Positions 1 to 64,000 of a DNA stretch of 64,000 nucleotides are shown piece by piece. Numbering within the stretch: the first letter of the stretch is position 1; each line of letters starts with the position of its first letter. Below the pieces are notes generated by a model that worked only from the letters and a program-made list of their open reading frames with translations, did no database searches and was not told the origin of the DNA. A program made the position numbers and the translations under genes. The stretch comes from an uncultured Veillonellaceae bacterium (GTDB lineage: Bacteria > Bacillota > Negativicutes > Selenomonadales > Selenomonadaceae), in NCBI GenBank assembly GCA_900314825.1, contig OMWS01000004.1, forward strand, positions 1 through 64,000. Direction: 5' to 3'.

Positions 1-2
1 AA

Positions 3-50
3 GCATACTTCCCAGCCATGTTGCTGGATGCAGCGAAAGCAGCCGCCTGA
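3..50 (+). CDS. 3' end of an unrecognised gene (partial)
   Basis: The window opens inside a reading frame that ends at a TGA at 48-50. The visible tail reads AYFPAMLLDAAKAAA. It uses the GC-rich codons seen in the rest of the window, so it is probably the true C-terminus of a gene starting upstream. It is too short to assign a family. Confidence 0.3.
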   Translation, partial: AYFPAMLLDAAKAAA

Positions 51-206
51 TTCACTATAAAATCATCGGATTTTTGTCTTGACAAGCGTGCCATTATAGT
101 CATCGATCCCGACTGCAAATACTCGGACAAGGGCTATCTTCCTGACTGGGCGTTCATGGAGGCATATATCAACAGTCTTCCGTATTCGGACAAGATTAAG
201 GAATGA
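51..206 (+). pseudogene. Degraded gene fragment without a start codon
   Basis: Directly after the TGA at 48-50, and in the same frame, an open stretch runs to a TGA at 204-206. It has no ATG, GTG or TTG. Its second half looks like real protein, with the segments RAIIVIDPDCKYSDKGY and PDWAFMEAYINSLPYSDKI before the stop. The YI-SLPYSD ending loosely recalls tails of some type I restriction-related proteins, but the match is from memory and too short to name. It is best read as the remnant of a gene whose 5' part has been lost or mutated. Confidence 0.35.
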
Positions 207-278
207 GCATGAATTTTCCGCAGCAGAGATGCCGGGCAGTTTTCTTTGTGGCATACGTTCTCTGCAAGTTTGACGAAC

Positions 279-308
279 TTGACAAACATTTCGGTTTAGG
301 TGTATAGT
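279..308 (+). promoter_or_regulatory. Sigma-70-type promoter for the prfH leader
   Basis: A perfect -35 box TTGACA (279-284) is followed after 18 bases by TATAGT (303-308). Transcription would start near 315, giving an untranslated region of about 40 bases before the mini-ORF at 354 and about 200 bases before prfH. Confidence 0.65.
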
Positions 309-341
309 CTCTGTATTGTTATTGTTTGATAGTTTGAAAGG

Positions 342-421
342 AGGGTGATCGTCATGAAACGGAATCAGAAGCGACAGTCGTCGCAGAATTATCGTTATCG
401 TTCGGGGGAGCCGATCACCCT
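342..421 (+). promoter_or_regulatory. Long-range inverted repeat masking the mini-ORF ribosome site
   Basis: AGGGTGATCG (342-351) is an exact reverse complement of CGATCACCCT (412-421). The left arm contains the Shine-Dalgarno sequence of the mini-ORF; the right arm lies near its end and is followed by a T-rich stretch (424-428). A small 5-bp hairpin GCGAC/GTCGC (371-384) sits in the loop. The arrangement suggests a translation-sensitive switch in front of prfH-rtcB. The structure is seen in the sequence; the regulatory role is inferred. Confidence 0.5.
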
Positions 422-437
422 GCTTTTTGCTTGGTAG
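354..437 (+). CDS. 27-residue putative leader peptide upstream of prfH
   Basis: An ATG at 354 follows a strong AGGAGGG ribosome site and opens 27 codons ending in TAG (435-437). The peptide begins MKRNQKRQSSQ, is rich in Arg, Gln and Ser, and ends SGEPITLLFAW. It is preceded by its own promoter and ends 77 bases before the prfH start. Its ribosome site and its last codons form the two arms of a 10-bp inverted repeat, which points to a leader peptide rather than a free protein. The prfH frame is -1 relative to this ORF and stays open back through it, so a frameshifted fusion is a less likely alternative. Confidence 0.5.
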   Translation: MKRNQKRQSSQNYRYRSGEPITLLFAW

Positions 438-514
438 GAGAATGCCAGGTATTGTCATGGTGGTCTGTTCCTCTGTGGTTCGGCGCGGTTGCGCGGGAAG
501 GCAGAGGATTTTTT

Positions 515-1114
515 GTGTCCAATTTTTTCGTACAGATCAGTTCCGGCCATGGGCCGGCGGAGTGTGAGCGCGGCGTATGGCTTTTGGCGCGGGCGCTCCT
601 CAGGGAGTTTCCGGAGCTCTCGGTGAAGGCGGAGCGCACGGGGCGCTGGCCGCAGACGGCGAGCTCGGTGACGCTTGTCGGGAATGGCGATTATCGTGCG
701 CTGGCGGGGACGGTCGAGTGGATCGCAAAGAGCCCATTCCGCCCGCATCATCGGCGGCGAAATTGGTTTCTTGATGTCACGGTGCTGCCGGAGATGCAGC
801 CGATCCCGGATGCTCCAGAGTATGCTGTCGCCTATTTTCACTGTGGCGGCAATGGCGGGCAGAATGTCAACAAGGTCGAGACGGGCGTGCGCTTGACGCA
901 TATGCCGACGGGGCTCACGGTGACGGCGACGGAGGAGCGCACGCAGCAGGCGAACCGCCGCCATGCACTGGCGAAACTCCAAGCGCTGTTGGCCGAGGGG
1001 CGGCAGGCGCAGCAGCGCCAGCAGGACGAACGGCTTTGGAGGAGCCATCAGCGGCTCGAGCGCGGGAATCCCATCCGCGTATATGAAGGAGCCGCATTTA
1101 CACGCAAGAAATGA
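515..1114 (+). CDS. prfH: Peptide chain release factor-like protein PrfH
   Basis: This is a 199-residue class I release-factor relative. It lacks the codon-recognition domain of RF1/RF2 but keeps the catalytic loop, seen as GGNGGQNVNKVETGVRLTH with the GGQ motif near residue 118. The N-terminal QISSGHGPAE segment is typical of PrfH. The GTG at 515 is chosen because AGAGG lies 7 bases upstream and the protein then begins just before the family's first conserved motif; the frame is open further upstream. PrfH is known to release peptides from ribosomes cleaved in the 16S decoding centre. It overlaps the GAAATGA junction with rtcB, so the pair is translationally coupled. Confidence 0.9.
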   Translation: MSNFFVQISSGHGPAECERGVWLLARALLREFPELSVKAERTGRWPQTASSVTLVGNGDYRALAGTVEWIAKSPFRPHHRRRNWFLDVTVLPEMQPIPDAPEYAVAYFHCGGNGGQNVNKVETGVRLTHMPTGLTVTATEERTQQANRRHALAKLQALLAEGRQAQQRQQDERLWRSHQRLERGNPIRVYEGAAFTRKK

Positions 1115-1125
1115 AAGGATATCAC

Positions 1126-2334
1126 ATGATTACCATCAAGGGAACGTATAACGAAGCGATTGTCTATGCGGACAGTCTCGAAGCATCGGCCGAGGGCTTG
1201 CTGAAGGCCGTTTGCGATGCGGAGTATCTCAAGGACTGCAAGATCCGCATCATGCCGGATGTCCATGCGGGCAAGGGCTGCACGATCGGCACGACGATGA
1301 CGATCCAGGACAAGGTCGTGCCGAATATGGTCGGCGTTGATATCGGCTGCGGCATGGAGACCGTGAAGCTCAAGGACAAGCGCATCGACTTCACGAAGCT
1401 TGACAGCGTGATCCGCAAGTTTGTGCCGTGCGGAAGCATGATCCGCGAGGCGGGAAAAGAACACACCTTCGCACAGGACATCGATCTCACGCAGCTGCGC
1501 TGTGAGGGCTGCGGTATCGCGCGTGCGTATCGCAGCATCGGCACGCTGGGCGGCGGTAATCATTTCATCGAAGTGGACAAGGACGATGATGGTGCGCTGT
1601 ATCTCGTCATCCATTCCGGCAGCCGCCATCTCGGCGTCGAGGTCGCGGAGTATTATCAGCAGGCAGGTTATGAGGCGCTCGTCGGGGCGGACAAGGCGAG
1701 CTTGCAAGCATTGATTGCGCAGCTGAAAGCGGAGGGGCGCGAGCAGGAGATCGCCGCGGCGATGAAGGAGCGCAAGACAGCCATCCGTACGCAGGAGATT
1801 CCAAAGGAATTGGCGTATGTGTCCGGGCAGTTGTTCGATGATTACATCCATGACATGAAGCTCACGCAGCAGTTTGCGATGCTGAACCGCAAGGCGATGG
1901 CGCAGACGATCCTCAAGCACATGAAGCTCAAGCCCATCGAGTCGTTTACGACGATCCACAACTACATCGACACGGACGCGATGATCCTCCGAAAGGGCGC
2001 GGTCTCTGCGCGCAAAGGTGAAAAGCTTTTGATTCCCATCAATATGCGCGATGGCAGCCTCATCTGCGTCGGCAAAGGCAATGACGATTGGAATCAGTCC
2101 GCGCCGCATGGCGCCGGCCGGCTCATGAGCCGCAAGGAAGCGAAGAACACGATTCCGATGAAGGAGTACAAAGCGGCGATGAAGGGCATCTTCACGACGT
2201 GCGTCAGCAAGAGCACAGTCGATGAAGCGCCGATGGCGTACAAGTCCATGGACGACATCGTGCAGCATATCGAGCCGACGGCGGAGATCGCGAAAGTGAT
2301 CCAGCCCGTGTATAATTTCAAAGCAGAAGAATAA
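1126..2334 (+). CDS. rtcB: RNA-splicing ligase RtcB (RtcB2 type, paired with PrfH)
   Basis: This is a 402-residue GTP- and Mn-dependent RNA ligase that joins 2',3'-cyclic phosphate and 5'-OH ends. Visible family motifs are MPDVHAGKGCTIG, VDIGCGM with the metal-binding Cys, GGGNHFIEV, HSGSRHLG and the guanylylation site SAPHGAGRLMSR. The ATG at 1126 follows GAAAGGA by 7 bases; an ATG at 1111 overlapping the prfH stop is also possible. Next to prfH it is expected to reseal cleaved 16S rRNA after PrfH has rescued the ribosome. No archease, RtcA or RtcR gene is adjacent. The 3' flank carries a palindromic repeat rather than a clear terminator. Confidence 0.92.
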   Translation: MITIKGTYNEAIVYADSLEASAEGLLKAVCDAEYLKDCKIRIMPDVHAGKGCTIGTTMTIQDKVVPNMVGVDIGCGMETVKLKDKRIDFTKLDSVIRKFVPCGSMIREAGKEHTFAQDIDLTQLRCEGCGIARAYRSIGTLGGGNHFIEVDKDDDGALYLVIHSGSRHLGVEVAEYYQQAGYEALVGADKASLQALIAQLKAEGREQEIAAAMKERKTAIRTQEIPKELAYVSGQLFDDYIHDMKLTQQFAMLNRKAMAQTILKHMKLKPIESFTTIHNYIDTDAMILRKGAVSARKGEKLLIPINMRDGSLICVGKGNDDWNQSAPHGAGRLMSRKEAKNTIPMKEYKAAMKGIFTTCVSKSTVDEAPMAYKSMDDIVQHIEPTAEIAKVIQPVYNFKAEE

Positions 2335-2420
2335 AAGAACGGTTGTGTTTGCAATTTCGGAAAGGGCAACGTTGTTTGTGATTCGTATATCTTTCGGAAG
2401 GAATATGAATCTAGTTCATG

Positions 2421-2470
2421 CGTTACCCTCTCCGCCCCTTCGGGGCACCTCCCCCAAGGGGGGGAGGCGT
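2421..2470 (-). repeat. Dispersed palindromic repeat, copy 1 (CCCCTTCGGGG type)
   Basis: This intergenic element reads GTTACCCTCTCCG, then a CCCCTTCGGGG hairpin, then CTCCCCC-GGGGGAG and GGCGTAAG. It is one of at least eleven copies in the window. The roughly 40 bases before it (GGAATATGAATCTAGTTCATG) also match the flank of copy 10 at 46531-46553, so the shared unit is longer than the hairpins. Confidence 0.8.
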
Positions 2471-2524
2471 AAGAAATTGCTGACACAACGTTTTTTTTCT
2501 GCCATTGTCAACGCTGTTTCTCGT

Positions 2525-2553
2525 TTGCCTTTACGGTTTGTCTGTCGTATAAT
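2525..2553 (+). promoter_or_regulatory. Promoter of the ecfA1 operon
   Basis: TTGCCT (2525-2530) and a perfect TATAAT (2548-2553) are spaced by 17 bases and lie just upstream of the ecfA1 ribosome site. Confidence 0.65.
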
Positions 2554-2580
2554 GTTTTCCGTAAATTGTTGGAAGGAACG

Positions 2581-3525
2581 ATGTCGATGGCTTTGATAGA
2601 AATCGAACACTTGTCGCATGCCTACCCGATGGGCGAAGGCGGGCAGCATGTCGCGCTCGAGGATGTGTCGCTCGCGATCGAGGCAGGCGAGTTCGTCGCC
2701 GTGCTCGGGTCGAACGGCTCGGGCAAGTCGACGCTTGCGAAGCATCTCGATGCGTTGCTGTTGCCGACGAATGGCACGTGCCGCATTGATGGCATGGATA
2801 CGAAGAATGCGGATCAGGTCTGGCGCATCCGTCAGAAGGTCGGCATGGTGTTCCAGAATCCTGACAATCAGCTCATTGCGGCCGTCGTCGAAGATGATGT
2901 CGCGTTCGGCCCGGAAAATCTCGGCGTGAAGCCTTGCGAGATCCGGCAGCGCGTCGATGAGGCGCTCGCAGCGGTCGGCATGACAAAATTCCGCACGTTT
3001 GCGCCGCACCTGCTTTCGGGCGGGCAAAAGCAGCGCATTGCCATTGCAGGCGCGCTGGCGATGCAGACGGAGTGTCTCGTGTTCGACGAGGCAACGGCGA
3101 TGCTCGATCCGGAAGGACGTGCAGAGATTCTTTCGATTGTCAAAAAGCTGCATGATGAGCAGCACATCACGATTGTCTACATCACGCATTTCATGGAAGA
3201 GGCGGCGGCGGCCGATCGCGTGATCGTGCTCGATCATGGGCGTCTGGCGATGGACGGCACGCCGCGCGAGGTGTTCGCACGGGCGGACGAATTGCAGGAG
3301 CTCGGACTCGATGTCCCATTGTCGGTGGAACTCGGCGCGAAACTGCGCAATGACGGCCTCGCCATCCCACAGGAGATTGTCACGGAAGACGATCTTGTGC
3401 AGGCGCTAGCGTCGCTTGTTCCGTCCCATCAGAGGAATGCTGCCAATGACGAACGTCGTGCGGGCGTTCAACGTTCTATGAATGAGAAGAGTGATGCGAA
3501 GGGAGGCGTGCCGGTTGCCGATTGA
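2581..3525 (+). CDS. ecfA1: ECF transporter ATPase EcfA1
   Basis: A 314-residue ABC ATPase of the energy-coupling-factor (vitamin and metal uptake) type. It shows Walker A GSNGSGKST, Q-loop VFQNPDNQLIA, signature LSGGQKQRIAIAGALA and Walker B CLVFDEATAMLD, where the usual Pro of DEPT is Ala. It pairs with EcfA2 on the cytoplasmic side of EcfT. The C-terminus runs about 30 residues past the usual end and is hydrophilic. GGAAGG precedes both ATG 2581 and ATG 2587, so the start is uncertain by two codons. Its last 11 bases overlap ecfA2. Confidence 0.92.
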   Translation: MSMALIEIEHLSHAYPMGEGGQHVALEDVSLAIEAGEFVAVLGSNGSGKSTLAKHLDALLLPTNGTCRIDGMDTKNADQVWRIRQKVGMVFQNPDNQLIAAVVEDDVAFGPENLGVKPCEIRQRVDEALAAVGMTKFRTFAPHLLSGGQKQRIAIAGALAMQTECLVFDEATAMLDPEGRAEILSIVKKLHDEQHITIVYITHFMEEAAAADRVIVLDHGRLAMDGTPREVFARADELQELGLDVPLSVELGAKLRNDGLAIPQEIVTEDDLVQALASLVPSHQRNAANDERRAGVQRSMNEKSDAKGGVPVAD

Positions 3526-4417
3526 ACTCAAGGACATCAGCTATACATATATGCCAGGCACGCCGTATGAACGCAAGGCCTTGCAGAACGTTTCGTTGAC
3601 GATTGCGGATGGCACGTTTGTCGCGATTGCCGGGCACACGGGCTCGGGCAAGTCGACACTGCTGCAACATTTGAATGGTCTCTTGACGCCGACGACGGGA
3701 CAGGTGCTCGTCGATGGTGTGGATTTGTCGCCGAAAAAGAAATCCGAGAAGCCCGCCGCCCTCGCGGCGCGGCGTAACGTCGGCATGGTGTTCCAGTATG
3801 CGGAAAACCAGCTGTTCGAGGAAACGATTTACGATGATATCGCGTTCGGCCCGCGCAATTTTGGCTGCGATGAAACGGAAATCGATGCACGCGTTCATTC
3901 GTCAATGGAACTCGTGAACCTTGATTTCGACAAATACAAAGATCGCTCGCCTTTCCAACTGTCGGGCGGTCAGATGCGGCGCGTGGCGCTCGCGGGCGTG
4001 CTGGCGCTCCGACCGAAATATCTCGTGCTCGATGAGCCGACAGCAGGCCTCGATCCGAAAGGGCGCAAGGCGCTCCTCTCGACGATTCGCGAGTTGCACA
4101 AGAAATCGGGGACAACGATCATTTTCGTCTCGCATAATATGGATGATATTTTTGCGCTGGCGGATGATGTTGTTGTCATGAAGCAAGGCGAAATGCTACT
4201 GCACGGCGCGCCTGCCGAGGTGTTTCCCCAGACGGAGCAGATTGCCGAGGCAGGATTGCGTCAGCCGCAATTGATGGAACTCTTGTCGCGTATTCGCGCG
4301 GCAGGCGTCCCTCTTCCCAAACAAGCGTTGCTGGCTCGCACGACAATAGAGGCAGCACACGCCGTCGAGCAGGCGTTACGGCAAGCGACGAAAGGAGGGC
4401 GGAGCCATGCTGAATAA
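3515..4417 (+). CDS. ecfA2: ECF transporter ATPase EcfA2
   Basis: The second ABC subunit of the ECF module, 300 residues. Walker A is GHTGSGKST, the signature is LSGGQMRRVALAGVLA and Walker B is YLVLDEPTAGLD. The TTG at 3515 is preferred because GGGAGG ends 8 bases upstream and the protein then starts MPIELKDISYTY, as expected for the family. It overlaps ecfA1 by 11 bases and ecfT by 11 bases, which indicates coupled translation. The module is the shared energising unit for several substrate-binding S components encoded elsewhere; none is adjacent. Confidence 0.92.
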   Translation: MPIELKDISYTYMPGTPYERKALQNVSLTIADGTFVAIAGHTGSGKSTLLQHLNGLLTPTTGQVLVDGVDLSPKKKSEKPAALAARRNVGMVFQYAENQLFEETIYDDIAFGPRNFGCDETEIDARVHSSMELVNLDFDKYKDRSPFQLSGGQMRRVALAGVLALRPKYLVLDEPTAGLDPKGRKALLSTIRELHKKSGTTIIFVSHNMDDIFALADDVVVMKQGEMLLHGAPAEVFPQTEQIAEAGLRQPQLMELLSRIRAAGVPLPKQALLARTTIEAAHAVEQALRQATKGGRSHAE

Positions 4418-5222
4418 CATCACGATCGGCCAATATTTTCCGGGCAATTCCGTCCTGCACCGCCTCGACCCGCGCTCGAAAATCGCCATCCTGTTTTTCC
4501 TCATCGTTGCGATTTTCGTGTTTGACCAGCCGATTGCCTATGGCGTGCTGACGCTCTTGACGTTTGCGTGCATGATGGCCTCCGGCGTGCCGATGAAGAC
4601 GCAGATCGGCTCGCTGAGGCCGCTGTGGTGGATCATCCTGTTTACGTTCCTTATCCACTTGTTCAGCGGTGAGGGGGAAACGTTATTCAATCTTTGGATA
4701 CTAACGGCGACATGGGATGGGCTCGTGCGCGGCTTTTTCATTTGCCTTCGTTTGGCGTTGTTACTGCTTCTGTCATCGCTCTTGACGTTCACGACGAGTC
4801 CATTGAAATTAACAGATGCCATGGAAGCAATCCTATCGCCGCTCAAGGCCGTCGGCGTGCCGGCGCATGAGCTCGCGATGATGATGACGATCGCGCTGCG
4901 CTTCGTGCCGACGCTCATCGAAGAAACGGACAAGATCATGAAAGCGCAGCAGTCACGCGGCGCGGACTTTCTCACGGGCAGCATCTTGCACCGGCTCACA
5001 AATGTCGTGCCGATCCTCGTGCCGCTCTTCATTTCGGCATTCCGTCGGGCCGACGACCTCGCCATGGCGATGGAGGCGCGTTGCTATCGCGGCGGCATCG
5101 GGCGCACGCAGATGAAGGAATTGCGCTTCGCTTCGCTCGATTATGCGGCGTGGGCTTTGACCGTCGTGCTGCTCGTTGCGCTCGGCGTGCTGGCCTTCGC
5201 TGCGCCTGCGGGCGTTATCTGA
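4407..5222 (+). CDS. ecfT: ECF transporter transmembrane subunit EcfT
   Basis: A 271-residue integral membrane protein with about five to six hydrophobic segments. The coupling helices that contact the ATPases carry the family's short Arg-Gly motifs, seen as QQSRGADF and MEARCYRGG. It follows a GGAGGG ribosome site inside the end of ecfA2. It holds the two ATPases and the exchangeable S subunit together. truA begins 10 bases after its stop, an arrangement common in Firmicutes. Confidence 0.92.
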   Translation: MLNNITIGQYFPGNSVLHRLDPRSKIAILFFLIVAIFVFDQPIAYGVLTLLTFACMMASGVPMKTQIGSLRPLWWIILFTFLIHLFSGEGETLFNLWILTATWDGLVRGFFICLRLALLLLLSSLLTFTTSPLKLTDAMEAILSPLKAVGVPAHELAMMMTIALRFVPTLIEETDKIMKAQQSRGADFLTGSILHRLTNVVPILVPLFISAFRRADDLAMAMEARCYRGGIGRTQMKELRFASLDYAAWALTVVLLVALGVLAFAAPAGVI

Positions 5223-5232
5223 AAGAACGGAT

Positions 5233-6090
5233 ATGAAGAAAGAACACAAAGAACTGATGAAGGCGCGGCGGCGCAACATTGCGCTCACCGTCGCCTATGA
5301 CGGCACGGCCTACGCGGGCTTCCAGCGGCAGACGCCGCCGATTGTTGCCGTGCAAAACGTGCTTGAAGAAAAGCTGCACGTCATCTTCGGCGATAGCATT
5401 GAACTTGCGGCGGCCGGCCGCACAGATGCGGGCGTCCATGCCTATGGGCAGGTCGTGAATTTTTTTACGGACGGCACGATCCCGACGGAGCGCATCGCGC
5501 GGGCGGCGAACAGCTTGCTGCCGGACGACATCGTCATTAAGGAAGCGTGGGAGGCCGACCGTGCGTTCTCGGCGCGTCACAGCGCGACATCGAAGACGTA
5601 CCTCTATCGCATCCAGACGGGCGAGACGCCCGATCCGATGATGGCGCGCTACGCGTGGTACATCCGCCGGCCGCTCGATGTGGCGGCGATGCAGGCGGCG
5701 CTCGCTTTGATCCTGGGTACGCATGATTTTTCCGCGTTCCGCGCAGCGGGCGGCGCGCCGATGAGCCCCGTGCGCACGATGTACGAGGCGGAGATTCACC
5801 GTGCGGGCACAAACCTTTTGGAATGCCGGATCCACGGCAGCGGCTTCCTTTATCACATGGTACGAAATCTCATCGGAACGCTCGCGAATGTCGGGCTCGG
5901 CGTGCTGACCGTGGAAGATTTTGCGCGCATCCTCGCGTCGAAAGACCGGAAAAACGCCAGCGCGACCGCACCGGCGCGGGGGCTGTACTTGTTGGATGTT
6001 CGTTACGATGGCGCGCCGTATGTTCAACACGCATTGACGCATTGTGATAAGATAGAGCCATCTTCAAAACAGGCGGTGGATGGAAAATGA
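5233..6090 (+). CDS. truA: tRNA pseudouridine(38-40) synthase TruA
   Basis: A 285-residue synthase that isomerises uridines 38-40 in the tRNA anticodon arm. The catalytic Asp is in GRTDAGVHA, the N-terminal YDGTAYAGFQRQ and the C-terminal GSGFLYHMVRN motifs are intact. The ATG at 5233 lies 10 bases after the ecfT stop; longer forms would run back into ecfT. The C-terminal 25 residues after LYLLDVRYD extend beyond the usual end. The stop overlaps the next ATG by four bases. Confidence 0.93.
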   Translation: MKKEHKELMKARRRNIALTVAYDGTAYAGFQRQTPPIVAVQNVLEEKLHVIFGDSIELAAAGRTDAGVHAYGQVVNFFTDGTIPTERIARAANSLLPDDIVIKEAWEADRAFSARHSATSKTYLYRIQTGETPDPMMARYAWYIRRPLDVAAMQAALALILGTHDFSAFRAAGGAPMSPVRTMYEAEIHRAGTNLLECRIHGSGFLYHMVRNLIGTLANVGLGVLTVEDFARILASKDRKNASATAPARGLYLLDVRYDGAPYVQHALTHCDKIEPSSKQAVDGK

Positions 6091-6809
6091 AACAGAAATT
6101 TGGAATGTTGATGACAGCTGGTGTCATGGTTGGATCGTTGTTCACCATGCCGATGCTTCCTGTACAGGCAGAGGAAGCCATGACGGAGGCAACGAAAGAA
6201 CCGGATGCGATGACGGGCGCGTTGGCGAATGTTCAAAAAGAATCCTCTGACACGGCAAAAGCGACAACGGATTCGAGTGCAGCGAAAACGGCAGAGCAGG
6301 CAACGGACGCGTCGCAGAAAAAGCTGACGCGCACATGGGAAGTGCAGGCAGAGTATCTGGAAGGGCGGTTTTTCCATGACCGCCATATCGATGACTATAA
6401 CATCCATATCTACCAGAAAAATCGCGAGGTTGATCATGTCGGCGTCTGGTATGGCTTGACGTTGAGCCGTCCCGTTGGCTATACGACGGAGGACAAGATT
6501 TATCGTGATTCGGAAGCTGTCGGCCTCGGCCCGTCGATGATGCTGCGCTGGGAGCGGCCGCTTGCGGGGAAGCTCCACGGCAGCATTGACGGCACGGGCT
6601 CGCTGCTCTTTTACAACCAGGCGCATCCGGACGATGGACGCGCGTTTGGCTTCCTCTGGCGCATCGGGCCGCGCCTCCTTTATCAGGCGACGGACAAGGA
6701 TGCTGTGAACCTTGGCTATCTGTTCCACCATTCGTCGAATGGCTTCAAGCATCATAATCCCGGCTACAACGGCGTCGGCTTCTCGCTTGGCTGGACGCAT
6801 TCGTTTTGA
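6087..6809 (+). CDS. PagL-like lipid A 3-O-deacylase (acyloxyacyl hydrolase family)
   Basis: A 240-residue exported protein with a signal peptide ending near PVQA, a 50-residue Ala/Thr/Lys-rich linker, and a C-terminal domain made of alternating strands ending in WTHSF, as in outer-membrane barrels. The family signature is visible as LFHHSSNGFKHHNPGYNG, with the His and Ser of the catalytic pair. The acidic residue found in Pseudomonas PagL after this motif is not evident. It would remove a 3-linked acyl chain from lipid A. The gene is coupled to truA by an ATGA overlap. Family assignment is fairly sure; activity is inferred. Confidence 0.75.
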   Translation: MKQKFGMLMTAGVMVGSLFTMPMLPVQAEEAMTEATKEPDAMTGALANVQKESSDTAKATTDSSAAKTAEQATDASQKKLTRTWEVQAEYLEGRFFHDRHIDDYNIHIYQKNREVDHVGVWYGLTLSRPVGYTTEDKIYRDSEAVGLGPSMMLRWERPLAGKLHGSIDGTGSLLFYNQAHPDDGRAFGFLWRIGPRLLYQATDKDAVNLGYLFHHSSNGFKHHNPGYNGVGFSLGWTHSF

Positions 6810-6812
6810 TGT

Positions 6813-9800
6813 ATGGCGTCGATGTTGAAAGGGAAGGAGGGGATTCCCATTCCGGAGATTCAAGAACATGACACGGCAGCTGCGAAATCAACCGTTCCAT
6901 TCGCGCACCTTCACGTCCATACGGAGTTCAGCCTGCTCGATGGCGCGAGCCGCATCCCGGAACTCATCGCGGCGACGAAGGCGGCGGGCATGGACGCCAT
7001 CGCCATCACAGATCATGGCGCGATGTATGGCGTCATTGATTTTTACAAGGAAGCAAAAGCGCAGGGCGTGAAGCCCGTCATCGGCTGCGAGGTCTACGTC
7101 GCGCCGGGCGATCGGAAAGAGCGCATGGAAGTCAATGGCGTGAAGTATTACCATCTGATCTTGCTCGCGGAAAACCAGGAGGGCTATCGCAATCTCGTGA
7201 AGCTCGTGTCGTACGCGAACATCGAGGGCTTTTACTACAAGCCGCGCGTCGACCATGAGCTCTTGCGGAAATATCATGAGGGGCTCATTTGCCTCTCGGC
7301 CTGCGTCGCCGGTGAGGTGCCACGCGCGCTCATCGCGGGGAACTACGACAAGGCCGACGCGCTCGTGCGCGAGTATATTGACATTTTTGGCAAGGGAAAT
7401 TATTTCCTCGAAATCCAGAATCACGGCCTGCCCGAAGAACGCAAGGCGAACAAGGGGCTCATCGAGCTCGCGCACAAATATGGCGTCGGCCTCGTCGCGA
7501 CAAATGACAGCCATTACGTCAAGCGCGAGGACAGCGAGTTCCACGACATCCTGCTCTGCATCCAGATGAGCAAGACCGTCGATGATCCCGAGCGCATGCG
7601 GTTCAACAGCGACGATTACTATTTGAAGTCTCCAGAGGAAATGGCCGCGCTGTTCCCCGATTGCCCGGAAGCCATCGAGAACACCGTGAAGATCGCAGAG
7701 CGCTGCAACGTGGACTTCGAGTTCGGCCACATCCAGCTGCCGTACTATCCGATCCCCGCACCGCACAAGGATGACGAGGCATATCTGCGTTATCTCTGCG
7801 CGCAGGCGCTGCCGGAGCGCTATCCGGACGCGGATCAGCATGTGCGTGACCGTCTCGAGCACGAGCTCGGCATCATCCACCGCATGGGGTATGACAGCTA
7901 TTTCCTCATCGTCTGGGATTTCATCAATTATTCGCGTGAGCATGGCATCGGCGTCGGCCCCGGGCGCGGCTCGGCGGCTGGTTCGATCGTCGCGTATCTC
8001 CTCGGCATCACGAACCTTGACCCATTGAAATACGACCTGCTGTTCGAGCGCTTCCTGAACCCGGAGCGCGTGTCCATGCCGGATATCGATGTCGACTTCG
8101 ACTACATCCAGCGCGGCAAGGTCATCGAGTACGTCAAGGAACGCTATGGCTACGACCATGTCGCGCAGATCGTCACGTTCGGCACGATGGCGGCGAAGGG
8201 CGCGATCCGCGATGTCGGCCGCGCGATGAATTTGCCGTATGCGCAGGTGTCGGACGTTGCGAAGCTCGTGCCGAACGAGCTGAAGATGACGCTCGATAAG
8301 GCGCTCTCCGAATCGACGGATTTCCGCAAGGCGTACGAGGGCAGCGACGAAGTGCATCGCCTCATCGACATGGCGCGCAAGGTCGAAGGCCTGCCGCGCC
8401 ACAGCTCGACGCATGCGGCCGGCGTCGTGATCGCGCGCCATCCGCTGACGGATTACGTGCCGGTGTCCATCTCGGATGGCACGCTCGTCACGGAGTATGA
8501 CAAGGATCACGTCGAAGAGCTCGGCCTGCTGAAGATGGACTTCCTCGGCCTTCGCACGCTGACCGTCATCACGGATTGCATCCAGCACATCAAAAAGAAT
8601 CGCGGCGAGGATGTCGACATCGAAAAGATTCCCCTCAAAGACGAGCTCACGGCCAAGATGCTCTGCGAGGGCAAGACGGGCGCCGTGTTCCAGATGGAAT
8701 CCGGCGGCATGACGCAGCTCGTCAAAGACCTTGCGCCGCAGGAATTTGCCGACCTCATCCCGACGGTCGCCCTCTATCGCCCAGGGCCTTTGGGCTCCGG
8801 CATGGTCGAGGACTTTATCGCCGGCCGCCACGGGGAAAAGGAAGTCACGTATATGCACCCGCTCCTCGAACCCATCCTCAAAGAGACCTTTGGCGTCGTG
8901 CTCTATCAGGAACAGGTCATGCAGATCGTGCAGGTGCTCGCGGGCTTCACGCTCGGGCAGGCCGATCTCCTGCGCCGCGCCATGGGCAAGAAAAAAGCGA
9001 AGATCCTGATGGGCCAAAAGCAGAACTTCCTCGATGGCTGCAAGAAGAATGGCATCGAGATGGGCCTTGCGAATACGATCTTCGATTTGCTCACGCATTT
9101 CGCCGATTACGGCTTCAACAAGTCGCACAGCGCGGCGTACGCGCTCGTCGCGTGGCAGACGGCGTATCTCAAAGCGCATTATCCGCAGGAATTCATGGCG
9201 GCGTTCCTCACGAGCGTCATGGACACGGACAAGGTCGCGGGCTACATCGAGCAATGCCGCCGCATGGGCATCCGCATCCTGCCGCCCGACATCAATGCGA
9301 GCGAAGCGTATTTCACGGTCGATGGCCCGGCCATCCGCTTCGGTCTCGCGGCGGTGAAAAATGTCGGCGAGAATGCCTTGAAAGACGTCACGCGCGAACG
9401 CACGGAACACGGCCCGTTTACCGACCTCGTTGATTTTTGTGCGCGCGTCGACAATCGCACGCTGTCGAAGCGTGCCGTCGAAAGTCTGATCCGCTGCGGC
9501 GCGTTTGATTCGCTCGGCGCGAAGCGCAGCCAGCTGCTCGCCGTGCTCGACAAGGCGATGGGCGAGGCGCAGCGCAAGCAGCGCGACGAACTGAGCGGCC
9601 AGCTCGGCCTGTTCGGCGCAGACGTGCTCGATGAAGCGGCCGAGCTCGAGCTGCCGGACATCCCGGAGGCGAGCCGCGACGAGATCCTCGCCTGGGAGAA
9701 AGAGACGACGGGCTTTTACATCACAGGCCATCCGCTCGACAAATACAAGGATATCATCGACAACCTCATCACCATCGCCGACATCAAGGCGGGCGCAGAG

Positions 9801-10289
9801 GCCGGCATCCATGATAAGCAGGTCGTGCGCATCGCAGGCCTCTTCACGGAGATGAAGCGCATCACGACGAAGAAAGGCGAGACGATGTGCTTCGGCACGC
9901 TCGAAGATTTCACGGACACGCTTGAGACGATCATTTTCCCGCGCGTGTTTTACGAGCATGTGAACCAGTGCGTCGTCGATGAGGCTGTCGTGCTCCAAGG
10001 CCACGTCGATATCCAGGACGATGCGACGAAGCTGCTCGTCGATGACATCTGGGAGCTTGCGACGTATCAGCCGGAGTATTACGTCAAGCTGCCGATGGGA
10101 AATGAAGGACAGGCGAAGTACCAGGCGCTCGGCGCGGTCTTCAAGAAATATCACGGCTCGCACGTCGTCTACCTCCAGATGAATGGCCGCTGGCGCAAGA
10201 CCAGCGAAAATTACTGGCTGCAAGGCGGCGCGGATGTGCGCAAGGCGCTCGTCGACGTGCTCGGCGATGATGCCGTGCATGTCCGGTGA
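6813..10289 (+). CDS. dnaE: DNA polymerase III alpha subunit
   Basis: The replicative polymerase catalytic subunit, about 1,150 residues. An N-terminal PHP domain begins HLHVHTEFSLLDG; the polymerase active site is in SMPDIDVDFDY; GVGPGRGSAAGS, the SHSAAYALVAWQTAYLK segment, helix-hairpin-helix and C-terminal OB-fold regions follow. It is the DnaE1 type without a PolC exonuclease insertion. The start is doubtful: ATG 6813 and ATG 6822 have no ribosome site, while GGAAGGAGG at 6832-6840 sits 8 bases before an in-frame ATT (6849), and no ATG, GTG or TTG follows in frame before the conserved PHP domain. Confidence 0.95.
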   Translation: MASMLKGKEGIPIPEIQEHDTAAAKSTVPFAHLHVHTEFSLLDGASRIPELIAATKAAGMDAIAITDHGAMYGVIDFYKEAKAQGVKPVIGCEVYVAPGDRKERMEVNGVKYYHLILLAENQEGYRNLVKLVSYANIEGFYYKPRVDHELLRKYHEGLICLSACVAGEVPRALIAGNYDKADALVREYIDIFGKGNYFLEIQNHGLPEERKANKGLIELAHKYGVGLVATNDSHYVKREDSEFHDILLCIQMSKTVDDPERMRFNSDDYYLKSPEEMAALFPDCPEAIENTVKIAERCNVDFEFGHIQLPYYPIPAPHKDDEAYLRYLCAQALPERYPDADQHVRDRLEHELGIIHRMGYDSYFLIVWDFINYSREHGIGVGPGRGSAAGSIVAYLLGITNLDPLKYDLLFERFLNPERVSMPDIDVDFDYIQRGKVIEYVKERYGYDHVAQIVTFGTMAAKGAIRDVGRAMNLPYAQVSDVAKLVPNELKMTLDKALSESTDFRKAYEGSDEVHRLIDMARKVEGLPRHSSTHAAGVVIARHPLTDYVPVSISDGTLVTEYDKDHVEELGLLKMDFLGLRTLTVITDCIQHIKKNRGEDVDIEKIPLKDELTAKMLCEGKTGAVFQMESGGMTQLVKDLAPQEFADLIPTVALYRPGPLGSGMVEDFIAGRHGEKEVTYMHPLLEPILKETFGVVLYQEQVMQIVQVLAGFTLGQADLLRRAMGKKKAKILMGQKQNFLDGCKKNGIEMGLANTIFDLLTHFADYGFNKSHSAAYALVAWQTAYLKAHYPQEFMAAFLTSVMDTDKVAGYIEQCRRMGIRILPPDINASEAYFTVDGPAIRFGLAAVKNVGENALKDVTRERTEHGPFTDLVDFCARVDNRTLSKRAVESLIRCGAFDSLGAKRSQLLAVLDKAMGEAQRKQRDELSGQLGLFGADVLDEAAELELPDIPEASRDEILAWEKETTGFYITGHPLDKYKDIIDNLITIADIKAGAEAGIHDKQVVRIAGLFTEMKRITTKKGETMCFGTLEDFTDTLETIIFPRVFYEHVNQCVVDEAVVLQGHVDIQDDATKLLVDDIWELATYQPEYYVKLPMGNEGQAKYQALGAVFKKYHGSHVVYLQMNGRWRKTSENYWLQGGADVRKALVDVLGDDAVHVR

Positions 10290-10300
10290 CGACTCCCCGC

Positions 10301-10348
10301 AGCCTTCCCCTTAGGGGAAGGGGGACCGCTTGCGGTGGAAAGGGTCCC
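10301..10348 (+). repeat. Dispersed palindromic repeat, copy 2 (GGGGGACCGC type)
   Basis: The element starts 12 bases after the dnaE stop and reads GCCTTCCCC-TTA-GGGGAAG, then GGGACCGCTTGCGGTGG and AAAGGGT. It is the first of three copies in the 472-base dnaE-dac gap. Confidence 0.8.
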
Positions 10349-10448
10349 TTGCACGGCAAAACAAATTGCACCTATGATGACGCGCCAGTGGGGCTGTTGC
10401 ATTTACTGGAACGGTTTCATAAGACTGCCAATCGTAACGCTTACAGCA

Positions 10449-10498
10449 GGCTCTCCCCCTGGGAGAGCTGGCGCGCGTAGCGCGACTGAGAGGGTACG
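10449..10498 (+). repeat. Dispersed palindromic repeat, copy 3 (GCTGGCGC type), left arm of an inverted pair
   Basis: It reads GGCTCTCCCCCTGGGAGAGC, then TGGCGCGCGTAGCGCGACTGA, then GAGGGTA. It faces copy 4 (10609-10655), and the two enclose a 19-bp perfect hairpin. Its outer edge AGGGTACGAGGGTGCGAT matches the inverted edge of copy 4 in 17 of 18 bases. Confidence 0.8.
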
Positions 10499-10522
10499 AG
10501 GGTGCGATTTGTTTCAAATACA

Positions 10523-10581
10523 AAGAAGTCTTCAAAGCATCGCGGTTTAACTCAAACGACCTGATGCTTTGAAGACTTCTT
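10523..10581 (+). repeat. 19-bp perfect stem-loop inside an inverted repeat pair
   Basis: AAGAAGTCTTCAAAGCATC (10523-10541) pairs exactly with 10563-10581, leaving a 21-base loop. A diverged copy of the same stem is at 23079-23131, where a run of T follows and it can act as a terminator. Here only a short T-rich tail follows on the plus side. It sits between copies 3 and 4 of the dispersed repeat and looks like the core of a composite element. Confidence 0.8.
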
Positions 10582-10608
10582 GTTTGTTGTTCAGCTATCG
10601 CACCCTAG

Positions 10609-10655
10609 TACCCTTTCCACCGCTAACGCGGTCCCCCTTTCCCAAAGGGAAAGGC
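10609..10655 (-). repeat. Dispersed palindromic repeat, copy 4, right arm of an inverted pair
   Basis: It reads TACCCTTTCCACCGC-TAA-CGCGGTCCCCCTTTCCC, then AAAGGGAAAGGCTG. It is inverted relative to copies 2 and 3. Its central hairpin is of the ACCGC type, so the two arms of this pair belong to different subtypes. Confidence 0.8.
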
Positions 10656-10683
10656 TGCTGGTAACTGCAACAGCCCCTTTTTT
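10653..10683 (+). terminator. Possible terminator at the end of the dnaE-dac gap
   Basis: GGCTG (10653-10657) pairs with CAGCC (10671-10675) and is followed by CC and a run of six T. The stem is short and overlaps the end of repeat copy 4. The rest of the 472-base gap holds only the repeats listed and the next gene's promoter. Confidence 0.45.
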
Positions 10684-10690
10684 ATTTTCA

Positions 10691-10719
10691 TTGCAAACAC
10701 ACGCCGCGAATGTTAGAAT
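10691..10719 (+). promoter_or_regulatory. Promoter of the D-Ala-D-Ala carboxypeptidase gene
   Basis: TTGCAA (10691-10696) and TAGAAT (10714-10719) are separated by 17 bases, about 40 bases before the proposed start. Confidence 0.5.
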
Positions 10720-10761
10720 GAATCGTATGCAATCAAAACACGATAAGGATGGAACGTTCCA

Positions 10762-11988
10762 TTGATTTTTCTCAACCTGAAAAAGTTTTTTGCGGCGCTC
10801 GTGAGCTCGGCGCTCGTGCTTTCGCTGGCGACGGGCGAGGTGAACGCGGCGCTCGCGGATGACATCATCAAAAAGGCGCCGAAGGAGACGCCGAAAGTCG
10901 ACGGGCTCGTGCTCGATCCCAATGACGCGCTGCCGAATGTCACGGCGCGCAGCGCGGTCGTGCTCGAGGCGCGGACGGGACGCGTGCTCTATGAGCGCAA
11001 CATGGACGAGCGGCGTTTCCCCGCGAGCACGACGAAGATCATGACGCTCATCGTTGCGCTCGAACATGGAAACCTCGATGATGTCGTGACAGTCGGCCAT
11101 CACGCGGCCGGAACGGAAGGCTCGACGCTCTGGCTTGAAGAGGGCGACCGGATCACGCTGCGTGAATTGCTCTACGGCATGATGCTGCATTCCGGCAACG
11201 ATGCGACCGTCGCGATTGCCGAGCACATCGCAGGCTCTGTGGACAAATTTGCGCGGCTCATGACGGACAAGGCGCACAAGCTTGGCGCGAAGGATACGAA
11301 TTTCGTCAACGCGAACGGCCTGCCGGACGACGCGCACTACACGACAGCGCACGACATGGCGCTGATTGCAGCGTACGGCTATTCGCTTCCCGAATTCGAG
11401 GACATCGTCAGCACGAAAGAAATCTCGTTCCCGTGGGTCAAGGACGACACGCATCGCCTGCGCAATGAAAACCAGATGCTTTGGCTCTACGAGGGCGGCA
11501 ATGGCGTGAAGACAGGCTACACGGATGCCGCAGGACGCTGCCTCGTCGCAGGTGCAAAGCGCGACGGCATCCAGCTCGTGTCCGTCGTGCTCGACAGCAA
11601 TTGGATGTGGAATGACTCGATCCTCCTGCTCGATTACGGCTTCAGCAAGATCGACCGCACGACGGTCGTCCGCGAGGGGATGCAGGTCGGCACGGTCGCT
11701 GTGACGGGCGGTCGCACGCGGCGCATCGGCGTGCGCGTGAAAGAGACGATCGTCCTGCCGACCGTCGATGGCGCCGCTGGCTACGAGCAACAGGTCGATC
11801 TGCCGCGCGATGTCAAAGCGCCCGTGAAGAAAGGCGATGTCGTTGGCACGCTGCGCGTGCTTTACAAAGGAAAAGAGGTCGCGAAGACGGACCTCGCCGC
11901 CATGCAGGACGCTGAGCGAAAGTCGTTCTTTTTGACACTCTGGAAAAATATCACGCAGCTCTTTGGCATCCGCACGGGAGGCAGATAA
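10762..11988 (+). CDS. dacF: D-alanyl-D-alanine carboxypeptidase (DacF/PBP5-like)
   Basis: A 408-residue serine peptidase that trims the terminal D-Ala of peptidoglycan stem peptides in the periplasm. The signal peptide is hydrophobic through residue 30. The three penicillin-binding motifs are intact: PASTTKIMT (SxxK), HSGND (SxN) and GVKTGYTDAAG (KTG). The C-terminal beta-rich domain and a final hydrophobic stretch, LTLWKNITQLFGI, are typical membrane anchors of this class. The TTG start at 10762 is supported by the signal peptide but has only an AAGGATGGA ribosome site. It is followed by rluB with a one-base TAATG overlap. Confidence 0.9.
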   Translation: MIFLNLKKFFAALVSSALVLSLATGEVNAALADDIIKKAPKETPKVDGLVLDPNDALPNVTARSAVVLEARTGRVLYERNMDERRFPASTTKIMTLIVALEHGNLDDVVTVGHHAAGTEGSTLWLEEGDRITLRELLYGMMLHSGNDATVAIAEHIAGSVDKFARLMTDKAHKLGAKDTNFVNANGLPDDAHYTTAHDMALIAAYGYSLPEFEDIVSTKEISFPWVKDDTHRLRNENQMLWLYEGGNGVKTGYTDAAGRCLVAGAKRDGIQLVSVVLDSNWMWNDSILLLDYGFSKIDRTTVVREGMQVGTVAVTGGRTRRIGVRVKETIVLPTVDGAAGYEQQVDLPRDVKAPVKKGDVVGTLRVLYKGKEVAKTDLAAMQDAERKSFFLTLWKNITQLFGIRTGGR

Positions 11989-12833
11989 TGGAAGAACGTT
12001 TGCAGAAAATCCTCGCGCAGGCGGGCGTGGCCTCGCGGCGCAATGCGGAAAAGCTCATCAAGGACGGCCATGTGGCGATTGACGGAACGGTCGTTACGGA
12101 ACTCGGCACGAAAGTCGAGGCGTCTGCCGTGCGCATCACGGTGGACGGCAAACCCATTCATGCGCCGGAGCGCCTCGTCTATTTCCTGCTGAACAAGCCG
12201 AAAGGATATGTCACGACGGTGTCGGACGAGCGCGGGCGGCGGACGGTGATCGACCTCTTGCCTGAAGTCAAGGAACGCATCTATCCCGTCGGGCGGCTCG
12301 ACAACAACACGGAAGGGTTATTGCTGCTCACGAATGATGGCGCGCTGACGAATGGCCTGCTGCATCCCAAGCAGGAGGTCGACAAGACGTATATCGCTCG
12401 CGTGCAGCCCGCGCCGACGCAGGACGCGCTCATCCGCTTGACGGAAGGCGTGCAGCTCGAAGACGGCCTGACGGCGCCGGCGCTCGTACGCGTGCTCGAT
12501 TCGGATGGTGCGGAAGCGCACGTCGAGATCACGATCCACGAGGGGCGCAACCGCCAGGTGCGCCGGATGTTCGAAGCCGTTGGTTGCGATGTGAAAGCGC
12601 TCAAGCGCACGACATTTGCCGGCCTCACGCTCGCAGGCGTGCGGCGCGGCGCGCATCGTCCGCTCACGCAGGCGGAGCTCGTGCAGTTACGCGGTTTGGC
12701 AGGGATTACGGAATCACGTTCGATGCAAAATAAAGAGCGTTCCACGCAGCGAGTGAATCAGCGCCCGGAGCAACATTCGGACCAGCGAGGGAAACAACCG
12801 CGCCGCCCGCAGGCGAAAAGGAGACGGAAATGA
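11988..12833 (+). CDS. rluB: Pseudouridine synthase of the RluB/RsuA family
   Basis: A 281-residue rRNA pseudouridine synthase. An S4 RNA-binding domain (ERLQKILAQAGVASRRNAEKLI) is followed by the catalytic domain with GRLDNNTEGLLLLTNDG, which carries the active Asp, and by EGRNRQVRRMFEAVGC. The final 45 residues are a Gln/Arg/Lys-rich disordered tail. The TAATG junction with the carboxypeptidase and the ATGA junction with the next gene mark a three-gene operon. RluB modifies 23S U2605 in E. coli; the exact site here is inferred. Confidence 0.88.
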   Translation: MEERLQKILAQAGVASRRNAEKLIKDGHVAIDGTVVTELGTKVEASAVRITVDGKPIHAPERLVYFLLNKPKGYVTTVSDERGRRTVIDLLPEVKERIYPVGRLDNNTEGLLLLTNDGALTNGLLHPKQEVDKTYIARVQPAPTQDALIRLTEGVQLEDGLTAPALVRVLDSDGAEAHVEITIHEGRNRQVRRMFEAVGCDVKALKRTTFAGLTLAGVRRGAHRPLTQAELVQLRGLAGITESRSMQNKERSTQRVNQRPEQHSDQRGKQPRRPQAKRRRK

Positions 12834-14071
12834 AGCGAGTCCTTGTCGTCGGCGCCGGGCCGGCCGGCATGATGGCGGCCATCACGGCGGCAGAAAATGG
12901 CGCGTCCGTCACGCTGCTTGAAAAGATGAAGCGCCCGGGCCGCAAGATGATGATCACGGGCAAGGGACGCTGCAACGTCACGAACGCGGCGGACGTGCCG
13001 GAGATCATCCGCCAGTTCAAGGGCAATGGCGCGTTTTTGCACAGCGCGTTTGCCGCGTTTGACAATCAGGACGTCATGCGTTTTTTCGAAGACCAGGGCG
13101 TGCCGCTCAAAGTTGAGCGTGGAGGTCGCGTCTTCCCGCAGAGCGATCATGCGTTGGATTGTGTCGACGCGATGGTTCGACGCTTGCACGAATTAGGCGT
13201 CACCATCGAGACGGAGACCAGCGTGCGTGAGGTGCTCTTGAGTGACAACCACGTCGCTGGCGTGCGGACGGAAACAGGTGCGGTGTATCGGGGCGAGGCT
13301 GTCATCCTCGCCATGGGCGGCGCGTCGTATCCCGGCACGGGCTCCTCGGGCGACGGCTACGCGATGGCTCGGAAGCTAGGGCATACCGTCACGCCGATCC
13401 TGCCGTCGCTCGTGCCGCTTGAGACAGAAGAAACGTGGCCAAAAGATGTGCAGGGGCTATCGCTTCGCAACGTGCGTTGCAAACTGCTCGTCGATGGAGA
13501 AGAACGACAGAACCTGTTCGGCGAAATGATGTTCACGCATTTCGGCGTGACCGGGCCGATCATCCTGTCGCTGTCAAGGGAAGCGGCACGTGCGCTGTAT
13601 GAGAAAAAGTTCGTGGAACTGGAGATCGATTTGAAGCCAGCGCTCACGCCGGAAAAACTCGGTGCGCGTATCCTGCGGGATTTTGAGAAATACCAGCGCA
13701 AGGAACTCAAGAATGCGCTTGTCGATCTCTTGCCTGGCCGCTTGATTCCCATCGTGATTGATGCGGCCTATCTTGACGAAGAGAAGCCGATTCATCAAGT
13801 GACGGCAGAGGAACGGCAACGGCTTGTAGATGCACTGAAACATTTGGTGTTAGCGATAACGAAGACGCGCCCCATCGCCGAGGCTATCGTCACGGCGGGC
13901 GGTGTCAGCGTCAAGGAGATCGACCCGCGCACGATGGAATCCAAGCTTGTACCCGGCCTGTATTTTGCCGGCGAGCTCGTCGATGTCGATGCTTTCACGG
14001 GCGGCTACAATCTGCAGGCGGCGTTCTCCATGGGCGTTGCGGCCGGCAGCTACAGCGTTTGGAATGATTGA
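12830..14071 (+). CDS. Flavoprotein of the HI0933/YhiN (BaiN-like) family
   Basis: A 413-residue NAD(P)/FAD-dependent oxidoreductase. It has the Rossmann dinucleotide motif VGAGPAGMMAA at the N-terminus, the family signature GKGRCNVTNA and the C-terminal GGYNLQAAFSMGVAAG. Members are described as flavin-dependent reductases, some acting on bile acid intermediates, but most have no known substrate. Its ATG overlaps the rluB stop by four bases, a neighbourhood often seen in Firmicutes. Confidence 0.85.
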   Translation: MKRVLVVGAGPAGMMAAITAAENGASVTLLEKMKRPGRKMMITGKGRCNVTNAADVPEIIRQFKGNGAFLHSAFAAFDNQDVMRFFEDQGVPLKVERGGRVFPQSDHALDCVDAMVRRLHELGVTIETETSVREVLLSDNHVAGVRTETGAVYRGEAVILAMGGASYPGTGSSGDGYAMARKLGHTVTPILPSLVPLETEETWPKDVQGLSLRNVRCKLLVDGEERQNLFGEMMFTHFGVTGPIILSLSREAARALYEKKFVELEIDLKPALTPEKLGARILRDFEKYQRKELKNALVDLLPGRLIPIVIDAAYLDEEKPIHQVTAEERQRLVDALKHLVLAITKTRPIAEAIVTAGGVSVKEIDPRTMESKLVPGLYFAGELVDVDAFTGGYNLQAAFSMGVAAGSYSVWND

Positions 14072-14082
14072 ATCCCTTTTTC

Positions 14083-14130
14083 TACGCCTCCCCCTTTGGG
14101 GGAGGTGGCCCCGAAGGGGTCGGAGAGGGT
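14083..14130 (+). repeat. Dispersed palindromic repeat, copy 5 (CCCCGAAGGGG type)
   Basis: TACGCCTCCCCCTTTGGGGG, then AGGTGGCCCCGAAGGGGTCGG and AGAGGGT. It begins 11 bases after the flavoprotein stop and ends about 45 bases before aroA. It stands alone, not in an inverted pair. Confidence 0.8.
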
Positions 14131-14175
14131 CACGTCGTATCGAGTTTGCAAATAGATTGGAGCTGAATCATAGAT

Positions 14176-15480
14176 ATGAAGAAACATATCGCCCCGCTCA
14201 CCCAGGGACTGACCGGGCGGCTGCGGATTCCGGGCGACAAGTCCGTGTCGCATCGCAGCGTCATGTTCTCCGCGCTCGGGAGCACGCCCGTGCGTATCAC
14301 GAATTTCCTGCATGCGGCCGACTGCCTGTCGACCGTCGCCTGCATGAAGGCACTTGGTGCAGACGTTCAAATGGTGAATGACACGGAACTCATCGTGACA
14401 GGTCATGGCTTGCACGGCCTGCAGGAACCCGCGTGCATCCTTGATGCCGGCAATTCCGGCACGACGCTGCGCCTTTTGATGGGGCTTCTCGCGCCGCAGC
14501 CGTTCCTTGCGACGTTCACGGGCGACGCGTCGCTGTCGAAACGTCCGATGGGTCGCGTGATCAAGCCTTTGTCGCAGATGGGCGCGAAGATTGTCGGGCG
14601 CAAGGACAACACGTTGCTTCCCATTACGGTTTGCAACCCAGGCAAAAAATTGCACGGCATGACGTATGAGAGTCCCGTGGCAAGCGCGCAGGTGAAATCG
14701 GCGATTTTGCTCGCTGGTATGTTCGCGGACGCGCCGACGACCGTCGTCGAGCCCGTGACGTCGCGCGATCATACGGAAAAGATGCTGGCCGCGTTCGGCG
14801 TGCCGACAGAGAAAAAGGGAACGGCGGTCACGATCTGCCCCGTCGCGGATGATGCATACGTTGCGCCGGCGTCCATCGAAGTGCCGGGCGACATCAGCTC
14901 GGCAGCGTACTGGCTCGTGCTCGCGTCGCTCGTGCCGGGCAGCCGATTGGTTCTTGAAAACGTTGGCACGAACATCACGCGCACGGGCATTCTCGATGTG
15001 CTTGAGGCCATGGGCGCGAACATCGTCCGCGAGAACGTGCGCACGAGCGGCGGCGAGGACGCGGCCGACCTCGTGATCACGGCGGCGAAGCTGCACGGCA
15101 CGACGTTTGGCAAAGATCTGATGCCGCGCCTCATCGACGAAATCCCGGCGATTGCTGTCGCGGCGCTCTTCGCCGAGGGCGACACGGTCATCACGGGCGC
15201 GGGCGAGCTGCGCGTGAAGGAGACGGATCGCCTGCAGGCCATCGCGGACGAGTGGAACAAAGTCGCACCCGGCAGCGTCGAAGCGGGAGAGGACAGCCTC
15301 GTCATCCACGGCGGCACGCCCGTGCAGTGCGCGGAGGCCCGGAGCTACGACGACCATCGCATGGCGATGTCGCTCGCGATCCTCGGCGCGGCAGGGCAGG
15401 GCGTCATCATCGACCGCCCGGACTGCGTGAATATCTCGTACCCCGTATTTTATGATACGTTCCAGTCCTTTATGGGCTGA
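14176..15480 (+). CDS. aroA: 3-phosphoshikimate 1-carboxyvinyltransferase (EPSP synthase)
   Basis: A 434-residue enzyme of the shikimate pathway that joins phosphoenolpyruvate to shikimate-3-phosphate. The substrate motifs are present: PGDKSVSHR, DAGNSGTTLRLLMG, SAQVKSAILLAG and KETDRLQAI. It is not clustered with other aro genes. The ribosome site is weak (GGAG 13 bases from ATG 14176), but the protein starts in register with the family. lepB follows after 32 bases. Confidence 0.95.
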   Translation: MKKHIAPLTQGLTGRLRIPGDKSVSHRSVMFSALGSTPVRITNFLHAADCLSTVACMKALGADVQMVNDTELIVTGHGLHGLQEPACILDAGNSGTTLRLLMGLLAPQPFLATFTGDASLSKRPMGRVIKPLSQMGAKIVGRKDNTLLPITVCNPGKKLHGMTYESPVASAQVKSAILLAGMFADAPTTVVEPVTSRDHTEKMLAAFGVPTEKKGTAVTICPVADDAYVAPASIEVPGDISSAAYWLVLASLVPGSRLVLENVGTNITRTGILDVLEAMGANIVRENVRTSGGEDAADLVITAAKLHGTTFGKDLMPRLIDEIPAIAVAALFAEGDTVITGAGELRVKETDRLQAIADEWNKVAPGSVEAGEDSLVIHGGTPVQCAEARSYDDHRMAMSLAILGAAGQGVIIDRPDCVNISYPVFYDTFQSFMG

Positions 15481-15512
15481 CGTGAAATTATTTTTCAGGA
15501 GGAACATATCGC

Positions 15513-16034
15513 ATGAGTTCATTAGGCGAGGAAGCAAAAGACTGGATCATTTCCATTGTCGTGGCCGTCGTGCTGGCCTTCCTCATCCGCCAGTTCATCG
15601 TGGAGCTCTACATCGTCGACGGCCCGTCCATGCGGCCGACGCTGCAATCCCAGGAGCGCCTCGTCGTCAACAAGTTCATCTACAGCCTGCGCGCGCCGGA
15701 AAAAGGCGAGATCCTCGTCTTCAAATATCCGCGCGACCAATCGCGCGACTTCATCAAGCGCGTCATCGCGACGCCGGGCGATACGATCGAGATCAAGGAC
15801 GGCCGCGTCTACGTCAACGACCAGATGCTGAATGAAGGCTACATCCTCGAGAAGACGCGCAGCGAATACCCGAAAGCCACGGTGCCGGACGGCACGGTCT
15901 TCGTCATGGGCGACAACCGCAACAATTCGGAAGACAGCCGCTTCGCTGACGTCGGCTTCGTGCCGTACAGCCTCATCAAGGGCAAGGCTATACTCGTCTT
16001 CTGGCCTTTCAGCCAGTTCAAGACGCTTCCGTGA
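15513..16034 (+). CDS. lepB: Signal peptidase I
   Basis: A 173-residue membrane serine protease that cleaves signal peptides on the outer face of the inner membrane. One N-terminal membrane helix (WIISIVVAVVLAFLIRQF) precedes the catalytic Ser in DGPSMRPTL and the Lys in DFIKRVIATPGD; the GDNRNNSEDSR box is intact. The size and single helix match the Gram-positive-type SipS proteins. AGGAGG lies 10 bases before the ATG. Confidence 0.95.
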   Translation: MSSLGEEAKDWIISIVVAVVLAFLIRQFIVELYIVDGPSMRPTLQSQERLVVNKFIYSLRAPEKGEILVFKYPRDQSRDFIKRVIATPGDTIEIKDGRVYVNDQMLNEGYILEKTRSEYPKATVPDGTVFVMGDNRNNSEDSRFADVGFVPYSLIKGKAILVFWPFSQFKTLP

Positions 16035-16101
16035 CCATGGCGGCGGCATCCGATTTTTATACACAGGATTTATGATAGGATAAAATTTCTATACTTTTCC
16101 A

Positions 16102-16130
16102 TTGATTTTTTGTTCTTGGTTTGCTATACT
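16102..16130 (+). promoter_or_regulatory. Promoter of mdh
   Basis: TTGATT (16102-16107) and TATACT (16125-16130) are spaced by 17 bases. They leave an untranslated leader of about 115 bases before mdh, in which I see no named riboswitch. Confidence 0.6.
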
Positions 16131-16250
16131 TAGACGTGGAAAAATCATAGGGATTCAGTATACGGAATGCGCTGCTGGATTCGCCGTGATGAAGGGATGC
16201 GCTCCCACAAAACAGAGCGTCATCGAGTTCATAAGGAGGTTGCTTAAATC

Positions 16251-17213
16251 ATGAAAGTAACAGTTGTTGGTGCAGGTAACGTCGGTGCTACGGTCGCGAA
16301 CGTTCTCGCGCAGAAGAACTTCGCCAGCGAAGTCGTGCTCGTCGATATCAAAGAGAGCGTTGCAGAAGGCAAGGCCATGGATATCATGCAGACGGCACAC
16401 CTCTTAAACTTCGACACGACGGTCACGGGCGTCACGGCGAAGATCGGCGACGAAGAGGGCTACGCTCCGACGGCTGGCTCTGATGTCGTCGTCGTCACGT
16501 CCGGCATGCCGCGCAAACCGGGCATGAGCCGTGAAGACCTCATCGGCGTCAACCAGAAGATCGTCAAGAGTGTTGTCGACCAGGCTCTCAAATATTCCCC
16601 GGATGCGATCTTCATCATCATCTCGAACCCGATGGACGCCATGACGTTCCTCACGCTCAAAGACAGCAAGCTTCCGCGCAACCGCGTCATCGGCCAGGGC
16701 GGCATGCTCGACAGCAGCCGTTTCCGTTATTTCCTCAGCAAGGCGCTCCAGAAGGCTGGCTATCCTGCGACGCCGACGGACATCGACGGCATGGTCATCG
16801 GCGGCCACAGCGACAAGACGATGGTGCCGCTGACGAGCGTTGCGACGTATCGCGGCATCCCGGTGAAGCAGCTCCTCACGGACGAGCAGCTCACGGAAGC
16901 TGTCGAGTCCACGAAGGTCGGCGGCGCGACGCTGACGAAGCTCCTCGGCACGTCCGCTTGGTACGCTCCGGGCGCAGCTGCTGCTGCCATGGTTGAAGCT
17001 ATCGCTCTCGATGCGAAGAAGCTCATCCCGTGCTGCGTCTATCTCGATGGCGAGTATGGCGAGAAAGACCTCTGCATCGGCGTGCCGGTCCTCCTCGGCA
17101 AGGACGGCGTCGAGAAGATTGTCGAGTACAAGCTCGATGGCGATGAGAAAGCGAAATTCGACGAGTCCGTCCAGGCGGCTCGCAACACGAACGCGAAACT
17201 CAACGTTCTCTGA
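16251..17213 (+). CDS. mdh: Malate dehydrogenase (NAD-dependent)
   Basis: A 320-residue enzyme interconverting malate and oxaloacetate. The NAD-binding motif is VVGAGNVGATVA; the substrate loop MPRKPGMSRED carries the paired Arg residues that favour malate over lactate; the catalytic His lies in IGGHSDKTMVPL, with a Lys inserted compared with the common GGHGDTMVPL. It has a strong AAGGAGG ribosome site and stands alone between its promoter and a terminator, which suggests high monocistronic expression. It probably serves the oxaloacetate-malate-fumarate branch used by propionate or succinate producers. Confidence 0.93.
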   Translation: MKVTVVGAGNVGATVANVLAQKNFASEVVLVDIKESVAEGKAMDIMQTAHLLNFDTTVTGVTAKIGDEEGYAPTAGSDVVVVTSGMPRKPGMSREDLIGVNQKIVKSVVDQALKYSPDAIFIIISNPMDAMTFLTLKDSKLPRNRVIGQGGMLDSSRFRYFLSKALQKAGYPATPTDIDGMVIGGHSDKTMVPLTSVATYRGIPVKQLLTDEQLTEAVESTKVGGATLTKLLGTSAWYAPGAAAAAMVEAIALDAKKLIPCCVYLDGEYGEKDLCIGVPVLLGKDGVEKIVEYKLDGDEKAKFDESVQAARNTNAKLNVL

Positions 17214-17253
17214 TTTTAGTTCGCTCTGCTGATATATGTATCAGCTTCTTCCT

Positions 17254-17287
17254 AGAAGCCTCCCTCTATTTCAGGGAGGCTTCTTTT
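17254..17287 (+). terminator. Intrinsic terminator of mdh
   Basis: AGAAGCCTCCCT pairs exactly with AGGGAGGCTTCT around a 7-base loop and runs into TTTT. Confidence 0.88.
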
Positions 17288-17322
17288 ATGTGAATGGATA
17301 TATGAATGGAAGGAGGACGCAC

Positions 17323-17811
17323 ATGACAGATGAAGATTTCATGCGCGCGGCGCTCTCTGAGGCGCAGGCCGCCTATGACATCGGCGAAGTGCCGATCGGC
17401 GCCGTGCTCGTCGACGCGGCGGGACACATCGTCGCGCGCGGCCACAATCTGCGCGAGACAGCACACGACGCAACAGCGCACGCCGAGATGATCGCGATCC
17501 GCGCGGCCTGCGAAGCGCTCGGCCGCTGGCGGCTCTCCGGCCTCACGCTCTACGTGACGATCGAGCCGTGCCCGATGTGCGCCGGCGCCATCGTCATGAG
17601 CCGTGTCGACCGCGTCGTCTACGGCAGCACGGACGCGAAAGCCGGTGCCTGCGAGTCGCTCTTCAACATCCCGGGGCATCCGGCGCTCAATCATGCCCCC
17701 GCCATGACGGCCGGCGTGCTGCAAGAGGAATGCGCCGGCATCATGAAGCGCTTTTTCCGCGAGCGGCGGGCGCAGCGGGTACGGGAGAAAAAAGCGATGG
17801 ACACACCTTGA
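17323..17811 (+). CDS. tadA: tRNA-specific adenosine deaminase
   Basis: A 162-residue zinc deaminase that makes inosine at the wobble position of tRNA-Arg. The zinc and catalytic residues are in AHAEMIAI and EPCPMCAGA. The ATG at 17323 follows GGAAGGAGG; longer in-frame starts would overlap the mdh terminator and add a non-homologous segment. The C-terminal 20 residues are basic. Confidence 0.93.
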   Translation: MTDEDFMRAALSEAQAAYDIGEVPIGAVLVDAAGHIVARGHNLRETAHDATAHAEMIAIRAACEALGRWRLSGLTLYVTIEPCPMCAGAIVMSRVDRVVYGSTDAKAGACESLFNIPGHPALNHAPAMTAGVLQEECAGIMKRFFRERRAQRVREKKAMDTP

Positions 17812-17836
17812 CGCACTTTTTCGCAGTCGATATAAT
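17808..17836 (+). promoter_or_regulatory. Promoter of the flhB-tail/yraN pair
   Basis: TTGACG (17808-17813) and TATAAT (17831-17836) have a 17-base spacer and overlap the last bases of tadA. Confidence 0.65.
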
Positions 17837-17899
17837 GAAACAAGAAGGAATCGGAGACAAGGAAGTCCGTCGCTTTCCATGGATTGCAGGTGACAGGGA

Positions 17900-18229
17900 A
17901 TGATAAGGGATCGCAAGGCGCCGCCCATCGAGCCGGAGACGGATCCGAACGCGGAGAAGAAAGCCGTCGCGCTGAAGTATGACCAAGCGCGCGACCACGC
18001 GCCGCGCGTGACGGCGAAAGGGCGCGGCTACGTCGCGGAGAACATCCTCGCGGCCGCGCAGAAGCATGCCGTTCCGCTCTACCAGAACAAGACGCTCGTC
18101 AATATGCTCATGGCGCTCGAGCTTGACCGCGAGATCCCGCCGGAGCTCTATCGCTCGATCGCCGAGGTCATGGCCTATGTCTACCGCATGGATCGCGAGC
18201 GCGGCGAGCGGATGAAGGAGACGCCGTGA
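17900..18229 (+). CDS. FlhB C-terminal-domain-like protein (EscU/YscU/HrcU family)
   Basis: A 109-residue protein matching the cytoplasmic tail of the flagellar export switch FlhB, without its membrane part. The conserved core is AVALKYDQARDHAPRVTAKGRGYVAENIL; the usual NPTH autocleavage site is absent. In B. subtilis the equivalent YlqH is encoded near rnhB and yraN-like genes, matching the coupling here to a YraN gene. Its function is not established. Confidence 0.82.
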   Translation: MIRDRKAPPIEPETDPNAEKKAVALKYDQARDHAPRVTAKGRGYVAENILAAAQKHAVPLYQNKTLVNMLMALELDREIPPELYRSIAEVMAYVYRMDRERGERMKETP

Positions 18230-18597
18230 TGTCTACGAGGAAAAAGGTGCTCGGCAAGGCGGGCGAAGATGAAGCGGCTGCCTTCCTCCAGCGCAAAGGC
18301 TACACGATCGCGGCGCGGAATTATCGCACGAAGGTCGGCGAGCTTGACATCATCGCGTGGGAAAATCCGCAGACGCTCGTGTTCGTCGAAGTGAAGACGC
18401 GCACGGGCCTGCAATTCGGCAAGCCGGCCGAAGCTGTGAATTTTTACAAGCAGAAGAATATCATCCGCACGGCGCAGTGGTATCTCATGGAGAAACACCT
18501 GACAGAAACGTATTGCCGCTTCGACGTCATCGAGGTGTATGCGATGACGGGCGGCACTTGGGAGTGCCGTCAGATCGAGGGCGCCTTCGAGGCGTAA
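18229..18597 (+). CDS. YraN family (UPF0102) nuclease-like protein
   Basis: A 122-residue protein of the restriction-endonuclease-like fold. Catalytic-type residues are seen in GELDIIAWE and VFVEVKTRT (the D-ExK pattern). The ATG shares one base with the stop of the upstream gene; a GTG three bases earlier is possible. YraN proteins are widespread, near rnhB, comM and topA, and are linked to DNA processing, but the activity is not well defined. comM lies 213 bases downstream, separated by two repeats. Confidence 0.88.
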   Translation: MSTRKKVLGKAGEDEAAAFLQRKGYTIAARNYRTKVGELDIIAWENPQTLVFVEVKTRTGLQFGKPAEAVNFYKQKNIIRTAQWYLMEKHLTETYCRFDVIEVYAMTGGTWECRQIEGAFEA

Positions 18598-18622
18598 ATT
18601 GGCTGTTGAAGTTTTCATATAC

Positions 18623-18669
18623 TACGCCTCCCCCTTTGGGGGAGGTGCCCCGAAGGGGCGGAGAGGGTA
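18623..18669 (+). repeat. Dispersed palindromic repeat, copy 6, left arm of an inverted pair
   Basis: TACGCCTCCCCCTTTGGGGG, AGGTGCCCCGAAGGGGCGG and AGAGGGT. Its edge GAGAGGGTAATGCCGT is matched in inverted form (15 of 16) by the edge of copy 7. Between them lies CGATTC-TATCGTTC-GAATCG (18691-18710). Confidence 0.8.
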
Positions 18670-18721
18670 ATGCCGTAACAAATCCAGCGATTCTATCGTT
18701 CGAATCGTGAATATCCAAACG

Positions 18722-18775
18722 GCGTTACCCTCTCAGTCGCCCTGCGGGCGCCAGCTCCCCCAAAGGGGGAGCCTA
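18722..18775 (-). repeat. Dispersed palindromic repeat, copy 7, right arm of an inverted pair
   Basis: GCGTTACCCTCTCAGTCGCC, CTGCGGGCGCCAG, then CTCCCCCAAAGGGGGAG and CCTAAAG. The centre is of the GTCGC/GCGC subtype, while its partner copy 6 is of the CCCCGAAGGGG subtype. It ends about 35 bases before the comM start. Confidence 0.8.
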
Positions 18776-18810
18776 AAGTAAGAGAGAAATATCGGAAGGG
18801 AGGAGTTCCC

Positions 18811-20343
18811 TTGTTCGCAAAATCATATGGCGCGACGACGATGGGCGTTGACGGCATCCTTATCGACGTCGAAGTCGATGCCGGTTATGGCATCCCGTCG
18901 TTTGATATCGTCGGCCTGCCGGATACGGCGGTGCGCGAGAGCAAGGAACGCGTGCGCACGGCCATCAAGAATTCAGGACTCAAGCTCCAGCAGGAAAAGA
19001 TCACGGTCAATCTCGCACCGGCGGACATCCGCAAGGACAGCCCGGGCCTCGATCTGCCGATTGCCATCGGCCTTTTGGCCTCGCACAGCCTTTTTCCCTT
19101 GAAGCGCATCGAGGGCTGCTTGTTCTCGGCGGAGCTTTCGCTCGAGGGCGAGTGCCGCCCCGTGCGCGGCATCCTGCCGATGACGATTGCGGCGAAGGAG
19201 AAGGGGTTTCAGGCTATCTTTGTGGCGAAGGAGAATGCGAATGAGGCCCTTTTGGTGCAAGGCATCCAGGTCTATGCCGTCACGACGCTCGCGGAGCTCG
19301 TCACCTTTCTTCGTGGCGAGACACAGCTGACGCCGGCAGAGCCGAAGGCGCAAGAGAAAGCAGCGACGGGCTGGGCGGATGATTTTGCGGACGTGCAAGG
19401 GCAATTCGCTGCGAAGCGCGCACTCGAGATCGCGGCGGCCGGCGGCCACAATGTGCTGATGGTCGGTGTGCCGGGCAGCGGCAAGACGATGCTCGCGCGC
19501 CGCATGAATTCCATCTTGCCGGCCATGACGCAGGAGGAAGCGCTCGAGGTCACGAAAATCTACAGCATCGCGGGCCTGCTGCCGCATGAGGGCGGTCTCG
19601 TGACGGAGCGGCCGTTTCGCGCGCCGCATCACACGACGAGCATGACGGCCATGATCGGCGGCGGCAGCATCCCGCGCCCGGGCGAAGTCACGCTCGCGCA
19701 TCACGGCGTGCTGTTCCTCGACGAGCTGCCGGAGTTCGGCAAATCGACGCTCGAAGTCCTGCGCCAGCCCTTGGAAGATCGCGAGATCCTCGTGAGCCGC
19801 GTGCATGCGTCGCTGCGCTTTCCGTCGTCGTTCATGCTGATCGCGGCGATGAACCCGTGTCCGTGCGGCTACTATGGCGATGAGTCGGGCGGCCATCCCT
19901 GCGAGTGCACGGCGAGCGAGATCAAGCGCTATACGCGCAAGATCTCGGGGCCGCTGCTCGACCGCATCGACATCCACATCCGCGTGCCGCGTGTCGAGTA
20001 CAAGGAGCTTTCCTCGCGGGAAAAAGCCGAGCCGTCGGCGGCCATCCGCGCGCGCGTCGAAGCGGCGCGGGAAATCCAGCACGAGCGTTTGAAAGCGTAT
20101 GGCATCTTTTCGAATGCGCAGATGAACCACGCCATGATCCAGGAGCTCTGCCCGCTCGAAGCTTCAGCGCAGGCGCTTTTGAAGATGGCGTTCGAGAAGA
20201 TGAACCTTTCCGCGCGCTCGTATGATCGCATCATCAAGGTCGCGCGCACGATCGCCGACCTCGCGGGCGGCGTTGCCATCGGGCCGAAAGAGGTCGCTGA
20301 GGCCATCAAGCTGCGCAACAATGTCGGCTTGAGCCTGGAATGA
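18811..20343 (+). CDS. comM: ComM/YifB family Mg-chelatase-like AAA ATPase
   Basis: A 510-residue protein with an N-terminal ChlI/Lon-like domain, a central AAA domain (Walker A GVPGSGKTML, Walker B VLFLDELPEF) and a C-terminal domain. ComM acts as a hexameric branch-migration helicase in natural transformation in other bacteria. A possible metal-binding CPCGY-GGHPCEC segment lies in the AAA domain. The TTG start is supported by GGGAGGAG. Its stop overlaps the first possible start of priA. Confidence 0.92.
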   Translation: MFAKSYGATTMGVDGILIDVEVDAGYGIPSFDIVGLPDTAVRESKERVRTAIKNSGLKLQQEKITVNLAPADIRKDSPGLDLPIAIGLLASHSLFPLKRIEGCLFSAELSLEGECRPVRGILPMTIAAKEKGFQAIFVAKENANEALLVQGIQVYAVTTLAELVTFLRGETQLTPAEPKAQEKAATGWADDFADVQGQFAAKRALEIAAAGGHNVLMVGVPGSGKTMLARRMNSILPAMTQEEALEVTKIYSIAGLLPHEGGLVTERPFRAPHHTTSMTAMIGGGSIPRPGEVTLAHHGVLFLDELPEFGKSTLEVLRQPLEDREILVSRVHASLRFPSSFMLIAAMNPCPCGYYGDESGGHPCECTASEIKRYTRKISGPLLDRIDIHIRVPRVEYKELSSREKAEPSAAIRARVEAAREIQHERLKAYGIFSNAQMNHAMIQELCPLEASAQALLKMAFEKMNLSARSYDRIIKVARTIADLAGGVAIGPKEVAEAIKLRNNVGLSLE

Positions 20344-20384
20344 AACGTTCGGACGTTCCACGAAATATCATAGAGGAGGATCGA

Positions 20385-22883
20385 TTGGGAGAACAAAAAG
20401 AAACGCGAGTCAAGACGGCGGACGTGTTCGTCAACATCCCCGTCAAGAGCATCGCACAATCGTTTACGTATCACGTGCCAGACGCACTCGCCCATGTGGG
20501 GGTCGGCTGGCGCGTTTTTGTGCCGTTCGGCGGGCGGAAAGTTGAGGGTTTCGTCGTCGCTGTCGCGGAAAAAACAGAGAGCGAGCTGCAGGCGCTCGGC
20601 TTTGCTGTGAAGGACATCCTCGCGCTCGTGGATGAAGAAGCGTGGTTCACGCCCGTGCTTTTGCAGGCGGCTGAGTGGCTGGCGTCGTTTTATCTCTGCT
20701 CACTCGCGGAAATCATGCGGCTCTTCATGCCGGGCAAGAGCGGGCTCAAGATCACGGTGTCTTACATGGCTGATGAGGCGAAAGAGCAGCACAAGCAACT
20801 TGCGCAGCCTTTATACCGTATGCTTTATGAATATGTGGCCGAGAACGGGCCGGTCTCTCGTGCGGCGTTGCGCAAAGCCTTGCCAGAGCTTGAAGAACTT
20901 CCTGTTATGCTGGAAAAAATGACGAGTGCACATATTCTGGTGAAGGAATATGCAGCGGAGAAACGGGACAATGCACTCTATGAACGTTATGTCATCTTGC
21001 ATGAGGCGTTAACGCCAGAACGTGAGAAGGCGTTTTCACGGCGGAAAGCGCAATTGAAGCTCTGGAGTTATCTTTCAGAACATGGCGGAACAACGTCGTT
21101 CCATGAACTGGAACGTGCTGGCATGACGGCCGCGACGGTGAAAAAACTGGCGGAAGCGGGCATCGTCGCCATCCGCCGCCGCCGTGTGCTGCGCGACAGC
21201 TACGCCGATGGCAAGCGCGGCCATGCGCCGCGCGAATTGACCGCAGAACAACGCACGGTTGTGGAGGCCATCCAGCCGAGTCTTGCGGCAGGGAAATATC
21301 ACGGCTTCTTGCTCTATGGCGTCACGGGCAGCGGCAAGACGCAGGTCTACATCGAGCTCGCGCGCCTCGTGCGCGCCGCAGGGCGCAAGGTCATCGTGCT
21401 CGTGCCGGAGATCGCGCTGACGGGGCAGCTCGTGCGTGCGTTCCAATCGTATTTCGCCGGCGACATCATTGTCATGCACAGCCGCCTGACGCTTGCGGAG
21501 CGCAATGACGCCGTGCTGCGCGTACGACGCGGGGAGGCGGGCATCATCATCGGCGCGCGCTCGGCGCTCTTCACGCCAGCCGATGATGTCGGCCTCATCA
21601 TCCTCGATGAGGAGCAGGACGCGAGCTACAAGCAGGACGAGTCGCCGCGCTACCATGCACGCGTCGTCGCCGAGGAGCTCGCACATCTCCATCAGGCCGT
21701 GTTGCTGCTCGGCAGCGCGACGCCTTCGCTTGAGACGTATCATCGCGCGAGGATGGGCGAGCTCACGATGCTCACGATGCAGCACCGCGTCGGCGACATC
21801 CCGCTCCCGGAGGTCTCGTGCGTCGACATGCGCCAGGAACTCCGCATGGGAAACCGCCACATCATCTCGCGGCCTCTCGAGGCAATGATCCAGCAGACCA
21901 TCGCGCAGCACGAGCAGCTTATCATCATGCTGAACCGCCGTGGCTTTTCGACGTTCGTGCTGTGCCGCTCGTGCGGCGAGGTCATCAAATGCCCGGATTG
22001 CGGCCTGCCGCTCGTCTATCATGAAACAAAGCGCGGCGACCGGTTTTTGCTCTGCCATCACTGCGACATCCGAAAGCCCGTGCCGGACGTCTGCCCGAAG
22101 TGCGGCAGCCGCTACATCAAATACTTTGGCTCCGGTACGGAAAAGCTCGAGCAAGAGCTTCATGCGCTCGTGCCGGCTGCGCGCGTCGTGCGCATGGATC
22201 GCGATACGACGGGCGGCAAGTTCGCGCATCAGGACATCTTGACGCGCTTCCGGCGCGGGGAGTACGACATCCTGCTGGGCACGCAGATGGTCGCGAAAGG
22301 CCACGACATCCCGAATGTCACGGCGGTCGGCATCATCAGCGCCGATTCCGCGCTCCACCTGCCGGATTTCCGTGCGGCGGAGCGCTGCTTCATGCTCATC
22401 ACGCAGACGGCGGGCCGCGCCGGCCGCCATACAGCGCACGGCGAACGCGGCCATGTGCTCGTGCAGACGTACAACACGGAGCATTACGCCGTGCAGTGCG
22501 GCATCCGGCAGGATTACGAAGGCTTTTACAAAGAGGAAATCGCTTTGCGGCAGGCACTCGGCTATCCGCCGTTCACGCGGCTCGTGAAGCTGCTGTTCCA
22601 AAACACGGACGAAACGGCAGCGAGGCAGAACGCGCTTGCATTCGTGCAGGCGTTCCAGCGGCGTTTCCCGCCCGACCCCCATGCGCCGCTCGGGACAGCG
22701 CCGACGACGAATGTCGCCATCGGCCCCGCGCCCGCCGTCATCGCAAATTTCCGCGGCACGTACCGCTTTGTCGTGCTCGTCAAAGCCGTGAACCTCGCGG
22801 ACGTCCAAGCATTCCTGCGCGAGCAGCAATTGCACCTCCGTACAGACGTGGCCATTGACATTGATCCAATTACGACGATGTAA
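20385..22883 (+). CDS. priA: Primosomal protein N' (replication restart helicase PriA)
   Basis: An 832-residue 3'-5' helicase that reloads the replisome at repaired forks. Walker A is GVTGSGKTQVY. The usual DEEH box reads DEEQDASYKQ here. The eight zinc-binding Cys are intact (CRSC, CPDC, CHHC, CPKC). The TTG at 20385, 4 bases after GAGGAGGA, gives MGEQKETR and is preferred to an ATG at 20340 overlapping comM. The 3' end runs into a repeat and a bidirectional terminator. The def-fmt genes that often follow priA in Firmicutes are absent. Confidence 0.94.
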   Translation: MGEQKETRVKTADVFVNIPVKSIAQSFTYHVPDALAHVGVGWRVFVPFGGRKVEGFVVAVAEKTESELQALGFAVKDILALVDEEAWFTPVLLQAAEWLASFYLCSLAEIMRLFMPGKSGLKITVSYMADEAKEQHKQLAQPLYRMLYEYVAENGPVSRAALRKALPELEELPVMLEKMTSAHILVKEYAAEKRDNALYERYVILHEALTPEREKAFSRRKAQLKLWSYLSEHGGTTSFHELERAGMTAATVKKLAEAGIVAIRRRRVLRDSYADGKRGHAPRELTAEQRTVVEAIQPSLAAGKYHGFLLYGVTGSGKTQVYIELARLVRAAGRKVIVLVPEIALTGQLVRAFQSYFAGDIIVMHSRLTLAERNDAVLRVRRGEAGIIIGARSALFTPADDVGLIILDEEQDASYKQDESPRYHARVVAEELAHLHQAVLLLGSATPSLETYHRARMGELTMLTMQHRVGDIPLPEVSCVDMRQELRMGNRHIISRPLEAMIQQTIAQHEQLIIMLNRRGFSTFVLCRSCGEVIKCPDCGLPLVYHETKRGDRFLLCHHCDIRKPVPDVCPKCGSRYIKYFGSGTEKLEQELHALVPAARVVRMDRDTTGGKFAHQDILTRFRRGEYDILLGTQMVAKGHDIPNVTAVGIISADSALHLPDFRAAERCFMLITQTAGRAGRHTAHGERGHVLVQTYNTEHYAVQCGIRQDYEGFYKEEIALRQALGYPPFTRLVKLLFQNTDETAARQNALAFVQAFQRRFPPDPHAPLGTAPTTNVAIGPAPAVIANFRGTYRFVVLVKAVNLADVQAFLREQQLHLRTDVAIDIDPITTM

Positions 22884-23007
22884 CACGAATAGAAAATAGC
22901 CAAAGTAGACCAATTCCACATACATCAGTTGCCGAGCATTGCGACCACAGAAGCCTCTTCCTCTGGGAAAAGCAGACGCAAGGCGCTTTAGCGCCTATGC
23001 GGTCGCT

Positions 23008-23050
23008 TTATCCTTTAGGTAGAGGGGGACCGCGAAGCGGTGGAGAGGGT
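23008..23050 (+). repeat. Dispersed palindromic repeat, copy 8 (ACCGCGAAGCGGT type)
   Basis: TAGAGGGGGACCGCGAAGCG, GTGGAGAGGGTACTAGG. The edge GGGTACTAGGATGCGATAGC also appears, inverted, at 10593-10612, so this copy and the hairpin that follows repeat the layout of the dnaE-dac gap. Upstream, 22950-23006 holds a GGCGCTTTAGCGCC palindrome that may be a further decayed copy. Confidence 0.75.
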
Positions 23051-23078
23051 ACTAGGATGCGATAGCCAAGCAAAAAAT

Positions 23079-23137
23079 AAGAAGTCCTCGAAGCATCGAG
23101 CCGTTTCAACGCGATGCCTTGAAGACTTCTTTTTTTT
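23079..23137 (+). terminator. Bidirectional terminator between priA and the CNNM gene
   Basis: AAGAAGTCCTCGAAGCATCG (23079-23098) pairs with 23112-23131 (17 of 20 positions) and is followed by eight T. An A-rich run precedes the left arm, so it can serve both convergent genes. It is a diverged copy of the 19-bp stem at 10523-10581. Confidence 0.82.
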
Positions 23138-23152
23138 GTTGTACTGTGAAGT

Positions 23153-24487
23153 TCAGGATTCCGCTTGCACGGGGACAGGCGCCTGCGTCACGAGGATCTT
23201 GTCGATGCGGGCGCGGTCCATTTCGACGACTTCGAACGTGAATTCATTCCATGTCGTCTTTTCACCAGCTTGCGGGATATAGCCGAAGTACGACGTGAGG
23301 AAGCCGCCCATCGTCTGGTAGTGGTCGTGATCTTCGTCCGGCAGTTTGTCGATGTCGAAGCGTTCTTTGAAATCGTCGATGGAGTAGAGGCCGTCGATGT
23401 ACCACGAATGATCGTCGCGCGGCGTGATGGAGAGCGGCTCGCTCTCGACGCTCGTGTGCGATGCGCCGATGATTTCCTGCAAGATGTCATCAAGCGTGAT
23501 CATGCCGATGACGCCGCCGTACTCGTCGAGCACCATCGCTTCGTGCACGCCCGTGTCGCGGAAGCGCTCGAGCAGGCGGAAGAGCTCCATCGAGCGCGGC
23601 ACGAACATCGGCTTCCGGAGATATTGCGAGAGCTCGAGCGACTTGTGCGCGAGAGCGGCGTTCAAGAGATCTTTCGCGTAGAGGATGCCGGAAAAATCAT
23701 CGAGGTTTTCGCGGCCGACGAGGAAGATTTCCTGCGGCGTCTGGCGGATGACGCGCAGATTGTGACGCAGGCTGTCCGAGAGGTCGAGCCAGATCATCTG
23801 CGTGCGCGGCGTCATGAGCGCGTAAGCCGTCTGGTCGCTGAGGTGGAACACGCGGTCGACCATGTCCTGCTCCGTTTTTTCGAACGTGCCGTCTTCCGTG
23901 CCTTGCTCGATGAGGTCTTTGACCTCGTCCTCCGTCACGGTGTCCTCGAATTTCGGGTTGAAACCGAAGATCAAGAGGATGACATTCGCCGAACGCGACA
24001 AGAGGGCGATGAGCGGCTGCGACAACCGCGTGAGGCGCGTGAGCGCCTTGTGATGCTTGAGCAGCACTTCCTCCGGCTTCTGGAGCGCCGTCTTTTTCGG
24101 CAGAAATTCGCCGAACAGCAACATGATGTACGTCATGACGATGATGGAAATGACGAGCGCGACCGTCGTCCCCTGCGGCATGAACGTCAGATGGCGCGCG
24201 AGCAGCGGCGCGAGCAGCACGCCCGACGCGACGCCCGAGAGGATGCCCATGAGCGTGATGCCGATCTGCGTGACGGAAAGCGCATCCTCCGGCGCATCGA
24301 GAATCGAGAGAGCCGCCCGCGCATCCTCCGCCTCGTCGCCCTCTTCATCGGCAAGCCGTTCGAGCCGGCTCTTGTGTCCTTCCATGAGCGCCGTCTCGAT
24401 GAGGGAAAAGAAACTGTTGAGCAAGAGAAGAAGAACGATCAAAACGAGCAACAAGCCCGCTTCCGTACTGTCCAATGCGTGTGACAC
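23153..24487 (-). CDS. CNNM/CBS-domain membrane protein (hemolysin C/CorC family)
   Basis: A 444-residue inner-membrane protein. An N-terminal CNNM domain has three to four helices (from about residue 10 to 150), followed by two CBS domains (residues about 210-330; e.g. MTPRTQMIWLDL, DEYGGVIGMITLDDI) and a C-terminal CorC_HlyC domain. Members are proposed to export Mg2+ or Co2+; the hemolysin label is historical. The gene faces priA across a shared terminator. No partner gene is adjacent. Confidence 0.9.
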   Translation of the reverse strand: MSHALDSTEAGLLLVLIVLLLLLNSFFSLIETALMEGHKSRLERLADEEGDEAEDARAALSILDAPEDALSVTQIGITLMGILSGVASGVLLAPLLARHLTFMPQGTTVALVISIIVMTYIMLLFGEFLPKKTALQKPEEVLLKHHKALTRLTRLSQPLIALLSRSANVILLIFGFNPKFEDTVTEDEVKDLIEQGTEDGTFEKTEQDMVDRVFHLSDQTAYALMTPRTQMIWLDLSDSLRHNLRVIRQTPQEIFLVGRENLDDFSGILYAKDLLNAALAHKSLELSQYLRKPMFVPRSMELFRLLERFRDTGVHEAMVLDEYGGVIGMITLDDILQEIIGASHTSVESEPLSITPRDDHSWYIDGLYSIDDFKERFDIDKLPDEDHDHYQTMGGFLTSYFGYIPQAGEKTTWNEFTFEVVEMDRARIDKILVTQAPVPVQAES

Positions 24488-24557
24488 ATCCTTTTTTGGG
24501 TAGAAAAAATTTTAGACGGAATCAGTATATCATGATTTTCCCGAAAAATACACCTGT

Positions 24558-24758
24558 GTGCGACGAAAAGGCCTGATTTTCCATGGATGCAATGCGGGGA
24601 AAACAAAGATATCGCATGTATTGCGTGCTATCGGCGTACCCAAAGATTATGCAGAGGGGACGATCCGAATCTCGTTGGGCGTAGAAAATTCGGAAGAGGA
24701 TGTTCGCAGGATTGTAGAAGCACTGATTGATATTTGTAGCGGTAAACAATCGATTTGA
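24558..24758 (+). pseudogene. C-terminal fragment of a cysteine desulfurase (NifS/IscS)
   Basis: About 55 residues match the end of NifS-type enzymes: GCNAGKTKISHVLRAIGVP, DYAEGTIRISLG and EEDVRRIVEAL. The fragment lacks the PLP-binding and catalytic regions and has no upstream coding sequence. It is therefore a remnant of a second nifS-like gene. An intact family member begins at 63279. Confidence 0.72.
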
Positions 24759-24807
24759 GGTGACGGCTTTTCTGATGGGATTCGGATGCCGCAGAGCACT
24801 GTTTCGT

Positions 24808-25077
24808 TCAACGTTCATAATGTGTCCACAGGCTGACGATCTTGACGGTGTGTTCCGCTTCCCAAACTTCATATACAAGACGGTGCTGGATGTTCAGCCG
24901 CCGTGAATATGCGCCTTGCAGGTTTCCACGCAGTTTTTCGTAGGGCGGCGGATTTTGGTACGGGTCGTTTTTGAGGATGCTGATGAGGGCTTGCGCTTTT
25001 TCTGCGAGGTGTGCGGCTTTCAGCTCTGGAATGTCGTGTGCGGATGTTTTCGTGTAGATGATCTTCCAACTCACCAT
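24808..25077 (-). CDS. yoeB: YoeB/Txe family toxin
   Basis: An 89-residue ribosome-dependent mRNA interferase. The family core is intact: PPPYEKLRGNLQGAYSRRLN and HRLVYEV, including the general-base Glu and catalytic Arg, and a C-terminal HY near the end. The ATG overlaps the end of the antitoxin gene by 7 bases, the usual coupling of YefM-YoeB operons. The toxin cleaves mRNA in the ribosomal A site in characterised relatives. Confidence 0.88.
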   Translation of the reverse strand: MVSWKIIYTKTSAHDIPELKAAHLAEKAQALISILKNDPYQNPPPYEKLRGNLQGAYSRRLNIQHRLVYEVWEAEHTVKIVSLWTHYER

Positions 25078-25319
25078 TGGATATCCTCTTCTGTCAGGCA
25101 TTCCTCGACGGGCGTTGCCATGCCGTCGAGGATTTTCTTTTCCATGCCTGGGACAGCACAGAGCTCCATCGTCGCCATGAGGTCGTGATAATCTTCTTCG
25201 CTGATCAGCACGGCATTTCCTGTTTTGCCGGTGATGCAGACCGGCTCGTTGTATTTTACGGTCTGCTCGATGGTGCTGAAGAGATTCTGGCGGAATTTCG
25301 TTGCGTTCATGACAGTCAT
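25071..25319 (-). CDS. yefM: YefM/Phd family antitoxin
   Basis: An 82-residue DNA-binding antitoxin, starting MTVMNATKFRQNLFSTIEQT, with the family's NAVLISEEDYHDLMATMEL segment and an acidic C-terminal tail that would neutralise YoeB. It is the first gene of the pair, with GGAGATGATTCCC before the start. A promoter and a GTAC palindrome overlap directly upstream, as expected for autorepression. Confidence 0.88.
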   Translation of the reverse strand: MTVMNATKFRQNLFSTIEQTVKYNEPVCITGKTGNAVLISEEDYHDLMATMELCAVPGMEKKILDGMATPVEECLTEEDIQW

Positions 25320-25338
25320 AGGGAATCATCTCCTCTTT

Positions 25339-25373
25339 ATGTACATTATAACGTACGCCAAAATGGCTGTAAA
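25339..25373 (-). promoter_or_regulatory. Promoter and likely operator of yefM-yoeB
   Basis: Read on the minus strand, TTTACA (25373-25368) and TATAAT (25350-25345) are spaced by 17 bases. The -10 region overlaps GTACATTATAACGTAC, with two GTAC half-sites; TGTACA-type palindromes are known YefM-YoeB operators. Confidence 0.6.
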
Positions 25374-25455
25374 CACTAAAATCGTACGCGCCTAGCAAAA
25401 CGTCGAATTTTTGCGTCGGGGTACGTCGCGCTATTATAGGCACTTGCGTTTTGTT

Positions 25456-25542
25456 TTATCGTGTCAAGCAGAACACAGCATAGAGCGGCAAGCCGCCGAT
25501 GGCGAGATAGAGATGATAGAGATCGAGCGCCTTTTGATTCAT
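25456..25542 (-). pseudogene. Possible remnant of a DUF4143-type AAA ATPase
   Basis: A 28-codon frame reads MNQKALDLYHLYLAIGGLPL before a different tail. The KALDLY-YL-GGLP pattern resembles the segment following the ATPase domain in DUF4143 ATPases. The fragment is short and the match is from memory. Nothing else is seen between it and the TPR gene at 25737. Confidence 0.25.
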
Positions 25543-25736
25543 ACACTTATTTTACTATAAAAGTGTCATAGAAAGAACATTTTCATCGTATCGTTCTTCC
25601 ATGGAGAGGGACGGAGATGTGGCGGACGGTCTTGGTTGCATTTTCCCGTGACTGCGAAATAGGGGCAGGAAAAAGGCGGGGACGTGTCGAATAAAAAATA
25701 AAATATAAGTTCAAAAACGACGTGCAGGAGATGAAA

Positions 25737-26978
25737 ATGGAAAAACTCATGAAGCGCTTGTGTGTGAAGGCAACGATTCCTATCATGTGCGCGTTGCTGC
25801 CGGTCTCCGCCGTGTATGCGGAGGCGCCAGCGCAGATGCAGACCGTCGTAGCGGATGGCAGCTATGAGATGAGCTTGGACGAAAGCCTCGGCGAGTCCCT
25901 GAAGACAGCAAAGATCCGTGCGCGGCTCGAGGCATTGCGCGCGGCGTCGGAGCAGGCGGGCGTCTACATCGCGGCGCAGAGCGTCGTGCAGGATGGCGTG
26001 CTGACGCAGGATGACGTGCGACTGCTGTCGAGCACCGTCCTGCGCGTGCAGGAGGAGACGTACACGACGAAGGCCGTGGGCGGCAAGAGCCTCCGCGTCA
26101 CTTGCCGCATCCGCGCCGACGTCACGGCGACGGACATCGACCGCGCACTCATCGAGCGTGACAAGGACGCGCAGCGCTGGCGCCTGCTCGCCGAGCAGAA
26201 CCGCGCGCTTGCAAAAGAGCTCGCGCGCGTGCAGCAGGAAAATGCCGAGATCCGCGCGGCCTACGCGCAGGCGCAGACGCCGGAGGAGCGCAAGCGCCTC
26301 GCAGAGCAGGCGCTCCAGAACCAGCAGGCCGTGGAAGCGCTCGATTTCGTCACGCGCGGCAACGCCTATCTCGACCTCGAAGAATACGACGAGGCCGTCG
26401 CCGCCTACAGCGAGGCCATCCGCCTCAATCCCGATCTCCTGATCGCCTACAACAACCGCGGCGTCGCGTACCTCTCGAATCCGTGGGATTTCCTGATAGA
26501 CCAGGCCATCGAAGATTTCAGTATCGTCCTGCGGAAAGCCCCGGACGCCATCGAAACGCTCAAGAGCCGCGCGTTCGCCTATTTGAAGCGCGGCTCTGAG
26601 GTGGTCGGAGGTTCCTCTGCCATCTGGGATTTTGACGAAGTGATCCGCCTCCGCCCGGGCGATGCCTCAGCCTACAATGGGCGCGGTTACGTCTATGCGG
26701 CCATCGGGCGGACGCAGCAGGCGCTCGCCGATTACACGAAAGCCATCGAGCTCGCGCCGGAAACCGTCACGTATTACATCAACCGCGCACAGCTTTATTA
26801 CGAGCTCGGCGACTATGCGGCCTCATATCAGGATGCAAAGCAGGCGAAGACGTTGCTTGGCCCCGTGAAATGGCGGCGTTTCAAGAATCAGGACGCCGAA
26901 TACATGAGGCGGGAGAACCAGCAGATCGGCATCGACCGGCTGCTGAACGACCTTGACCGCCTGCATGGGTACCGCTGA
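25737..26978 (+). CDS. Exported TPR protein with a FlgT/LPP20-like N-domain
   Basis: A 413-residue protein. A signal peptide (to about residue 28, ending VYA) is followed by a domain (about 35-140) of the kind VVADGSYEMSLDESLGESLK then GVYIAAQSVVQDGVLTQDDV, recalling LPP20/FlgT N-terminal domains. A coiled-coil region with RALAKELARVQQENAEIRAA (about 145-200) leads to about five TPR repeats (AIRLNPDLLIAYNNRGVAY). The ATG at 25737 is chosen by CAGGAG 7 bases upstream. It is a paralogue of the next gene. Localisation to the periplasm is inferred; function is unknown. Confidence 0.8.
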   Translation: MEKLMKRLCVKATIPIMCALLPVSAVYAEAPAQMQTVVADGSYEMSLDESLGESLKTAKIRARLEALRAASEQAGVYIAAQSVVQDGVLTQDDVRLLSSTVLRVQEETYTTKAVGGKSLRVTCRIRADVTATDIDRALIERDKDAQRWRLLAEQNRALAKELARVQQENAEIRAAYAQAQTPEERKRLAEQALQNQQAVEALDFVTRGNAYLDLEEYDEAVAAYSEAIRLNPDLLIAYNNRGVAYLSNPWDFLIDQAIEDFSIVLRKAPDAIETLKSRAFAYLKRGSEVVGGSSAIWDFDEVIRLRPGDASAYNGRGYVYAAIGRTQQALADYTKAIELAPETVTYYINRAQLYYELGDYAASYQDAKQAKTLLGPVKWRRFKNQDAEYMRRENQQIGIDRLLNDLDRLHGYR

Positions 26979-27006
26979 ATCCAACGCTTCAGAGGAGGAA
27001 TCTGTC

Positions 27007-28320
27007 ATGACCACCCGCAACCATTCATCGGAAAAACGCCGCCGGCTCGTGACCCGCAGCCTCGCGCTCGTCGTGCTGCTCGGCCTCGGCGGGGGCTTGC
27101 TCGCGCCCTCCGTCTGGCAGCCGCCTGTCGCTTTTGCCGCGCAGGCGGCGACGGAGACCGTCGAGGCCGACGGCAGCTACATCATGGGCGACAATGGCGC
27201 GGAATCGCTCGACACGGCGAAAGCGCTCGCGCGCGAGGACGCCGTGCGCCGTGCCGCCGACCAGGCGGGCATCTACGTCGAATCGTATGCGGAGGTGCAG
27301 GACGGCACGCTGACGCAGGACGACATTTTCACCGTCGTCAGCAACGTCCTCAGCGTCGAGGAGGAGACGTATGCGCTCGACGACATGCAGGCGCAGGGCG
27401 TCAAAGTCCTCTGCCACATCCGCGCGACAGTCCGCGCCGTCGACATCGAGCAGGCACTCCACACGCGGCGCACCGATCCAGCCGCCTGGGCCGCCATGCA
27501 GGCAAAGAACGAGACGCTTCGTACGCAGACCGCGCAGGCGAAAGAAGAAAACGCCGCGCTCAAGACGCGCGAATATCAGGAGGACACCGAGACATGGATG
27601 ACCGGAGAACAGGCGCAGATGTACGGCGGCTCCGCGTACGATGAAGAGGAGATGGCCGCCTACGGCATGCCGCGTATGGAAGAGCTCAAGGCGAACATCG
27701 AAGCGCAGACCGCTGCCATCCAGCAAGACCCCGGGAACGCGGCCGCCTACGCCGAGCGCGGCCGCAGCTACCAGCAGGCGATGAAGAACACGGAAGCCGT
27801 CTGGGACTTCACGGAAGCCATCCGGCTCGATCCGCAGAACGCCCAGTATCATCTCGACCGGGAAACGGCCTACACGAATCTCCGAAAATATGCAGAAGCC
27901 ATCGCTGATTGCAATGCGGCCATCCGCTTGGAGCCGACGAACCTGCGCGCCCATGTATCGCGCGGATGGCTCTATGCGATGGTCGGGCGCACGGAAGACA
28001 GCATGCGCGACTATGAATACATCCTCGCGACGGAACCGGAGGACGCGACTGGCTACCGCTACCGTCCGGAAGTTTATATGCAGCTCCAGCGCTATCAAGA
28101 GGGCGTCGCCGACTGTACGAAAGCCATCGAACGCGACCCGACGAACGTCTGGGAATACCAATGGCGCGCGCAATTCTACCTTTCGCTGCAAAATTACGCT
28201 GCCGCGAAAGCCGACGGTCTGAAGCTCAACGAACTCCAGCCCGGCTACGGCAACAACATCCTGCAAGCCGTGGAAACTATGGAAAACGCGCAAACATATT
28301 ACGGGACGGGATTCCATTGA
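27007..28320 (+). CDS. Exported TPR protein, paralogue of the preceding gene
   Basis: A 437-residue protein with the same design: basic N-terminus and signal peptide ending near AFA, an N-domain (ETVEADGSYIMGDNGAESLD, GIYVESYAEVQDGTLTQDD), a short coiled coil (ETLRTQTAQAKEENAALKTR) and about five TPRs. It starts 28 bases after the first paralogue with a strong GAGGAGG site, so both are in one transcript. The two share domain order but have diverged throughout, which suggests an old tandem duplication. A strong terminator follows. Confidence 0.8.
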   Translation: MTTRNHSSEKRRRLVTRSLALVVLLGLGGGLLAPSVWQPPVAFAAQAATETVEADGSYIMGDNGAESLDTAKALAREDAVRRAADQAGIYVESYAEVQDGTLTQDDIFTVVSNVLSVEEETYALDDMQAQGVKVLCHIRATVRAVDIEQALHTRRTDPAAWAAMQAKNETLRTQTAQAKEENAALKTREYQEDTETWMTGEQAQMYGGSAYDEEEMAAYGMPRMEELKANIEAQTAAIQQDPGNAAAYAERGRSYQQAMKNTEAVWDFTEAIRLDPQNAQYHLDRETAYTNLRKYAEAIADCNAAIRLEPTNLRAHVSRGWLYAMVGRTEDSMRDYEYILATEPEDATGYRYRPEVYMQLQRYQEGVADCTKAIERDPTNVWEYQWRAQFYLSLQNYAAAKADGLKLNELQPGYGNNILQAVETMENAQTYYGTGFH

Positions 28321-28357
28321 GCAAGCGCCCGTGGCACCCTCTGCATGCATGACAAAA

Positions 28358-28405
28358 AATCCGGCGGAAATGGATGTGCGTTCCATTTCCGCCGGATTCT
28401 TTTTT
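28358..28405 (+). terminator. Bidirectional terminator between the TPR genes and the minus-strand operon
   Basis: AATCCGGCGGAAATGGA pairs exactly (17 bp) with TCCATTTCCGCCGGATT around a 7-base loop. T-runs lie on both strands, so it ends both convergent transcripts. Confidence 0.92.
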
Positions 28406-28427
28406 CGGGGGATGCGCCAGCGCGCAG

Positions 28428-29033
28428 TCACTCCGTCTTCTCGTGCGCGCCGTCCGCATCCTGCCCGGCAGCGGGCAAGGGCAGGTCGCTGCGATGGATG
28501 TAGCCGCGGCTCGGGTGGCGGCGGTCGTTGTCGTAAGTATTCGGGTACTCGATGTGCGCAAATACGGCACCGTACGCGTTTGTTTCATCATAGAGGTAAC
28601 GGATTTTCGTACCTGCGGGCAACTTAGCGATGGGATTGAATACTGGAGGCCGCGTAGACCCGTAGACGGTCGTTTCCTGCGCGAGGCAAAGGTCGATATC
28701 CTGGCGAACGATTTCCGGATACGGGACGGACGCCGTCGAGCGCTGCGTCACGACACGCGGCAGATCGTCCTTGACGAGCTTCGGCATGTCCGTGCACTTC
28801 ACATAGCCGCGCAGGCCCCCGATGTCCTCGACTTCCAGCCAATCCCCCTCGATTTTGACACCCTGTCGGAGCCATACCTTCGGGAAATGGGAATTGAACG
28901 TGAAATACGGCTTGCCCGGTCCGGTGTAGAGCCGGACGGTATCCGTCGCCGCCGCCTCGCTGGCCGCAGCGGCAAACAAGACGAACAGCGCCAGCAGCGC
29001 GCACGCGAGCGGACGAAAAACTTTTGCTGTCAT
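28428..29033 (-). CDS. Exported SH3-like domain protein
   Basis: A 201-residue protein with a signal peptide (ending EAAA near residue 29) and a bacterial SH3-like region at residues 30-90 (DTVRLYTGPGKPYFTF, GDWLEVEDIGGLRGYV). A Tyr-rich second half contains GTKIRYLYDETNAYGAVFAH and ends in a charged tail. SH3b domains commonly bind peptidoglycan or peptides. It is the last gene of an eight-gene minus-strand operon, 15 bases after its neighbour. Confidence 0.72.
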   Translation of the reverse strand: MTAKVFRPLACALLALFVLFAAAASEAAATDTVRLYTGPGKPYFTFNSHFPKVWLRQGVKIEGDWLEVEDIGGLRGYVKCTDMPKLVKDDLPRVVTQRSTASVPYPEIVRQDIDLCLAQETTVYGSTRPPVFNPIAKLPAGTKIRYLYDETNAYGAVFAHIEYPNTYDNDRRHPSRGYIHRSDLPLPAAGQDADGAHEKTE

Positions 29034-29048
29034 GGAAATTGCCTCCTC

Positions 29049-29813
29049 TCAATAAAACACATGCTCGACGCCGAACCATTGCGCGTTGTCGTCCCAGCGG
29101 AAGCGGAACGCGCCGGTGCGGTCATTGCGGTTGTAGTGCTTCTTTTGATATGTATCGAGATATTCAACAACGATGGTATCGCCTTGGCAATACGCGTTTT
29201 CCAGCCAGATATAACGGCGCCGCTGGCGATCCGTGCCGTAGTATCCGGGCAGGATTTCGCTCGTGTCAAAATATTTCACGAACGTGCCGTTGCTCTGGTA
29301 GCCCATGAGGACGTACGTTTCGAGGCCGGCGACGCAGCCCGTGTATTTCAGGAGATACAACACGCGGTGGTCATTCGTCGGAATGCGGAAAATGGTGCAG
29401 CTGTCTCCTTCGTCCATGCCTTTGGCTTTCGTTTTCGTTTGATTCTTGTCGCTGAAGACGCAACAGCTGTCAAAAGCGGTTGCGGATGTCATGCGGGCCT
29501 TTCCCCGGCATTTTGCGGGATCCCAGTCATAGTAGAAATACAGCGGCGCGGCTTCGTCGCCGAATTGCGCGACACCTTTTTTATAGAGCGTATCGCCTTG
29601 GAATGTCGTGTCATCATGGCCTTGCCAGGAAATGTGGAACAGAGAACCGTTGTTCCAATTCGCGCCGTCGATGGTCAGGCCGCCGGGCGGCGTTCCACCG
29701 ACCAATCCGATTTCCACCGGCTGCGAGAAGGTCATGGCGAGGGCATCGGACGCGGTCAGCAGCAGGGTGAGCGTCAGGATGCTGAGGATGCGGCAGAGGG
29801 GATTCGCTTTCAT
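29049..29813 (-). CDS. Exported protein of unknown family (mosaic pair A)
   Basis: A 254-residue protein with signal peptide MKANPLCRILSILTLTLLLT ending near ALA. The mature start MTFSQPVEIG and the end FRFRWDDNAQWFGVEHVFY are almost the same as in the protein at 32316-33008, whereas the middle is different. A conserved YFDTSEI-YYGTDRQRRRY segment is shared in weaker form. Several Cys suggest disulfides. I do not recognise a family. The ATG at 29811-29813 follows AAAGGAGG. Confidence 0.65.
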   Translation of the reverse strand: MKANPLCRILSILTLTLLLTASDALAMTFSQPVEIGLVGGTPPGGLTIDGANWNNGSLFHISWQGHDDTTFQGDTLYKKGVAQFGDEAAPLYFYYDWDPAKCRGKARMTSATAFDSCCVFSDKNQTKTKAKGMDEGDSCTIFRIPTNDHRVLYLLKYTGCVAGLETYVLMGYQSNGTFVKYFDTSEILPGYYGTDRQRRRYIWLENAYCQGDTIVVEYLDTYQKKHYNRNDRTGAFRFRWDDNAQWFGVEHVFY

Positions 29814-29854
29814 GGGAAGGCCTCCTTTTGCGTTGCACGATGCAGAGCGTGCGT

Positions 29855-31714
29855 TCATTGGATGCGCTGGACGCGGAATTTCCAAGGATGCTCGCCGCTC
29901 AAGACGCCGTTTTCCAGCGTCCCCTTGAGATGGGCATAGAGGTAGTTGCTGGGATGCTGGATCCATTTCCAGCCCTTCAGGACATACAGGTTGAGATCGG
30001 TGTTGTAGCTGACTTTCATGAGGTATTTGCCGATGAGGGAATTCGAGCGGCCCGGCAGGTTGTAAAAATCGAACAGCGCCCAGTATTTCCCGTCTTCCTG
30101 GTAGACGGTCAGCGTGAGGCCGGTCTCGCCCTGGGTGGGGAAATAGGAGCCTTGGTACGTGCCGACGAGCTCGTGGAGTTTCTGCTCGATGAGCTGCTGG
30201 CGTTCCGCCTCGCGTTCACTGCGGGTTTTGGCAGGCTGCGGGCGTACCGGCTTCGTCGTGGTCGAATCTGTGCGCGTCGTATCGGGGACGGTGATCGTCG
30301 GCGGTGTCGCCGGGCGGACCGGCGCGTCTGCGGGACGATCTTCCTCCGGCGTCGCGACGTTCGTCAGGTGGTATCCGTTTTTCTCAAGCAAATCAACGAG
30401 GATTTCCGTATCCCGGTCGTTGAGCGGCATCACGCAGCGTGCGAGATCCGGCACCATGTCAAAGAGGAACTTGTGATCGCTGTAAATCTTGAATTCCGTG
30501 CCGTTATGGATGATGAGGTTCGAATACGCCTTGAGGTTCTTGTCGAAAAAGATGTAGTAGCCATAGGGATTTTCGGAGAAATCCTCGGCGTAATGCAAGA
30601 ACATCTCATAGCGGCGATCCTTTGGAAGTTCCGGGTACAGGCGCTTGATGTATGCATCATCCCGATGCGAGAAGAGATCGCTGGAATCGCGATAAAGGAT
30701 TTCGGCGAGCGTCAACGTCTGCCCAGCACGGTAGAATTCGAACGGCGAAGCCGTGCGGATGACGATCTTCCGTTCGCCGTCACACGTGAGCAGGCTGACC
30801 TTGTAAAACACGCTCTTGTTCGCGCCTTCGATGAAGCTCGAGATGCCGCCGAGCAGCGTGTCGACCGTGGAAAACCCCTTCATGAGCCGCGTGTTCGTAA
30901 AGTTCATGTTCTGCATGCGGCGCGTCCGCGCATTGTAAAGCCGAAAATCCTGGGAGCCGCCCGAAGCACGCAGGACGTCGTCGTTGAGCCCGTTTGCCGC
31001 GATCATGTTCGTGAGCCCGGCGAGAATGTCAATTTCAAAATGCGTGAGCCCTTGCTCGCTCATGACCTTCCACTGTTTGCCGACGGCGTGCTTGACCGGC
31101 ATGTCCGTCGTGCTGTAGTAATCATGCCCTTGATAGCGTACGATGGCGTTCGTCTGTTTGACGCCGGGAAAGTTGCGGAGCGGATTGTCATACGACAACA
31201 GGTCGTCGAGCGGAGAATATCCGCGCCAGCGGCCGTTTTCGTCCGCGACTTCGATCTGCGCATAGTTCACATGCCCTTGTTCTTCAAAACAGAGCAGGCG
31301 GACGGTCGTTCCTGCCGGCACCGTTTCGATCACAGCTTTCGGCGATGCAGGCGAGCGGGTGACTGTCGCATCGTCAAACAGCTGTATGGTGCCGAGGATG
31401 CGCTTCATTTGCGGATATGGCGTGACGTTTTGCGACAGCGTATCCACGACGCGCGGCACGCGGTCTGTGATGAGCGCGGGCACTGCAGCTGCCGTAACGT
31501 AGCCGCGTATGCCGTTCGCCTCGACTTCCACCCAGCTGCCCTCGACCTTCACGGCTTTTGGGATGCAACTCGTGTCCAGCGTCCCCATCGCGTCATACTC
31601 CGTGCCGGGACCGGCATAGACATCGACCATCGCCGCCGCAGCAGGCGAGGCCGTGCCGAGGCAGAGCGAGAGGAGCAAGGTGCCCGCGAGTGCTCGGGCG
31701 CGTTTCGTGATCAT
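29855..31714 (-). CDS. Large exported SH3-like protein of unknown function
   Basis: A 619-residue protein. A signal peptide (to about residue 28) is followed by an SH3b-like domain at 29-80 (MVDVYAGPGTEYDAMGTLD, GSWVEVEANGIRGYV), as in the gene at 28428. A long central region is followed by a Pro/Thr-rich linker with VRPATPPTITVPDTTRTDST, and a C-terminal beta-rich domain beginning about residue 520 (LVGTYQGSYFPTQGETGLTL) that resembles lipocalin-like binding folds. The ATG is preceded by GAAAGGGGG. The family is not recognised beyond the SH3 part. Confidence 0.65.
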   Translation of the reverse strand: MITKRARALAGTLLLSLCLGTASPAAAAMVDVYAGPGTEYDAMGTLDTSCIPKAVKVEGSWVEVEANGIRGYVTAAAVPALITDRVPRVVDTLSQNVTPYPQMKRILGTIQLFDDATVTRSPASPKAVIETVPAGTTVRLLCFEEQGHVNYAQIEVADENGRWRGYSPLDDLLSYDNPLRNFPGVKQTNAIVRYQGHDYYSTTDMPVKHAVGKQWKVMSEQGLTHFEIDILAGLTNMIAANGLNDDVLRASGGSQDFRLYNARTRRMQNMNFTNTRLMKGFSTVDTLLGGISSFIEGANKSVFYKVSLLTCDGERKIVIRTASPFEFYRAGQTLTLAEILYRDSSDLFSHRDDAYIKRLYPELPKDRRYEMFLHYAEDFSENPYGYYIFFDKNLKAYSNLIIHNGTEFKIYSDHKFLFDMVPDLARCVMPLNDRDTEILVDLLEKNGYHLTNVATPEEDRPADAPVRPATPPTITVPDTTRTDSTTTKPVRPQPAKTRSEREAERQQLIEQKLHELVGTYQGSYFPTQGETGLTLTVYQEDGKYWALFDFYNLPGRSNSLIGKYLMKVSYNTDLNLYVLKGWKWIQHPSNYLYAHLKGTLENGVLSGEHPWKFRVQRIQ

Positions 31715-31765
31715 CAGAAATCCCCCTTTCGATTCTCATCCCAGGCGGCATTTTTGTATCAGGCA

Positions 31766-32302
31766 TTAGAGAACCAAACGTTCAACACGGAGTTTTGTGA
31801 TCGTGGTGGATCCCGGGTCCGTCACAGCACACAGGCAATACCGATAATGATGCAGATATTTCCCATTCGCAGACCATTCTTCAGGATCTACGTTTCCTTG
31901 ATAGGAATAAATCGTCGCGGGCGTCACGCCACGTGCGGCTTTTTGCTCGCTGACAGAAGGCTCGCCGTAGAGGGCTTTCATCTGCTGGACGTCCATGCCG
32001 ACATGCAGCCCGGCGGGCGTCTGGAAGCCGTTGTTCCGTGTCACCGAGAGTTCGCGGATGCGTCCTTCCGTCAGTTCGACGGTTGCCCACACGCTGTCGC
32101 CATAAATGAACGTCGTAAAATGCGTGCCTGCGCTTTTGGAGGTCGTCGGCGCTCCGTAAATCTGTTGCATCGTGCGGAATGCCGTGCCCGGCGTGATGCC
32201 GCCCAGCGCGATTTCCGTGAGCGGGATGGTCGCAAAGGCCGTGCCGCTCATCAGGAACAAGCAGATAGCAAAGAGTGTCATGATCCGATGATATCTCTTC
32301 AT
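31766..32302 (-). CDS. Exported protein with two SmpA/BamE-like segments (tentative)
   Basis: A 178-residue protein with a signal peptide (MKRYHRIMTLFAICLFLMSG, ending AFA). Two similar segments, GGITPGTAFRTMQQIYGAPT and GLHVGMDVQQMKALYGEPS, have the G-x-x-MxxxxxxYG-P pattern of short envelope domains of the BamE/SmpA type. The resemblance is structural and weak. A GAGGAGG site supports the ATG at 32302. Confidence 0.6.
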   Translation of the reverse strand: MKRYHRIMTLFAICLFLMSGTAFATIPLTEIALGGITPGTAFRTMQQIYGAPTTSKSAGTHFTTFIYGDSVWATVELTEGRIRELSVTRNNGFQTPAGLHVGMDVQQMKALYGEPSVSEQKAARGVTPATIYSYQGNVDPEEWSANGKYLHHYRYCLCAVTDPGSTTITKLRVERLVL

Positions 32303-32315
32303 GTGGAATGCCTCC

Positions 32316-33008
32316 TCAATAGAGCACATGCTCGACGCTGAACCACTGCGCGTTGTCGTCCCAGTGAAAACGGAATTCGCCGGCATCGACAAAGTTGGAC
32401 ATTCTGTTGCTAGGATTCCGTTTATAAACAACGACAATGCTATCCTTATAGACATACCAACGTGCATAATAGGGGAGCTTTACCCTTTGGCGGATGTCGC
32501 CGAAATATCGCTGGGTGATTTCCCGCGTGTCGAAGTATTTCACCCATCGGCCATCCGAACGACGCCCGAGCAAGTTGCAAGAGTTTCCTTCTCCGCTGAC
32601 CTGCCACTCATATGCCATGTAGAGCGTAAGCGCGGTGTCCGTCTCAATTTTGAAAAAATTGCATCCGAGAGATTTGAACGGGAACGTGTCACGAAGCTCT
32701 TTGCCACCATAGGTGCGTTCCTTTCCACGATAATGGAAATAAATAGCATCTTCGCCCGATCCAAAACGTGAAATGCCGTTCGTGTAAAATAGGGCGTCGG
32801 GACCGCCAATGCCTTTCTTGTTAGATAGTCGCGTGGCATCGGTCGCCGTAGCGTTTACGATATTATATCCATAATCGGCATCGGCATAATCTATGACTTT
32901 GCCGACATCCACCGGTTGCGAGAAGGTCATGGCGAGGGCATCGGACGCGGTCAGCAGCAGGGCGAGCGTCAGGATGCTGAGGATGCGGCAGAGGGGACTT
33001 GCTTTCAT
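32316..33008 (-). CDS. Exported protein of unknown family (mosaic pair B)
   Basis: A 230-residue protein. Its signal sequence MKASPLCRILSILTLALLLT and mature start MTFSQPVDVG differ from the gene at 29049 by only a few residues, and the underlying DNA is nearly identical over about 105 bases including the ribosome site. The ends, FRFHWDDNAQWFSVEHVLY versus its partner, also match. The middle is largely unrelated apart from WVKYFDTREI. This pattern suggests duplication followed by replacement of the centre. Confidence 0.65.
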   Translation of the reverse strand: MKASPLCRILSILTLALLLTASDALAMTFSQPVDVGKVIDYADADYGYNIVNATATDATRLSNKKGIGGPDALFYTNGISRFGSGEDAIYFHYRGKERTYGGKELRDTFPFKSLGCNFFKIETDTALTLYMAYEWQVSGEGNSCNLLGRRSDGRWVKYFDTREITQRYFGDIRQRVKLPYYARWYVYKDSIVVVYKRNPSNRMSNFVDAGEFRFHWDDNAQWFSVEHVLY

Positions 33009-33023
33009 GGGAAGGCCTCCTTT

Positions 33024-33431
33024 TCAGCGGTGTTTGTTTCGTTTCTTTTGATACGGAAAGTCCGTGTGCCCGCTGCCGAGATTGTAGTTCAGGATGCGGT
33101 AGGCAATCGGAGTTTCCTGCGCGTCTACGGGCGACCACGACGTACCGGCGTCATCGATGCCCGGGGCGCAGATCTTGTACCGCCATTGGCGGGCGCGCTC
33201 CTGATATTGGAATTCCAGATGCAGATCGATGGATTCCACGATCCGCTTGTCCTCGATGACATGGTACGTCGCATCGCAGCGGTTCGCCTCCCAATCGCCG
33301 GAGATGGAATCGTCATCGACATAGACGATGCACTCGTCATCCACGTACGCCGGCACCGAAGCCTGCACGGGGCAGGGCAGCGCGGCAAAGAGCACGGCGA
33401 GAAAGAACAAGAAGGGGAGATGTTTTTTCAT
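33024..33431 (-). CDS. Small exported protein, unrecognised
   Basis: A 135-residue protein with a clear signal peptide (MKKHLPFLFFLAVLFAALPC, ending VQA). The mature part starts SVPAYVDDECIVYVDDDSIS, has three Cys and a basic tail KKRNKHR. It resembles short orphan envelope proteins in which a DDD-W-x-N-RCD segment forms a small beta domain. No function can be assigned. Confidence 0.6.
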   Translation of the reverse strand: MKKHLPFLFFLAVLFAALPCPVQASVPAYVDDECIVYVDDDSISGDWEANRCDATYHVIEDKRIVESIDLHLEFQYQERARQWRYKICAPGIDDAGTSWSPVDAQETPIAYRILNYNLGSGHTDFPYQKKRNKHR

Positions 33432-33453
33432 TCCTTAAATTCGGCCTCCTCTT

Positions 33454-34161
33454 TTATTCCCACGATTCGCTTTGCTTCTTCACGTTCATATCCGTGATTT
33501 TCCAGGTGCCGTTCGCGCTTGGCTGGAGAGTGGCTTGACCGGTGAAGCGTTGGACTTTTACTTTGCCGTTTGCGGCGCGGTCGCGCGAGGTCAGCTGGTA
33601 GGTGAGGGTTTCTTGCGTCTTGTCTGCGGAGATGACGCGGAGGTTGTCAGCGGTGGCGGAGAGCGTCGTTTCGTAGCCTTTGGCGAACGTGTCGTATGCG
33701 CCCATGTGCTGCTGCATGGCGGGGCTGAGGCGTGCGTAGGCGCTTTGCCATTTGCGGTTCGTGAGGTCTTTGTAATAGCCTTGGAGCGCGGCAGCAGAGG
33801 TGCCGTTCGTTTGCGCGGCGGCACCGTTGTTTTGCGCAGGGGCGGCGGCTGGTGCTGCAGGCGCAGCCTGTGCCGGCGCTTTCGTCCCGCTGGAGGATGG
33901 CCCTTCGGGGAGCGGCGGGAGACCTGCTTCCTGCCGCGTGCGGTCTTCTGCGACGGAAAGCGGCTCTGCCGTGAGGGCGGACGCGGCCGACCAGCCGAGC
34001 ACGGCGACGATGCCGAGCGCGCAGAGGGCGAACATCAGGCACATGCGGCGGAATGTGACGTCCGGCGATGCCGCCGCAGGGCGCGGCTTTCCGCAGGCGA
34101 TGCAGAATTTTCCTTTGTTTTCTTGGCCGCACGCGCAGGTCCAGACGGGTTTCGTTTCCAT
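33454..34161 (-). CDS. Zn-ribbon membrane protein with an NTF2-like C-terminal domain
   Basis: A 235-residue protein. An N-terminal zinc ribbon (WTCACGQENKGKFCIACGKP, four Cys) faces the cytoplasm. One membrane helix at about 40-60 follows, then an Ala/Pro/Gln-rich linker of about 60 residues. The exported C-terminal domain (LQGYYKDLTNRKWQSAYARL to the end) resembles NTF2-like domains seen on similar zinc-ribbon proteins. It is the second gene of the operon, 16 bases after the first, which also starts with a zinc ribbon. Confidence 0.72.
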   Translation of the reverse strand: METKPVWTCACGQENKGKFCIACGKPRPAAASPDVTFRRMCLMFALCALGIVAVLGWSAASALTAEPLSVAEDRTRQEAGLPPLPEGPSSSGTKAPAQAAPAAPAAAPAQNNGAAAQTNGTSAAALQGYYKDLTNRKWQSAYARLSPAMQQHMGAYDTFAKGYETTLSATADNLRVISADKTQETLTYQLTSRDRAANGKVKVQRFTGQATLQPSANGTWKITDMNVKKQSESWE

Positions 34162-34177
34162 GCGGAGCCCTCCTTTT

Positions 34178-35065
34178 TTATTTCAGGTGGTTCATCAGCG
34201 CTGCGGATGGCGACGAGGTCGAGAAAAGCACGAAGAACACGACGAGGACGCCGACCGGCAGCACCCAGCCGGGCAACGACGTGGCGCCGAGCGTGACGGA
34301 GGATGTGAGCGTCCTCCACCATGCGCCGAAGAACGCGCCGGGCGTCGCGGCGCGCTCTTCCTCGGCGAGCTTCGCGAGGACGCCTGCGACGATGAGCAGC
34401 ACGATGCCGAGGGCGAGCAGGTACACGCCCCAGTCGAGTTGCGTGGCCGAGGCCGCGAAGCGCCCGAGCGCGTGCTTGCTCATTTCCGCGATGCGCGCTT
34501 GGTAGCGCAGGAGGGCGATGAGGAACGGCAGGAGCAGGCTTGTGCCGATGAGCGTCAAAAATTCCATCCGGCGCAGCCAGGCCGCTACGCCTGCCAAGGC
34601 GCCGAGCAGGGCGAGGAACGCCTGCGATGATTTGCTGAGATCGTCGATCGTGAGCACCATCATGTTCATGAGCGTCACGATGGGCTGGAACGCCGCGAAG
34701 ACGACGACCACTGCGCCGAACGCGCCGAGCTTCTGCGGCAGCGACAGCGACAACGCGGGCAGCGACCGCCCCGCTTTCGCCAGCTGCGGCTGCACTTCCG
34801 TCTTCCACGAGGCCACGGCTTCCTCGACGGCCTGCCGCGCATGCGAGCGCCCCGGCGCGGCCTGCGGGCCCTCGCGATGAACTGCCTGCGGTTCCTCATG
34901 GCGGATGTCCTGCGGCTCCTCGCGATGGATGGCTTGCGGTTCCTCGTGCCGTTCGGCGGGCGGCTCTGTGCGGCGGGCGGGACGCCGCTCCTGCTGTGCG
35001 CCGCACTCCGCGCAGAAACGGGCTTCGTCCGGGAGCTCCGCTCCGCATTTCATGCAGTATTTCAT
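34178..35065 (-). CDS. Zn-ribbon multi-pass membrane protein with octapeptide repeats
   Basis: A 295-residue protein. An N-terminal zinc ribbon (YCMKCGAELPDEARFCAECG) is followed by about four tandem 8-residue repeats of the type RHEEPQAI/HREEPQDI (residues about 38-70). Then come four to five membrane helices, two of them facing a charged loop. It is the first gene of the minus-strand operon and has a strong AAAGGAGG site. The family is not recognised; many Firmicutes use such ribbons on membrane proteins without known role. Confidence 0.7.
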   Translation of the reverse strand: MKYCMKCGAELPDEARFCAECGAQQERRPARRTEPPAERHEEPQAIHREEPQDIRHEEPQAVHREGPQAAPGRSHARQAVEEAVASWKTEVQPQLAKAGRSLPALSLSLPQKLGAFGAVVVVFAAFQPIVTLMNMMVLTIDDLSKSSQAFLALLGALAGVAAWLRRMEFLTLIGTSLLLPFLIALLRYQARIAEMSKHALGRFAASATQLDWGVYLLALGIVLLIVAGVLAKLAEEERAATPGAFFGAWWRTLTSSVTLGATSLPGWVLPVGVLVVFFVLFSTSSPSAALMNHLK

Positions 35066-35114
35066 CGCGTTTCCTCCTTTGATCAGTCAGGAAAGTAAAT
35101 TTCTATCATTTTCT

Positions 35115-35143
35115 ATTTTAGCGAGTTTTTGCTAAATTGGCAA
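35115..35143 (-). promoter_or_regulatory. Promoter of the eight-gene envelope operon
   Basis: On the minus strand TTGCCA (35143-35138) and TAAAAT (35120-35115) are separated by 17 bases, 50 bases before the first gene. A TATAAT (35155-35160) facing the other way may serve the divergent genes but lacks a good -35 box. Confidence 0.6.
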
Positions 35144-35281
35144 TGATTTTTGAGTATAATCGCCCAAATTCCGTCCGGATGGGATTTGTTTTTCCCAAAA
35201 AATCCTGACATAATGAAATTGGAATCGCGTTTTCTTGTGAAAATCGACGGAGGAACGAGAAAAAGAAAGGACGGAACGCCC

Positions 35282-36709
35282 ATGAACAAGCTTTTGCGTC
35301 TCCTGCCCGCATTGTTGCTGCTCTTGCTGCTCGCTGGCTGCGGCCGCATCCAAGAGGACATCGTGGTCGAGAACGACGGCAGCGCGACCGCGACGTACGA
35401 GGTCACGGCCGACAGCGCACTCTACCCCGAGCTCATGAAATACCAGACGCGCCTCCACCCGACGACGATCGAGCCGCTGACGGACGGCGACCGCCAAGGC
35501 TTCCGCGCGACGTACGACATCCGTGCGCTCGACGAATTGCCGGGTCGCCTGAACGAATTCGTGTACATCGACGGGAAATCGTATGATGTCCAGCACTCGA
35601 CGCAATTTTTTTACGACACCTATGTGCTCTCGTGCGAGCATGTCGCCACGAACGATCCCATCTTCCGCGCGCGCAAGATGGCAAAGCCGGCGGATCTGGA
35701 CGGTGCATCGTATGCGTTCACGCTGCATCTCCCAGTAGCGGCCTTTCACTCCAATGCGGACAACGTCGCGGACGACGGACGTACGCTCACCTGGGACTTC
35801 GGGGAGGCAATCTGGGACGAAGAGCATCGGACCGTGCAGCTCGCGTTTCGTCTCTGGAACCGCGCGCACATCGCGATGGCGGCCGCTGCCATCCTGCTGT
35901 TCCTGCTTCTCGCCGCCTGCGCGTTGCTCCGCTTCCGCCGCACGCTGGTCGGCGTATGGAAAGGCCTGTTCGGCTTCGCGCTCGCGGCAGCCGTCGTCAC
36001 GACGGGGATAGCGGCGAGCGGCCTGCGCCAGCCGCCCTGTCCCGTCCCGCAGCTTTTTCAGGCGCCGAGCGCCTATGACGCGCTCCTGCTCCGCCTGCGC
36101 ACCATGGCGGGCCGTGCGCCGCAGCATGTCCGCATGAACCGGACGGAAACGATCGGCGGCGAGGTCTTCACGCCGACCGTCACGACGGACGAGCAGCCCA
36201 CGGAGGTAGGCACGCGCCAGTATCCCGTCGTGCACCTCATCGACGAAGCGGCGGAAGCGCGCATCAACGATGACATCCGCCAGAGCATCCAAGGCATCCT
36301 GCCGAAAGACGACGCCTCGCATTTCGACATGGAACGGCTCAGCTACGCTGTGAAATGCGATACGGCCGACACGCTCTCGCTCATCGTCTGCGAAAGCGTC
36401 CATATCAAGATGGCCGCTCACGAAGCCACGAATGTCGTGACGCTCACGTATGACAAGGCGACCGGCCTGCGCAAGACGCTCAGCGACTATTCCGCCGTCA
36501 CGCCGGACGACGTCCGGAAACGTCTCGAGACGGATCTCTTCCGGTACGTGACCGCCGGGAAGCCGCCACAGAAATACCAGCCGCGATTCCAGGGACAGCT
36601 GACGCTCGGAGATTTTTTCGTCACGCAGGACGGAGAGGTCTGGCTCTATTTCCCGCGCTACGAGCTCTCCGACTACGCGACCGGCGCGACTTGCATGCAG
36701 ATTCTGTGA
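35282..36709 (+). CDS. Lipoprotein with LppM-like and RsiV-like (DUF3298) domains
   Basis: A 475-residue lipoprotein; the lipobox LLAGC gives Cys near residue 21. The first part (residues about 25-195; VVENDGSATATYEVTADSAL) resembles LppM-type extracellular domains. One membrane helix with AHIAMAAAAILLFLLLAAC lies near 205, a second near 235. The C-terminal half (QYPVVHLIDEAAEARINDDI) resembles the DUF3298 domain of RsiV. The ATG at 35282 places the signal at the N-terminus. The domain calls are from memory and moderate. Confidence 0.68.
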   Translation: MNKLLRLLPALLLLLLLAGCGRIQEDIVVENDGSATATYEVTADSALYPELMKYQTRLHPTTIEPLTDGDRQGFRATYDIRALDELPGRLNEFVYIDGKSYDVQHSTQFFYDTYVLSCEHVATNDPIFRARKMAKPADLDGASYAFTLHLPVAAFHSNADNVADDGRTLTWDFGEAIWDEEHRTVQLAFRLWNRAHIAMAAAAILLFLLLAACALLRFRRTLVGVWKGLFGFALAAAVVTTGIAASGLRQPPCPVPQLFQAPSAYDALLLRLRTMAGRAPQHVRMNRTETIGGEVFTPTVTTDEQPTEVGTRQYPVVHLIDEAAEARINDDIRQSIQGILPKDDASHFDMERLSYAVKCDTADTLSLIVCESVHIKMAAHEATNVVTLTYDKATGLRKTLSDYSAVTPDDVRKRLETDLFRYVTAGKPPQKYQPRFQGQLTLGDFFVTQDGEVWLYFPRYELSDYATGATCMQIL

Positions 36710-36718
36710 GGTGACATC

Positions 36719-37183
36719 ATGAAAACCACATCCATCCTCCAAGGGCTCCTGCTCGCCGGCATCCTCTGCTGCGGTGGCCTGCTCGGCTTCCTTGTCTGCC
36801 AGGATGTCTTCGCGCGCCCGCCGCTCGAGGCCGCCGCCACGACCGTCGACCCGCTCCCCCTGCCGCAGAAAACGACCGCCGCGCCAGCCGCCAATGCGCA
36901 AAAAACGGCCGCGCCGTCCAGACCGGCGGCAACCACCGAACCGGGCAACGGCGCCGTCAAGACGGCACCCGCCGCGAATCTCTCGACGACGCTCCACGTC
37001 GTGAACTGCAAGAAATCCATCACGCTCCGCGCAAAGCCATCCGCTGACTCCCAAGAGCTCGCGCAGATCCCCCTCGGCAGCGTCGTCACGTTCCTCGAAA
37101 ACGCCGGGAACGGCTTTTACAAGATCAACTACGACGGCCGTATCGGCTACAGCCTCGCCGCCTATCTCGCGGCGAAGAAATGA
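36719..37183 (+). CDS. Exported or anchored SH3b protein
   Basis: A 154-residue protein with an N-terminal hydrophobic segment (ILQGLLLAGILCCGGLLGFL), a 60-residue Pro/Ala/Thr-rich linker, and a C-terminal SH3b domain (NCKKSITLRAKPSADSQELA, then GNGFYKINYDGRIGYSLAAYL). Lack of a clear cleavage site suggests membrane anchoring. It starts 9 bases after the lipoprotein stop, in the same transcript. Confidence 0.78.
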   Translation: MKTTSILQGLLLAGILCCGGLLGFLVCQDVFARPPLEAAATTVDPLPLPQKTTAAPAANAQKTAAPSRPAATTEPGNGAVKTAPAANLSTTLHVVNCKKSITLRAKPSADSQELAQIPLGSVVTFLENAGNGFYKINYDGRIGYSLAAYLAAKK

Positions 37184-37207
37184 AGCGGGAAGCAGAGGGA
37201 GGACATC

Positions 37208-38452
37208 ATGAGCATCCATTGGCATTCGAAACCGTTGGTGGCGGCCGCGCTCGTCGGGGCCGCTTGCTGGTGCGGGGCACCGCTTGCGGGCGTCGCCCCG
37301 TGGCCCGTGGCATCTGCGATGTCTGCGGCTGCGGCGAATTGGTTTGCGCGCGGCATGGAGGATGACGCTGCGGGACGATACGAGGCAGCGGTGCAGGATT
37401 ACACGGAGGCCATCCGCCTCGAGCCGGAGCTCGCTTTCGCCTACAACAACCGCGGCACGATCTACGCTACGCTGGGCAATCGGGACGCTGCGCTCTGCGA
37501 CTTTGCGGAGGCCATCCGCCTCGCGCCGACGCATACCGCAGCGTACAGCAACCGCGCGAACCTCTATCTGCATATGGGGCGGGATGACGAGGCGCTCGAG
37601 GATTACGAGACGATCCTCCGCCTCGATCCGTCCGATGGTTCGGCGCATGCACAGCGTGGTTATCTGTATCAGGCGCGCCAGAGGTATGAAGAAGCAATCC
37701 AGGACTATACGGACGCCATCCGTCTTCAGCCGGAAGACCGTTGGGAGTTCTATCGGAATCGTGGCGAGGTGTATCAGAAAACTGGAGCGCAAGATGCTGC
37801 GCGGGCAGATTACACGGCGGCTATCCAGTTGCAGCCGCATCGCGCCGAGCTTTATGCGCTGCGTGCGGAAACGGAGTTCAACCTCCGTGACTTCGACGCG
37901 TGCCAGGAGGATGCTGAGCGGGCGGAGGCGCTCGAGCCCGGCCTCATGACGCAGTTCCTGCAAGACCTCCCGCGGGCGCGCGTGGAGACGACGGCAGCAG
38001 AGAGCGGGACAGGCCTCATCCTCCTGCGCGGCGGCGACATCCCCGAGAGCTCGGATCCGGGCGGCGTGCGCACGGCGGAGGATCTCGCGCAGGAAGTGCT
38101 CGCGCTCGTGAATGAGGAACGTGCGAAGCGCGGCATCGCGCCGCTCCGTCTCGCGGATGATCTTATGGCGGGCGCCGCCGTCCGTGCCCGTGAGCTCACG
38201 CAGTCGTTCTCGCATACGCGCCCGAACGGGCAGGATTTTTCTACCGTCTTGCCAAAATCGAACCGAGGCCTCGGCGAGAATGCGGCTGCCGGCCAGCGGA
38301 CGCCGAAAGAGGTCGTCGCGAGCTGGATGGAGAGCCCGGGGCATCGCGCGAACATCCTGGACCCGACATACATTGAGCTCGGCGTCGGCCATGCATTCCA
38401 GACGGGCTCGATATACGGGCATTACTGGATTCAGATTTTCCGGCAGAGGTGA
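37208..38452 (+). CDS. Exported TPR protein fused to a CAP (SCP/PR1) domain
   Basis: A 414-residue protein. After a hydrophobic leader (to about 38) there are about six TPRs (AVQDYTEAIRLEPELAFAYN and similar), ending near 255. A linker leads to a CAP domain at about 285-414 with EVLALVNEERAKRGIAPLRL, FSHTRPNGQDFSTVL, GENAA and the final HYWIQIFRQR. The TPR part resembles the paralogues at 25737 and 27007, which links the two flanks of the block. CAP domains in bacteria are extracellular; their activity is usually unknown. Confidence 0.85.
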   Translation: MSIHWHSKPLVAAALVGAACWCGAPLAGVAPWPVASAMSAAAANWFARGMEDDAAGRYEAAVQDYTEAIRLEPELAFAYNNRGTIYATLGNRDAALCDFAEAIRLAPTHTAAYSNRANLYLHMGRDDEALEDYETILRLDPSDGSAHAQRGYLYQARQRYEEAIQDYTDAIRLQPEDRWEFYRNRGEVYQKTGAQDAARADYTAAIQLQPHRAELYALRAETEFNLRDFDACQEDAERAEALEPGLMTQFLQDLPRARVETTAAESGTGLILLRGGDIPESSDPGGVRTAEDLAQEVLALVNEERAKRGIAPLRLADDLMAGAAVRARELTQSFSHTRPNGQDFSTVLPKSNRGLGENAAAGQRTPKEVVASWMESPGHRANILDPTYIELGVGHAFQTGSIYGHYWIQIFRQR

Positions 38453-38547
38453 ACCGTTAAGGCAGCTGAAGGACGGACGTTGTGACAGGCTCACGGAAAA
38501 AGGAGGCGGATTCTGCTAAGCTTTCAGGAAAGAAAGCAGGTGGTCGT

Positions 38548-39426
38548 ATGGAAAAGAAGCTCATCATCATCGGCGCGGGGCCGGCCGGGATTTCGGCGGC
38601 GCTCTATGCGCGGCGCGCGGGACTTGCGGTCACGGTCGTGACAAAGGGGCCGGGCGCACTCGCGAAAGCTGAGGGCATTGAAAATTATTATGGCTTCGCA
38701 GAGCCGGTCACGGGCGCGGAGCTCGAGCGGCGCGGCATCGAGGGCGCGAAGCGCCTCGGCGTGGAGTTCGTCACGGGCGAAGTGCTGCAGATCGGGTTCA
38801 ATGATACGTTTGATGGTTATAAAGTGGAAGGGGCGGGATTCACGCTCGAAGCGCCGAGCCTCGTCCTTGCGGCTGGCGCCTCGCGCAAGACGCTTGCCGT
38901 GCCCGGGATCGCAGACTTCGAGGGCAAGGGCGTGAGCTACTGTGCCGTCTGCGATGCCTTTTTTTATCGGCAGAAGCGCGTCGCCGTCATTGGCGCGGGC
39001 GCGTATGCGCTGCACGAAGCGGAAGCCCTCGCGCCGCATGCAAGCGAGGTGCACATTCTCACGAATGGCGAAACGCCAACGGCCACATTCCCAGAGTCGA
39101 TGATCGTTCACACGGAAAAAGTTGCGGCCATCGTCGGCGACGATCGCGTTACAGGCGTCGAGTTCGCGGATGGCACGACGCTTTCCATCGACGGCGTCTT
39201 CCTCGCCATCGGCACGGCGGGCAGCACGGCGCTCGCGCGCAAGCTCGGCATCTTGCTCGACGGTGCAAACATCAAAGTCGATGAGACGATGGCGACGAAC
39301 GTGCCGGGCGTCTTCGCCGCCGGCGACTGCACGGGCGGCTTGCTGCAAGTAGCGAAAGCCGTGTATGAAGGCGCAAAAGCGGGGCTGGCGGCTGTGAAAT
39401 ATGTGCGTGAAAAAACAAAAGCATGA
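38548..39426 (+). CDS. Thioredoxin reductase-like FAD/NAD(P) oxidoreductase
   Basis: A 292-residue flavoprotein with IIGAGPAGISAALYARRAG near the start, a redox CxxC in SYCAVCDAFFYRQK, a second Rossmann motif (VAVIGAGAYALHEAEAL, with the last Gly replaced), and the C-terminal FAD motif GVFAAGDCTGG. The NADPH-binding GxGxxA-HRRR signature of true TrxB is not evident, so its electron donor is uncertain. The ATG at 38548 follows GCAGGTGG. It is the last gene before a terminator. Confidence 0.85.
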   Translation: MEKKLIIIGAGPAGISAALYARRAGLAVTVVTKGPGALAKAEGIENYYGFAEPVTGAELERRGIEGAKRLGVEFVTGEVLQIGFNDTFDGYKVEGAGFTLEAPSLVLAAGASRKTLAVPGIADFEGKGVSYCAVCDAFFYRQKRVAVIGAGAYALHEAEALAPHASEVHILTNGETPTATFPESMIVHTEKVAAIVGDDRVTGVEFADGTTLSIDGVFLAIGTAGSTALARKLGILLDGANIKVDETMATNVPGVFAAGDCTGGLLQVAKAVYEGAKAGLAAVKYVREKTKA

Positions 39427-39473
39427 AAAAAGAGTTGCGAAGCGTCATGTTTGACGCAGCGCAACTCTTTTTT
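39426..39473 (+). terminator. Bidirectional terminator
   Basis: AAAAAAGAGTTGCG pairs with CGCAACTCTTTTTT, enclosing an inner GCGTC/GACGC stem. It serves the flavoprotein gene and the convergent Cys-rich peptide gene. Confidence 0.9.
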
Positions 39474-39483
39474 CGTGCGATCA

Positions 39484-39690
39484 TTACCAGCAGCCGTGAT
39501 GCGAGCCGCAACCGCCGCGTGAGCGGCCGTGTCCGTCATAGCATTGGCCGTCGCAATCACCCGCGTACGGGCAATCGCTTTGATAGCGGCAGACCGGCGC
39601 GTACTCTTCGGCTGGCGTGCTCTGAGCGGCGAGCACGGGCACGCTGATGAGCAGGCAAAGCATCACGAGCGTGGAAATTTTGATGAACAT
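39484..39690 (-). CDS. Small exported Cys-rich protein
   Basis: A 68-residue protein. A signal peptide (MFIKISTLVMLCLLISVPVL, ending AAQ) is followed by a mature peptide of about 46 residues with six Cys and a Gly/His-rich end (GHGRSRGGCGSHHGCW). GAGGTG precedes the ATG. The Cys pattern could form disulfides or bind metal. No family is recognised. Confidence 0.6.
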   Translation of the reverse strand: MFIKISTLVMLCLLISVPVLAAQSTPAEEYAPVCRYQSDCPYAGDCDGQCYDGHGRSRGGCGSHHGCW

Positions 39691-39842
39691 GAAGATGCAC
39701 CTCGATTCAAAGATACGAATGGTTTTCTTCTAGTATAGCAGAAAACGAAAAGAAATGCGAGACAAATGCGATAAAATTCGAAATTTCCTTGACGAAAGGC
39801 CTAAAGCCTGCTACCGTTAACCATAGGAAGGGAGGCGAGCGC

Positions 39843-40958
39843 GTGAAGTTCGGAGAGTTTATGGTGCGGCTGAAAAAAGAGCTGCCGCACGTGTTCTTGC
39901 TCGCGGGCGAAGAGCGGTACTACATCGACCGCGCACTCGAGGCGATTTTCGCACAGCTGTTCCCCGCAGGCGGCGCGCGCGACGGCCTCACGAAGCTCAC
40001 GGGTACCGTCGATGGCGACAAGCTCATCGGGCTTATCGAGACCGTTCCGTTTTTCGCGCCGCAAAACGTCATCGTCGTCGAGGACGCGACGCTGTTTCGT
40101 GCGGCGAAGAAGAAAGAAGCGGATGGCGGGAGCGAGGAAGATGGCGCCGACGAAGCAGGGGCGGAGGACGTCGAAGCGGGTTCCGCAGAGGGTAAAACGC
40201 GCAAGAGCGCAAAGTCATCGGCCGACAAGAAGCTTGAGCGCTTGCAGGCGGAGCTTGCCGCGCTGCCGGAGTTTTCTTACGTCATCTTCGTCATGGGCGA
40301 AAAGCCGGACAAGCGCAAGAAGCTCACGAAGACGGTCGAAAAAGCGGGGCTCGTGCTCGAGGCGGAGCCCGTGCGCGCGTGGAACATCAATGATTGGCTC
40401 CAGCCGAAGCTTCAGCGCATGAACCGCGACCTCGACCGCGACGCGTATGAATACTTTGTGAATGCCGTCTCGATGATGCAGGAGATATCGCTGTCGTATC
40501 TCGATCAGGAATTTGACAAGCTCGCCTTGTTTTCGAACAACCGCCGCATCACGAAAAAAGAACTCATCGCGGTGTTTGCCAGGCTGCCGGAAGTCTCGAT
40601 TTTCGCGCTGATGGACGCGGTCAGCGAGAAAGACGCACGAAAGGCGCTTGCACTTTTGACGCGCCAGCTCGCGGACGGCACGTATTTTACCGTGCTCCTC
40701 GTGCTGCTCGCACGTCATGTGCGCCAGCTCTATCAGATCCGCCTGCTGCAAGCGGAAGGCGTGCGCGGCAAGGCGCTCGCGAAACCTCTGGGGCTGCATC
40801 CATTCATCGCGGAAAAGCTCGGCAAAGCGGCCGCGCGCTTCCAGGACGCACAGCTGCGTCGCGCGCTCATCGACATTGCGGACGCGGACTACGCGCTCAA
40901 GACCGGGCGCGGCGGCAATGAACTCCTCGAGCACATCGTCATCGGGCTTTGTGCTTGA
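39843..40958 (+). CDS. holA: DNA polymerase III delta subunit
   Basis: A 371-residue clamp-loader subunit that opens the sliding clamp. The N-terminus (FLLAGEERYYIDRALEAIFA) and the C-terminal helical domain (LARHVRQLYQIRLLQAEG, KPLGLHPFIAEKL) match HolA. The GTG at 39843 is chosen by GGGAGG 7 bases upstream. An unusual acidic, low-complexity insertion at about residues 96-140 (DGGSEEDGADEAGAEDVEAG) lies within the N-terminal domain and is not part of typical HolA. Confidence 0.9.
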   Translation: MKFGEFMVRLKKELPHVFLLAGEERYYIDRALEAIFAQLFPAGGARDGLTKLTGTVDGDKLIGLIETVPFFAPQNVIVVEDATLFRAAKKKEADGGSEEDGADEAGAEDVEAGSAEGKTRKSAKSSADKKLERLQAELAALPEFSYVIFVMGEKPDKRKKLTKTVEKAGLVLEAEPVRAWNINDWLQPKLQRMNRDLDRDAYEYFVNAVSMMQEISLSYLDQEFDKLALFSNNRRITKKELIAVFARLPEVSIFALMDAVSEKDARKALALLTRQLADGTYFTVLLVLLARHVRQLYQIRLLQAEGVRGKALAKPLGLHPFIAEKLGKAAARFQDAQLRRALIDIADADYALKTGRGGNELLEHIVIGLCA

Positions 40959-41029
40959 GACGTTATGTTGTTGTAATCAAATAAGAATACGCTAGGGATA
41001 GCAAACATTTGGGAAAAGGGATGGTATCA

Positions 41030-41947
41030 ATGAAGGTGCTCGTGACAGGTGGTGCCGGCTTCATCGGCTCGCATCTCGTGCGCTTGCTGCAAGCAAAGGG
41101 CGAGGGCGTGGCTGTCGTCGATAATTTTTCTACAGGATTGCGCGAAAATCTGCCGGACGGCACGGAAATCCATGAATGCGACGTGACGAGCCCGGAACTC
41201 GCACAGGTATTCGAGGCCGTGCGGCCCGATGCCGTCGTGCATCTCGCGGGGCAGACGACCGTCCACGTCTCGATGGACGACCCGGAGCTCGACGGCACGC
41301 AGAATGTCGTCGGCTCGATCCATGTGCTCGAGCAGGCGCGCCATTTCGGCGTAAAGCGTGTGATCTTCGCCTCGACGGCTGCAAGCTATGGCGATGTCGC
41401 GGAGGATCACCTGCCGATTGACGAATTCGAGCCGCTCGCACCGCTGTCGTTCTATGGCTTGTCAAAAGTGACGGTCGAGCATTATCTGGACCTGTATCAT
41501 CAGGCGTACGGCCTCGACTACGTCGTGCTGCGCTTTGCGAACGTCTACGGCGAGCGCCAGGGCGACGGCGGCGAGGGGGGCGTCATCAGCATCTTCGCGA
41601 AGCGCGTGGCAAAAGGTCTGCCGATCACGATCTATGGCGATGGCGAGCAGACGCGCGACTTCGTTTACGCCGGCGACATCGCACAGGGCATTTACGCCGC
41701 GATCCAGACCGAGCACGCGAACCGCACTTACAACCTCTCGACGCAGACGGAGACGAGCCTCAACGAACTCGTCGCCGTGCTCGGCAAAGTCGCGGGCAAA
41801 ACACTCACGCCTGCCTACGCCGCCCCGCGTCCCGGCGACATCTACAAGTCGCTCCTAGCCAACGGCCGCGCCCGCCGCTCGCTCGGCTGGGAACCGCAGA
41901 CGAGCCTCGAAGAAGGGCTGCGGAAGACGTATGAGCATTTTTGTTGA
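41030..41947 (+). CDS. NAD-dependent epimerase/dehydratase (UDP-glucose 4-epimerase-like)
   Basis: A 305-residue extended-SDR enzyme. The NAD motif is VTGGAGFIGSH; the catalytic Ser/Thr and YxxxK are in FASTAASYG and FYGLSKVTVEHYL. The residues around DFVYAGDIAQ and the final LGWEPQTSLEEGLRKT match nucleotide-sugar epimerases. The substrate cannot be set from sequence. ATG 41030 and ATG 41021 are both possible after AAAAGGG. It probably acts in surface polysaccharide synthesis, though no neighbour supports this. Confidence 0.85.
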   Translation: MKVLVTGGAGFIGSHLVRLLQAKGEGVAVVDNFSTGLRENLPDGTEIHECDVTSPELAQVFEAVRPDAVVHLAGQTTVHVSMDDPELDGTQNVVGSIHVLEQARHFGVKRVIFASTAASYGDVAEDHLPIDEFEPLAPLSFYGLSKVTVEHYLDLYHQAYGLDYVVLRFANVYGERQGDGGEGGVISIFAKRVAKGLPITIYGDGEQTRDFVYAGDIAQGIYAAIQTEHANRTYNLSTQTETSLNELVAVLGKVAGKTLTPAYAAPRPGDIYKSLLANGRARRSLGWEPQTSLEEGLRKTYEHFC

Positions 41948-41984
41948 AATTCACCGCTCACATGGTTTTACGTGGATATTTTGA

Positions 41985-42128
41985 ATGGAATCGAAAGATT
42001 TTACGGTTTATCCCTACGAATACGGCTATCTCTACATCGCGTGCGAGTGCGGCAAGGTCATCCGCATCGACACGATGAAAGAGCGCTACGCGCGCGGGAA
42101 ACGGCGGACTTGGCGAAGGTTCGGATAG
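41985..42128 (+). CDS. Small unrecognised ORF, possibly a frameshifted remnant
   Basis: A 47-codon frame begins MESKDFTVYPYEYGYLYIAC and continues ECGKVIRIDTMKERYARG before a stop at 42126-42128. The first 35 codons use the window's preferred codons and contain a C-E-C motif, which suggests real coding. After GCGCGCGGG, a neighbouring frame (ARETADLAKVRIAS) looks more protein-like, so a frameshift may have broken a longer gene. There is no good ribosome site. Confidence 0.3.
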   Translation: MESKDFTVYPYEYGYLYIACECGKVIRIDTMKERYARGKRRTWRRFG

Positions 42129-42253
42129 CGAGTTGTGTGGAAAATTGCTCGATTTGGAACATGAGATGGTAGAGATGGGCGATGATGTTTGACGCACGGT
42201 CATTTTCCCATCTGTTTCTGACATTCAGAGCGGCATCATGATATTTCTGCTGT

Positions 42254-43681
42254 TTATTGATCAAAGGATGTGGTGGTTGGCTCGGCGATAAGGAACAGTT
42301 GATCGAGATCAATCAGCATGAGGTCTTTTCGCCCGAGGGATGGAAGGTCTTCCGTGAATCCTGATTTGGAGAAGAGAGCATAGCGCACGTCTTTGCCATC
42401 GCGGATGAGGGCAGCCCGTTCTTCCAGCTGTTGGAAAACCGAAGGACCGACGAGCTCTTTTTGCCACTTGCATTCGCCCGCTAAGAGATGCGTCTCGTCA
42501 GACAAGACCAGATCGATTTCCTCTTCCCGTTTTTTGATGGGATTCGTTCCCCACCAACGCCCATAGTCAGAATAAAGTTCCTGGATCGTTCCTTGCGTTA
42601 CGCAGAATTTCAAGTATTGCATGCAGATGCTTTCGAATACGTGCCCGAAGAACGCGTCCAGTCGCGGGGCGATGCGCTCTTCGTATGTGCGATCCGAGGC
42701 GCCCATAGCGATGAGGTTTCGGCAGGAAGGCACGAAGCGGAACCAGAACGCGAACATTTCATCCGCGATTTTGTAGATGCCGTGGCGCGAGCCTCCGCGC
42801 CCAACGGGCTTTTCCTGCTCGATGAGGCCGAGCTCTCGCAGGTTCCCAAGATAAAATCCGAGTTTTGAGGATTCCGTCCCGACGGCTTGCGCGATTTCGT
42901 TCAGCCGGGTCGCGCCGCCTGCGATGGCTCCTAGAATGGAATTATAGAATGCAGGCTCGCGCAGTTCCTGCTTCATAAGGTTTTCCGGCTCCTCGATCAG
43001 GTGACCGCTGGGCAGCAAGAATTCGCCTAAAACAGCTTCGCGCAGCGAAGAATATCGGGCGAACAGCTCCAAGTACTTCGGAACGCCGCCGCAGATGCCG
43101 AATCCCATGAGACGTTCTTCCCGCGTCCAGCGAGGAAAAAACTGCACCCCCTCATAATAAGAAAGCGGTGCAAGCTTCAACTGCCCAGTCCTGCGACCAT
43201 AAAGCGGGCTTTTTTCTCCGAGCACTTGATGTTCCATGAAACTCATGGAAGAACCGCAGAGGATGAGGTATAACTCTGTGTCCTGCCAAGACGCGTCAAT
43301 CGCTTTTTGCAAAAGCGATGAAATCTCTGGCTTCGCCTTTGCGAGATATGGATATTCGTCGATTGCCAGGACGAGGCGTTCCCCTTTGCCTGCGAGGTCA
43401 GAAATATAGGCGAAGCATTCTTCCCAATTGGCGAACGATGAGATATATTTTGTCCGTTCGTCCGGCAACTGGTCTTTGAGTGCTTGCGTGAACCCTGCCA
43501 AGAGTTCACGATTGCTTTGTTCCGTCGCCATGAAGTATACAGCGCGCTTTCCGCGTAAGAACTCTTGAATCAAGCGCGTCTTTCCAATGCGCCGTCGGCC
43601 ATAGATGACGGGGAACTGGAATCCTGGTTGCTCGAACCTGCGTGTGAGCTCGGCAAGTTCTTTTTTTCGTCCGATAAACAC
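42254..43681 (-). CDS. AAA ATPase of the DUF234/archaeal-type ATPase family
   Basis: A 475-residue ATP-binding protein. Walker A is VIYGRRRIGKTRLI; Walker B is RLVLAIDEYPYLAK. A winged-helix region (LNEIAQAVGTESSKLGFYLG) and a C-terminal DUF234/nuclease-like domain with EEIDLVLSDETHLLAGECKW follow; the D-ExK pattern resembles PD-(D/E)XK folds. The GTG at 43681 follows AGGTGG and gives MFIGRKKELAEL. Such genes are common accessory genes, often mobile; their role is unknown. Lower codon bias than neighbours suggests transfer. Confidence 0.85.
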   Translation of the reverse strand: MFIGRKKELAELTRRFEQPGFQFPVIYGRRRIGKTRLIQEFLRGKRAVYFMATEQSNRELLAGFTQALKDQLPDERTKYISSFANWEECFAYISDLAGKGERLVLAIDEYPYLAKAKPEISSLLQKAIDASWQDTELYLILCGSSMSFMEHQVLGEKSPLYGRRTGQLKLAPLSYYEGVQFFPRWTREERLMGFGICGGVPKYLELFARYSSLREAVLGEFLLPSGHLIEEPENLMKQELREPAFYNSILGAIAGGATRLNEIAQAVGTESSKLGFYLGNLRELGLIEQEKPVGRGGSRHGIYKIADEMFAFWFRFVPSCRNLIAMGASDRTYEERIAPRLDAFFGHVFESICMQYLKFCVTQGTIQELYSDYGRWWGTNPIKKREEEIDLVLSDETHLLAGECKWQKELVGPSVFQQLEERAALIRDGKDVRYALFSKSGFTEDLPSLGRKDLMLIDLDQLFLIAEPTTTSFDQ

Positions 43682-43787
43682 GAGAAACCACCTGCGATAT
43701 AATAGTTTGGACTTACATAGCCCATACAATGATAGTCATGACTATATTTTAGCAAATGAGGTGATGAGATACAATCCCTGTCGTCCG

Positions 43788-44597
43788 TTAGGAAAGCCGG
43801 TTCCCCATATACCGGAAATACGTCTCCCGCATCTCCTTGCGTGTCAGCGCCGTTGGCCAAAGCTCGCCGACGGCGCCTTTTCGCATGGCGGCGGCGAGGT
43901 GGTCGTAGAGGTCGGGAACTTCGCCCTCGAGGCGGGCGATGAGTTCTTTGGCGTCCTGGCGCGTCGTGTGGCCGTCGTGCGGGCAGGGGGAGGGCACGGG
44001 AACGAAGCCGTGGTACTTCACGGCTTCGCGTGTCTCGCTTTCGCGGAAATAGACGAGCGGGCGGATGACCGTGAGCTTCGTGCGGTCGAGATACGTCACG
44101 GGCGTGAACGTCGTGAGCTGGCCGGACCAGAACAGGCTCATAAGGAACGTCTCGACAGCGTCGTCGTTGTGATGCGCGTAGGCAATCTTGTTGTAGCCGT
44201 GCTCGTTTGCATAGCGGTTCATCGCGCCGCGGCGGAAGAACGCGCACGTGAAGCACGGCGACTTGTCCTGCTGCGCCTCGATGGCGCCGGCGATGTCGAC
44301 ATCGACGACGTCGTACGGGATGGCGAGCCCGTCGAGGAAGGCGCGGATGCGCTCGGTGTCCAGCGGCTTGTCCGGGAACATCGGGTTGATCGTCAGCGCG
44401 CCGAGCGTGAAGGATTTGTGCAGACGCTCGCGCAGGATGGCGAGCGCATAGGCGAGGAAGATGCTGTCTTTGCCGCCCGAGATGCCGATCAGGATCTTGT
44501 CGCCGTCCGCGATCATGTCGAACTCGACGACGGCGCGCAGGAGCTTGGAAAAATACGTTTGCGGGAGATTGATCTTCAAGAAAAACACTTCTTTCAT
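43788..44597 (-). CDS. ttcA: tRNA 2-thiocytidine biosynthesis protein TtcA-like
   Basis: A 269-residue PP-loop ATPase that thiolates C32 in tRNA. The ATP loop is GISGGKDSIFLA; the Fe-S ligands are in SPCFTCAFFRRGAMN and VPSPCPHDG. The ATG at 44597 gives MKEVFFLKINLPQ; a GTG seven bases later is possible. A promoter lies just upstream on the same strand. The gene is divergent from the pyrophosphatase gene. Confidence 0.85.
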   Translation of the reverse strand: MKEVFFLKINLPQTYFSKLLRAVVEFDMIADGDKILIGISGGKDSIFLAYALAILRERLHKSFTLGALTINPMFPDKPLDTERIRAFLDGLAIPYDVVDVDIAGAIEAQQDKSPCFTCAFFRRGAMNRYANEHGYNKIAYAHHNDDAVETFLMSLFWSGQLTTFTPVTYLDRTKLTVIRPLVYFRESETREAVKYHGFVPVPSPCPHDGHTTRQDAKELIARLEGEVPDLYDHLAAAMRKGAVGELWPTALTRKEMRETYFRYMGNRLS

Positions 44598-44612
44598 GGA
44601 ATCGTTACGACC

Positions 44613-44641
44613 ATTATAGCGGCAAATTGCCGTGCGCGAAA
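44613..44641 (-). promoter_or_regulatory. Promoter of ttcA
   Basis: On the minus strand TTTCGC (44641-44636) and a perfect TATAAT (44618-44613) are spaced by 17 bases, 16 bases before the start. Confidence 0.45.
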
Positions 44642-44763
44642 CAGCGGCCGCGATTTTTTTGTGCACCAGCACGAAAAGCGCTAGACGCTTGACAAAAATT
44701 CCACTATAATGGATACAACACGTTGAAACAAGGCCTCGTTTGGCAAGGGGAGGATTTTTTCGC

Positions 44764-46416
44764 ATGAAGAACACGAAACCCATTTATTCGATCGGCCATC
44801 GCAATCCGGACACGGACTCGATCTGCTCGGCCATCGGCTATGCCCATCTGAAGCAGGCGCTCGGCGAGAACGTCGTGCCGGCGCGCGCGGGCAAGGTCAA
44901 TGCCGAGACGAAGTTCGCACTCGATTATTTTCATGTCGAGCAGCCGCTGCTGCTCACAGATCTCTATCCGCGCGTCAAGGACGTGCTGCTCGACTGCAAG
45001 ATCGTCGTGAAGCAGCACGACACGCTCCGCCAGCTCGGCGAAATCATGCGCGACCATGACTTGCGCTCCGTACCGGTCACGGACAGCAAGGGCATCCTCG
45101 TGGGCATCGTGACGGTCTCGGATCTCGCCAAGCGCTATTTCCAGGAGCTCGGCATGGCGAACCTCGCTGATATGCGCGTGCGTTATCGCGACATCATCGC
45201 GGCCATCGATGCGAATGTCCTCGTCGGCGGCGTCGAGAGCGATTTCATCAAGGGCGAAGTCCGCATCGCGGCGGGCTCGCTGCAGTCCATCAAGGCGCAC
45301 ATCAAGGAGAACGATATCGTGCTCATCGGCGACCGCCATGACGAGACGATGATCGACTGCGTGAAGCAGGGCATCTCCGTGCTCATCATCACGGGCGACG
45401 GCCGCGTCACGCCGGACGTCCTCGAGGAAGCGGAGAGCCGCGGCATGTTCGTGCTGTCGACGCCATATGACACGTACACGGCGGCGCGCCTCATCAACCA
45501 GTGCGTGCCCGTGCGCCGCATCATGCACCAGGACCCCGTCTGCTTCAAGCCGCTCGATTTGCTGTCGGACATCAAAGGCACGATGGAGGAGACGAGCTAC
45601 CGCAATTACCCCGTCGTTGAAAACGGCCGTCTCGTCGGCCTCGTGAGCCGTGACGAGCTCACCATGCCGGAGCGCGATCGCGTCATTCTTGTCGACCACA
45701 ATGAGCGCGGCCAGGCGGTCGAGGGCATCGAGGAAGCGAAGATCGTCGAAATCGTCGATCATCATCGTCTCGGCGGCATCCAGACGAGCGAACCGATTTA
45801 CACGCATGCCGAGCCGGTCGGCTGCACGGCGACGATCGTCGCGAACATGCATTGGCATCGCGACATCGACATCCCGCAGTCCATCGCGGGCCTGCTGCTG
45901 TCGGCCATTCTTTCTGACACGGTGCTCTTCAAGTCCCCGACGTGCACGTCGTACGACAAGAAGACGGCAGAGCGCCTCGCGGAGATCGCGGGCGTCGACA
46001 TCCAGGAATACGGTCTCGCGATGCTGAAAGCAGGCTCGGGCATCGGCGACATGACGCCGATGGAGATCGCGAAGAACGACCTCAAGGAATTCACGATCGG
46101 CGACTACCGCATCATCGTCAGCCAGATTTCCGTCATGGACCCGAAAGAGGTCATGGACCTCGAGCCGCAGCTCATCGAGGCGATGACGACGATTTGCGAA
46201 AAAGAAGGCTTCGACATGAGCCTCGTCATGGTCACGGACATCCTTGAAGAGGCGACGTATCTCCTGTACACGGGCTCGCCGAAGACGCTGATCGGCGAAG
46301 CGTTCAAGAAGGACGCGAGCGGCACCCATGTCTACCTGCCAGGCGTCATGAGCCGCAAGAAGCAGATCATCCCGCCGCTCTCCGAAGCCGTCAAGAGAAT
46401 TAAAGAGAAAAAATAA
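44764..46416 (+). CDS. Manganese-dependent family II inorganic pyrophosphatase with CBS-DRTGG regulatory domains
   Basis: A 550-residue DHH-superfamily enzyme. The catalytic half is split: metal motifs SIGHRNPDTDSICSA at the start and VDHNERGQ, IVDHHRLGG and SILSD later. Between them lie two CBS domains (about 73-130 and 255-310, LRSVPVTDSKGILVGIVTVS) and a DRTGG domain. These bind adenine nucleotides and regulate activity in Clostridium and related enzymes. GGGGAGG lies 11 bases before the ATG at 44764. The enzyme drives biosynthesis by removing pyrophosphate. Confidence 0.92.
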   Translation: MKNTKPIYSIGHRNPDTDSICSAIGYAHLKQALGENVVPARAGKVNAETKFALDYFHVEQPLLLTDLYPRVKDVLLDCKIVVKQHDTLRQLGEIMRDHDLRSVPVTDSKGILVGIVTVSDLAKRYFQELGMANLADMRVRYRDIIAAIDANVLVGGVESDFIKGEVRIAAGSLQSIKAHIKENDIVLIGDRHDETMIDCVKQGISVLIITGDGRVTPDVLEEAESRGMFVLSTPYDTYTAARLINQCVPVRRIMHQDPVCFKPLDLLSDIKGTMEETSYRNYPVVENGRLVGLVSRDELTMPERDRVILVDHNERGQAVEGIEEAKIVEIVDHHRLGGIQTSEPIYTHAEPVGCTATIVANMHWHRDIDIPQSIAGLLLSAILSDTVLFKSPTCTSYDKKTAERLAEIAGVDIQEYGLAMLKAGSGIGDMTPMEIAKNDLKEFTIGDYRIIVSQISVMDPKEVMDLEPQLIEAMTTICEKEGFDMSLVMVTDILEEATYLLYTGSPKTLIGEAFKKDASGTHVYLPGVMSRKKQIIPPLSEAVKRIKEKK

Positions 46417-46453
46417 ATTTTAGAAGTATCGACCGTTGCAGCAGCGATTTCCA

Positions 46454-46501
46454 AAGCCTCTCCCCTTGGGAGAGGGGGACCGCGAAGCGGTGGAGAGGGT
46501 A
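46454..46501 (+). repeat. Dispersed palindromic repeat, copy 9, left arm of an inverted pair
   Basis: AAGCCTCTCCCCTTGGGAGA, GGGGGACCGCGAAGCGGTGG, AGAGGGTA. It faces copy 10 across a 52-base spacer that contains a perfect 18-base palindrome. Confidence 0.8.
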
Positions 46502-46520
46502 GCGCAAGAACAATTTCTGT

Positions 46521-46538
46521 ATTCCTATCGATAGGAAT
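46521..46538. repeat. Perfect 18-base palindrome between repeat copies 9 and 10
   Basis: ATTCCTATCGATAGGAAT is self-complementary over its full length. It is the centre of the composite inverted element 46454-46606. Confidence 0.75.
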
Positions 46539-46553
46539 GAGAATGTAGTTTAT

Positions 46554-46606
46554 GCGTTACCCTCTCCGACCCCTGCGGGGCCACCTCCCCCAGAGGGGGA
46601 GGCGTA
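46554..46606 (-). repeat. Dispersed palindromic repeat, copy 10, right arm of an inverted pair
   Basis: GCGTTACCCTCTCCGACCCC, TGCGGGGCCACC, TCCCCCAGAGGGGGA, GGCGTATG. The bases before it share GGAAT-GAAT-TAGTT-ATGCGTTACCC with the flank of copy 1. Confidence 0.8.
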
Positions 46607-46657
46607 TGGAGCTTGCTGGCAGCGGTCTTTTTGTGCAACAATAAAAGGAGAAACCAT

Positions 46658-48976
46658 TTGGATATTTTCGAAGGGCTCAACCCCATGCAGAAGCAGGCCG
46701 TCGAGCATATGGAAGGGCCGCTGCTCATCCTTGCGGGCGCGGGCTCGGGCAAGACGAAGGTCTTGACGTGCCGCATCGCGAATCTCTTGGCGCACGGCGT
46801 CCAGCCGTACCGCATCCTCGCCATCACATTTACGAACAAGGCCGCGACGGAGATGCGAGAGCGTGCGGAGCGCATGATCGGCGCGGCGGCAAAAGACGTC
46901 TGGCTCAGCACGTTCCACTCGTTCTGCGCGCGTTTCCTGCGCCGCGAGATCGAGGCGACGGAGCTCTACAAGAAAAATTTTGTTATCTATGATACGAGCG
47001 ACAGCCAGGCCGTTATCAAGGACGCGCTCAAGCAGCTCGAGCTCGATGAGAAGCAGTACACGCCGGGCAGCCTCCTGAACGCGATTTCGAATGCGAAGAA
47101 CCAGCTGCAGGGCCCGCGTACGTATCGCAAGCTCGCAGACGGTTTTTTCCAGGAAAAGGTCGCGGACGTCTATGACATTTATCAGAAAAAGCTGCGCGAC
47201 AACAACGCACTGGACTTTGACGATCTGCTCATGGTGTCCGTGGCGTTGCTCGAAGAGCATGAGGACATCCGTGAGAAATATCAGCGCCGTTTCCAGTACA
47301 TCCTCGTCGACGAGTACCAGGACACGAATGGCGCGCAGTACCAGCTGACGAAAATCCTCGCGGCGGGGCACAAGAATCTCTGCGTCGTCGGTGATGCCGA
47401 CCAGTCCATCTATGGCTGGCGCGGCGCGGACATCCGCAACATCATGGATTTCGAGAACGACTATCCCGAGGCCACGACGATCAAGCTGGAGCAGAACTAC
47501 CGATCGACGAAGACGATCCTGGCGGCGGCAAATGCTGTCATCGAGCACAACACGGACCGCAAGAAAAAAGAGCTCTGGACGGAAAATCCCGAAGGCGAGA
47601 AGATCACGACGTACCAGGCGGTCGACGAACGCGACGAGGCGCAGTTCATCGTGACCACGATGATGAAGCAGAAGACGATCTTCAACGCGGCTTACGGCGA
47701 CATGGCCGTGCTCTACCGCACGAACGCGCAGTCGCGCATCCTCGAAGAAGGCCTCATGGCCGCGCGCATCCCGTACACGATGGTCGGCGGACTGAAGTTC
47801 TACGACCGCAAGGAAATCAAAGATGTCATCGCGTACCTGCGCGTGCTGTTCAATCCGCTCGACAGCGTGAGCCTCTTGCGCATCATCAATGTGCCGAAAC
47901 GCGGTCTCGGCCAGACGACCGTCACGAAGCTCATGGAGTACGCGGCAGCAGAAGACCTCACGCTGTTCGATGTGATCTCGAATCCGGAACTCCTCGCGAT
48001 GATTCCGGGGCTCACGGCGCGCGCGAAGCGGCCGCTCGAGCTCTTTACGGAATTCCTCTTCAACACGATGGCGATCGTGGGCAATCTCTCGATGGACGAC
48101 CTCATCGAGCGCGTGCTCGAGGAATCCGGCTACAAGAAAGAGCTCGAGGATGACAAGAAGCCCGAGGCGAAAGACCGTCTCGAGAACCTCAAGGAATTCG
48201 TCGGCATGGCGAAAGAATTCATGAAGAACGAAGAGCAGCCGACGCTCGAGAATTTCCTCGCGCATATCTCGCTTGTCTCCGACATCGATGGTGCCGACCT
48301 TGAGGATGACCGCGTGACGCTTATGACGCTGCACGCGGCGAAAGGCCTCGAGTTCCCTATCGTCTTCCTCGCGGGCATGGAGGAAGGCGTCTTCCCGCAC
48401 AGCCGCACGCTCATGGATCTGCGCCAGCTCGAAGAGGAGCGCCGCACGTGCTACGTCGGCATCACGCGTGCCGAGCGCAAGCTCTATCTGACGTATGCGC
48501 GCACACGTATGCTTTACGGTCATACGAATGCGAACCCGCCGTCGCGCTTCCTCAAGGAAATCCCCGAAGAGTATCTCGAACAGCTCGTGCCGCGCCGCAA
48601 TGCCTACGGCTTCGCGAACGCGAATGCCTATGGCGCGCAGCAGCGGCAGGGCAGCATGGCGTTCCGTCCGAACACGACGGGCGCGTATGGAGGTGCTGCG
48701 GGTGGCACGCGCTTCCCCGGCCGTCCGCAGTCCGCACTCGAGGCGATGCAGTCGCTCGCGCAAAAGAACGTGAAAGAGAAGCCGGCGGCTGGCGTCATCC
48801 GCCCCGACATGAGCGTCGCGTGGCGCGTCGGCGACAAGGCGCGTCACGGCAAGTGGGGCGTCGGCACCGTCGTCTCCGTCAAGGGCGAAGGCGAGGAAGT
48901 GCAGCTGCAGATCGCGTTCCCGGGGCAGGGCGTCAAAGGGCTCATGCAGAAATACGCGCCGATTGAAAAAGTCTGA
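46658..48976 (+). CDS. pcrA: ATP-dependent DNA helicase PcrA/UvrD
   Basis: A 772-residue superfamily 1A helicase. Motifs are intact: AGAGSGKTKVL, ITFTNKAATEM, VDEYQDTNGAQY, DQSIYGWRGAD, EQNYRSTKTI, TLHAAKGLEFPIVF and ITRAERKLYL. The last 60 residues form a Tudor-like tail (RVGDKARHGKWGVGTVVSVKG), typical of PcrA, which contacts RNA polymerase. The TTG at 46658 follows AAAGGAG by 7 bases. No lig gene follows, unlike many Firmicutes. Confidence 0.94.
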   Translation: MDIFEGLNPMQKQAVEHMEGPLLILAGAGSGKTKVLTCRIANLLAHGVQPYRILAITFTNKAATEMRERAERMIGAAAKDVWLSTFHSFCARFLRREIEATELYKKNFVIYDTSDSQAVIKDALKQLELDEKQYTPGSLLNAISNAKNQLQGPRTYRKLADGFFQEKVADVYDIYQKKLRDNNALDFDDLLMVSVALLEEHEDIREKYQRRFQYILVDEYQDTNGAQYQLTKILAAGHKNLCVVGDADQSIYGWRGADIRNIMDFENDYPEATTIKLEQNYRSTKTILAAANAVIEHNTDRKKKELWTENPEGEKITTYQAVDERDEAQFIVTTMMKQKTIFNAAYGDMAVLYRTNAQSRILEEGLMAARIPYTMVGGLKFYDRKEIKDVIAYLRVLFNPLDSVSLLRIINVPKRGLGQTTVTKLMEYAAAEDLTLFDVISNPELLAMIPGLTARAKRPLELFTEFLFNTMAIVGNLSMDDLIERVLEESGYKKELEDDKKPEAKDRLENLKEFVGMAKEFMKNEEQPTLENFLAHISLVSDIDGADLEDDRVTLMTLHAAKGLEFPIVFLAGMEEGVFPHSRTLMDLRQLEEERRTCYVGITRAERKLYLTYARTRMLYGHTNANPPSRFLKEIPEEYLEQLVPRRNAYGFANANAYGAQQRQGSMAFRPNTTGAYGGAAGGTRFPGRPQSALEAMQSLAQKNVKEKPAAGVIRPDMSVAWRVGDKARHGKWGVGTVVSVKGEGEEVQLQIAFPGQGVKGLMQKYAPIEKV

Positions 48977-49011
48977 TTCACTAGATTTTTTGAGAAGCAA
49001 GCGAAAAAGTG

Positions 49012-49040
49012 TTGACATCTCGCGCGGAGATGATTATACT
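49012..49040 (+). promoter_or_regulatory. Promoter of tRNA-Lys
   Basis: TTGACA (49012-49017) and TATACT (49035-49040) with a 17-base spacer, about 30 bases before the tRNA. Confidence 0.75.
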
Positions 49041-49070
49041 AATTCTTGTCGTCAAGCGACGGCAGGACAT

Positions 49071-49146
<76 letters not shown>

Positions 49147-49157
49147 TTAAGACATGC

Positions 49158-49191
49158 AAAGGCGCATACCACAAACGGTATGCGCCTTTTT
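49158..49191 (+). terminator. Intrinsic terminator of tRNA-Lys
   Basis: AAAGGCGCATACC pairs exactly with GGTATGCGCCTTT around ACAAAC and ends in five T. Confidence 0.92.
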
Positions 49192-49285
49192 GTTTGCCCA
49201 AGAAAAAACGTTGGACATTTGCCCTACTGTGTCTTCGTGTATACAATATAACTGTACATTTTCGGGAAAAATTCAAGAATATCCA

Positions 49286-49314
49286 TTGCGAGTGTACAAA
49301 CGCTATGCTATAAT
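49286..49314 (+). promoter_or_regulatory. Promoter of the TAXI-TRAP operon
   Basis: TTGCGA (49286-49291) and TATAAT (49309-49314), spacer 17 bases. Confidence 0.6.
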
Positions 49315-49332
49315 AATCTACGTCCTATAAAG

Positions 49333-49360
49333 AAACTACATGAGCACAAGCATGTAGTTT
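49333..49360 (+). promoter_or_regulatory. Stem-loop in the TAXI gene 5' leader
   Basis: AAACTACATG and CATGTAGTTT form a perfect 10-bp stem with an 8-base loop about 10 bases into the transcript. It is not followed by a T-run, so it is more likely a stability or protein-binding element than a terminator. Confidence 0.5.
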
Positions 49361-49399
49361 GCTGGAGAATGCAGGTATGATGATTTGGAGGGATTTTGC

Positions 49400-50383
49400 A
49401 TGAAGTTTCAGTTTCGTACTCTGAAGAAAATCCTCACGGCAGGGCTCGCGGTCGTTTTCTCCGCAGCGCTGCTCACGGGCTGCGGCGGCGATCAGGCGGC
49501 CGGCGGCGGTGGCAAGACGTTCCTCAATATCGGCACGGGCGGCACGGCCGGCACGTATTACCCGATCGGCGGCGCCATCGCGGAAATCCTCAACAACAAG
49601 ATCGAAGGCATGAACGCGAGCGCGCAGAGCACGGGCGCGACGGTCGCGAACATCAACATGCTGAAAGACGGCTCCGTCGATATGGCCATCGTGCAGAACG
49701 ATATCACGTACTACGCCGTCAATGGCACGGAGATGTTCACGGACAAAAAAGTGGACAATCTCAAAGGCATCGCTTCCCTGTATCCGGAAACGTGCCAGTT
49801 CGTGACGCTTGACAGCACGGGCATCAAGACGATCGCGGATCTCAAAGGCAAAAAAGTGGCGGTCGGCGCGGCAGGCTCCGGCGCTGAGGCGAATGCGCGC
49901 CAGATCCTCGAAGCGTATGGCATCACGTATGATGACATCGATGAGCAGTACCTCTCGTTCGGCGAGGGCGCAAGCGCGCTCAAGGACGGCAATGTCGATG
50001 CAGCATTCCTGACGGCCGGCTTCCCGACGGCAGCGGTCCAGGATATTTCCTCGCAGAACAAGATCCGCCTGCTCCCCGTTGATTCGGCGAAAGCGGATGA
50101 GCTCATCGCGAAGTATCCGTTCTACACGAAGACGACGATCCCCGCGGGCACGTATCAGGGCTTTGACGAAGACGTCGCGACGATTTCCGTCATGGCAATG
50201 CTCGTCGTGAATGACAAGGTCAATGACAAGCTCGGCTATGATATCACGAAAGCGATCTTCTCGAACCTCGACCGCATCCAGGCGGCGCACGCTGTCGGCA
50301 AGATGATCTCGAAAGAAAACGCCGAGAAGGGCATGTCGCTCGACATGAACGCTGGCGCAAAGAAATTCTTCGACGAAAAATAA
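49400..50383 (+). CDS. TAXI family TRAP transporter solute-binding lipoprotein
   Basis: A 327-residue binding protein of the TRAP-associated extracytoplasmic immunogenic (TAXI) family. The signal peptide ends in a lipobox LLTGC. The mature start has the family's LNIGTGGTAGTYYPIGGAIA; the middle has STGATVANINMLKDGSVDMA. TAXI systems take up dicarboxylates or amino acids such as glutamate; the substrate here cannot be set. GGAGGGA precedes ATG 49400 by 7 bases. It is followed by a DUF1850 gene and the fused permease. Confidence 0.92.
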   Translation: MKFQFRTLKKILTAGLAVVFSAALLTGCGGDQAAGGGGKTFLNIGTGGTAGTYYPIGGAIAEILNNKIEGMNASAQSTGATVANINMLKDGSVDMAIVQNDITYYAVNGTEMFTDKKVDNLKGIASLYPETCQFVTLDSTGIKTIADLKGKKVAVGAAGSGAEANARQILEAYGITYDDIDEQYLSFGEGASALKDGNVDAAFLTAGFPTAAVQDISSQNKIRLLPVDSAKADELIAKYPFYTKTTIPAGTYQGFDEDVATISVMAMLVVNDKVNDKLGYDITKAIFSNLDRIQAAHAVGKMISKENAEKGMSLDMNAGAKKFFDEK

Positions 50384-50392
50384 CAGCGACAA

Positions 50393-50881
50393 ATGAAGAC
50401 ACGAAAGGTTTTGACGGCCGTGGCCGTGGCAATGGCGCTGCTGGCATGGCAGATGCTTCAGCCGATCTTTCTGGTGCAAAGCGAGGGGCGTACACTCCTC
50501 GCTTTGCCTTTATGTAGGGAGCAAGCGTTTTCCATCCGCTTCATCCATTCCGTGCAGAAGACGCCGGTGGAAGAATTCCTGGTGGCGGATCCGGCGGAAT
50601 GCGACGGAGCGGGCGGATTCCGCCTGCTTCGGACGCGTTACCAGTCGTTTGGCGTCGGGCTGCCTTTCATGGAGGGCGAAGGCGACTTCCGCGAAGAAGG
50701 CGAATATTTTGTCTTCGATCACATGGATCGCTATTTTCCACGGCTGGCGCTCCGCACGGGCGTCGGCACGCAGTTGACGCTCACCACGGCATCGGGGACG
50801 CTCTGCTTGTACGAGCTTTTCCCGCCGGGCACGCGCATCGATCTTTCCGTAGCGCGGGCGTATGAAGTGTTCTGCCGTTGA
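50393..50881 (+). CDS. DUF1850 family protein of the TAXI-TRAP operon
   Basis: A 162-residue protein with an N-terminal membrane anchor (VLTAVAVAMALLAWQML) and the DUF1850 core RFIHSVQKTPVEEFLVADP. These small proteins are regularly encoded between the TAXI binding protein and permease, but their task is not established. It starts 9 bases after the TAXI stop. Confidence 0.85.
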   Translation: MKTRKVLTAVAVAMALLAWQMLQPIFLVQSEGRTLLALPLCREQAFSIRFIHSVQKTPVEEFLVADPAECDGAGGFRLLRTRYQSFGVGLPFMEGEGDFREEGEYFVFDHMDRYFPRLALRTGVGTQLTLTTASGTLCLYELFPPGTRIDLSVARAYEVFCR

Positions 50882-50938
50882 GGCAACAAAGAATTCATAA
50901 TGAGGAAAGGATTCCAATCGAAAGGATTGAAGTGAGTT

Positions 50939-52876
50939 ATGAGTGAAGAAATGACGGATAAAGAGCGAGCGGAGGCGGTGCTAAAAAAATACGATAAAGA
51001 CTCGGATACGATGGAGTACACGGGTCTCATGGCGAAATTCGTCTCGGCACTCGCCATCACGTTCTCGATCTTCCAGCTGTATACAGCGACATTCGGCGTG
51101 CTTGATGCGCAGCTCCAGCGCGCCGTGCACCTCGGCTTCGGCCTTGCACTCGTCTATCTCCTGTACCCAACGCGCAAAAGCTGGTCGCGCACGAAAGTGC
51201 ATCCGCTCGATGTCGTGCTCGCCATCCTCGGCGCGGCGGCGCCGGCGTACATCCTCATCGAGTACCAGCAGCTCGTCTTGCGCTCCGGTCTCGTGGCGGA
51301 TGTTGATCTTGCGGTCGGCCTTGTCGGCATTTTGCTTGTCGTTGAGGCGACGCGCCGCGTCGTCGGCATCCCGATGGTGACGGTCGTGCTGCTGTTCCTC
51401 GCATACGCGTTCGCAGGCCCCTACATGCCGGGCGTGCTCGCGCATCGCGGCTTGACGATTTCCCAGCTCGTTGGCCATCTCTATTTCACGACCGAGGGCA
51501 TCTTCGGCATCCCGCTCGGCGTGTCGTCGACGTTTATTTTCCTCTTTATCCTGTTCGGCGCCTATCTCGAGTCGACGGGGCTCGGCAAATTCTTCATTGA
51601 CCTTGCGAACAGCATCGCGGGCTGGGCGAGCGGCGGCCCGGCGAAAGTCGCCGTGCTGTCCTCCGGCCTTATGGGCACGGTCTCTGGCAGCTCGGTCGCG
51701 AACGTCGTCGGCACGGGCTCGCTGACGATTCCGATGATGAAAAAACTCGGTTACCACAAGAATTTCGCGGGCGCCGTCGAAGCGGCGGCTTCGACGGGCG
51801 GCCAGCTCATGCCGCCCGTCATGGGCGCGGCAGCGTTCCTCATGGCCGAGTTCGTCGGCGTGCCGTACATCGACATCGTCAAGGCGGCCGTCATCCCAGC
51901 GCTCCTCTACTTCACGGGCGTCTGGCTCGGCGTCCACTTCGAGGCGAAGCGCAGCAATCTCAAAGGCTTGCCGCGCGACCAGCTGCCGAAGATGGGGCAG
52001 CTCCTCGTCGAGCGCGGCCATCTCGCCATCCCGCTCGTCGTCATCGTCTATCTGCTCGTGACGGGCTACACGCCGATGCGTGCGGCGCTCGTCGCCATCG
52101 TGCTGTCCATCGCCTGCTCGGCGCTCCGCAAATCGACGCGCATGAAACCGATCGAGATCGTCAAGGGCCTCGACAAGGGCGCGCGCAATGTGCTCTCGGT
52201 GCTCGTCGCCTGCGCGTCGGCCGGTATCGTCATCGGCGTCGTCACGAAGACGGGCGTCGGCCTGAAGCTCGCGTCCGGCCTCCTCACCCTCTCGGGCGGC
52301 CTGCTGCTGCCGACGATGTTCTTCACGATGATCACGGCCATCGTGCTCGGCATGGGCGTGCCGACGACGGCGAACTACGTCATCACATCGACGATCGCGG
52401 CGCCGGCCATCATCCAGATGGGCGTGCCCGTGCTCGCTGCGCACATGTTCGTGTTCTATTTCGGCATCATCGCTGACGTCACGCCCCCCGTCGCGCTCGC
52501 GGCGTTCGCCGGCGCCGGCATCGCGGGCGGCAACGCGCTCCGGACAGGCGTCAATGCGGCGAAGCTCGCCATCGCGGCGTTCATCATCCCGTATATGTTC
52601 GTCCTGTCGCCGGTCATCCTCATGATCGACGCGACGATCCCAGGCCTCGTCATGACGACGCTCACGGCCATCATCGGCATGATCGCGCTCTCGTCGGCGC
52701 TCATCGGCTATCTCGCCGACAACTGCCGCATCTACGAGCGCATCATCCTCATCGCGGGCGGCCTGCTGCTCATTGACCCGGGCACGGTCACGGACCTCAC
52801 AGGCATCGCGCTGTTCGCTATCGTGCTGTTTGCGCAGCTGAAGCGGAAGAAACACGCGGACGCGACAGCAGCATAA
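50939..52876 (+). CDS. TRAP transporter fused permease (DctQM-type, TAXI)
   Basis: A 645-residue inner-membrane protein. The small (four-helix) and large (twelve-helix) TRAP subunits are fused, as usual for TAXI systems. About 15 to 16 hydrophobic segments are visible; the conserved large-subunit motif reads SSGLMGTVSGSSVANVVGTG, and a second, related GMGVPTTANYVI segment marks the inverted repeat. Transport is driven by an ion gradient. It ends the operon, with a terminator 16 bases later. Confidence 0.93.
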   Translation: MSEEMTDKERAEAVLKKYDKDSDTMEYTGLMAKFVSALAITFSIFQLYTATFGVLDAQLQRAVHLGFGLALVYLLYPTRKSWSRTKVHPLDVVLAILGAAAPAYILIEYQQLVLRSGLVADVDLAVGLVGILLVVEATRRVVGIPMVTVVLLFLAYAFAGPYMPGVLAHRGLTISQLVGHLYFTTEGIFGIPLGVSSTFIFLFILFGAYLESTGLGKFFIDLANSIAGWASGGPAKVAVLSSGLMGTVSGSSVANVVGTGSLTIPMMKKLGYHKNFAGAVEAAASTGGQLMPPVMGAAAFLMAEFVGVPYIDIVKAAVIPALLYFTGVWLGVHFEAKRSNLKGLPRDQLPKMGQLLVERGHLAIPLVVIVYLLVTGYTPMRAALVAIVLSIACSALRKSTRMKPIEIVKGLDKGARNVLSVLVACASAGIVIGVVTKTGVGLKLASGLLTLSGGLLLPTMFFTMITAIVLGMGVPTTANYVITSTIAAPAIIQMGVPVLAAHMFVFYFGIIADVTPPVALAAFAGAGIAGGNALRTGVNAAKLAIAAFIIPYMFVLSPVILMIDATIPGLVMTTLTAIIGMIALSSALIGYLADNCRIYERIILIAGGLLLIDPGTVTDLTGIALFAIVLFAQLKRKKHADATAA

Positions 52877-52891
52877 TGCACTGATTTTTGG

Positions 52892-52926
52892 GGAAGGACT
52901 GTCTCTATGGCAGTCCTTTCTTTTTG
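52892..52926 (+). terminator. Terminator of the TAXI-TRAP operon
   Basis: AAGGACTG pairs with CAGTCCTT around a 9-base loop, followed by TCTTTTT. Confidence 0.8.
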
Positions 52927-52951
52927 GTTGCAGAAATGATTCTTTGCATGA

Positions 52952-52978
52952 AAAAAGCTCGCAGGCCGCGAGCTTTTT
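52952..52978 (-). terminator. Terminator at the end of the minus-strand small gene
   Basis: AAAAAGCTCGC and GCGAGCTTTTT pair around AGGCC. Symmetric A/T flanks allow use from either side. It overlaps the stop codon of the gene at 52977-53237. Confidence 0.82.
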
Positions 52979-53237
52979 AGTAGATGTGGTATTCCTTCCA
53001 AGGAATCTGATCGAGCCGGATCGTCTTGAGGAAATCGACGATGTCCTTCCGGCCGTAATAATGCGGCCGGCCTTCGCTGTCCTGGCTCATGAGGATGATC
53101 GGCATGTTCGGGAAAAATTGCATGAGCTCGGAACGGGCGGCGACGAGATTTTGCGTGTAGCGCGTAATTTCGGGCTTCACCGCGATGACGGCGAACGTCA
53201 CGCCTTGTTCGATGATGACAGCACCATGGAGCGTCAT
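52977..53237 (-). CDS. Small conserved-looking protein of unknown function
   Basis: An 86-residue soluble protein beginning MTLHGAVIIEQGVTFAVIAV, with RSELMQFFPNMPIILMSQD and GRPHYYGRKDIVDFLKTI. The GGGAGG site upstream of 53237 and the compact alpha/beta pattern support a real gene. The family is not named here; similar short proteins in Firmicutes are annotated as hypothetical. Its 5' flank abuts the thrS promoter region in the opposite direction. Confidence 0.75.
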   Translation of the reverse strand: MTLHGAVIIEQGVTFAVIAVKPEITRYTQNLVAARSELMQFFPNMPIILMSQDSEGRPHYYGRKDIVDFLKTIRLDQIPWKEYHIY

Positions 53238-53322
53238 GGCCAGCACCTCCCTTCGAAAAATGCTTTGCAAGATATATTCGAGGCGGCTGGTCAAAATTCC
53301 TGCTAAAAGTTCCTTGGAATGC

Positions 53323-53351
53323 TTGACAGAGGTGCAGGGCAAACGTATAAT
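53323..53351 (+). promoter_or_regulatory. Promoter of the thrS T-box transcript
   Basis: A perfect TTGACA (53323-53328) and TATAAT (53346-53351) with a 17-base spacer. Confidence 0.82.
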
Positions 53352-53357
53352 GGGCAT

Positions 53358-53605
53358 TGTTCACAGGTAAAAGCTGGGAAGAAGACATGACGGCGGGGGA
53401 CACGCCCTGAAGAGAGAGGCCGACGGTGGGATGGCCTTGCGCGTGACCGTACGTTACCCCTTTGAAGCTGTTGCGGAGAAATCGGAAGTAACCGCAGCCG
53501 GAGCGAATCTCCGTTATCAATGCTGAGCGGCCGTTTTTACGGCAATCAGGGTGGAACCACGAGAAACTGACACCTCGTCCCTTTGTTGGGGCGAGGTGTT
53601 TTTTG
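53358..53605 (+). promoter_or_regulatory. T-box riboswitch of thrS
   Basis: The T-box core AGGGTGGAACCACG (53548-53561) is followed by a terminator (ACACCTCG-CCC with GGGGCGAGGTGT, then TTTTTT, 53570-53604). The antiterminator would use the T-box side. Upstream, a stem I region with a GGCC-GGCC apex and two ACC triplets (Thr codons) on its 3' side provides candidate specifiers; I could not decide between them. Uncharged tRNA-Thr would stabilise the antiterminator and turn on thrS. Confidence 0.92.
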
Positions 53606-53648
53606 TTTACAGGGCGGCCGACAGCCGTCCGGCAAGGAGGAAAACATC

Positions 53649-55568
53649 ATGTTGAACATCACATTGAAAGATGGCGCGGTGCGCGAGGTCGCAGAAGGGA
53701 CGACCATCGCGGATTTCGTCAAGTCCGTCAGCAATAGCCTCGCGAAGAAGGTCCTCGCGGCAAAGCTCGATGGCAAGACGGTCGATCTCGCAACGAAGCT
53801 CACGGCGGACGCTCAGGTCGAGTTCCTGACGTTTGACGATGCGGACGGCCGCTGGGCGCTGCGCCATACGGGTTCGCACATTCTCGCGCAGGCGCTGAAG
53901 CGTCTGTACAAGGCCGACAACGTCAAGCTCGCCATCGGCCCGGCCATCGACAACGGTTTCTACTACGACATCGACATGGATCGCCAGCTCAGCGAAAGCG
54001 ACCTCGCGGATATCGAGAAGGAAATGAAGAAGATCGTCAAGGAGAACTTGCCGCTCGTGCGCAAGGAAGTCTCGCGCGAAGAGGCACTCAAACTGTTCGG
54101 CGATCTTGGCGAATCGTACAAGGTCGAGCTCATCAACGATCTGCCTGCGGATGCGCTCATCACGCTCTACACGCAGGGCGAGTTCACGGACCTCTGCGCC
54201 GGCCCGCACGTCGCTTCGACGGGCAAGGTCAAAGCGCTGAAACTCATGAGCATCGCGGGCGCGTATTGGCGCGGCGACGAGCACAACAAGATGCTCCAGC
54301 GCATTTACGGCACGGCCTTCGAGAAGCAGGCCGACCTCGACGCGTATCTCAAGATGCTCGAAGAAGCGAAGAAGCGCGACCACCGCAAGCTCGGCAAGCA
54401 GCTCGACCTGTTCTCCCTGCACGAAGAAGGCCCGGGCTTCCCGTTCTTCCATCCGAACGGCATGGTCATCCGCAACGAACTCATCAACTACTGGCGCGAA
54501 GTGCATCGCCGCTATGGTTATCAGGAGATCAAGACGCCGATGATCTTGAACAGGAGGCTCTGGGAGCAGTCCGGCCATTGGGCGCACTATGCGGAAAACA
54601 TGTACTTCACGAAGATTGACGGCGAGGACTACGCCGTCAAGCCGATGAACTGCCCGGGCGGCATGCTCGTCTACAATTCGCGGCAGCACAGCTATCGTGA
54701 CCTGCCGCTGCGCCTCGGCGAGCTCGGCCTTGTGCATCGCCATGAGAAATCTGGCGAGCTCCACGGCCTGTTCCGCGTGCGCAACTTCACGCAGGACGAT
54801 GCGCACCTCTTCGTCACGCCGGACCAGGTCGAGGGCGAGATCCAGCACACGATCGACCTTTTTGACGAAGTCTACAAGACGTTCGGCCTGACGTATGTCG
54901 CCGAGCTCTCGACGCGCCCCGAGGATTCCATGGGTACGGACGAGGATTGGGAGCTTGCGACGAACGGCCTCCGCAAAGCCTTGGAGCATCGCGGCCTCAA
55001 GTACGTCGTCAACGAAGGCGACGGCGCGTTCTACGGCCCGAAGATTGACTTCCATCTGAAAGATTCCATCGGCCGTACGTGGCAGTGCGGCACGATCCAG
55101 TATGACATGCAGATGCCGGAGAAATTCGACCTCACGTATGTCGGCGAAGACGGCGAGAAGCATCGTCCCATCATGCTGCACCGCGTCGTCTACGGCTCGA
55201 TCGAACGCTTCATCGGCATCCTCATCGAGAACTACGCCGGCGCGTTCCCGACGTGGCTCGCGCCCGTCCAGATCCGCATCTTGCCGATCACGGACAAGCA
55301 GGCGGATTATGCGTACGAGCTCAAAAAGAAAATGTTCGACCTCGGCCTGCGCGTGGACGTCGATGACCGCAGCGAGAAGGTCGGCTACAAGATCCGCGAG
55401 TCGCAGGTCATGAAGACGCCGTACACGCTCGTCGTCGGCGAAAATGAAATCGAAAGCGGCACGGCGGCCGTCCGCAAGTACGGCGAGAAGGACAGCACGA
55501 CGATGAGCGTCGATGCGTTCATCGCTTACGTGCAAGAAAAAATCGCACAGCGCGATCCGAAGTTTTGA
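53649..55568 (+). CDS. thrS: Threonyl-tRNA synthetase
   Basis: A 639-residue class II synthetase. The order is a TGS domain (1-62), an editing domain with HTGSHILAQALKRL and the HxxxC-type site in FTDLCAGPHVASTG, a catalytic core with MNCPGGMLVY and RHEKSGELHGLFRVR (zinc ligands Cys, His), and an anticodon-binding domain beginning ILPITDKQADYA. The ATG at 53649 follows AAGGAGG. Expression is controlled by the T-box upstream. Confidence 0.97.
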   Translation: MLNITLKDGAVREVAEGTTIADFVKSVSNSLAKKVLAAKLDGKTVDLATKLTADAQVEFLTFDDADGRWALRHTGSHILAQALKRLYKADNVKLAIGPAIDNGFYYDIDMDRQLSESDLADIEKEMKKIVKENLPLVRKEVSREEALKLFGDLGESYKVELINDLPADALITLYTQGEFTDLCAGPHVASTGKVKALKLMSIAGAYWRGDEHNKMLQRIYGTAFEKQADLDAYLKMLEEAKKRDHRKLGKQLDLFSLHEEGPGFPFFHPNGMVIRNELINYWREVHRRYGYQEIKTPMILNRRLWEQSGHWAHYAENMYFTKIDGEDYAVKPMNCPGGMLVYNSRQHSYRDLPLRLGELGLVHRHEKSGELHGLFRVRNFTQDDAHLFVTPDQVEGEIQHTIDLFDEVYKTFGLTYVAELSTRPEDSMGTDEDWELATNGLRKALEHRGLKYVVNEGDGAFYGPKIDFHLKDSIGRTWQCGTIQYDMQMPEKFDLTYVGEDGEKHRPIMLHRVVYGSIERFIGILIENYAGAFPTWLAPVQIRILPITDKQADYAYELKKKMFDLGLRVDVDDRSEKVGYKIRESQVMKTPYTLVVGENEIESGTAAVRKYGEKDSTTMSVDAFIAYVQEKIAQRDPKF

Positions 55569-55597
55569 TTGACAAGTCGTTTTTTCCGTGCTATACT
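55569..55597 (+). promoter_or_regulatory. Promoter of infC-rpmI-rplT
   Basis: TTGACA (55569-55574) and TATACT (55592-55597) with a 17-base spacer, immediately after the thrS stop. Confidence 0.8.
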
Positions 55598-55603
55598 TCT
55601 CAA

Positions 55604-55737
55604 GTGTTCTGAAAGAAGAAGCCACCGCTTCTCACCTGACGGCAGCGGCCGTGCGGGTCCAAGGCATGGAATTGCTCGAGAATCACAGCGAGATTTTGAA
55701 TTCCGAAGGGTGGCAGTCTGCCACCCTTTTTTCTTTT
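55604..55737 (+). promoter_or_regulatory. infC operon leader with an attenuator terminator
   Basis: The 170-base leader ends in a terminator: AGGGTGGCA pairs with TGCCACCCT around GTC and is followed by six T (about 55707-55733), before the infC ribosome site. The 5' half is GC-rich and can form competing stems. In Firmicutes such leaders respond to L20; this role is inferred here. Confidence 0.65.
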
Positions 55738-55775
55738 CCAGAGCAACATTCATATTTTCAGGAGGTGTCGTCACC

Positions 55776-56372
55776 ATTAGCAGAGATTCTTTGCGGATCA
55801 ACGAAGAGATCCGCATCCGCGAAGTCCGCGTGACGAGCGCGACGGGCGAGCAGCTCGGCATCATGCCGACGCGCGAAGCGCTCCGCATGGCGGAAGAGCA
55901 GCATCTTGACCTCGTGGAAGTCGCGCCGAAAGCGAAGCCGCCGGTCTGCCGCATCATGGATTTCGGCAAGTACCGCTACGAGCAGCAGAAGCGCGAGAAG
56001 GAAGCCCGCAAGAAGCAGAAGGTCATCACGATCAAGGAAGTCAAGCTCCGCCCGCACATCGAGCAGCATGACTTCGATGTCAAGCTCAAGAACGCCGTCA
56101 AGTTCCTCGGCGAGGGCAACAAGGTCAAGGTCACGATCATGTTCCGCGGCCGCGAGCTCTCGCATCCGGAGCTCGGCAAGGAAGTGCTCGGCCGCGTGGC
56201 TGAGACGCTCGGAGACAGCGTCACGATCGAACGCGGCGCGAAGCTCGAAGGCAAGAACATGACGATGATCGTCGCGCCCAAGGTGCAGAAGTCCTCGGGC
56301 AAAAACAAAAAACAGAAGCAGCAGCAGGAAGCCCCTGCTACGCAAGGAGGAAACACTCATGCCGAAAATTAA
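55776..56372 (+). CDS. infC: Translation initiation factor IF-3
   Basis: A 198-residue factor with the start [18 protein letters not shown], the linker region [19 protein letters not shown] and the C-terminal domain with [16 protein letters not shown]. It begins with the rare ATT codon at 55776, 10 bases after AGGAGG. AUU initiation is a known device by which IF-3 represses its own synthesis. A Gln/Lys-rich tail of about 20 residues follows the usual end. The gene overlaps rpmI by 14 bases. Confidence 0.95.
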
Positions 56373-56556
56373 GACGCGCAGAGCCGCAGCAAAACGTTTC
56401 ACGGTGACGGGCAGCGGCGAATTCAAACGCAACAAAGCTTACAAGAGCCACATCCTCGAGAAGAAGTCCCCGAAGCGCAAACGCAACCTGCGCAAGGCGA
56501 CGCTCGCTTCCCATGCCGACTTCGGTCGCGTGAAGCGCATGCTCCCGAACGGCTGA
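56359..56556 (+). CDS. rpmI: Ribosomal protein bL35
   Basis: A 65-residue basic ribosomal protein starting [29 protein letters not shown] lies inside the 3' end of infC. The order infC-rpmI-rplT is conserved in bacteria. Confidence 0.96.
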
Positions 56557-56702
56557 GCAGCCGTTGGCGCTTCAGCGCTTACGGATGCCAGGGCATTTGC
56601 CGCCAGGCAAATACCTTCCTTTAAAGGGGTGTAACGCGATTCACGTTCGAGTTCCTTTAAAGAGAGATTTCGCAATTCCGATTGATATAGGAGGATTCCA
56701 CA
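56557..56702 (+). promoter_or_regulatory. rpmI-rplT spacer with several stem-loops
   Basis: This 146-base spacer contains AGCGCT-type, GCATTTGCC/GGCAAATAC and TTCCTTTAAAGG/CCTTTAAAG elements that could form alternative stems. A spacer this long inside the operon is unusual. It may be an L20-binding or processing site; this is inference. Confidence 0.35.
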
Positions 56703-57056
56703 ATGCCAAGAGTCAAAGTCGGTGTCACGGCACATCGTCGTCATAAAAAAATCCTGAAGCTCGCGAAAGGCTACAAGGGCTCGAAGAGCAAACAGTTCAA
56801 GAAAGCTAACGAAACGGTCATGAAGGCGCTCTACTATGCGCGTCGCGACCGTCGGGCCAAGAAAGGCAACTTCCGTCGCCTCTGGATCGCCCGCATCAAT
56901 GCGGCGGCCCGCACGAATGACATTTCCTACAGCCGTCTGATCTGCGGCCTCACGAAGGCCGGCGTCGAGGTCAACCGCAAGATGCTTGCAGACCTCGCGA
57001 TCAATGATGCAGCAGCGTTCACGCAGCTCGTCAACGTGGCGAAAGAGAACCTGTAA
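56703..57056 (+). CDS. rplT: Ribosomal protein bL20
   Basis: A 117-residue ribosomal assembly protein beginning [20 protein letters not shown], with [28 protein letters not shown] site precedes the ATG. In Firmicutes bL20 represses its operon. Confidence 0.97.
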
Positions 57057-57072
57057 TTTTACAGGAACACAC

Positions 57073-57109
57073 AAAAACTGCGAAGGGCAGATGCCTTCGC
57101 AGTTTTTTT
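57073..57109 (+). terminator. Terminator of infC-rpmI-rplT
   Basis: AAAAACTGCGAAGG pairs with CCTTCGCAGTTTTT around a 7-base loop and ends in seven T. Confidence 0.92.
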
Positions 57110-57125
57110 ATCAATGAGGTTGTTC

Positions 57126-58058
57126 ATGAAGAAGATTGAAAGTGCAACGAATCCGAAAATCAAGCTAGCGGCAGGCCTCGCAAAGCGCAGCCAGCGCGAG
57201 AAGACAGGACTGTTCGTCGCCGAGGGCGTGCGGCTCGCGGAGATGGCGGCGGCTTCGGATTGGGACATCGCGTATGCGCTTGTGACGGAGCGGGCGGCGG
57301 ACGAGGAACGCGTGGAGAACATTCTTGCACAGCTGGAAGCGCGAGAGACGCCGGCGTTTCTTGTACCCGAACGCGTGTATGCGAAAGCGAGCGGGACGGA
57401 AACGCCGCAAGGAATTTTGTTGGTTGTGCGGCAGAAGAAATTGTTACTTGAGGAACTCGCGGAGTTTTGTTCTCGCTCGCAGTCGGCTGGGGGCTTTCCC
57501 CCGAAAAAAGTACGCCCTGCGGGTGTAAAAATTTTCGGGGAAAAGCCCCCAGCCTCCCGAAGTGATAACATTAACGCGGATGCAATGAAGATGTCACCAT
57601 GCGTCATTGTTCTTGATCGTGTGCAAGATCCGGGAAATCTCGGCACGATCCTGCGCACAGCGGATGCGGCTGGCATGGATGGCGTGATCCTCCTCAAGGG
57701 AACGGTCGATGCGTTCAGCCCGAAAGTCGTGCGCGCGGCGATGGGGTCGCTCTTCCATATGCCCATCGTCATGGACGTGGAAGAGGACGCATTTCTGGAA
57801 TTCGTCGCTTCAAAAAAACTTTCGCTGTGCGCGACGGCGCTCGATGCGACGGCGAGGCCGCATTTTGCAGCGGATTTTTGCCGGCCGTCGGCCATCGTGT
57901 TCGGCAACGAGGGACGCGGCGTGTCCGCGCAAATCTTGGAACGTGCGGAAAAAATCTTCATTCCGATGTTTGGGGATGCGGAATCTTTGAACGTCGCGGT
58001 ATCGTCGGCGATTGTCCTCTATGAAGCCGTACGGCAGCGGCACGCGCTTAGCGATTGA
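57126..58058 (+). CDS. TrmH/SpoU family RNA methyltransferase with an in-frame palindromic insertion
   Basis: A 310-residue 2'-O-methyltransferase. The N-terminal substrate-binding domain (SATNPKIKLAAGLAKRSQRE) and the SPOUT knot motifs VIVLDRVQDPGNLGTILRTA, AIVFGNEGRGVS and SLNVAVSSAIVLYEAV are intact. The linker between the domains contains SAGGFPPKKVRPAGVKIF, coded by a 70-base near-perfect palindrome inserted in frame (57485-57554). The ATG at 57126 follows GAGG. The gene overlaps the convergent thiamine pyrophosphokinase gene by 11 bases. Target RNA is not predictable. Confidence 0.88.
   Translation: MKKIESATNPKIKLAAGLAKRSQREKTGLFVAEGVRLAEMAAASDWDIAYALVTERAADEERVENILAQLEARETPAFLVPERVYAKASGTETPQGILLVVRQKKLLLEELAEFCSRSQSAGGFPPKKVRPAGVKIFGEKPPASRSDNINADAMKMSPCVIVLDRVQDPGNLGTILRTADAAGMDGVILLKGTVDAFSPKVVRAAMGSLFHMPIVMDVEEDAFLEFVASKKLSLCATALDATARPHFAADFCRPSAIVFGNEGRGVSAQILERAEKIFIPMFGDAESLNVAVSSAIVLYEAVRQRHALSD
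57485..57554 (+). repeat. Palindromic element inside a coding sequence
   Basis: The arms 57485-57507 and 57532-57554 are reverse complements in 22 of 23 bases; the core is GGCTGGGGGCTTT and AAAGCCCCCAGCC. The loop holds a smaller stem (ACGCCC-TGC-GGGTGT). The length is compatible with an open reading frame and adds about 24 residues to the protein linker. Confidence 0.82.
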
Positions 58059-58779
58059 CCCAGCACGCGTAAACTGCGAGGCAGCCTGTCTGGATGGAAA
58101 TCGTGCAATCGCGTGCGCCGTCTGCCAGTACATTGCTTACGGTGTTCGGCATCGCCTGAGCGAGTGTGGCGTCAGCGAGCGGCCAATAGAGGCCAGTGGC
58201 TGTGACGCCGGTAACATTGCTTGTCATTGGAAGCAAGGAAATTGCTTTTGGCTGCTTGTGGCAATGAAGCGACAGCGTTTCTCCGGCACGTACGTAAGCG
58301 ATGCTTTCCCGATCGTCCGCGAGCACGCAAGTGCCTTTTACTTGCGCGGCGGAAAAAATCGTGCTGTACGCATGATCGAAGCGCCCTCCGAACGCGCCAG
58401 TAAGAAGAAGAACGGTGTTGCTGTCATCCATCCGATGGAGCGCGAGCTGCGTATCCGTGAGGTCTTTCCGAACGGGATGGCGTTCGATGCGTTTCGCGTG
58501 TGCCTCGCCCCATGCCCAGTCGTCACTTGTCGCGCTGTCGGCATCACCGAGCAGCACGTCAGGGGAAAGCATGAGGGTGCGGCAGATGGCAACGCCACGA
58601 TCCACAGCGCAGATGGCAGCGTACGTGTTCCCATCCAACAGGGAATGTGCCCACGCCTCGGACGGCGCGCGCCCGCCAAGGAAGAGCATGGTTGCTGTTT
58701 TTGGCAGGGGACGATGAAACTCACAGGTCGCTTGCGGCAGTTCGATGCAAGAATTTTTTGGAAGATGGGAAGATGTCAT
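58048..58779 (-). CDS. thiN: Thiamine pyrophosphokinase
   Basis: A 243-residue enzyme converting thiamine and ATP to thiamine diphosphate. The family motifs are CAVDRGVA, LLGDADSATSDD (usually GDFDS; Phe is Ala here), RKDLTDTQLALHRM and LTGAFGGRFDHAYS. A C-terminal beta-sandwich domain binds thiamine. The last 11 bases overlap the end of the TrmH-family gene. A short ribosome site (AAAGAAAAGAG) precedes the ATG at 58779. A stretch of about 25 N-terminal residues may be longer than usual. Confidence 0.85.
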   Translation of the reverse strand: MTSSHLPKNSCIELPQATCEFHRPLPKTATMLFLGGRAPSEAWAHSLLDGNTYAAICAVDRGVAICRTLMLSPDVLLGDADSATSDDWAWGEAHAKRIERHPVRKDLTDTQLALHRMDDSNTVLLLTGAFGGRFDHAYSTIFSAAQVKGTCVLADDRESIAYVRAGETLSLHCHKQPKAISLLPMTSNVTGVTATGLYWPLADATLAQAMPNTVSNVLADGARDCTISIQTGCLAVYACWVNR

Positions 58780-58812
58780 CGGGCGTTGCTCTTTTCTTTC
58801 ATTTGCTAGCTA

Positions 58813-58821
58813 TGGTATAAT
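58813..58821 (+). promoter_or_regulatory. Extended -10 promoter of the metallo-hydrolase gene
   Basis: TG-G-TATAAT forms an extended -10 box about 60 bases before the start; a weak TTTCTT lies 17 bases upstream of it. Confidence 0.5.
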
Positions 58822-58883
58822 GATAACAACTTCATTCTATCACGTTGACAAAGGGAAAGACAACAACAGAGGAGGGGCTGTTT

Positions 58884-59555
58884 ATGTTGCAATTTTCTTA
58901 TTATGGGCATTCCTGCTTCCAGTTAAACGACGGTACGCACAAAGTTTTGACTGATCCGTTCTTAACGGGCAATCCGACGGCTGCGATTTCGGCGGAAAAA
59001 GTCGAGGCGGATACGATCCTGCTCTCGCATGCGCATGGCGATCATTTCGGTGATGCGCAGGCCATCGCGGAGCGCACGGGCGCGGATGTCGTCGGCGTGC
59101 CGGAGGTGCTCGGGCTTCTCCGCTTGCCGGGGGCGAAGCTCCATGGCATGAATCTCGGCGGCACGCTGTCGTTGCCGTTTGGCTCTGTGCGCATGGTGCT
59201 CGCGCGCCACAGCAGCGGCGTCGCAGGCGGCTGCGCGTGCGGCTACATCATCCGCATGGGCGGCAAGACGGTGTATTTCGCTGGCGACACGGCGATTTTC
59301 TCTGACATGAAATTCCTCGGCGAGCGCGACGCGATTGACTACGCGATGCTGCCGATCGGCGACAACTACACGATGGGGCCGGAGGACGCGGCGCTTGCGG
59401 CGAAGTGGCTCGGAGCGAAGCACGTTATCCCGATTCATTACAACACGTGGCCGATGATCGCACAAAACCCGGAAGAATTCAAAAAGCTTTGCGAAGCGGC
59501 ATCGGATGCGAAGGTCACGGTCGTCCAGCCTGGCGAGAGCATCGAGCTCGTATGA
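58884..59555 (+). CDS. Metallo-beta-lactamase-fold hydrolase (UPF0173 family)
   Basis: A 223-residue metal-dependent hydrolase. The metal-binding motif is LLSHAHGDHFGDA, with further ligands in FAGDTAIFSDMK and VIPIHYNTWP. Members resemble L-ascorbate lactonase UlaG, but most have no known substrate. GAGGAGGGG precedes the ATG. Coupled to miaA by an ATGA overlap. Confidence 0.9.
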   Translation: MLQFSYYGHSCFQLNDGTHKVLTDPFLTGNPTAAISAEKVEADTILLSHAHGDHFGDAQAIAERTGADVVGVPEVLGLLRLPGAKLHGMNLGGTLSLPFGSVRMVLARHSSGVAGGCACGYIIRMGGKTVYFAGDTAIFSDMKFLGERDAIDYAMLPIGDNYTMGPEDAALAAKWLGAKHVIPIHYNTWPMIAQNPEEFKKLCEAASDAKVTVVQPGESIELV

Positions 59556-60538
59556 GCGACGATCTTTCATTGAACACATCCGAGAGCGATGGTTCAGAGG
59601 TTTTGCCACAAACAAAGCAGAACCTCCTTGTCCTCCTCGGCCCGACGGCCGTTGGCAAGACGGCGCTGTCCATCGAGCTCGCGCAAGCGCTGGACGCCGA
59701 GATCATCTCGGGTGATTCCATGCTCATCTATCGCGGCTTCGACATTGGCGCGGCCAAGCCGACGATGGAGGAACGAAAGGGCGTCCCGCATCATCTCATC
59801 GACGTGCATGAGCCCTTTGAGCGCTATAGCGTGCAGGATTTCCAGCAGGAGGCCGCCGCGTGCATCGCGGACATCGCATCGCGCGGGAAGCTGCCGTTCC
59901 TTGTCGGCGGCACGGGACTCTATGTGCAGGCGCTCGTGGAAGGGTATGCGTTTAACGAGACAAGTGGAAATGCTGCCTATCGCGCGAAGCTTCAACAGCT
60001 GGCTGAGACGCAAGGTGCCGGAGCGCTGTTCACGATGCTTGAAACGGTCGACCCGAAAGCGGCACAAACGGTGGATGCCAAGAATACCCGCCGCATCATC
60101 CGTGCGCTCGAGGTCGCGCATGGCGGCAAGGAATCCATTTCCCGCGCGAAAGCGGACGAGCCCCCGTACCGTGCGTTCGTCGTCGGTCTCACACGGCCGC
60201 GGGCGGAGCTCTACGAACGTATCAATCAGCGGGTGCTGTTGATGATAGAGCAAGGGCTCGTCCGCGAAGTGCAAGGTTTGTTGGCGCGCGGCGTATCGCG
60301 TGACGCCCAGCCGATGCAGGGCATCGGGTACAAGGAGACGGCGGCGTATCTCGCAGGCGAATATTCTCTGGAGGAAGCCGTTGATACGATCCAAAAGGCG
60401 ACGCGCCATTTCGCGAAACGCCAGCTCACATGGTATCGTCGGATGCCGTACATCCATTGGTATGATGCGACGCTGCCGCAGGAAAGAATTCTTTCAAAGA
60501 TTTTGAACGATGTGAGAGGATTTTTCGCATCGAGGTAG
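59552..60538 (+). CDS. miaA: tRNA dimethylallyltransferase
   Basis: A 328-residue enzyme adding a dimethylallyl group to A37 of tRNAs reading UNN codons. The P-loop is LLGPTAVGKTALS; ISGDSMLIYRGFDIGAAKP and LVGGTGLYVQALVEGY are family motifs. A short N-terminal extension of about 25 residues is Ser/Glu-rich. hfq follows 40 bases downstream, a pairing widely conserved in bacteria. Confidence 0.95.
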   Translation: MSDDLSLNTSESDGSEVLPQTKQNLLVLLGPTAVGKTALSIELAQALDAEIISGDSMLIYRGFDIGAAKPTMEERKGVPHHLIDVHEPFERYSVQDFQQEAAACIADIASRGKLPFLVGGTGLYVQALVEGYAFNETSGNAAYRAKLQQLAETQGAGALFTMLETVDPKAAQTVDAKNTRRIIRALEVAHGGKESISRAKADEPPYRAFVVGLTRPRAELYERINQRVLLMIEQGLVREVQGLLARGVSRDAQPMQGIGYKETAAYLAGEYSLEEAVDTIQKATRHFAKRQLTWYRRMPYIHWYDATLPQERILSKILNDVRGFFASR

Positions 60539-60578
60539 AATGTACATATAGAGAACGAATTTTAATGAGGTGGTTTCT

Positions 60579-60857
60579 TTGGCAATCAAGCAGATCAATC
60601 TTCAGGACAGCTTTTTGAACCAGGTGCGCAAGGAAAATGTCGGCGTGACGATTCATCTCGTCAACGGCTTCCAGATCAAGGGCAGCGTGCGCGGTTTTGA
60701 CAATTTCACGGTCATCCTCGACGTGATGGGCAAGCAGCAGATGGTTTACAAGCACGCGATTTCGACGATCACGCCGGCGAAGCCTGTCGCTTTCGCAGGT
60801 GCAGACAAGCCGGAAAAGGGCGAGAAAGCTGAAAAAGCTGAAAAGGCCGACGCGTAA
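60579..60857 (+). CDS. hfq: RNA chaperone Hfq
   Basis: A 92-residue Sm-like hexamer subunit that supports small RNA function. Both Sm motifs are visible: [20 protein letters not shown] and [13 protein letters not shown]. The Lys/Glu/Ala-rich tail ([14 protein letters not shown]) is of low complexity. The TTG at 60579 follows GAGG by 8 bases; a GTG at 60570 would add three residues. Confidence 0.95.
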
Positions 60858-60887
60858 ACACATGGTCACAAAAGGGCGCTGAGAAGA

Positions 60888-60917
60888 GCTTTCTCCTGCG
60901 GGAGGAGGCTTTTTTCG
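60888..60917 (+). terminator. Terminator of miaA-hfq
   Basis: GAGC-TTT-CTCC and GGAG-GAG-GCTT form an imperfect stem around TGCG and are followed by six T. Confidence 0.6.
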
Positions 60918-60943
60918 TCCGGCGTTCCAGGAAAGGAGAAACG

Positions 60944-61408
60944 ATGCGGAAACGGGGATTCGAGCGCGTGTCGAAGTATTCAGCGGAAAACATCTTGCTG
61001 CCGGGACGCAAGACAGCCGCGAGCGCGGGCTATGATATCGCGGCGGCGGAGGCGGCGCTCATCGCGCCCGGCGCAGTTGCGCTCGTGCCGACGGGGCTCA
61101 AGGCGTATATGCAGCAGGGAGAAGTGCTGGTACTCGCCATCCGTTCGAGCCTTGCGGCGAAACGCGGCCTGTGCCTCGCGAATGGCATCGGCATCATCGA
61201 TGCGGATTACTACGACAATCCAGAGAACGAAGGGCACATCCAGGTCGCCGTGCGCAATCTCGGTACACAGCCCGTCGCGATCGCGGCGGGCGAACGCATC
61301 GCGCAGGGCGTGTTTTTGCCGTATCTCACGGTGGATGGCGATGCCGCGGGCGAAGGCGCCGAACGCACGGGCGGATTCGGTTCGACGGGACGGGGGGACG
61401 AAGCTTGA
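60944..61408 (+). CDS. dut: dUTP diphosphatase
   Basis: A 154-residue trimeric dUTPase hydrolysing dUTP to dUMP. Motifs in order: SAGYDIAA, RSSLAAKRGL, NGIGIIDADYYDN, ERIAQGVF and ERTGGFGSTG. GGAAAGGAG precedes the ATG. The stop shares two bases with the TTG of rarA. Confidence 0.95.
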   Translation: MRKRGFERVSKYSAENILLPGRKTAASAGYDIAAAEAALIAPGAVALVPTGLKAYMQQGEVLVLAIRSSLAAKRGLCLANGIGIIDADYYDNPENEGHIQVAVRNLGTQPVAIAAGERIAQGVFLPYLTVDGDAAGEGAERTGGFGSTGRGDEA

Positions 61409-62760
61409 GCGCAGACGAGGGCATGAATCTTTTTGAAGCGGCGGCAGAAAGCAACGTGGATGAAGGCGGCTTGCACCGCTTCGAGCCGCTCGCACAGCGC
61501 ATGCGGCCGCGCACATTTGAAGAATTCATCGGCCAGCAGGGCGCGGTCGGGCAGGGACGTTTCTTGCGGCGCATGATCGAGCAAGACCAAGTGCCGTCCA
61601 TGATCCTCTACGGCCCGCCGGGCACGGGCAAGACGACGCTCGCGCAAATGATTGCAGGACTCACGCACAGCGCGTTTCAGAAACTCAATGCTGTCGCGGC
61701 CGGCATTGCCGATATCCGCGCCATCGTGAAAGAGGCCGAGGAGCAACGCCGTTTTTACCAGCGGCGCACGATCGTGTTCATCGACGAAATCCATCGCTTC
61801 AACAAGAGCCAACAGGATGTCCTCCTGCCTTACGTCGAGGACGGGCGGCTCGTGCTCATCGGCGCGACGACAGAAAATCCGTTCTTTGAAGTGAATCACG
61901 CGCTCCTTTCGCGCGTGCGCATCGTGCGGCTGGAAAAACTCACGGACGCGGAACTTGTTCGCATCCTCACGCAGGCGCTTGATGACGAAGAACGCGGCCT
62001 CGGCGGCCAGCATTTGACGGCGGCGGAAGGCGTGCTCGCGGCCATCGCGGGCTTTGCGGGCGGCGATGCGCGCATGGCGCTCAACGTGCTCGAGGGTATG
62101 GCGGCGATGCTGCCGCCGTCGGGCGGAGAGCTCACGATGGAGCTCCTCACGAGCCTCGTCGGTGAGCGTGTGCAGTCGTATGACAAGAAGGGCGACAACC
62201 ATTACGATACGGCGTCGGCGTTCATCAAGAGCATGCGCGGCAGCGATCCCGATGCGGCGCTTCATTATCTCGCGCGCATGATCGCGGGCGGCGAAGACCT
62301 CAATTTCATCGCGCGGCGCATCGTCATTTGTGCGTCGGAAGATGTCGGCAATGCCGACCCGATGGCGCTCGTCGTCGCCATGGCGGCCGCGCAGGCCGTG
62401 CAGTTCGTCGGCCTGCCGGAAGCGCGCATCACGCTCGGGCAGGCCGTCACGTATATTGCCTCGGCGCCAAAGAGCAATGCAGCGTACCTCGGCATCGACC
62501 ACGCGCTTGCCGACGTACGGCACAAAAATTGCGGCCAAGTTCCCATCCATCTGCGCGATTCCCATTACAAGGGTGCGGCGAAGCTCGGGCACGGCATCGA
62601 TTATGTGTATCCGCATGATTTTCCGGGACATTTCAAACAGCAGCAGTACCTGCCGAATGAAATTCGGAATGCACATTATTACGAGCCGACGGACATTGGG
62701 CGTGAAAAGCAGATGGGGGACTATCTGAAACAATGTTGGCCGGAACGATATCCAAAGTGA
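61405..62760 (+). CDS. rarA: Replication-associated recombination protein RarA (MgsA)
   Basis: A 451-residue AAA ATPase acting at stalled forks. Walker A is LYGPPGTGKTTLA, Walker B IVFIDEIHRFNK, and the sensor region IGATTENPFFEVN. The start MRPRTFEEFIGQQ after a 30-residue leader is typical. The TTG at 61405 has GGGGGGA upstream; ATG 61423 is an alternative but too close to its GAGGG. Confidence 0.93.
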   Translation: MSADEGMNLFEAAAESNVDEGGLHRFEPLAQRMRPRTFEEFIGQQGAVGQGRFLRRMIEQDQVPSMILYGPPGTGKTTLAQMIAGLTHSAFQKLNAVAAGIADIRAIVKEAEEQRRFYQRRTIVFIDEIHRFNKSQQDVLLPYVEDGRLVLIGATTENPFFEVNHALLSRVRIVRLEKLTDAELVRILTQALDDEERGLGGQHLTAAEGVLAAIAGFAGGDARMALNVLEGMAAMLPPSGGELTMELLTSLVGERVQSYDKKGDNHYDTASAFIKSMRGSDPDAALHYLARMIAGGEDLNFIARRIVICASEDVGNADPMALVVAMAAAQAVQFVGLPEARITLGQAVTYIASAPKSNAAYLGIDHALADVRHKNCGQVPIHLRDSHYKGAAKLGHGIDYVYPHDFPGHFKQQQYLPNEIRNAHYYEPTDIGREKQMGDYLKQCWPERYPK

Positions 62761-62768
62761 GAGATGGC

Positions 62769-62822
62769 GCAACCCTCTCCGACCTCCCTTCGGGAGGCCA
62801 CCTCCCCCATTGGGGAGGCTGG
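62769..62822 (-). repeat. Dispersed palindromic repeat, copy 11
   Basis: GCAACCCTCTCCGACCTCCC, TTCGGGAGGCCACC, TCCCCCATTGGGGA, GGCTGG. It fills the 84-base rarA-rrf2 gap. Confidence 0.78.
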
Positions 62823-62844
62823 TATGAAGAATTCAGGTGGTTGA

Positions 62845-63282
62845 ATGAAATTATCGACGAAAGGCCGCTACAGTGTCACGGCGCTCTACGAACTGGCGCA
62901 GCATTATGGGCAGGGCATCGTGCCACTGAAGACGATCGCCCTGAGCCAGGGCTTGTCGGAAAATTATCTCGAGCAGCTCATGGGCACGATGCGCAAAGCC
63001 GGCCTCGTCACGAGCACGCGCGGCGCGCAAGGCGGCTATGAGCTGGCGCGCGCGCCAAAGGACATCACGATCTGCGACATCATCACGGCGGCGGAAGGCC
63101 CGATTGCGCTCGTGGACTGCCTGCTTGATGACGAGAAGGCCGTCCACTGCGCACGCGCGAGCGAATGCGTGACGCGCAGTGTCTGGGAACGTGTCTGCGC
63201 GAGCATCAATGACGTGCTTGCGAGCATCACGCTTGCCGATCTTTGCAGGGACGGAGAGAAGGGGGTCGGGTGCTGCCAATGA
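62845..63282 (+). CDS. Rrf2 family transcriptional regulator (IscR-like)
   Basis: A 145-residue winged-helix regulator beginning MKLSTKGRYSVTALYELAQH. Three Cys in DCLLDDEKAVHCARASEC are placed like the Fe-S ligands of IscR; further Cys lie in the tail. It overlaps the following cysteine desulfurase gene by four bases, matching a role as Fe-S-sensing regulator of that operon. Confidence 0.92.
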   Translation: MKLSTKGRYSVTALYELAQHYGQGIVPLKTIALSQGLSENYLEQLMGTMRKAGLVTSTRGAQGGYELARAPKDITICDIITAAEGPIALVDCLLDDEKAVHCARASECVTRSVWERVCASINDVLASITLADLCRDGEKGVGCCQ

Positions 63283-64000
63283 ATCCCGTGTACCTTGATT
63301 ACGCAGCGACGACGCCGATGGACGCGCGCGTGCGAGACGCCATGACGCAGGCGATGGCGGAGCTTTATGGGAATCCATCGAGCCTCTACGCGGCCGGCCG
63401 TGCGGCGAAATCAACGGTTGAAAAAGCACGGAGGCAAGTTGCGGCGCTGATTGGTGCCAAGCCAGAGGAAATCTTCTTTACGAGCGGCGGCAGTGAGAGC
63501 GACAACTGGGCGCTCAAAGGCATCGCGTTTGCAAGGCGGGCGTCGGGAAAAGCGTTTGGCGTTGTGACATCCGCTATCGAACATCCGGCGATTCTGCGAA
63601 CAAGCGAATGGCTTGAGCGCCAAGGTGTTCCTGTGACGCGGCTTCCCGTGGATGGCGAGGGGGTCGTTGCTCCAGAAGCGTTGGAACGGACGTTGTCATC
63701 GCTTGACGGCAACGTAGAACTGTCACAAGGCGTGGGCATTGTCTCTATTATGATGGCGAACAATGAAGTCGGGACGATGGAACCCGTTCGCGAACTTGCA
63801 GAAATTGCACACAACCATGGAGCGATTTTTCATACGGATGCCGTTCAAGCCGCAGGTCACATTTCCATTGATGTCGAAGCATTCGGCGTCGATGCATTAT
63901 CTCTGACTGCGCACAAATTCTGCGGGCCGAAAGGCATTGGGGCGCTCTACATCCGACGCGGCGTGCTCATCGATTCTCTGATTCACGGCGGGGAACAGGA
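63279..64000 (+). CDS. Cysteine desulfurase, NifS/IscS type (partial, runs off the window)
   Basis: The first 240 residues of a PLP enzyme that frees sulfur from cysteine for Fe-S clusters and tRNA thiolation. Visible motifs: VYLDYAATTPMDARV, NPSSLYAAG, FTSGGSESDNWALKG, IEHPAIL, MANNEVGTMEPV, HTDAVQAAGH and the PLP Lys in LTAHKFCGPKGIGALY. It is coupled to the Rrf2 gene by ATGA. The C-terminus lies beyond 64000. Confidence 0.95.
   Translation, partial: MNPVYLDYAATTPMDARVRDAMTQAMAELYGNPSSLYAAGRAAKSTVEKARRQVAALIGAKPEEIFFTSGGSESDNWALKGIAFARRASGKAFGVVTSAIEHPAILRTSEWLERQGVPVTRLPVDGEGVVAPEALERTLSSLDGNVELSQGVGIVSIMMANNEVGTMEPVRELAEIAHNHGAIFHTDAVQAAGHISIDVEAFGVDALSLTAHKFCGPKGIGALYIRRGVLIDSLIHGGEQ

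Follow-up and report, generated by a model that had tools for sequence, protein, structure and literature searches.

The prfH-rtcB operon and its leader

The DNA analyzed here is a single 64-kb stretch, referred to below as the window, and the operon and its leader lie on the + strand. At 515-1114 the window carries prfH, encoding peptide chain release factor H. The second gene of the operon, rtcB (1126-2334), encodes an RNA ligase. The PrfH protein (199 aa) matches TIGR03072 over its full length (152.5 bits, E 1e-44) as well as the RF-1 domain PF00472, contains the GGQ motif, lacks domain 1 and has its RtcB partner encoded by the next gene. The TIGR03072 score is below the curated cut-off of 166.65 bits and far above the protein's own scores against the RF1 and RF2 models; the protein is a divergent PrfH just under the NCBIfam cut-off. 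The ligase, the sole RtcB in the genome, matches PF01139 at 205 bits (cut-off 27). Its score against TIGR03073 (release_rtcB, RtcB2) is 105 bits, below the curated cut-off of 271.8, which places it outside the E. coli RtcB2 subfamily. Since the PrfH is divergent and the ligase is not of the RtcB2 type, the colicin E3 repair function is one that we infer for this pair. In this genus, prfH precedes rtcB (window 515-2334 and locus L002), whereas most of the other loci examined have the opposite order. A 2006 survey describes the rtcB-type gene as always lying upstream of prfH (PMC1586002).

Upstream of prfH is a putative sigma-70-type promoter (279-308), with TTGACA at 279-284, an 18-nt spacer and TATAGT at 303-308. 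It matches the consensus at 11 of 12 positions, and one such promoter was found where 0.5 was expected in shuffles. The promoter is followed by a leader ORF of 27 codons, MKRNQKRQSSQNYRYRSGEPITLLFAW, which runs from the ATG at 354 to the TAG at 437 (354-437). The extended ribosome-binding site of this ORF, AAAGGAGGGTGATC (337-350), is predicted to pair at -22.5 kcal/mol with a generic Bacillota 16S 3' end, which was assumed for the ribosome-site energies, the 16S 3' end not being found in this assembly. With the same tail, the ribosome site of prfH is weaker (-12.9 kcal/mol). The leader site is the sole occurrence of GGAGG(N)TGATC in the window and the strongest extended ribosome site within it, and it would be expected to capture initiating ribosomes well. 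The prfH start codon, a GTG at 515, lies 77 bases past the leader stop and, when aligned, falls on the ATG with which PrfH of the congener starts. A search for protein relatives of the leader peptide found none, which leaves the mini-ORF an orphan; the weak matches in the peptide search were pieces of unrelated frames.

The leader ribosome site and the last codons of the ORF are joined by an inverted repeat, with AGGGTGATCG at 342-351 and its exact reverse complement, CGATCACCCT, at 412-421. When 309-440 was dinucleotide-shuffled 5000 times, 15 of the shuffles (0.3%) contained an exact 10-bp inverted repeat, as did 29 of 5000 shuffles of 309-514. The window holds 26 exact 10-bp inverted repeats with loops of 3-80 bases, and three of them, the leader repeat included, cover a ribosome-site-like motif before a + strand start codon. 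(All background counts for repeats, hairpins and segments refer to the 64-kb window.) Folded as a whole, the paired region 336-428 has an energy of -35.4 kcal/mol (z -3.6), and none of 500 shuffles was as stable. An earlier note on this DNA had described the good promoter, the 27-codon mini-ORF with its strong ribosome site, the 10-bp repeat and the prfH start 77 bases beyond, and each was confirmed at its place. Because the parts are where they were described, the repeat is so rare in shuffles and few window repeats are placed in this way, the observation is real and improbable as chance alone.

Two elements were absent from the earlier note: a terminator-like hairpin before prfH, and a further pairing, 403-423 with 454-475, that is treated in the next section. 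The hairpin, at 469-508, UCCUCUGU...GCAGAGGA, with arms 469-476 and 501-508, is directly followed by TTTTTT (509-514). The element (469-514) has a folding energy of -23.7 kcal/mol (z -4.2), equalled by none of 500 shuffles, and the hairpin is among the more stable of the 27 hairpin-plus-T5 sites in the window. Its arm 501-508 contains the ribosome site of prfH, GCAGAGGA, and the GTG of prfH stands immediately behind the U run. No longer gene on the + strand ends shortly upstream, so the hairpin is not apparently the end of another gene. Located between promoter and gene, it is shaped like an intrinsic terminator and is predicted to act as one. A smaller hairpin at 428-451 (428-436 with 443-451; -11.0 kcal/mol), which encloses the leader stop codon, forms with a probability of 0.94-0.99 where no ribosome covers it.

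Alternative pairings and ribosome position

Four segments of the leader can pair in alternative ways. Segment 1 (342-351), which overlaps the leader ribosome site, is the 5' arm of the repeat and has a pairing probability of 0.99 in the free RNA. The 3' arm of the repeat (412-421) lies in segment 2 (403-423), which also provides the 5' arm of a second, mutually exclusive pairing with segment 3 (454-476). We refer to the pairing 2:3 as the antiterminator and to 1:2 as the anti-antiterminator. Within segment 3, 454-475 is the 3' arm of the antiterminator and 469-476 the 5' arm of the terminator-like hairpin (3:4). The antiterminator consists of the pairs 403-411/467-475, 413-419/459-465 and 421-423/454-457, stacked on the small hairpin 428-436/443-451, which caps it. 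Thus segment 2 is common to 1:2 and 2:3, and segment 3 to 2:3 and 3:4. The 2:3 duplex has an energy of -26.3 kcal/mol, which was equalled in 3 of 2000 shuffles; among real segments of the window, 0.34% pair as strongly with segment 2 and 0.11% (27 of 25,590) with segment 3. In its modelled pairings, the 5' region looks like an attenuator of four segments, the first of them being the start region of the leader itself.

The leader was folded with a ribosome footprint set on each codon in turn. This is a crude footprint model, and the scan was post hoc, having been run after the region was inspected. In the free leader RNA, 1:2 and the terminator each had a probability of 0.99, and the prfH ribosome site was 1% open. 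With the ribosome on codons 1, 2 and 3, the probability of the terminator fell to 0.12, 0.04 and 0.12, respectively, and the openness of the prfH ribosome site rose to 0.30-0.45. The terminator is lost at these codons because the antiterminator forms and excludes 3:4. With the ribosome on codons 4-28, the terminator was restored (0.94-0.99). When the ribosome was kept at the leader start and the transcript length was varied, the probability of the antiterminator was 0.95-0.99 at lengths 478-504 and 0.7-0.9 at lengths 520-600. In this model, the antiterminator (403-423/454-475) forms before segment 4 is made and is partial at 508-514.

The pattern was compared with controls that had unchanged arms and shuffled spacers; of 1000 such sequences, 529 still formed both hairpins and were scored. 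Eight of the 529 lost the terminator (<0.5) with the ribosome on codon 1, and one lost it (<0.2) at all three codons. When the footprint edges were set between -12 and -20 and between +13 and +19, the switch was kept at codons 1-2, and wide footprints extended it to codon 5. The Andronescu 2007 energies reproduced the codon-dependent pattern. By the footprint scan and the structure-preserving controls, the position of the ribosome decides the fold in silico. The earlier note had proposed that the folding of the RNA, and with it the expression of prfH, depends on how the leader is being translated. That proposal stands in part: a ribosome on the early codons converts the modelled OFF state to ON, as in only 8 of 529 controls, while the hairpin that had been taken to mask the ribosome site would serve as the anti-antiterminator, and the output would be the terminator and ribosome-site hairpin that had gone unnoticed.

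Codons 14-16 of the leader (393-401) encode RYR. The peptide motif +X+ is known for macrolide-dependent arrest, and RYR has this form. A modelled ribosome at these codons leaves the terminator intact, and macrolide arrest there was rejected as the trigger.

The energies also set limits on the switch. In RNA ending at 508-514, the terminator is favored at equilibrium (0.66-0.83) despite a ribosome at the leader start, and it is still favored there with the Andronescu 2007 energies. With the ribosome at the start, the antiterminator is dominant up to accessible lengths of 504-506 and again from 520. The barrier from antiterminator to terminator is just 4-8.5 kcal/mol, and that from a formed 1:2 to the antiterminator is about 22 kcal/mol. 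RNA polymerase shields the last 8-9 bases of the transcript, so that the accessible length at release would be about 506, where the antiterminator is still ahead (0.81-0.94). Given the preference for the terminator at 508-514 and the low barrier towards it, antitermination may be partial. In the model, we expect it to be incomplete and the effect through the opening of the prfH ribosome site to be large; this opening may matter more than antitermination. The OFF state appears firmer than the ON state, since leaving 1:2 would cost about 22 kcal/mol. The antiterminator and 1:2 have about equal stability in free RNA of 485-495 bases, and the OFF state therefore depends on 1:2 forming first.

Distribution of the leader and comparison with known systems

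PrfH is patchily distributed. It was found in 8 of 189 genomes of the family and in 2 of 7 of the genus, and the two PrfH-bearing members are the only ones of the genus with any RtcB. Among the loci examined, the order with prfH first is confined to the genome of the window and genome G004 of the same genus (PrfH 72% and RtcB 76% identical). In G004, the 5' region of prfH has no leader; it is short, unrelated and unstructured (z 0.25), with a plain ribosome site. The leader DNA is absent from the other 188 of the 189 family genomes searched, and nothing like it was found in the plasmids, phages or viral contigs searched. A pattern search for the same arms across the family gave one unrelated site only. 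Rfam gave no match to the leader even at E 5. Elsewhere in the class and phylum, the gene upstream of prfH, usually rtcB, lies -11 to +20 bases from it, which leaves no room for a leader at most loci and resembles the arrangement reported in 2006 (PMC1586002). A terminator-like hairpin before prfH at locus L026 follows an apparent EF-G gene; it was taken as the terminator of that gene and rejected as a leader.

The earlier note had counted a lack of conservation in close relatives against its proposal. The leader is indeed not conserved, in a comparison that is thin, with one comparable operon at 72% PrfH identity. Because attenuators reportedly vary widely and evolve fast (PMC2965389), we weigh the missing conservation in these sequences as a moderate negative for the switch.

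The closest likeness in design is with the leader of B. subtilis vmlR, an ABC-F resistance factor, whose attenuator design is supported by experiment (PMC9226507). In both leaders, by prediction for that of prfH, a short uORF lies within an anti-antiterminator hairpin, the antiterminator is tipped by a small hairpin, an intrinsic terminator is present and the ribosome site of the gene carries an extra lock. The vmlR leader is induced when a ribosome stalls on the start of the uORF (PMC9226507), and a counterpart of this is predicted for the prfH leader. The vmlR uORF, however, has 3 codons and a ribosome site outside the hairpin, whereas that of the prfH leader has 27 codons spanning both arms and its ribosome site in an arm. 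In addition, vmlR has separate terminator and ribosome-site hairpins where the prfH leader has one hairpin for both, and vmlR protects from a drug, whereas prfH-rtcB would rescue ribosomes and repair rRNA. By its modelled folds, the prfH leader would work like that of vmlR; no relation between the two by sequence or covariance was seen.

Other systems share some of these features. The E. coli toiL uORF upstream of topAI is a general sensor of stalled ribosomes, the start codon included, that refolds a downstream ribosome site (PMC12121999). It differs in acting by translation repression plus Rho and in responding to stalls along its whole length, whereas the prfH leader is predicted to be ON at codons 1-3 and to use an intrinsic terminator. 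Attenuators of the trp/his type likewise have four segments with the alternatives 1:2, 2:3 and 3:4, and terminate both without translation and with full translation. Unlike them, the prfH leader lacks a run of control codons, and with the start region as segment 1 it would read the failure to leave the start. The B. subtilis yxjB (rlmAII) leader also has a leader peptide, a terminator and a ribosome-site hairpin before a gene acting on rRNA, but it responds to tylosin stalling, and its gene protects rRNA by methylation (PMC6851288). The E. coli rtcB2-prfH operon resembles the present one in combining PrfH with an RtcB-type ligase, and differs in that rtcB comes first and translation is coupled, whereas here prfH comes first with its own leader; no attenuator is reported for it in the available parts of the two sources (PMC9223846, PMC1586002).

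At six Selenomonadaceae loci (L016, L018, L019, L028, L030 and L031), an extra gene of about 170-215 codons, with a product ending in LWD, lies between rtcB and prfH.

Proposed mechanism, signal and alternatives

On the modelled folds, the prfH-rtcB 5' region of this one species is probably a ribosome-mediated attenuator, that is, a translation-controlled switch. By default, 1:2 would form between the leader ribosome site and the end of the ORF, and segment 3 would be available for 3:4, which would end transcription at 509-514 and, in read-through RNA, also hide the prfH ribosome site. The leader is presumably translated, judging from its sequence. A ribosome in the middle of the ORF would allow 1:2 to re-form, a ribosome late in the ORF would cover segment 2, and both would leave the switch OFF. 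An initiated ribosome held at about codons 1-3 would cover segment 1 and not segment 2; the freed segment 2 would pair with segment 3, so that prfH-rtcB would be transcribed and the prfH ribosome site opened.

The natural signal that we propose is a ribosome that has been cut in its decoding centre; such a ribosome can still initiate and would halt within a few codons. PrfH-RtcB2 gives E. coli protection from colicin E3, whose cut in 16S rRNA falls between A1493 and G1494 (PMC9223846). In E3-cleaved ribosomes, initiation is little impaired, the first peptide bond (dipeptide) forms 15-fold more slowly, and translation halts almost completely after a few codons (PMC2615495). Damage sensing is consistent with this biochemistry, as the predicted ON codons are where such ribosomes would be expected to stop. 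We tentatively suggest, as a plausible reading held with some reserve, that the leader senses decoding-centre damage in cis: ribosomes with cut 16S rRNA would initiate the leader, fail early and induce their own rescue and re-sealing. If so, the substrate of the repair pathway would be its own inducer, damaged ribosomes reporting themselves by simple feedback, and the vmlR type of logic would extend from drug resistance to rRNA repair. No account of what turns on PrfH-RtcB modules was found in the literature examined.

Drugs that trap ribosomes on the start codon would induce the switch as well, and since they would give an identical signal, specificity for damage is something we infer. The same switch might instead be tuned to drugs such as pleuromutilins, lincosamides and tetracycline-like compounds, which stop ribosomes on start codons or early in elongation, with prfH-rtcB as a general translation-stress operon. 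The structural need, a ribosome on codons 1-3, is identical, and there are precedents: the vmlR, cplR and vga(A) leaders answer to start-codon-stalling drugs (PMC12121999, PMC9226507), and toiL answers to tetracycline and retapamulin at its own start codon (PMC12121999). We consider this unlikely. The known function of PrfH-RtcB2 is protection against 16S cleavage, and it did not protect against colicins E5 and D, which target tRNA (PMC9223846); a role in drug resistance was not found in the literature examined.

A fixed low expression of prfH seems similarly doubtful. Here, 469-508 would be a partial terminator or a mask on the ribosome site, the mini-ORF and repeat would be incidental or lower the leader's own translation, and nothing would switch. 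That no leader element is conserved and that the equilibrium shifts little at 508-514 would agree with this. The antiterminator complementarity, however, is rare in controls, and a strong ribosome site in 1:2 together with a 2:3 alternative is unlikely by accident. We think it still less probable that the structures are coincidental in a region of 59% GC, with an untranslated mini-ORF and a hairpin that is no terminator. Although this is a single sequence and the scan was made after the region had been inspected, three distinct features, which occur at about 0.1-1.5% apiece among controls, lie between a promoter with 11 of 12 consensus positions and the gene start, and the strongest extended ribosome site of the window is the leader's. 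A -1 frameshift at the TTT codon 426-428 of the leader, yielding an N-terminally extended PrfH, was rejected as most improbable for want of a canonical slippery heptamer: the prfH frame has no stop between 431 and 515, but 28 open codons are common by chance, and the homologues begin at the position equivalent to 515.

Two further observations concern the surroundings of the operon. The contig starts with a repeat of 98-99 bp (1-99) that contigs C105, C49 and C108 also carry at their ends. Between this repeat and the prfH promoter lies a truncated ORF (51-206) ending in IDPDCKYSDKGYLPDWAFMEAYINSLPYSDKIKE and a stop codon; together they suggest an insertion element or an assembly break adjoining the operon. 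The palindromic repeat CTCCGCCCCTTCGGGGCACCTCCCCCAAGGGGGGGAGG is very abundant, occurring in dozens of copies across this and other genomes of the genus, and one copy lies at 2423-2480.

Follow-up and report, generated by a model that had tools for sequence, protein, structure and literature searches.

A genus-specific, probably mobile palindromic element carried in frame by a TrmH-family methyltransferase gene and other protein genes of a Negativicutes genome

Introduction

Rickettsia palindromic elements (RPEs) are described, in the available parts of two reviews, as repeats of about 100 to 150 bp that form a long stem-loop and lie both between genes and, in frame, within unrelated conserved protein genes (PMC2229807, PMC10969869). 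The accessible sections of one review present ERIC as a 127-bp imperfect palindrome of enterobacteria with some in-frame intragenic copies, and the Correia/NEMIS elements of Neisseria as having 24-bp terminal inverted repeats, TA termini, and a target duplication (PMC2229807). REPs are smaller, at 20 to 40 bp in the available text of PMC3733652. In-frame palindromic insertion is already known as a kind, since the accessible parts of the reviews report RPE, ERIC, and Correia copies that lie in frame and refer to cases from Wolbachia and Methanocaldococcus jannaschii (PMC2229807, PMC10969869). What is new here is a genus-wide family with exchangeable interiors and covarying arms, and the presence of several palindrome families in one linker. 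In the literature on palindromic, REP, or miniature inverted-repeat elements of Selenomonas and Negativicutes, within a coverage that included few subscription journals, no such element was found for this clade.

The element analyzed here lies in the window, the whole stretch of 64,000 nucleotides under study. Compared by description rather than by sequence, and as far as the available parts of the sources describe them, it resembles RPEs in its size, its long stem-loop, and its intergenic and in-frame copies. RPEs belong to another phylum, however, which makes descent from them unlikely by taxonomy, and they have a 12-bp terminal inverted repeat where this element has conserved TCGCG(A/G)AG end units. 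In further contrast to RPEs, its arms covary among copies and its interiors are exchangeable (classes A to D). The protein-coding palindromic repeats of Wolbachia and M. jannaschii, likened here by the titles given in PMC2229807, show a similar coding potential. ERIC, in the accessible description, is alike in size, in its imperfect palindrome, and in having some in-frame intragenic copies, but the present element has no TA ends and no detected target duplication and is found in other taxa. The Correia/NEMIS elements are similar as small repeats with longer and shorter forms and with open frames fused in frame, judging from the available text (PMC2229807), whereas neither long terminal repeats nor a duplication was seen here. 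REP/RAYT systems also consist of dispersed hairpins, but two of the genomes carrying the present element have no RAYT.

Results

A palindromic element in the linker of a TrmH-family methyltransferase

The host gene encodes a TrmH/SpoU-family RNA methyltransferase (57114..58058, forward strand; start ATG at 57114 or 57126; 314 aa) with the Pfam domains MRM3-like_sub_bind, SpoU_sub_bind, and SpoU_methylase. The sequence-only reading had described in this gene a palindrome of 70 bases with 22 of 23 arm bases matching, placed in the interdomain linker without breaking the frame, and all of this was borne out. The inverted-repeat search placed the two hairpin arms at 57485..57507 and 57532..57554 (forward strand), each of 23 nt and complementary at 22/23 positions (96%), around a 24-nt spacer (57508..57531, forward strand) in which the strand and consensus folds give an internal loop and an apical stem-loop. 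The inverted repeat sits between the two domains, the Pfam match of the substrate-binding domain extending to residue 104 and that of the SpoU methylase domain beginning at residue 158, and the frame is open from 57114 to 58058. The RNA fold of 57475-57565 reached -55.2 kcal/mol (z = -7.25), and none of 200 dinucleotide shuffles was as stable. Within the window, the exact 13-mer GGCTGGGGGCTTT occurs at the two arms only, a third match having two mismatches.

The insertion proposed in that reading is real, but the size of 70 bases was too small. The alignment of copies revealed conservation well past the palindrome, from a TCGCG(G/A)AG unit on the left to a unit ending in CGCG on the right, and therefore an element of about 125 bp. 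The window holds a complete class A element of 124 bp (57455..57578, forward strand), as given by the copy alignment and by a match to positions 1-126 of 126 of the covariance model R1, which was built from 10 copies of the own genome. It corresponds to residues ~109-150 of TrmH, numbered from 57129. Its left end unit, TCGCG(G/A)AG...TCGC, is conserved among copies (57457..57480, forward strand; alignment and pattern match with 3 mismatches), and its right end unit, CTCCCGAAG...ACGCG, lies at 57555..57578 (forward strand; copy alignment). The window copy scores 134 bits against R1, a value inflated because this copy is among the 10 used to build the model.

TrmH orthologs lack the segment

A TrmH match was found in all 41 genomes searched. 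The alignment comprised 36 orthologs. This search supplied 29 of them, from genomes other than the own one, 11 of these 40 having given no locus; the remaining 7 were taken from a named-record search with 80 loci. Three pairs among the 36 appear to represent one genome entered in two collections. The sequence-only reading would have been refuted had all orthologs carried the segment, but the alignment revealed that it is absent from all 36. A solved structure agrees, the best relative (7qiu) running from 114 to 124 where the query TrmH runs from 101 to 157. Between the QKKL/KTL/KSF position and VLD(R/G), the window protein has 59 residues and the proteins of the congeners G004 (L088) and G005 (L090) have 20, which is exactly 39 residues (117 bp) fewer. 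Relative to these element-free congeners, the ortholog alignment points to a net insertion of 117 bp (39 codons) at 57462..57578 (forward strand), with breakpoints that are estimates, since the flanks have diverged.

The AlphaFold2 model of TrmH (29 sequences; mean pLDDT of 88.3) had values mostly above 90 in the two domains and below 50 for residues 120-151, which are predicted to form a disordered linker between two confident domains. The closest named records by TrmH are metagenome genomes labeled Veillonellaceae or Selenomonas, presumably of rumen origin to judge from their RUG isolate names, which fits the Negativicutes placement.

A repeat family confined to one genus

The genome search for the palindrome that the sequence-only reading had called for found it at both coding and intergenic positions. 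A DNA search of the own genome (G000; 3.36 Mb, 137 contigs) with 57470-57570 retrieved about 12 further copies, with E values down to 4.4e-18, and R1 matched 21 copies with scores of at least 69 bits, of which 10 match by construction as training copies and 11 are independent of the training. Most of these copies are about 115 to 127 bp long and two are about 180 bp; weaker matches on the reverse strand come from reading these palindromes in the opposite direction. A match at C89:31787 (40.7 bits) resembles class D and was excluded from the 21. Another weak match, in contig C90 (22 bits), was rejected as chance, having no element ends and lying in a frame that looks alanyl-tRNA synthetase-like.

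Among 31 genomes (the own genome and 30 relatives), R1 found the element in five, all of one genus: the own genome, G001, G002, G003, and G006. There was no match in G004 and G005, which belong to the same genus. The same five genomes matched among 189 genomes of the family under stricter filters with E values up to 1e-6, that is, 5/7 genomes of this genus and none of the other 29 of the 30 genera. The copies of the other genomes sit at unrelated places.

Nine of the 21 own copies lie within ~11.4 kb (C105:27353-38729 of G000; L073:3354-14730), a region that comprises a NifH-like gene, four nitrogenase component 1-like genes, and hyp genes, with copies both inside and between genes. Identity within this cluster (mean of 66.2%) was similar to that between its copies and those elsewhere (64.1%), and so there is no general sign of local duplication there; the copies of nif-like genes 3 and 4 are 82% alike. 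In several congeners, two class A copies of opposite orientation flank the same gene (L072:2862-4969, L077:3157-5263, and L229:1819-3925), which is probably aspS, next to a putative hisS.

In-frame copies in other genes

The sequence-only reading had likened the insertion in principle to the in-frame RPEs, and the comparison gained ground from further hosts. Of the 21 copies in the own genome, seven are read in frame within recognized proteins, namely TrmH and six others: a MocR-type regulator (GntR/aminotransferase), HypF, and four nitrogenase component 1-like (nif-like) proteins. Clean empty sites were found for 5 of these 7 hosts. G004, which has no R1 match, has the same gene cluster, and its orthologs of HypF and of nif-like 2, 3, and 4 each show a clean empty site; for nif-like 1 the comparison is ambiguous, since an unrelated linker of similar length occupies this place in G004. 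In HypF, the query runs from 407 to 473 where the chain of PDB 3vth runs from 393 to 396. For nif-like 4, the matches in other genomes of the family that come in two segments likewise break at the element. The nif-like 3 insertion has conserved sequence on both sides and does not occupy an obvious interdomain linker. The MocR ortholog of G004 is without the element and R1 had no match in six congener MocR loci, but this case is less clean, because MocR linkers are hypervariable.

The MocR linker of G006 (L347, G006:C22:224-1888) holds other palindromic repeats in frame, and those of L347 and its orthologs L348-L350 differ by congener, as at a hot spot.

Of 62 congener copies examined, inspection by eye accepted only two as genic, both of them class C copies in tandem and in frame in a MutS_V-domain protein of G002 and absent in G004 and G005. 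The long open frames over several other congener copies were judged by eye to be antisense or N-terminal artifacts. In the own genome, long open frames over copies that precede genes which look, from their translations, like aroF, rfbB, cysS, and mutS2 were treated as N-terminal extensions and likewise set aside.

Copies within genes occur in both orientations. TrmH and MocR use a common forward frame, the four nif-like genes the same reverse-strand peptide, and HypF another reverse frame. In a six-frame count, 21/42 frames were open in coding copies versus 31/90 in the other copies (weak C89 copy included), all seven used frames being open, as they must be.

Exchangeable interiors and covarying arms

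The copies of the congeners can be sorted into classes that differ in their interiors but not in their ends: A is the window type, B is ~193 bp, C is ~121 bp, and D is 132-136 bp. The classification was made by script and left 2 of 84 copies unclassed. Related classes have common ends and unpaired motifs and arms that change together. The consensus is a strong hairpin with conserved unpaired motifs, and the outer ends pair through a self-complementary CGCG only. Two own copies, one of them in HypF, hold an extra internal palindrome of a second repeat family.

This second family has the core CTCTTAGCGCTT(T/C)AGCGCTTAGAG, with 63 forward matches in the own genome (at most 3 mismatches; e.g., C105:29921 and C105:33752) and none in the window. 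Of 6 congeners, 5 also have this family, which is nested in two class A copies. A third family of ~150 bp, with CTCCCCCTTTGGGGGAG arms, is represented at 18628-18771 of the window, where it looks intergenic, and by 79 matches in the own genome with both strands counted. The window also contains nested inverted repeats between two genes (10488-10617; arms of 21 and 19 nt) and short strong hairpins at gene ends that resemble terminators (28354-28402 and 39421-39478).

Two-sided changes affected 18 of 27 pairs in class C and 14 of 28 in class A, values reached by none of 500 shuffles in either class. In class C, 95.9% of cells pair (80.4% in shuffles), and 90 cells have two-sided versus 2 one-sided changes, in counts where orthologous congener copies are not independent. 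The alignments were made by sequence (MAFFT) and not fitted to structure, and the structures were derived from the same alignments. The near absence of one-sided changes in class C suggests that the arms may be kept complementary at the level of DNA rather than by selection on RNA; this is suggestive only, because class A shows more one-sided change.

Mobility

A test of 77 of the 84 copies at 24 offsets gave no within-copy excess of target-site duplications (smallest uncorrected P = 0.010). The closest pair of own copies is only 86% identical (median of 66%, weak C89 copy included), and hence no recent movement is seen. A tandem copy found in G002 is missing from G003 except for one end unit, a pattern consistent with insertion as well as with loss between end units. 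Searches of phage and plasmid collections gave no match to the best copy, and an origin from these was set aside on that basis. An exact 21-mer was not found in viral contigs, a weak negative given how strict an exact pattern is. The search for a mobilizer found none.

Discussion

The repeat family, its absence from the orthologs, the in-frame reading, the several independent in-frame hosts, and the covarying arms were all observed directly. An ordinary lineage-specific extension of the linker, with an incidental palindrome, could appeal to the variable length of TrmH linkers among congeners (that of G001 is longer than that of G004). Yet the same 124-bp sequence with conserved ends occurs 20 more times in the genome, mostly outside recognized genes, and folds more stably than all 200 shuffles; the dispersed homologous copies rule out an incidental palindrome, and we give this explanation next to no credit. 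A functional structured RNA (a leader, or a processing or stability element) spread by selection, of which the coding copies would be by-products, accords better with the strong consensus hairpin, its conserved unpaired motifs and covariation, and the many copies directly before or after genes. It is nevertheless improbable, given that the five loci scanned had no Rfam family at the elements, only a T-box and tRNA nearby, that both orientations are found within genes, and that the class C changes are so nearly all two-sided, with fewer G-U steps than RNA helices usually show.

The remaining alternatives invoke known kinds of mobility. Movement by a RAYT (Y1 transposase), as for REPs, would account for palindromic and dispersed copies, and G000, G001, and G002 each have one full Y1_Tnp gene; but Y1_Tnp had no match in G003 and G006 (the latter 99% complete), both rich in copies, and an element of ~125 bp is much larger than REPs, so that we regard this mechanism as very unlikely. 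Alternatively, the element could be a MITE that goes back to an ordinary DDE insertion sequence, the autonomous parent having been lost or gone unrecognized. Size, dispersal, and intergenic bias agree with the available parts of the reviews on such elements (PMC2229807, PMC10969869), against which stand the lack of any terminal inverted repeat beyond the self-complementary CGCG and of target-site duplications in the 77 copies tested. This origin is possible, if on balance doubtful.

We conclude with good confidence that the window copy is a member of a genus-specific family of palindromic elements, non-autonomous and probably mobile, and that it inserted in frame into an ancestral TrmH gene, where it is tolerated because it landed in a flexible linker between two domains. 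The sequences support a protein-coding palindromic element, RPE-like in effect, whose protein insert is predicted from the open frame. It would have moved by a transposition-like insertion, and within genes only insertions with an open frame and a net length divisible by three would survive. The arms may be kept complementary as DNA, by hairpin-templated correction or by recognition of the folded strand, as the nearly always two-sided and Watson-Crick changes of class C suggest.

A wider reading, which we offer tentatively and hold to be rather unlikely as a whole, is that the identity of the element resides in its fold and unpaired motifs rather than in its arm sequence. The arms would drift while a near-perfect DNA palindrome is kept, the interiors would behave as cassettes (classes A to D, and the nested second palindrome family), and a genus-specific enzyme would recognize the folded single strand. 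Protein loops and linkers would then serve as in-frame landing sites for unrelated palindromic elements and, if so, piled-up palindromic elements would build new protein segments in this genus.

In-frame palindromic insertion is a documented but rare route from noncoding mobile DNA to protein. The present family provides a comparative system beyond the obligate intracellular bacteria where the phenomenon was described, with seven such genes in one Negativicutes genome, sister species that lack the element and show empty sites, and several competing palindrome families. Because its arms covary, the family also lends itself to the question of whether selection or DNA repair maintains the palindrome.
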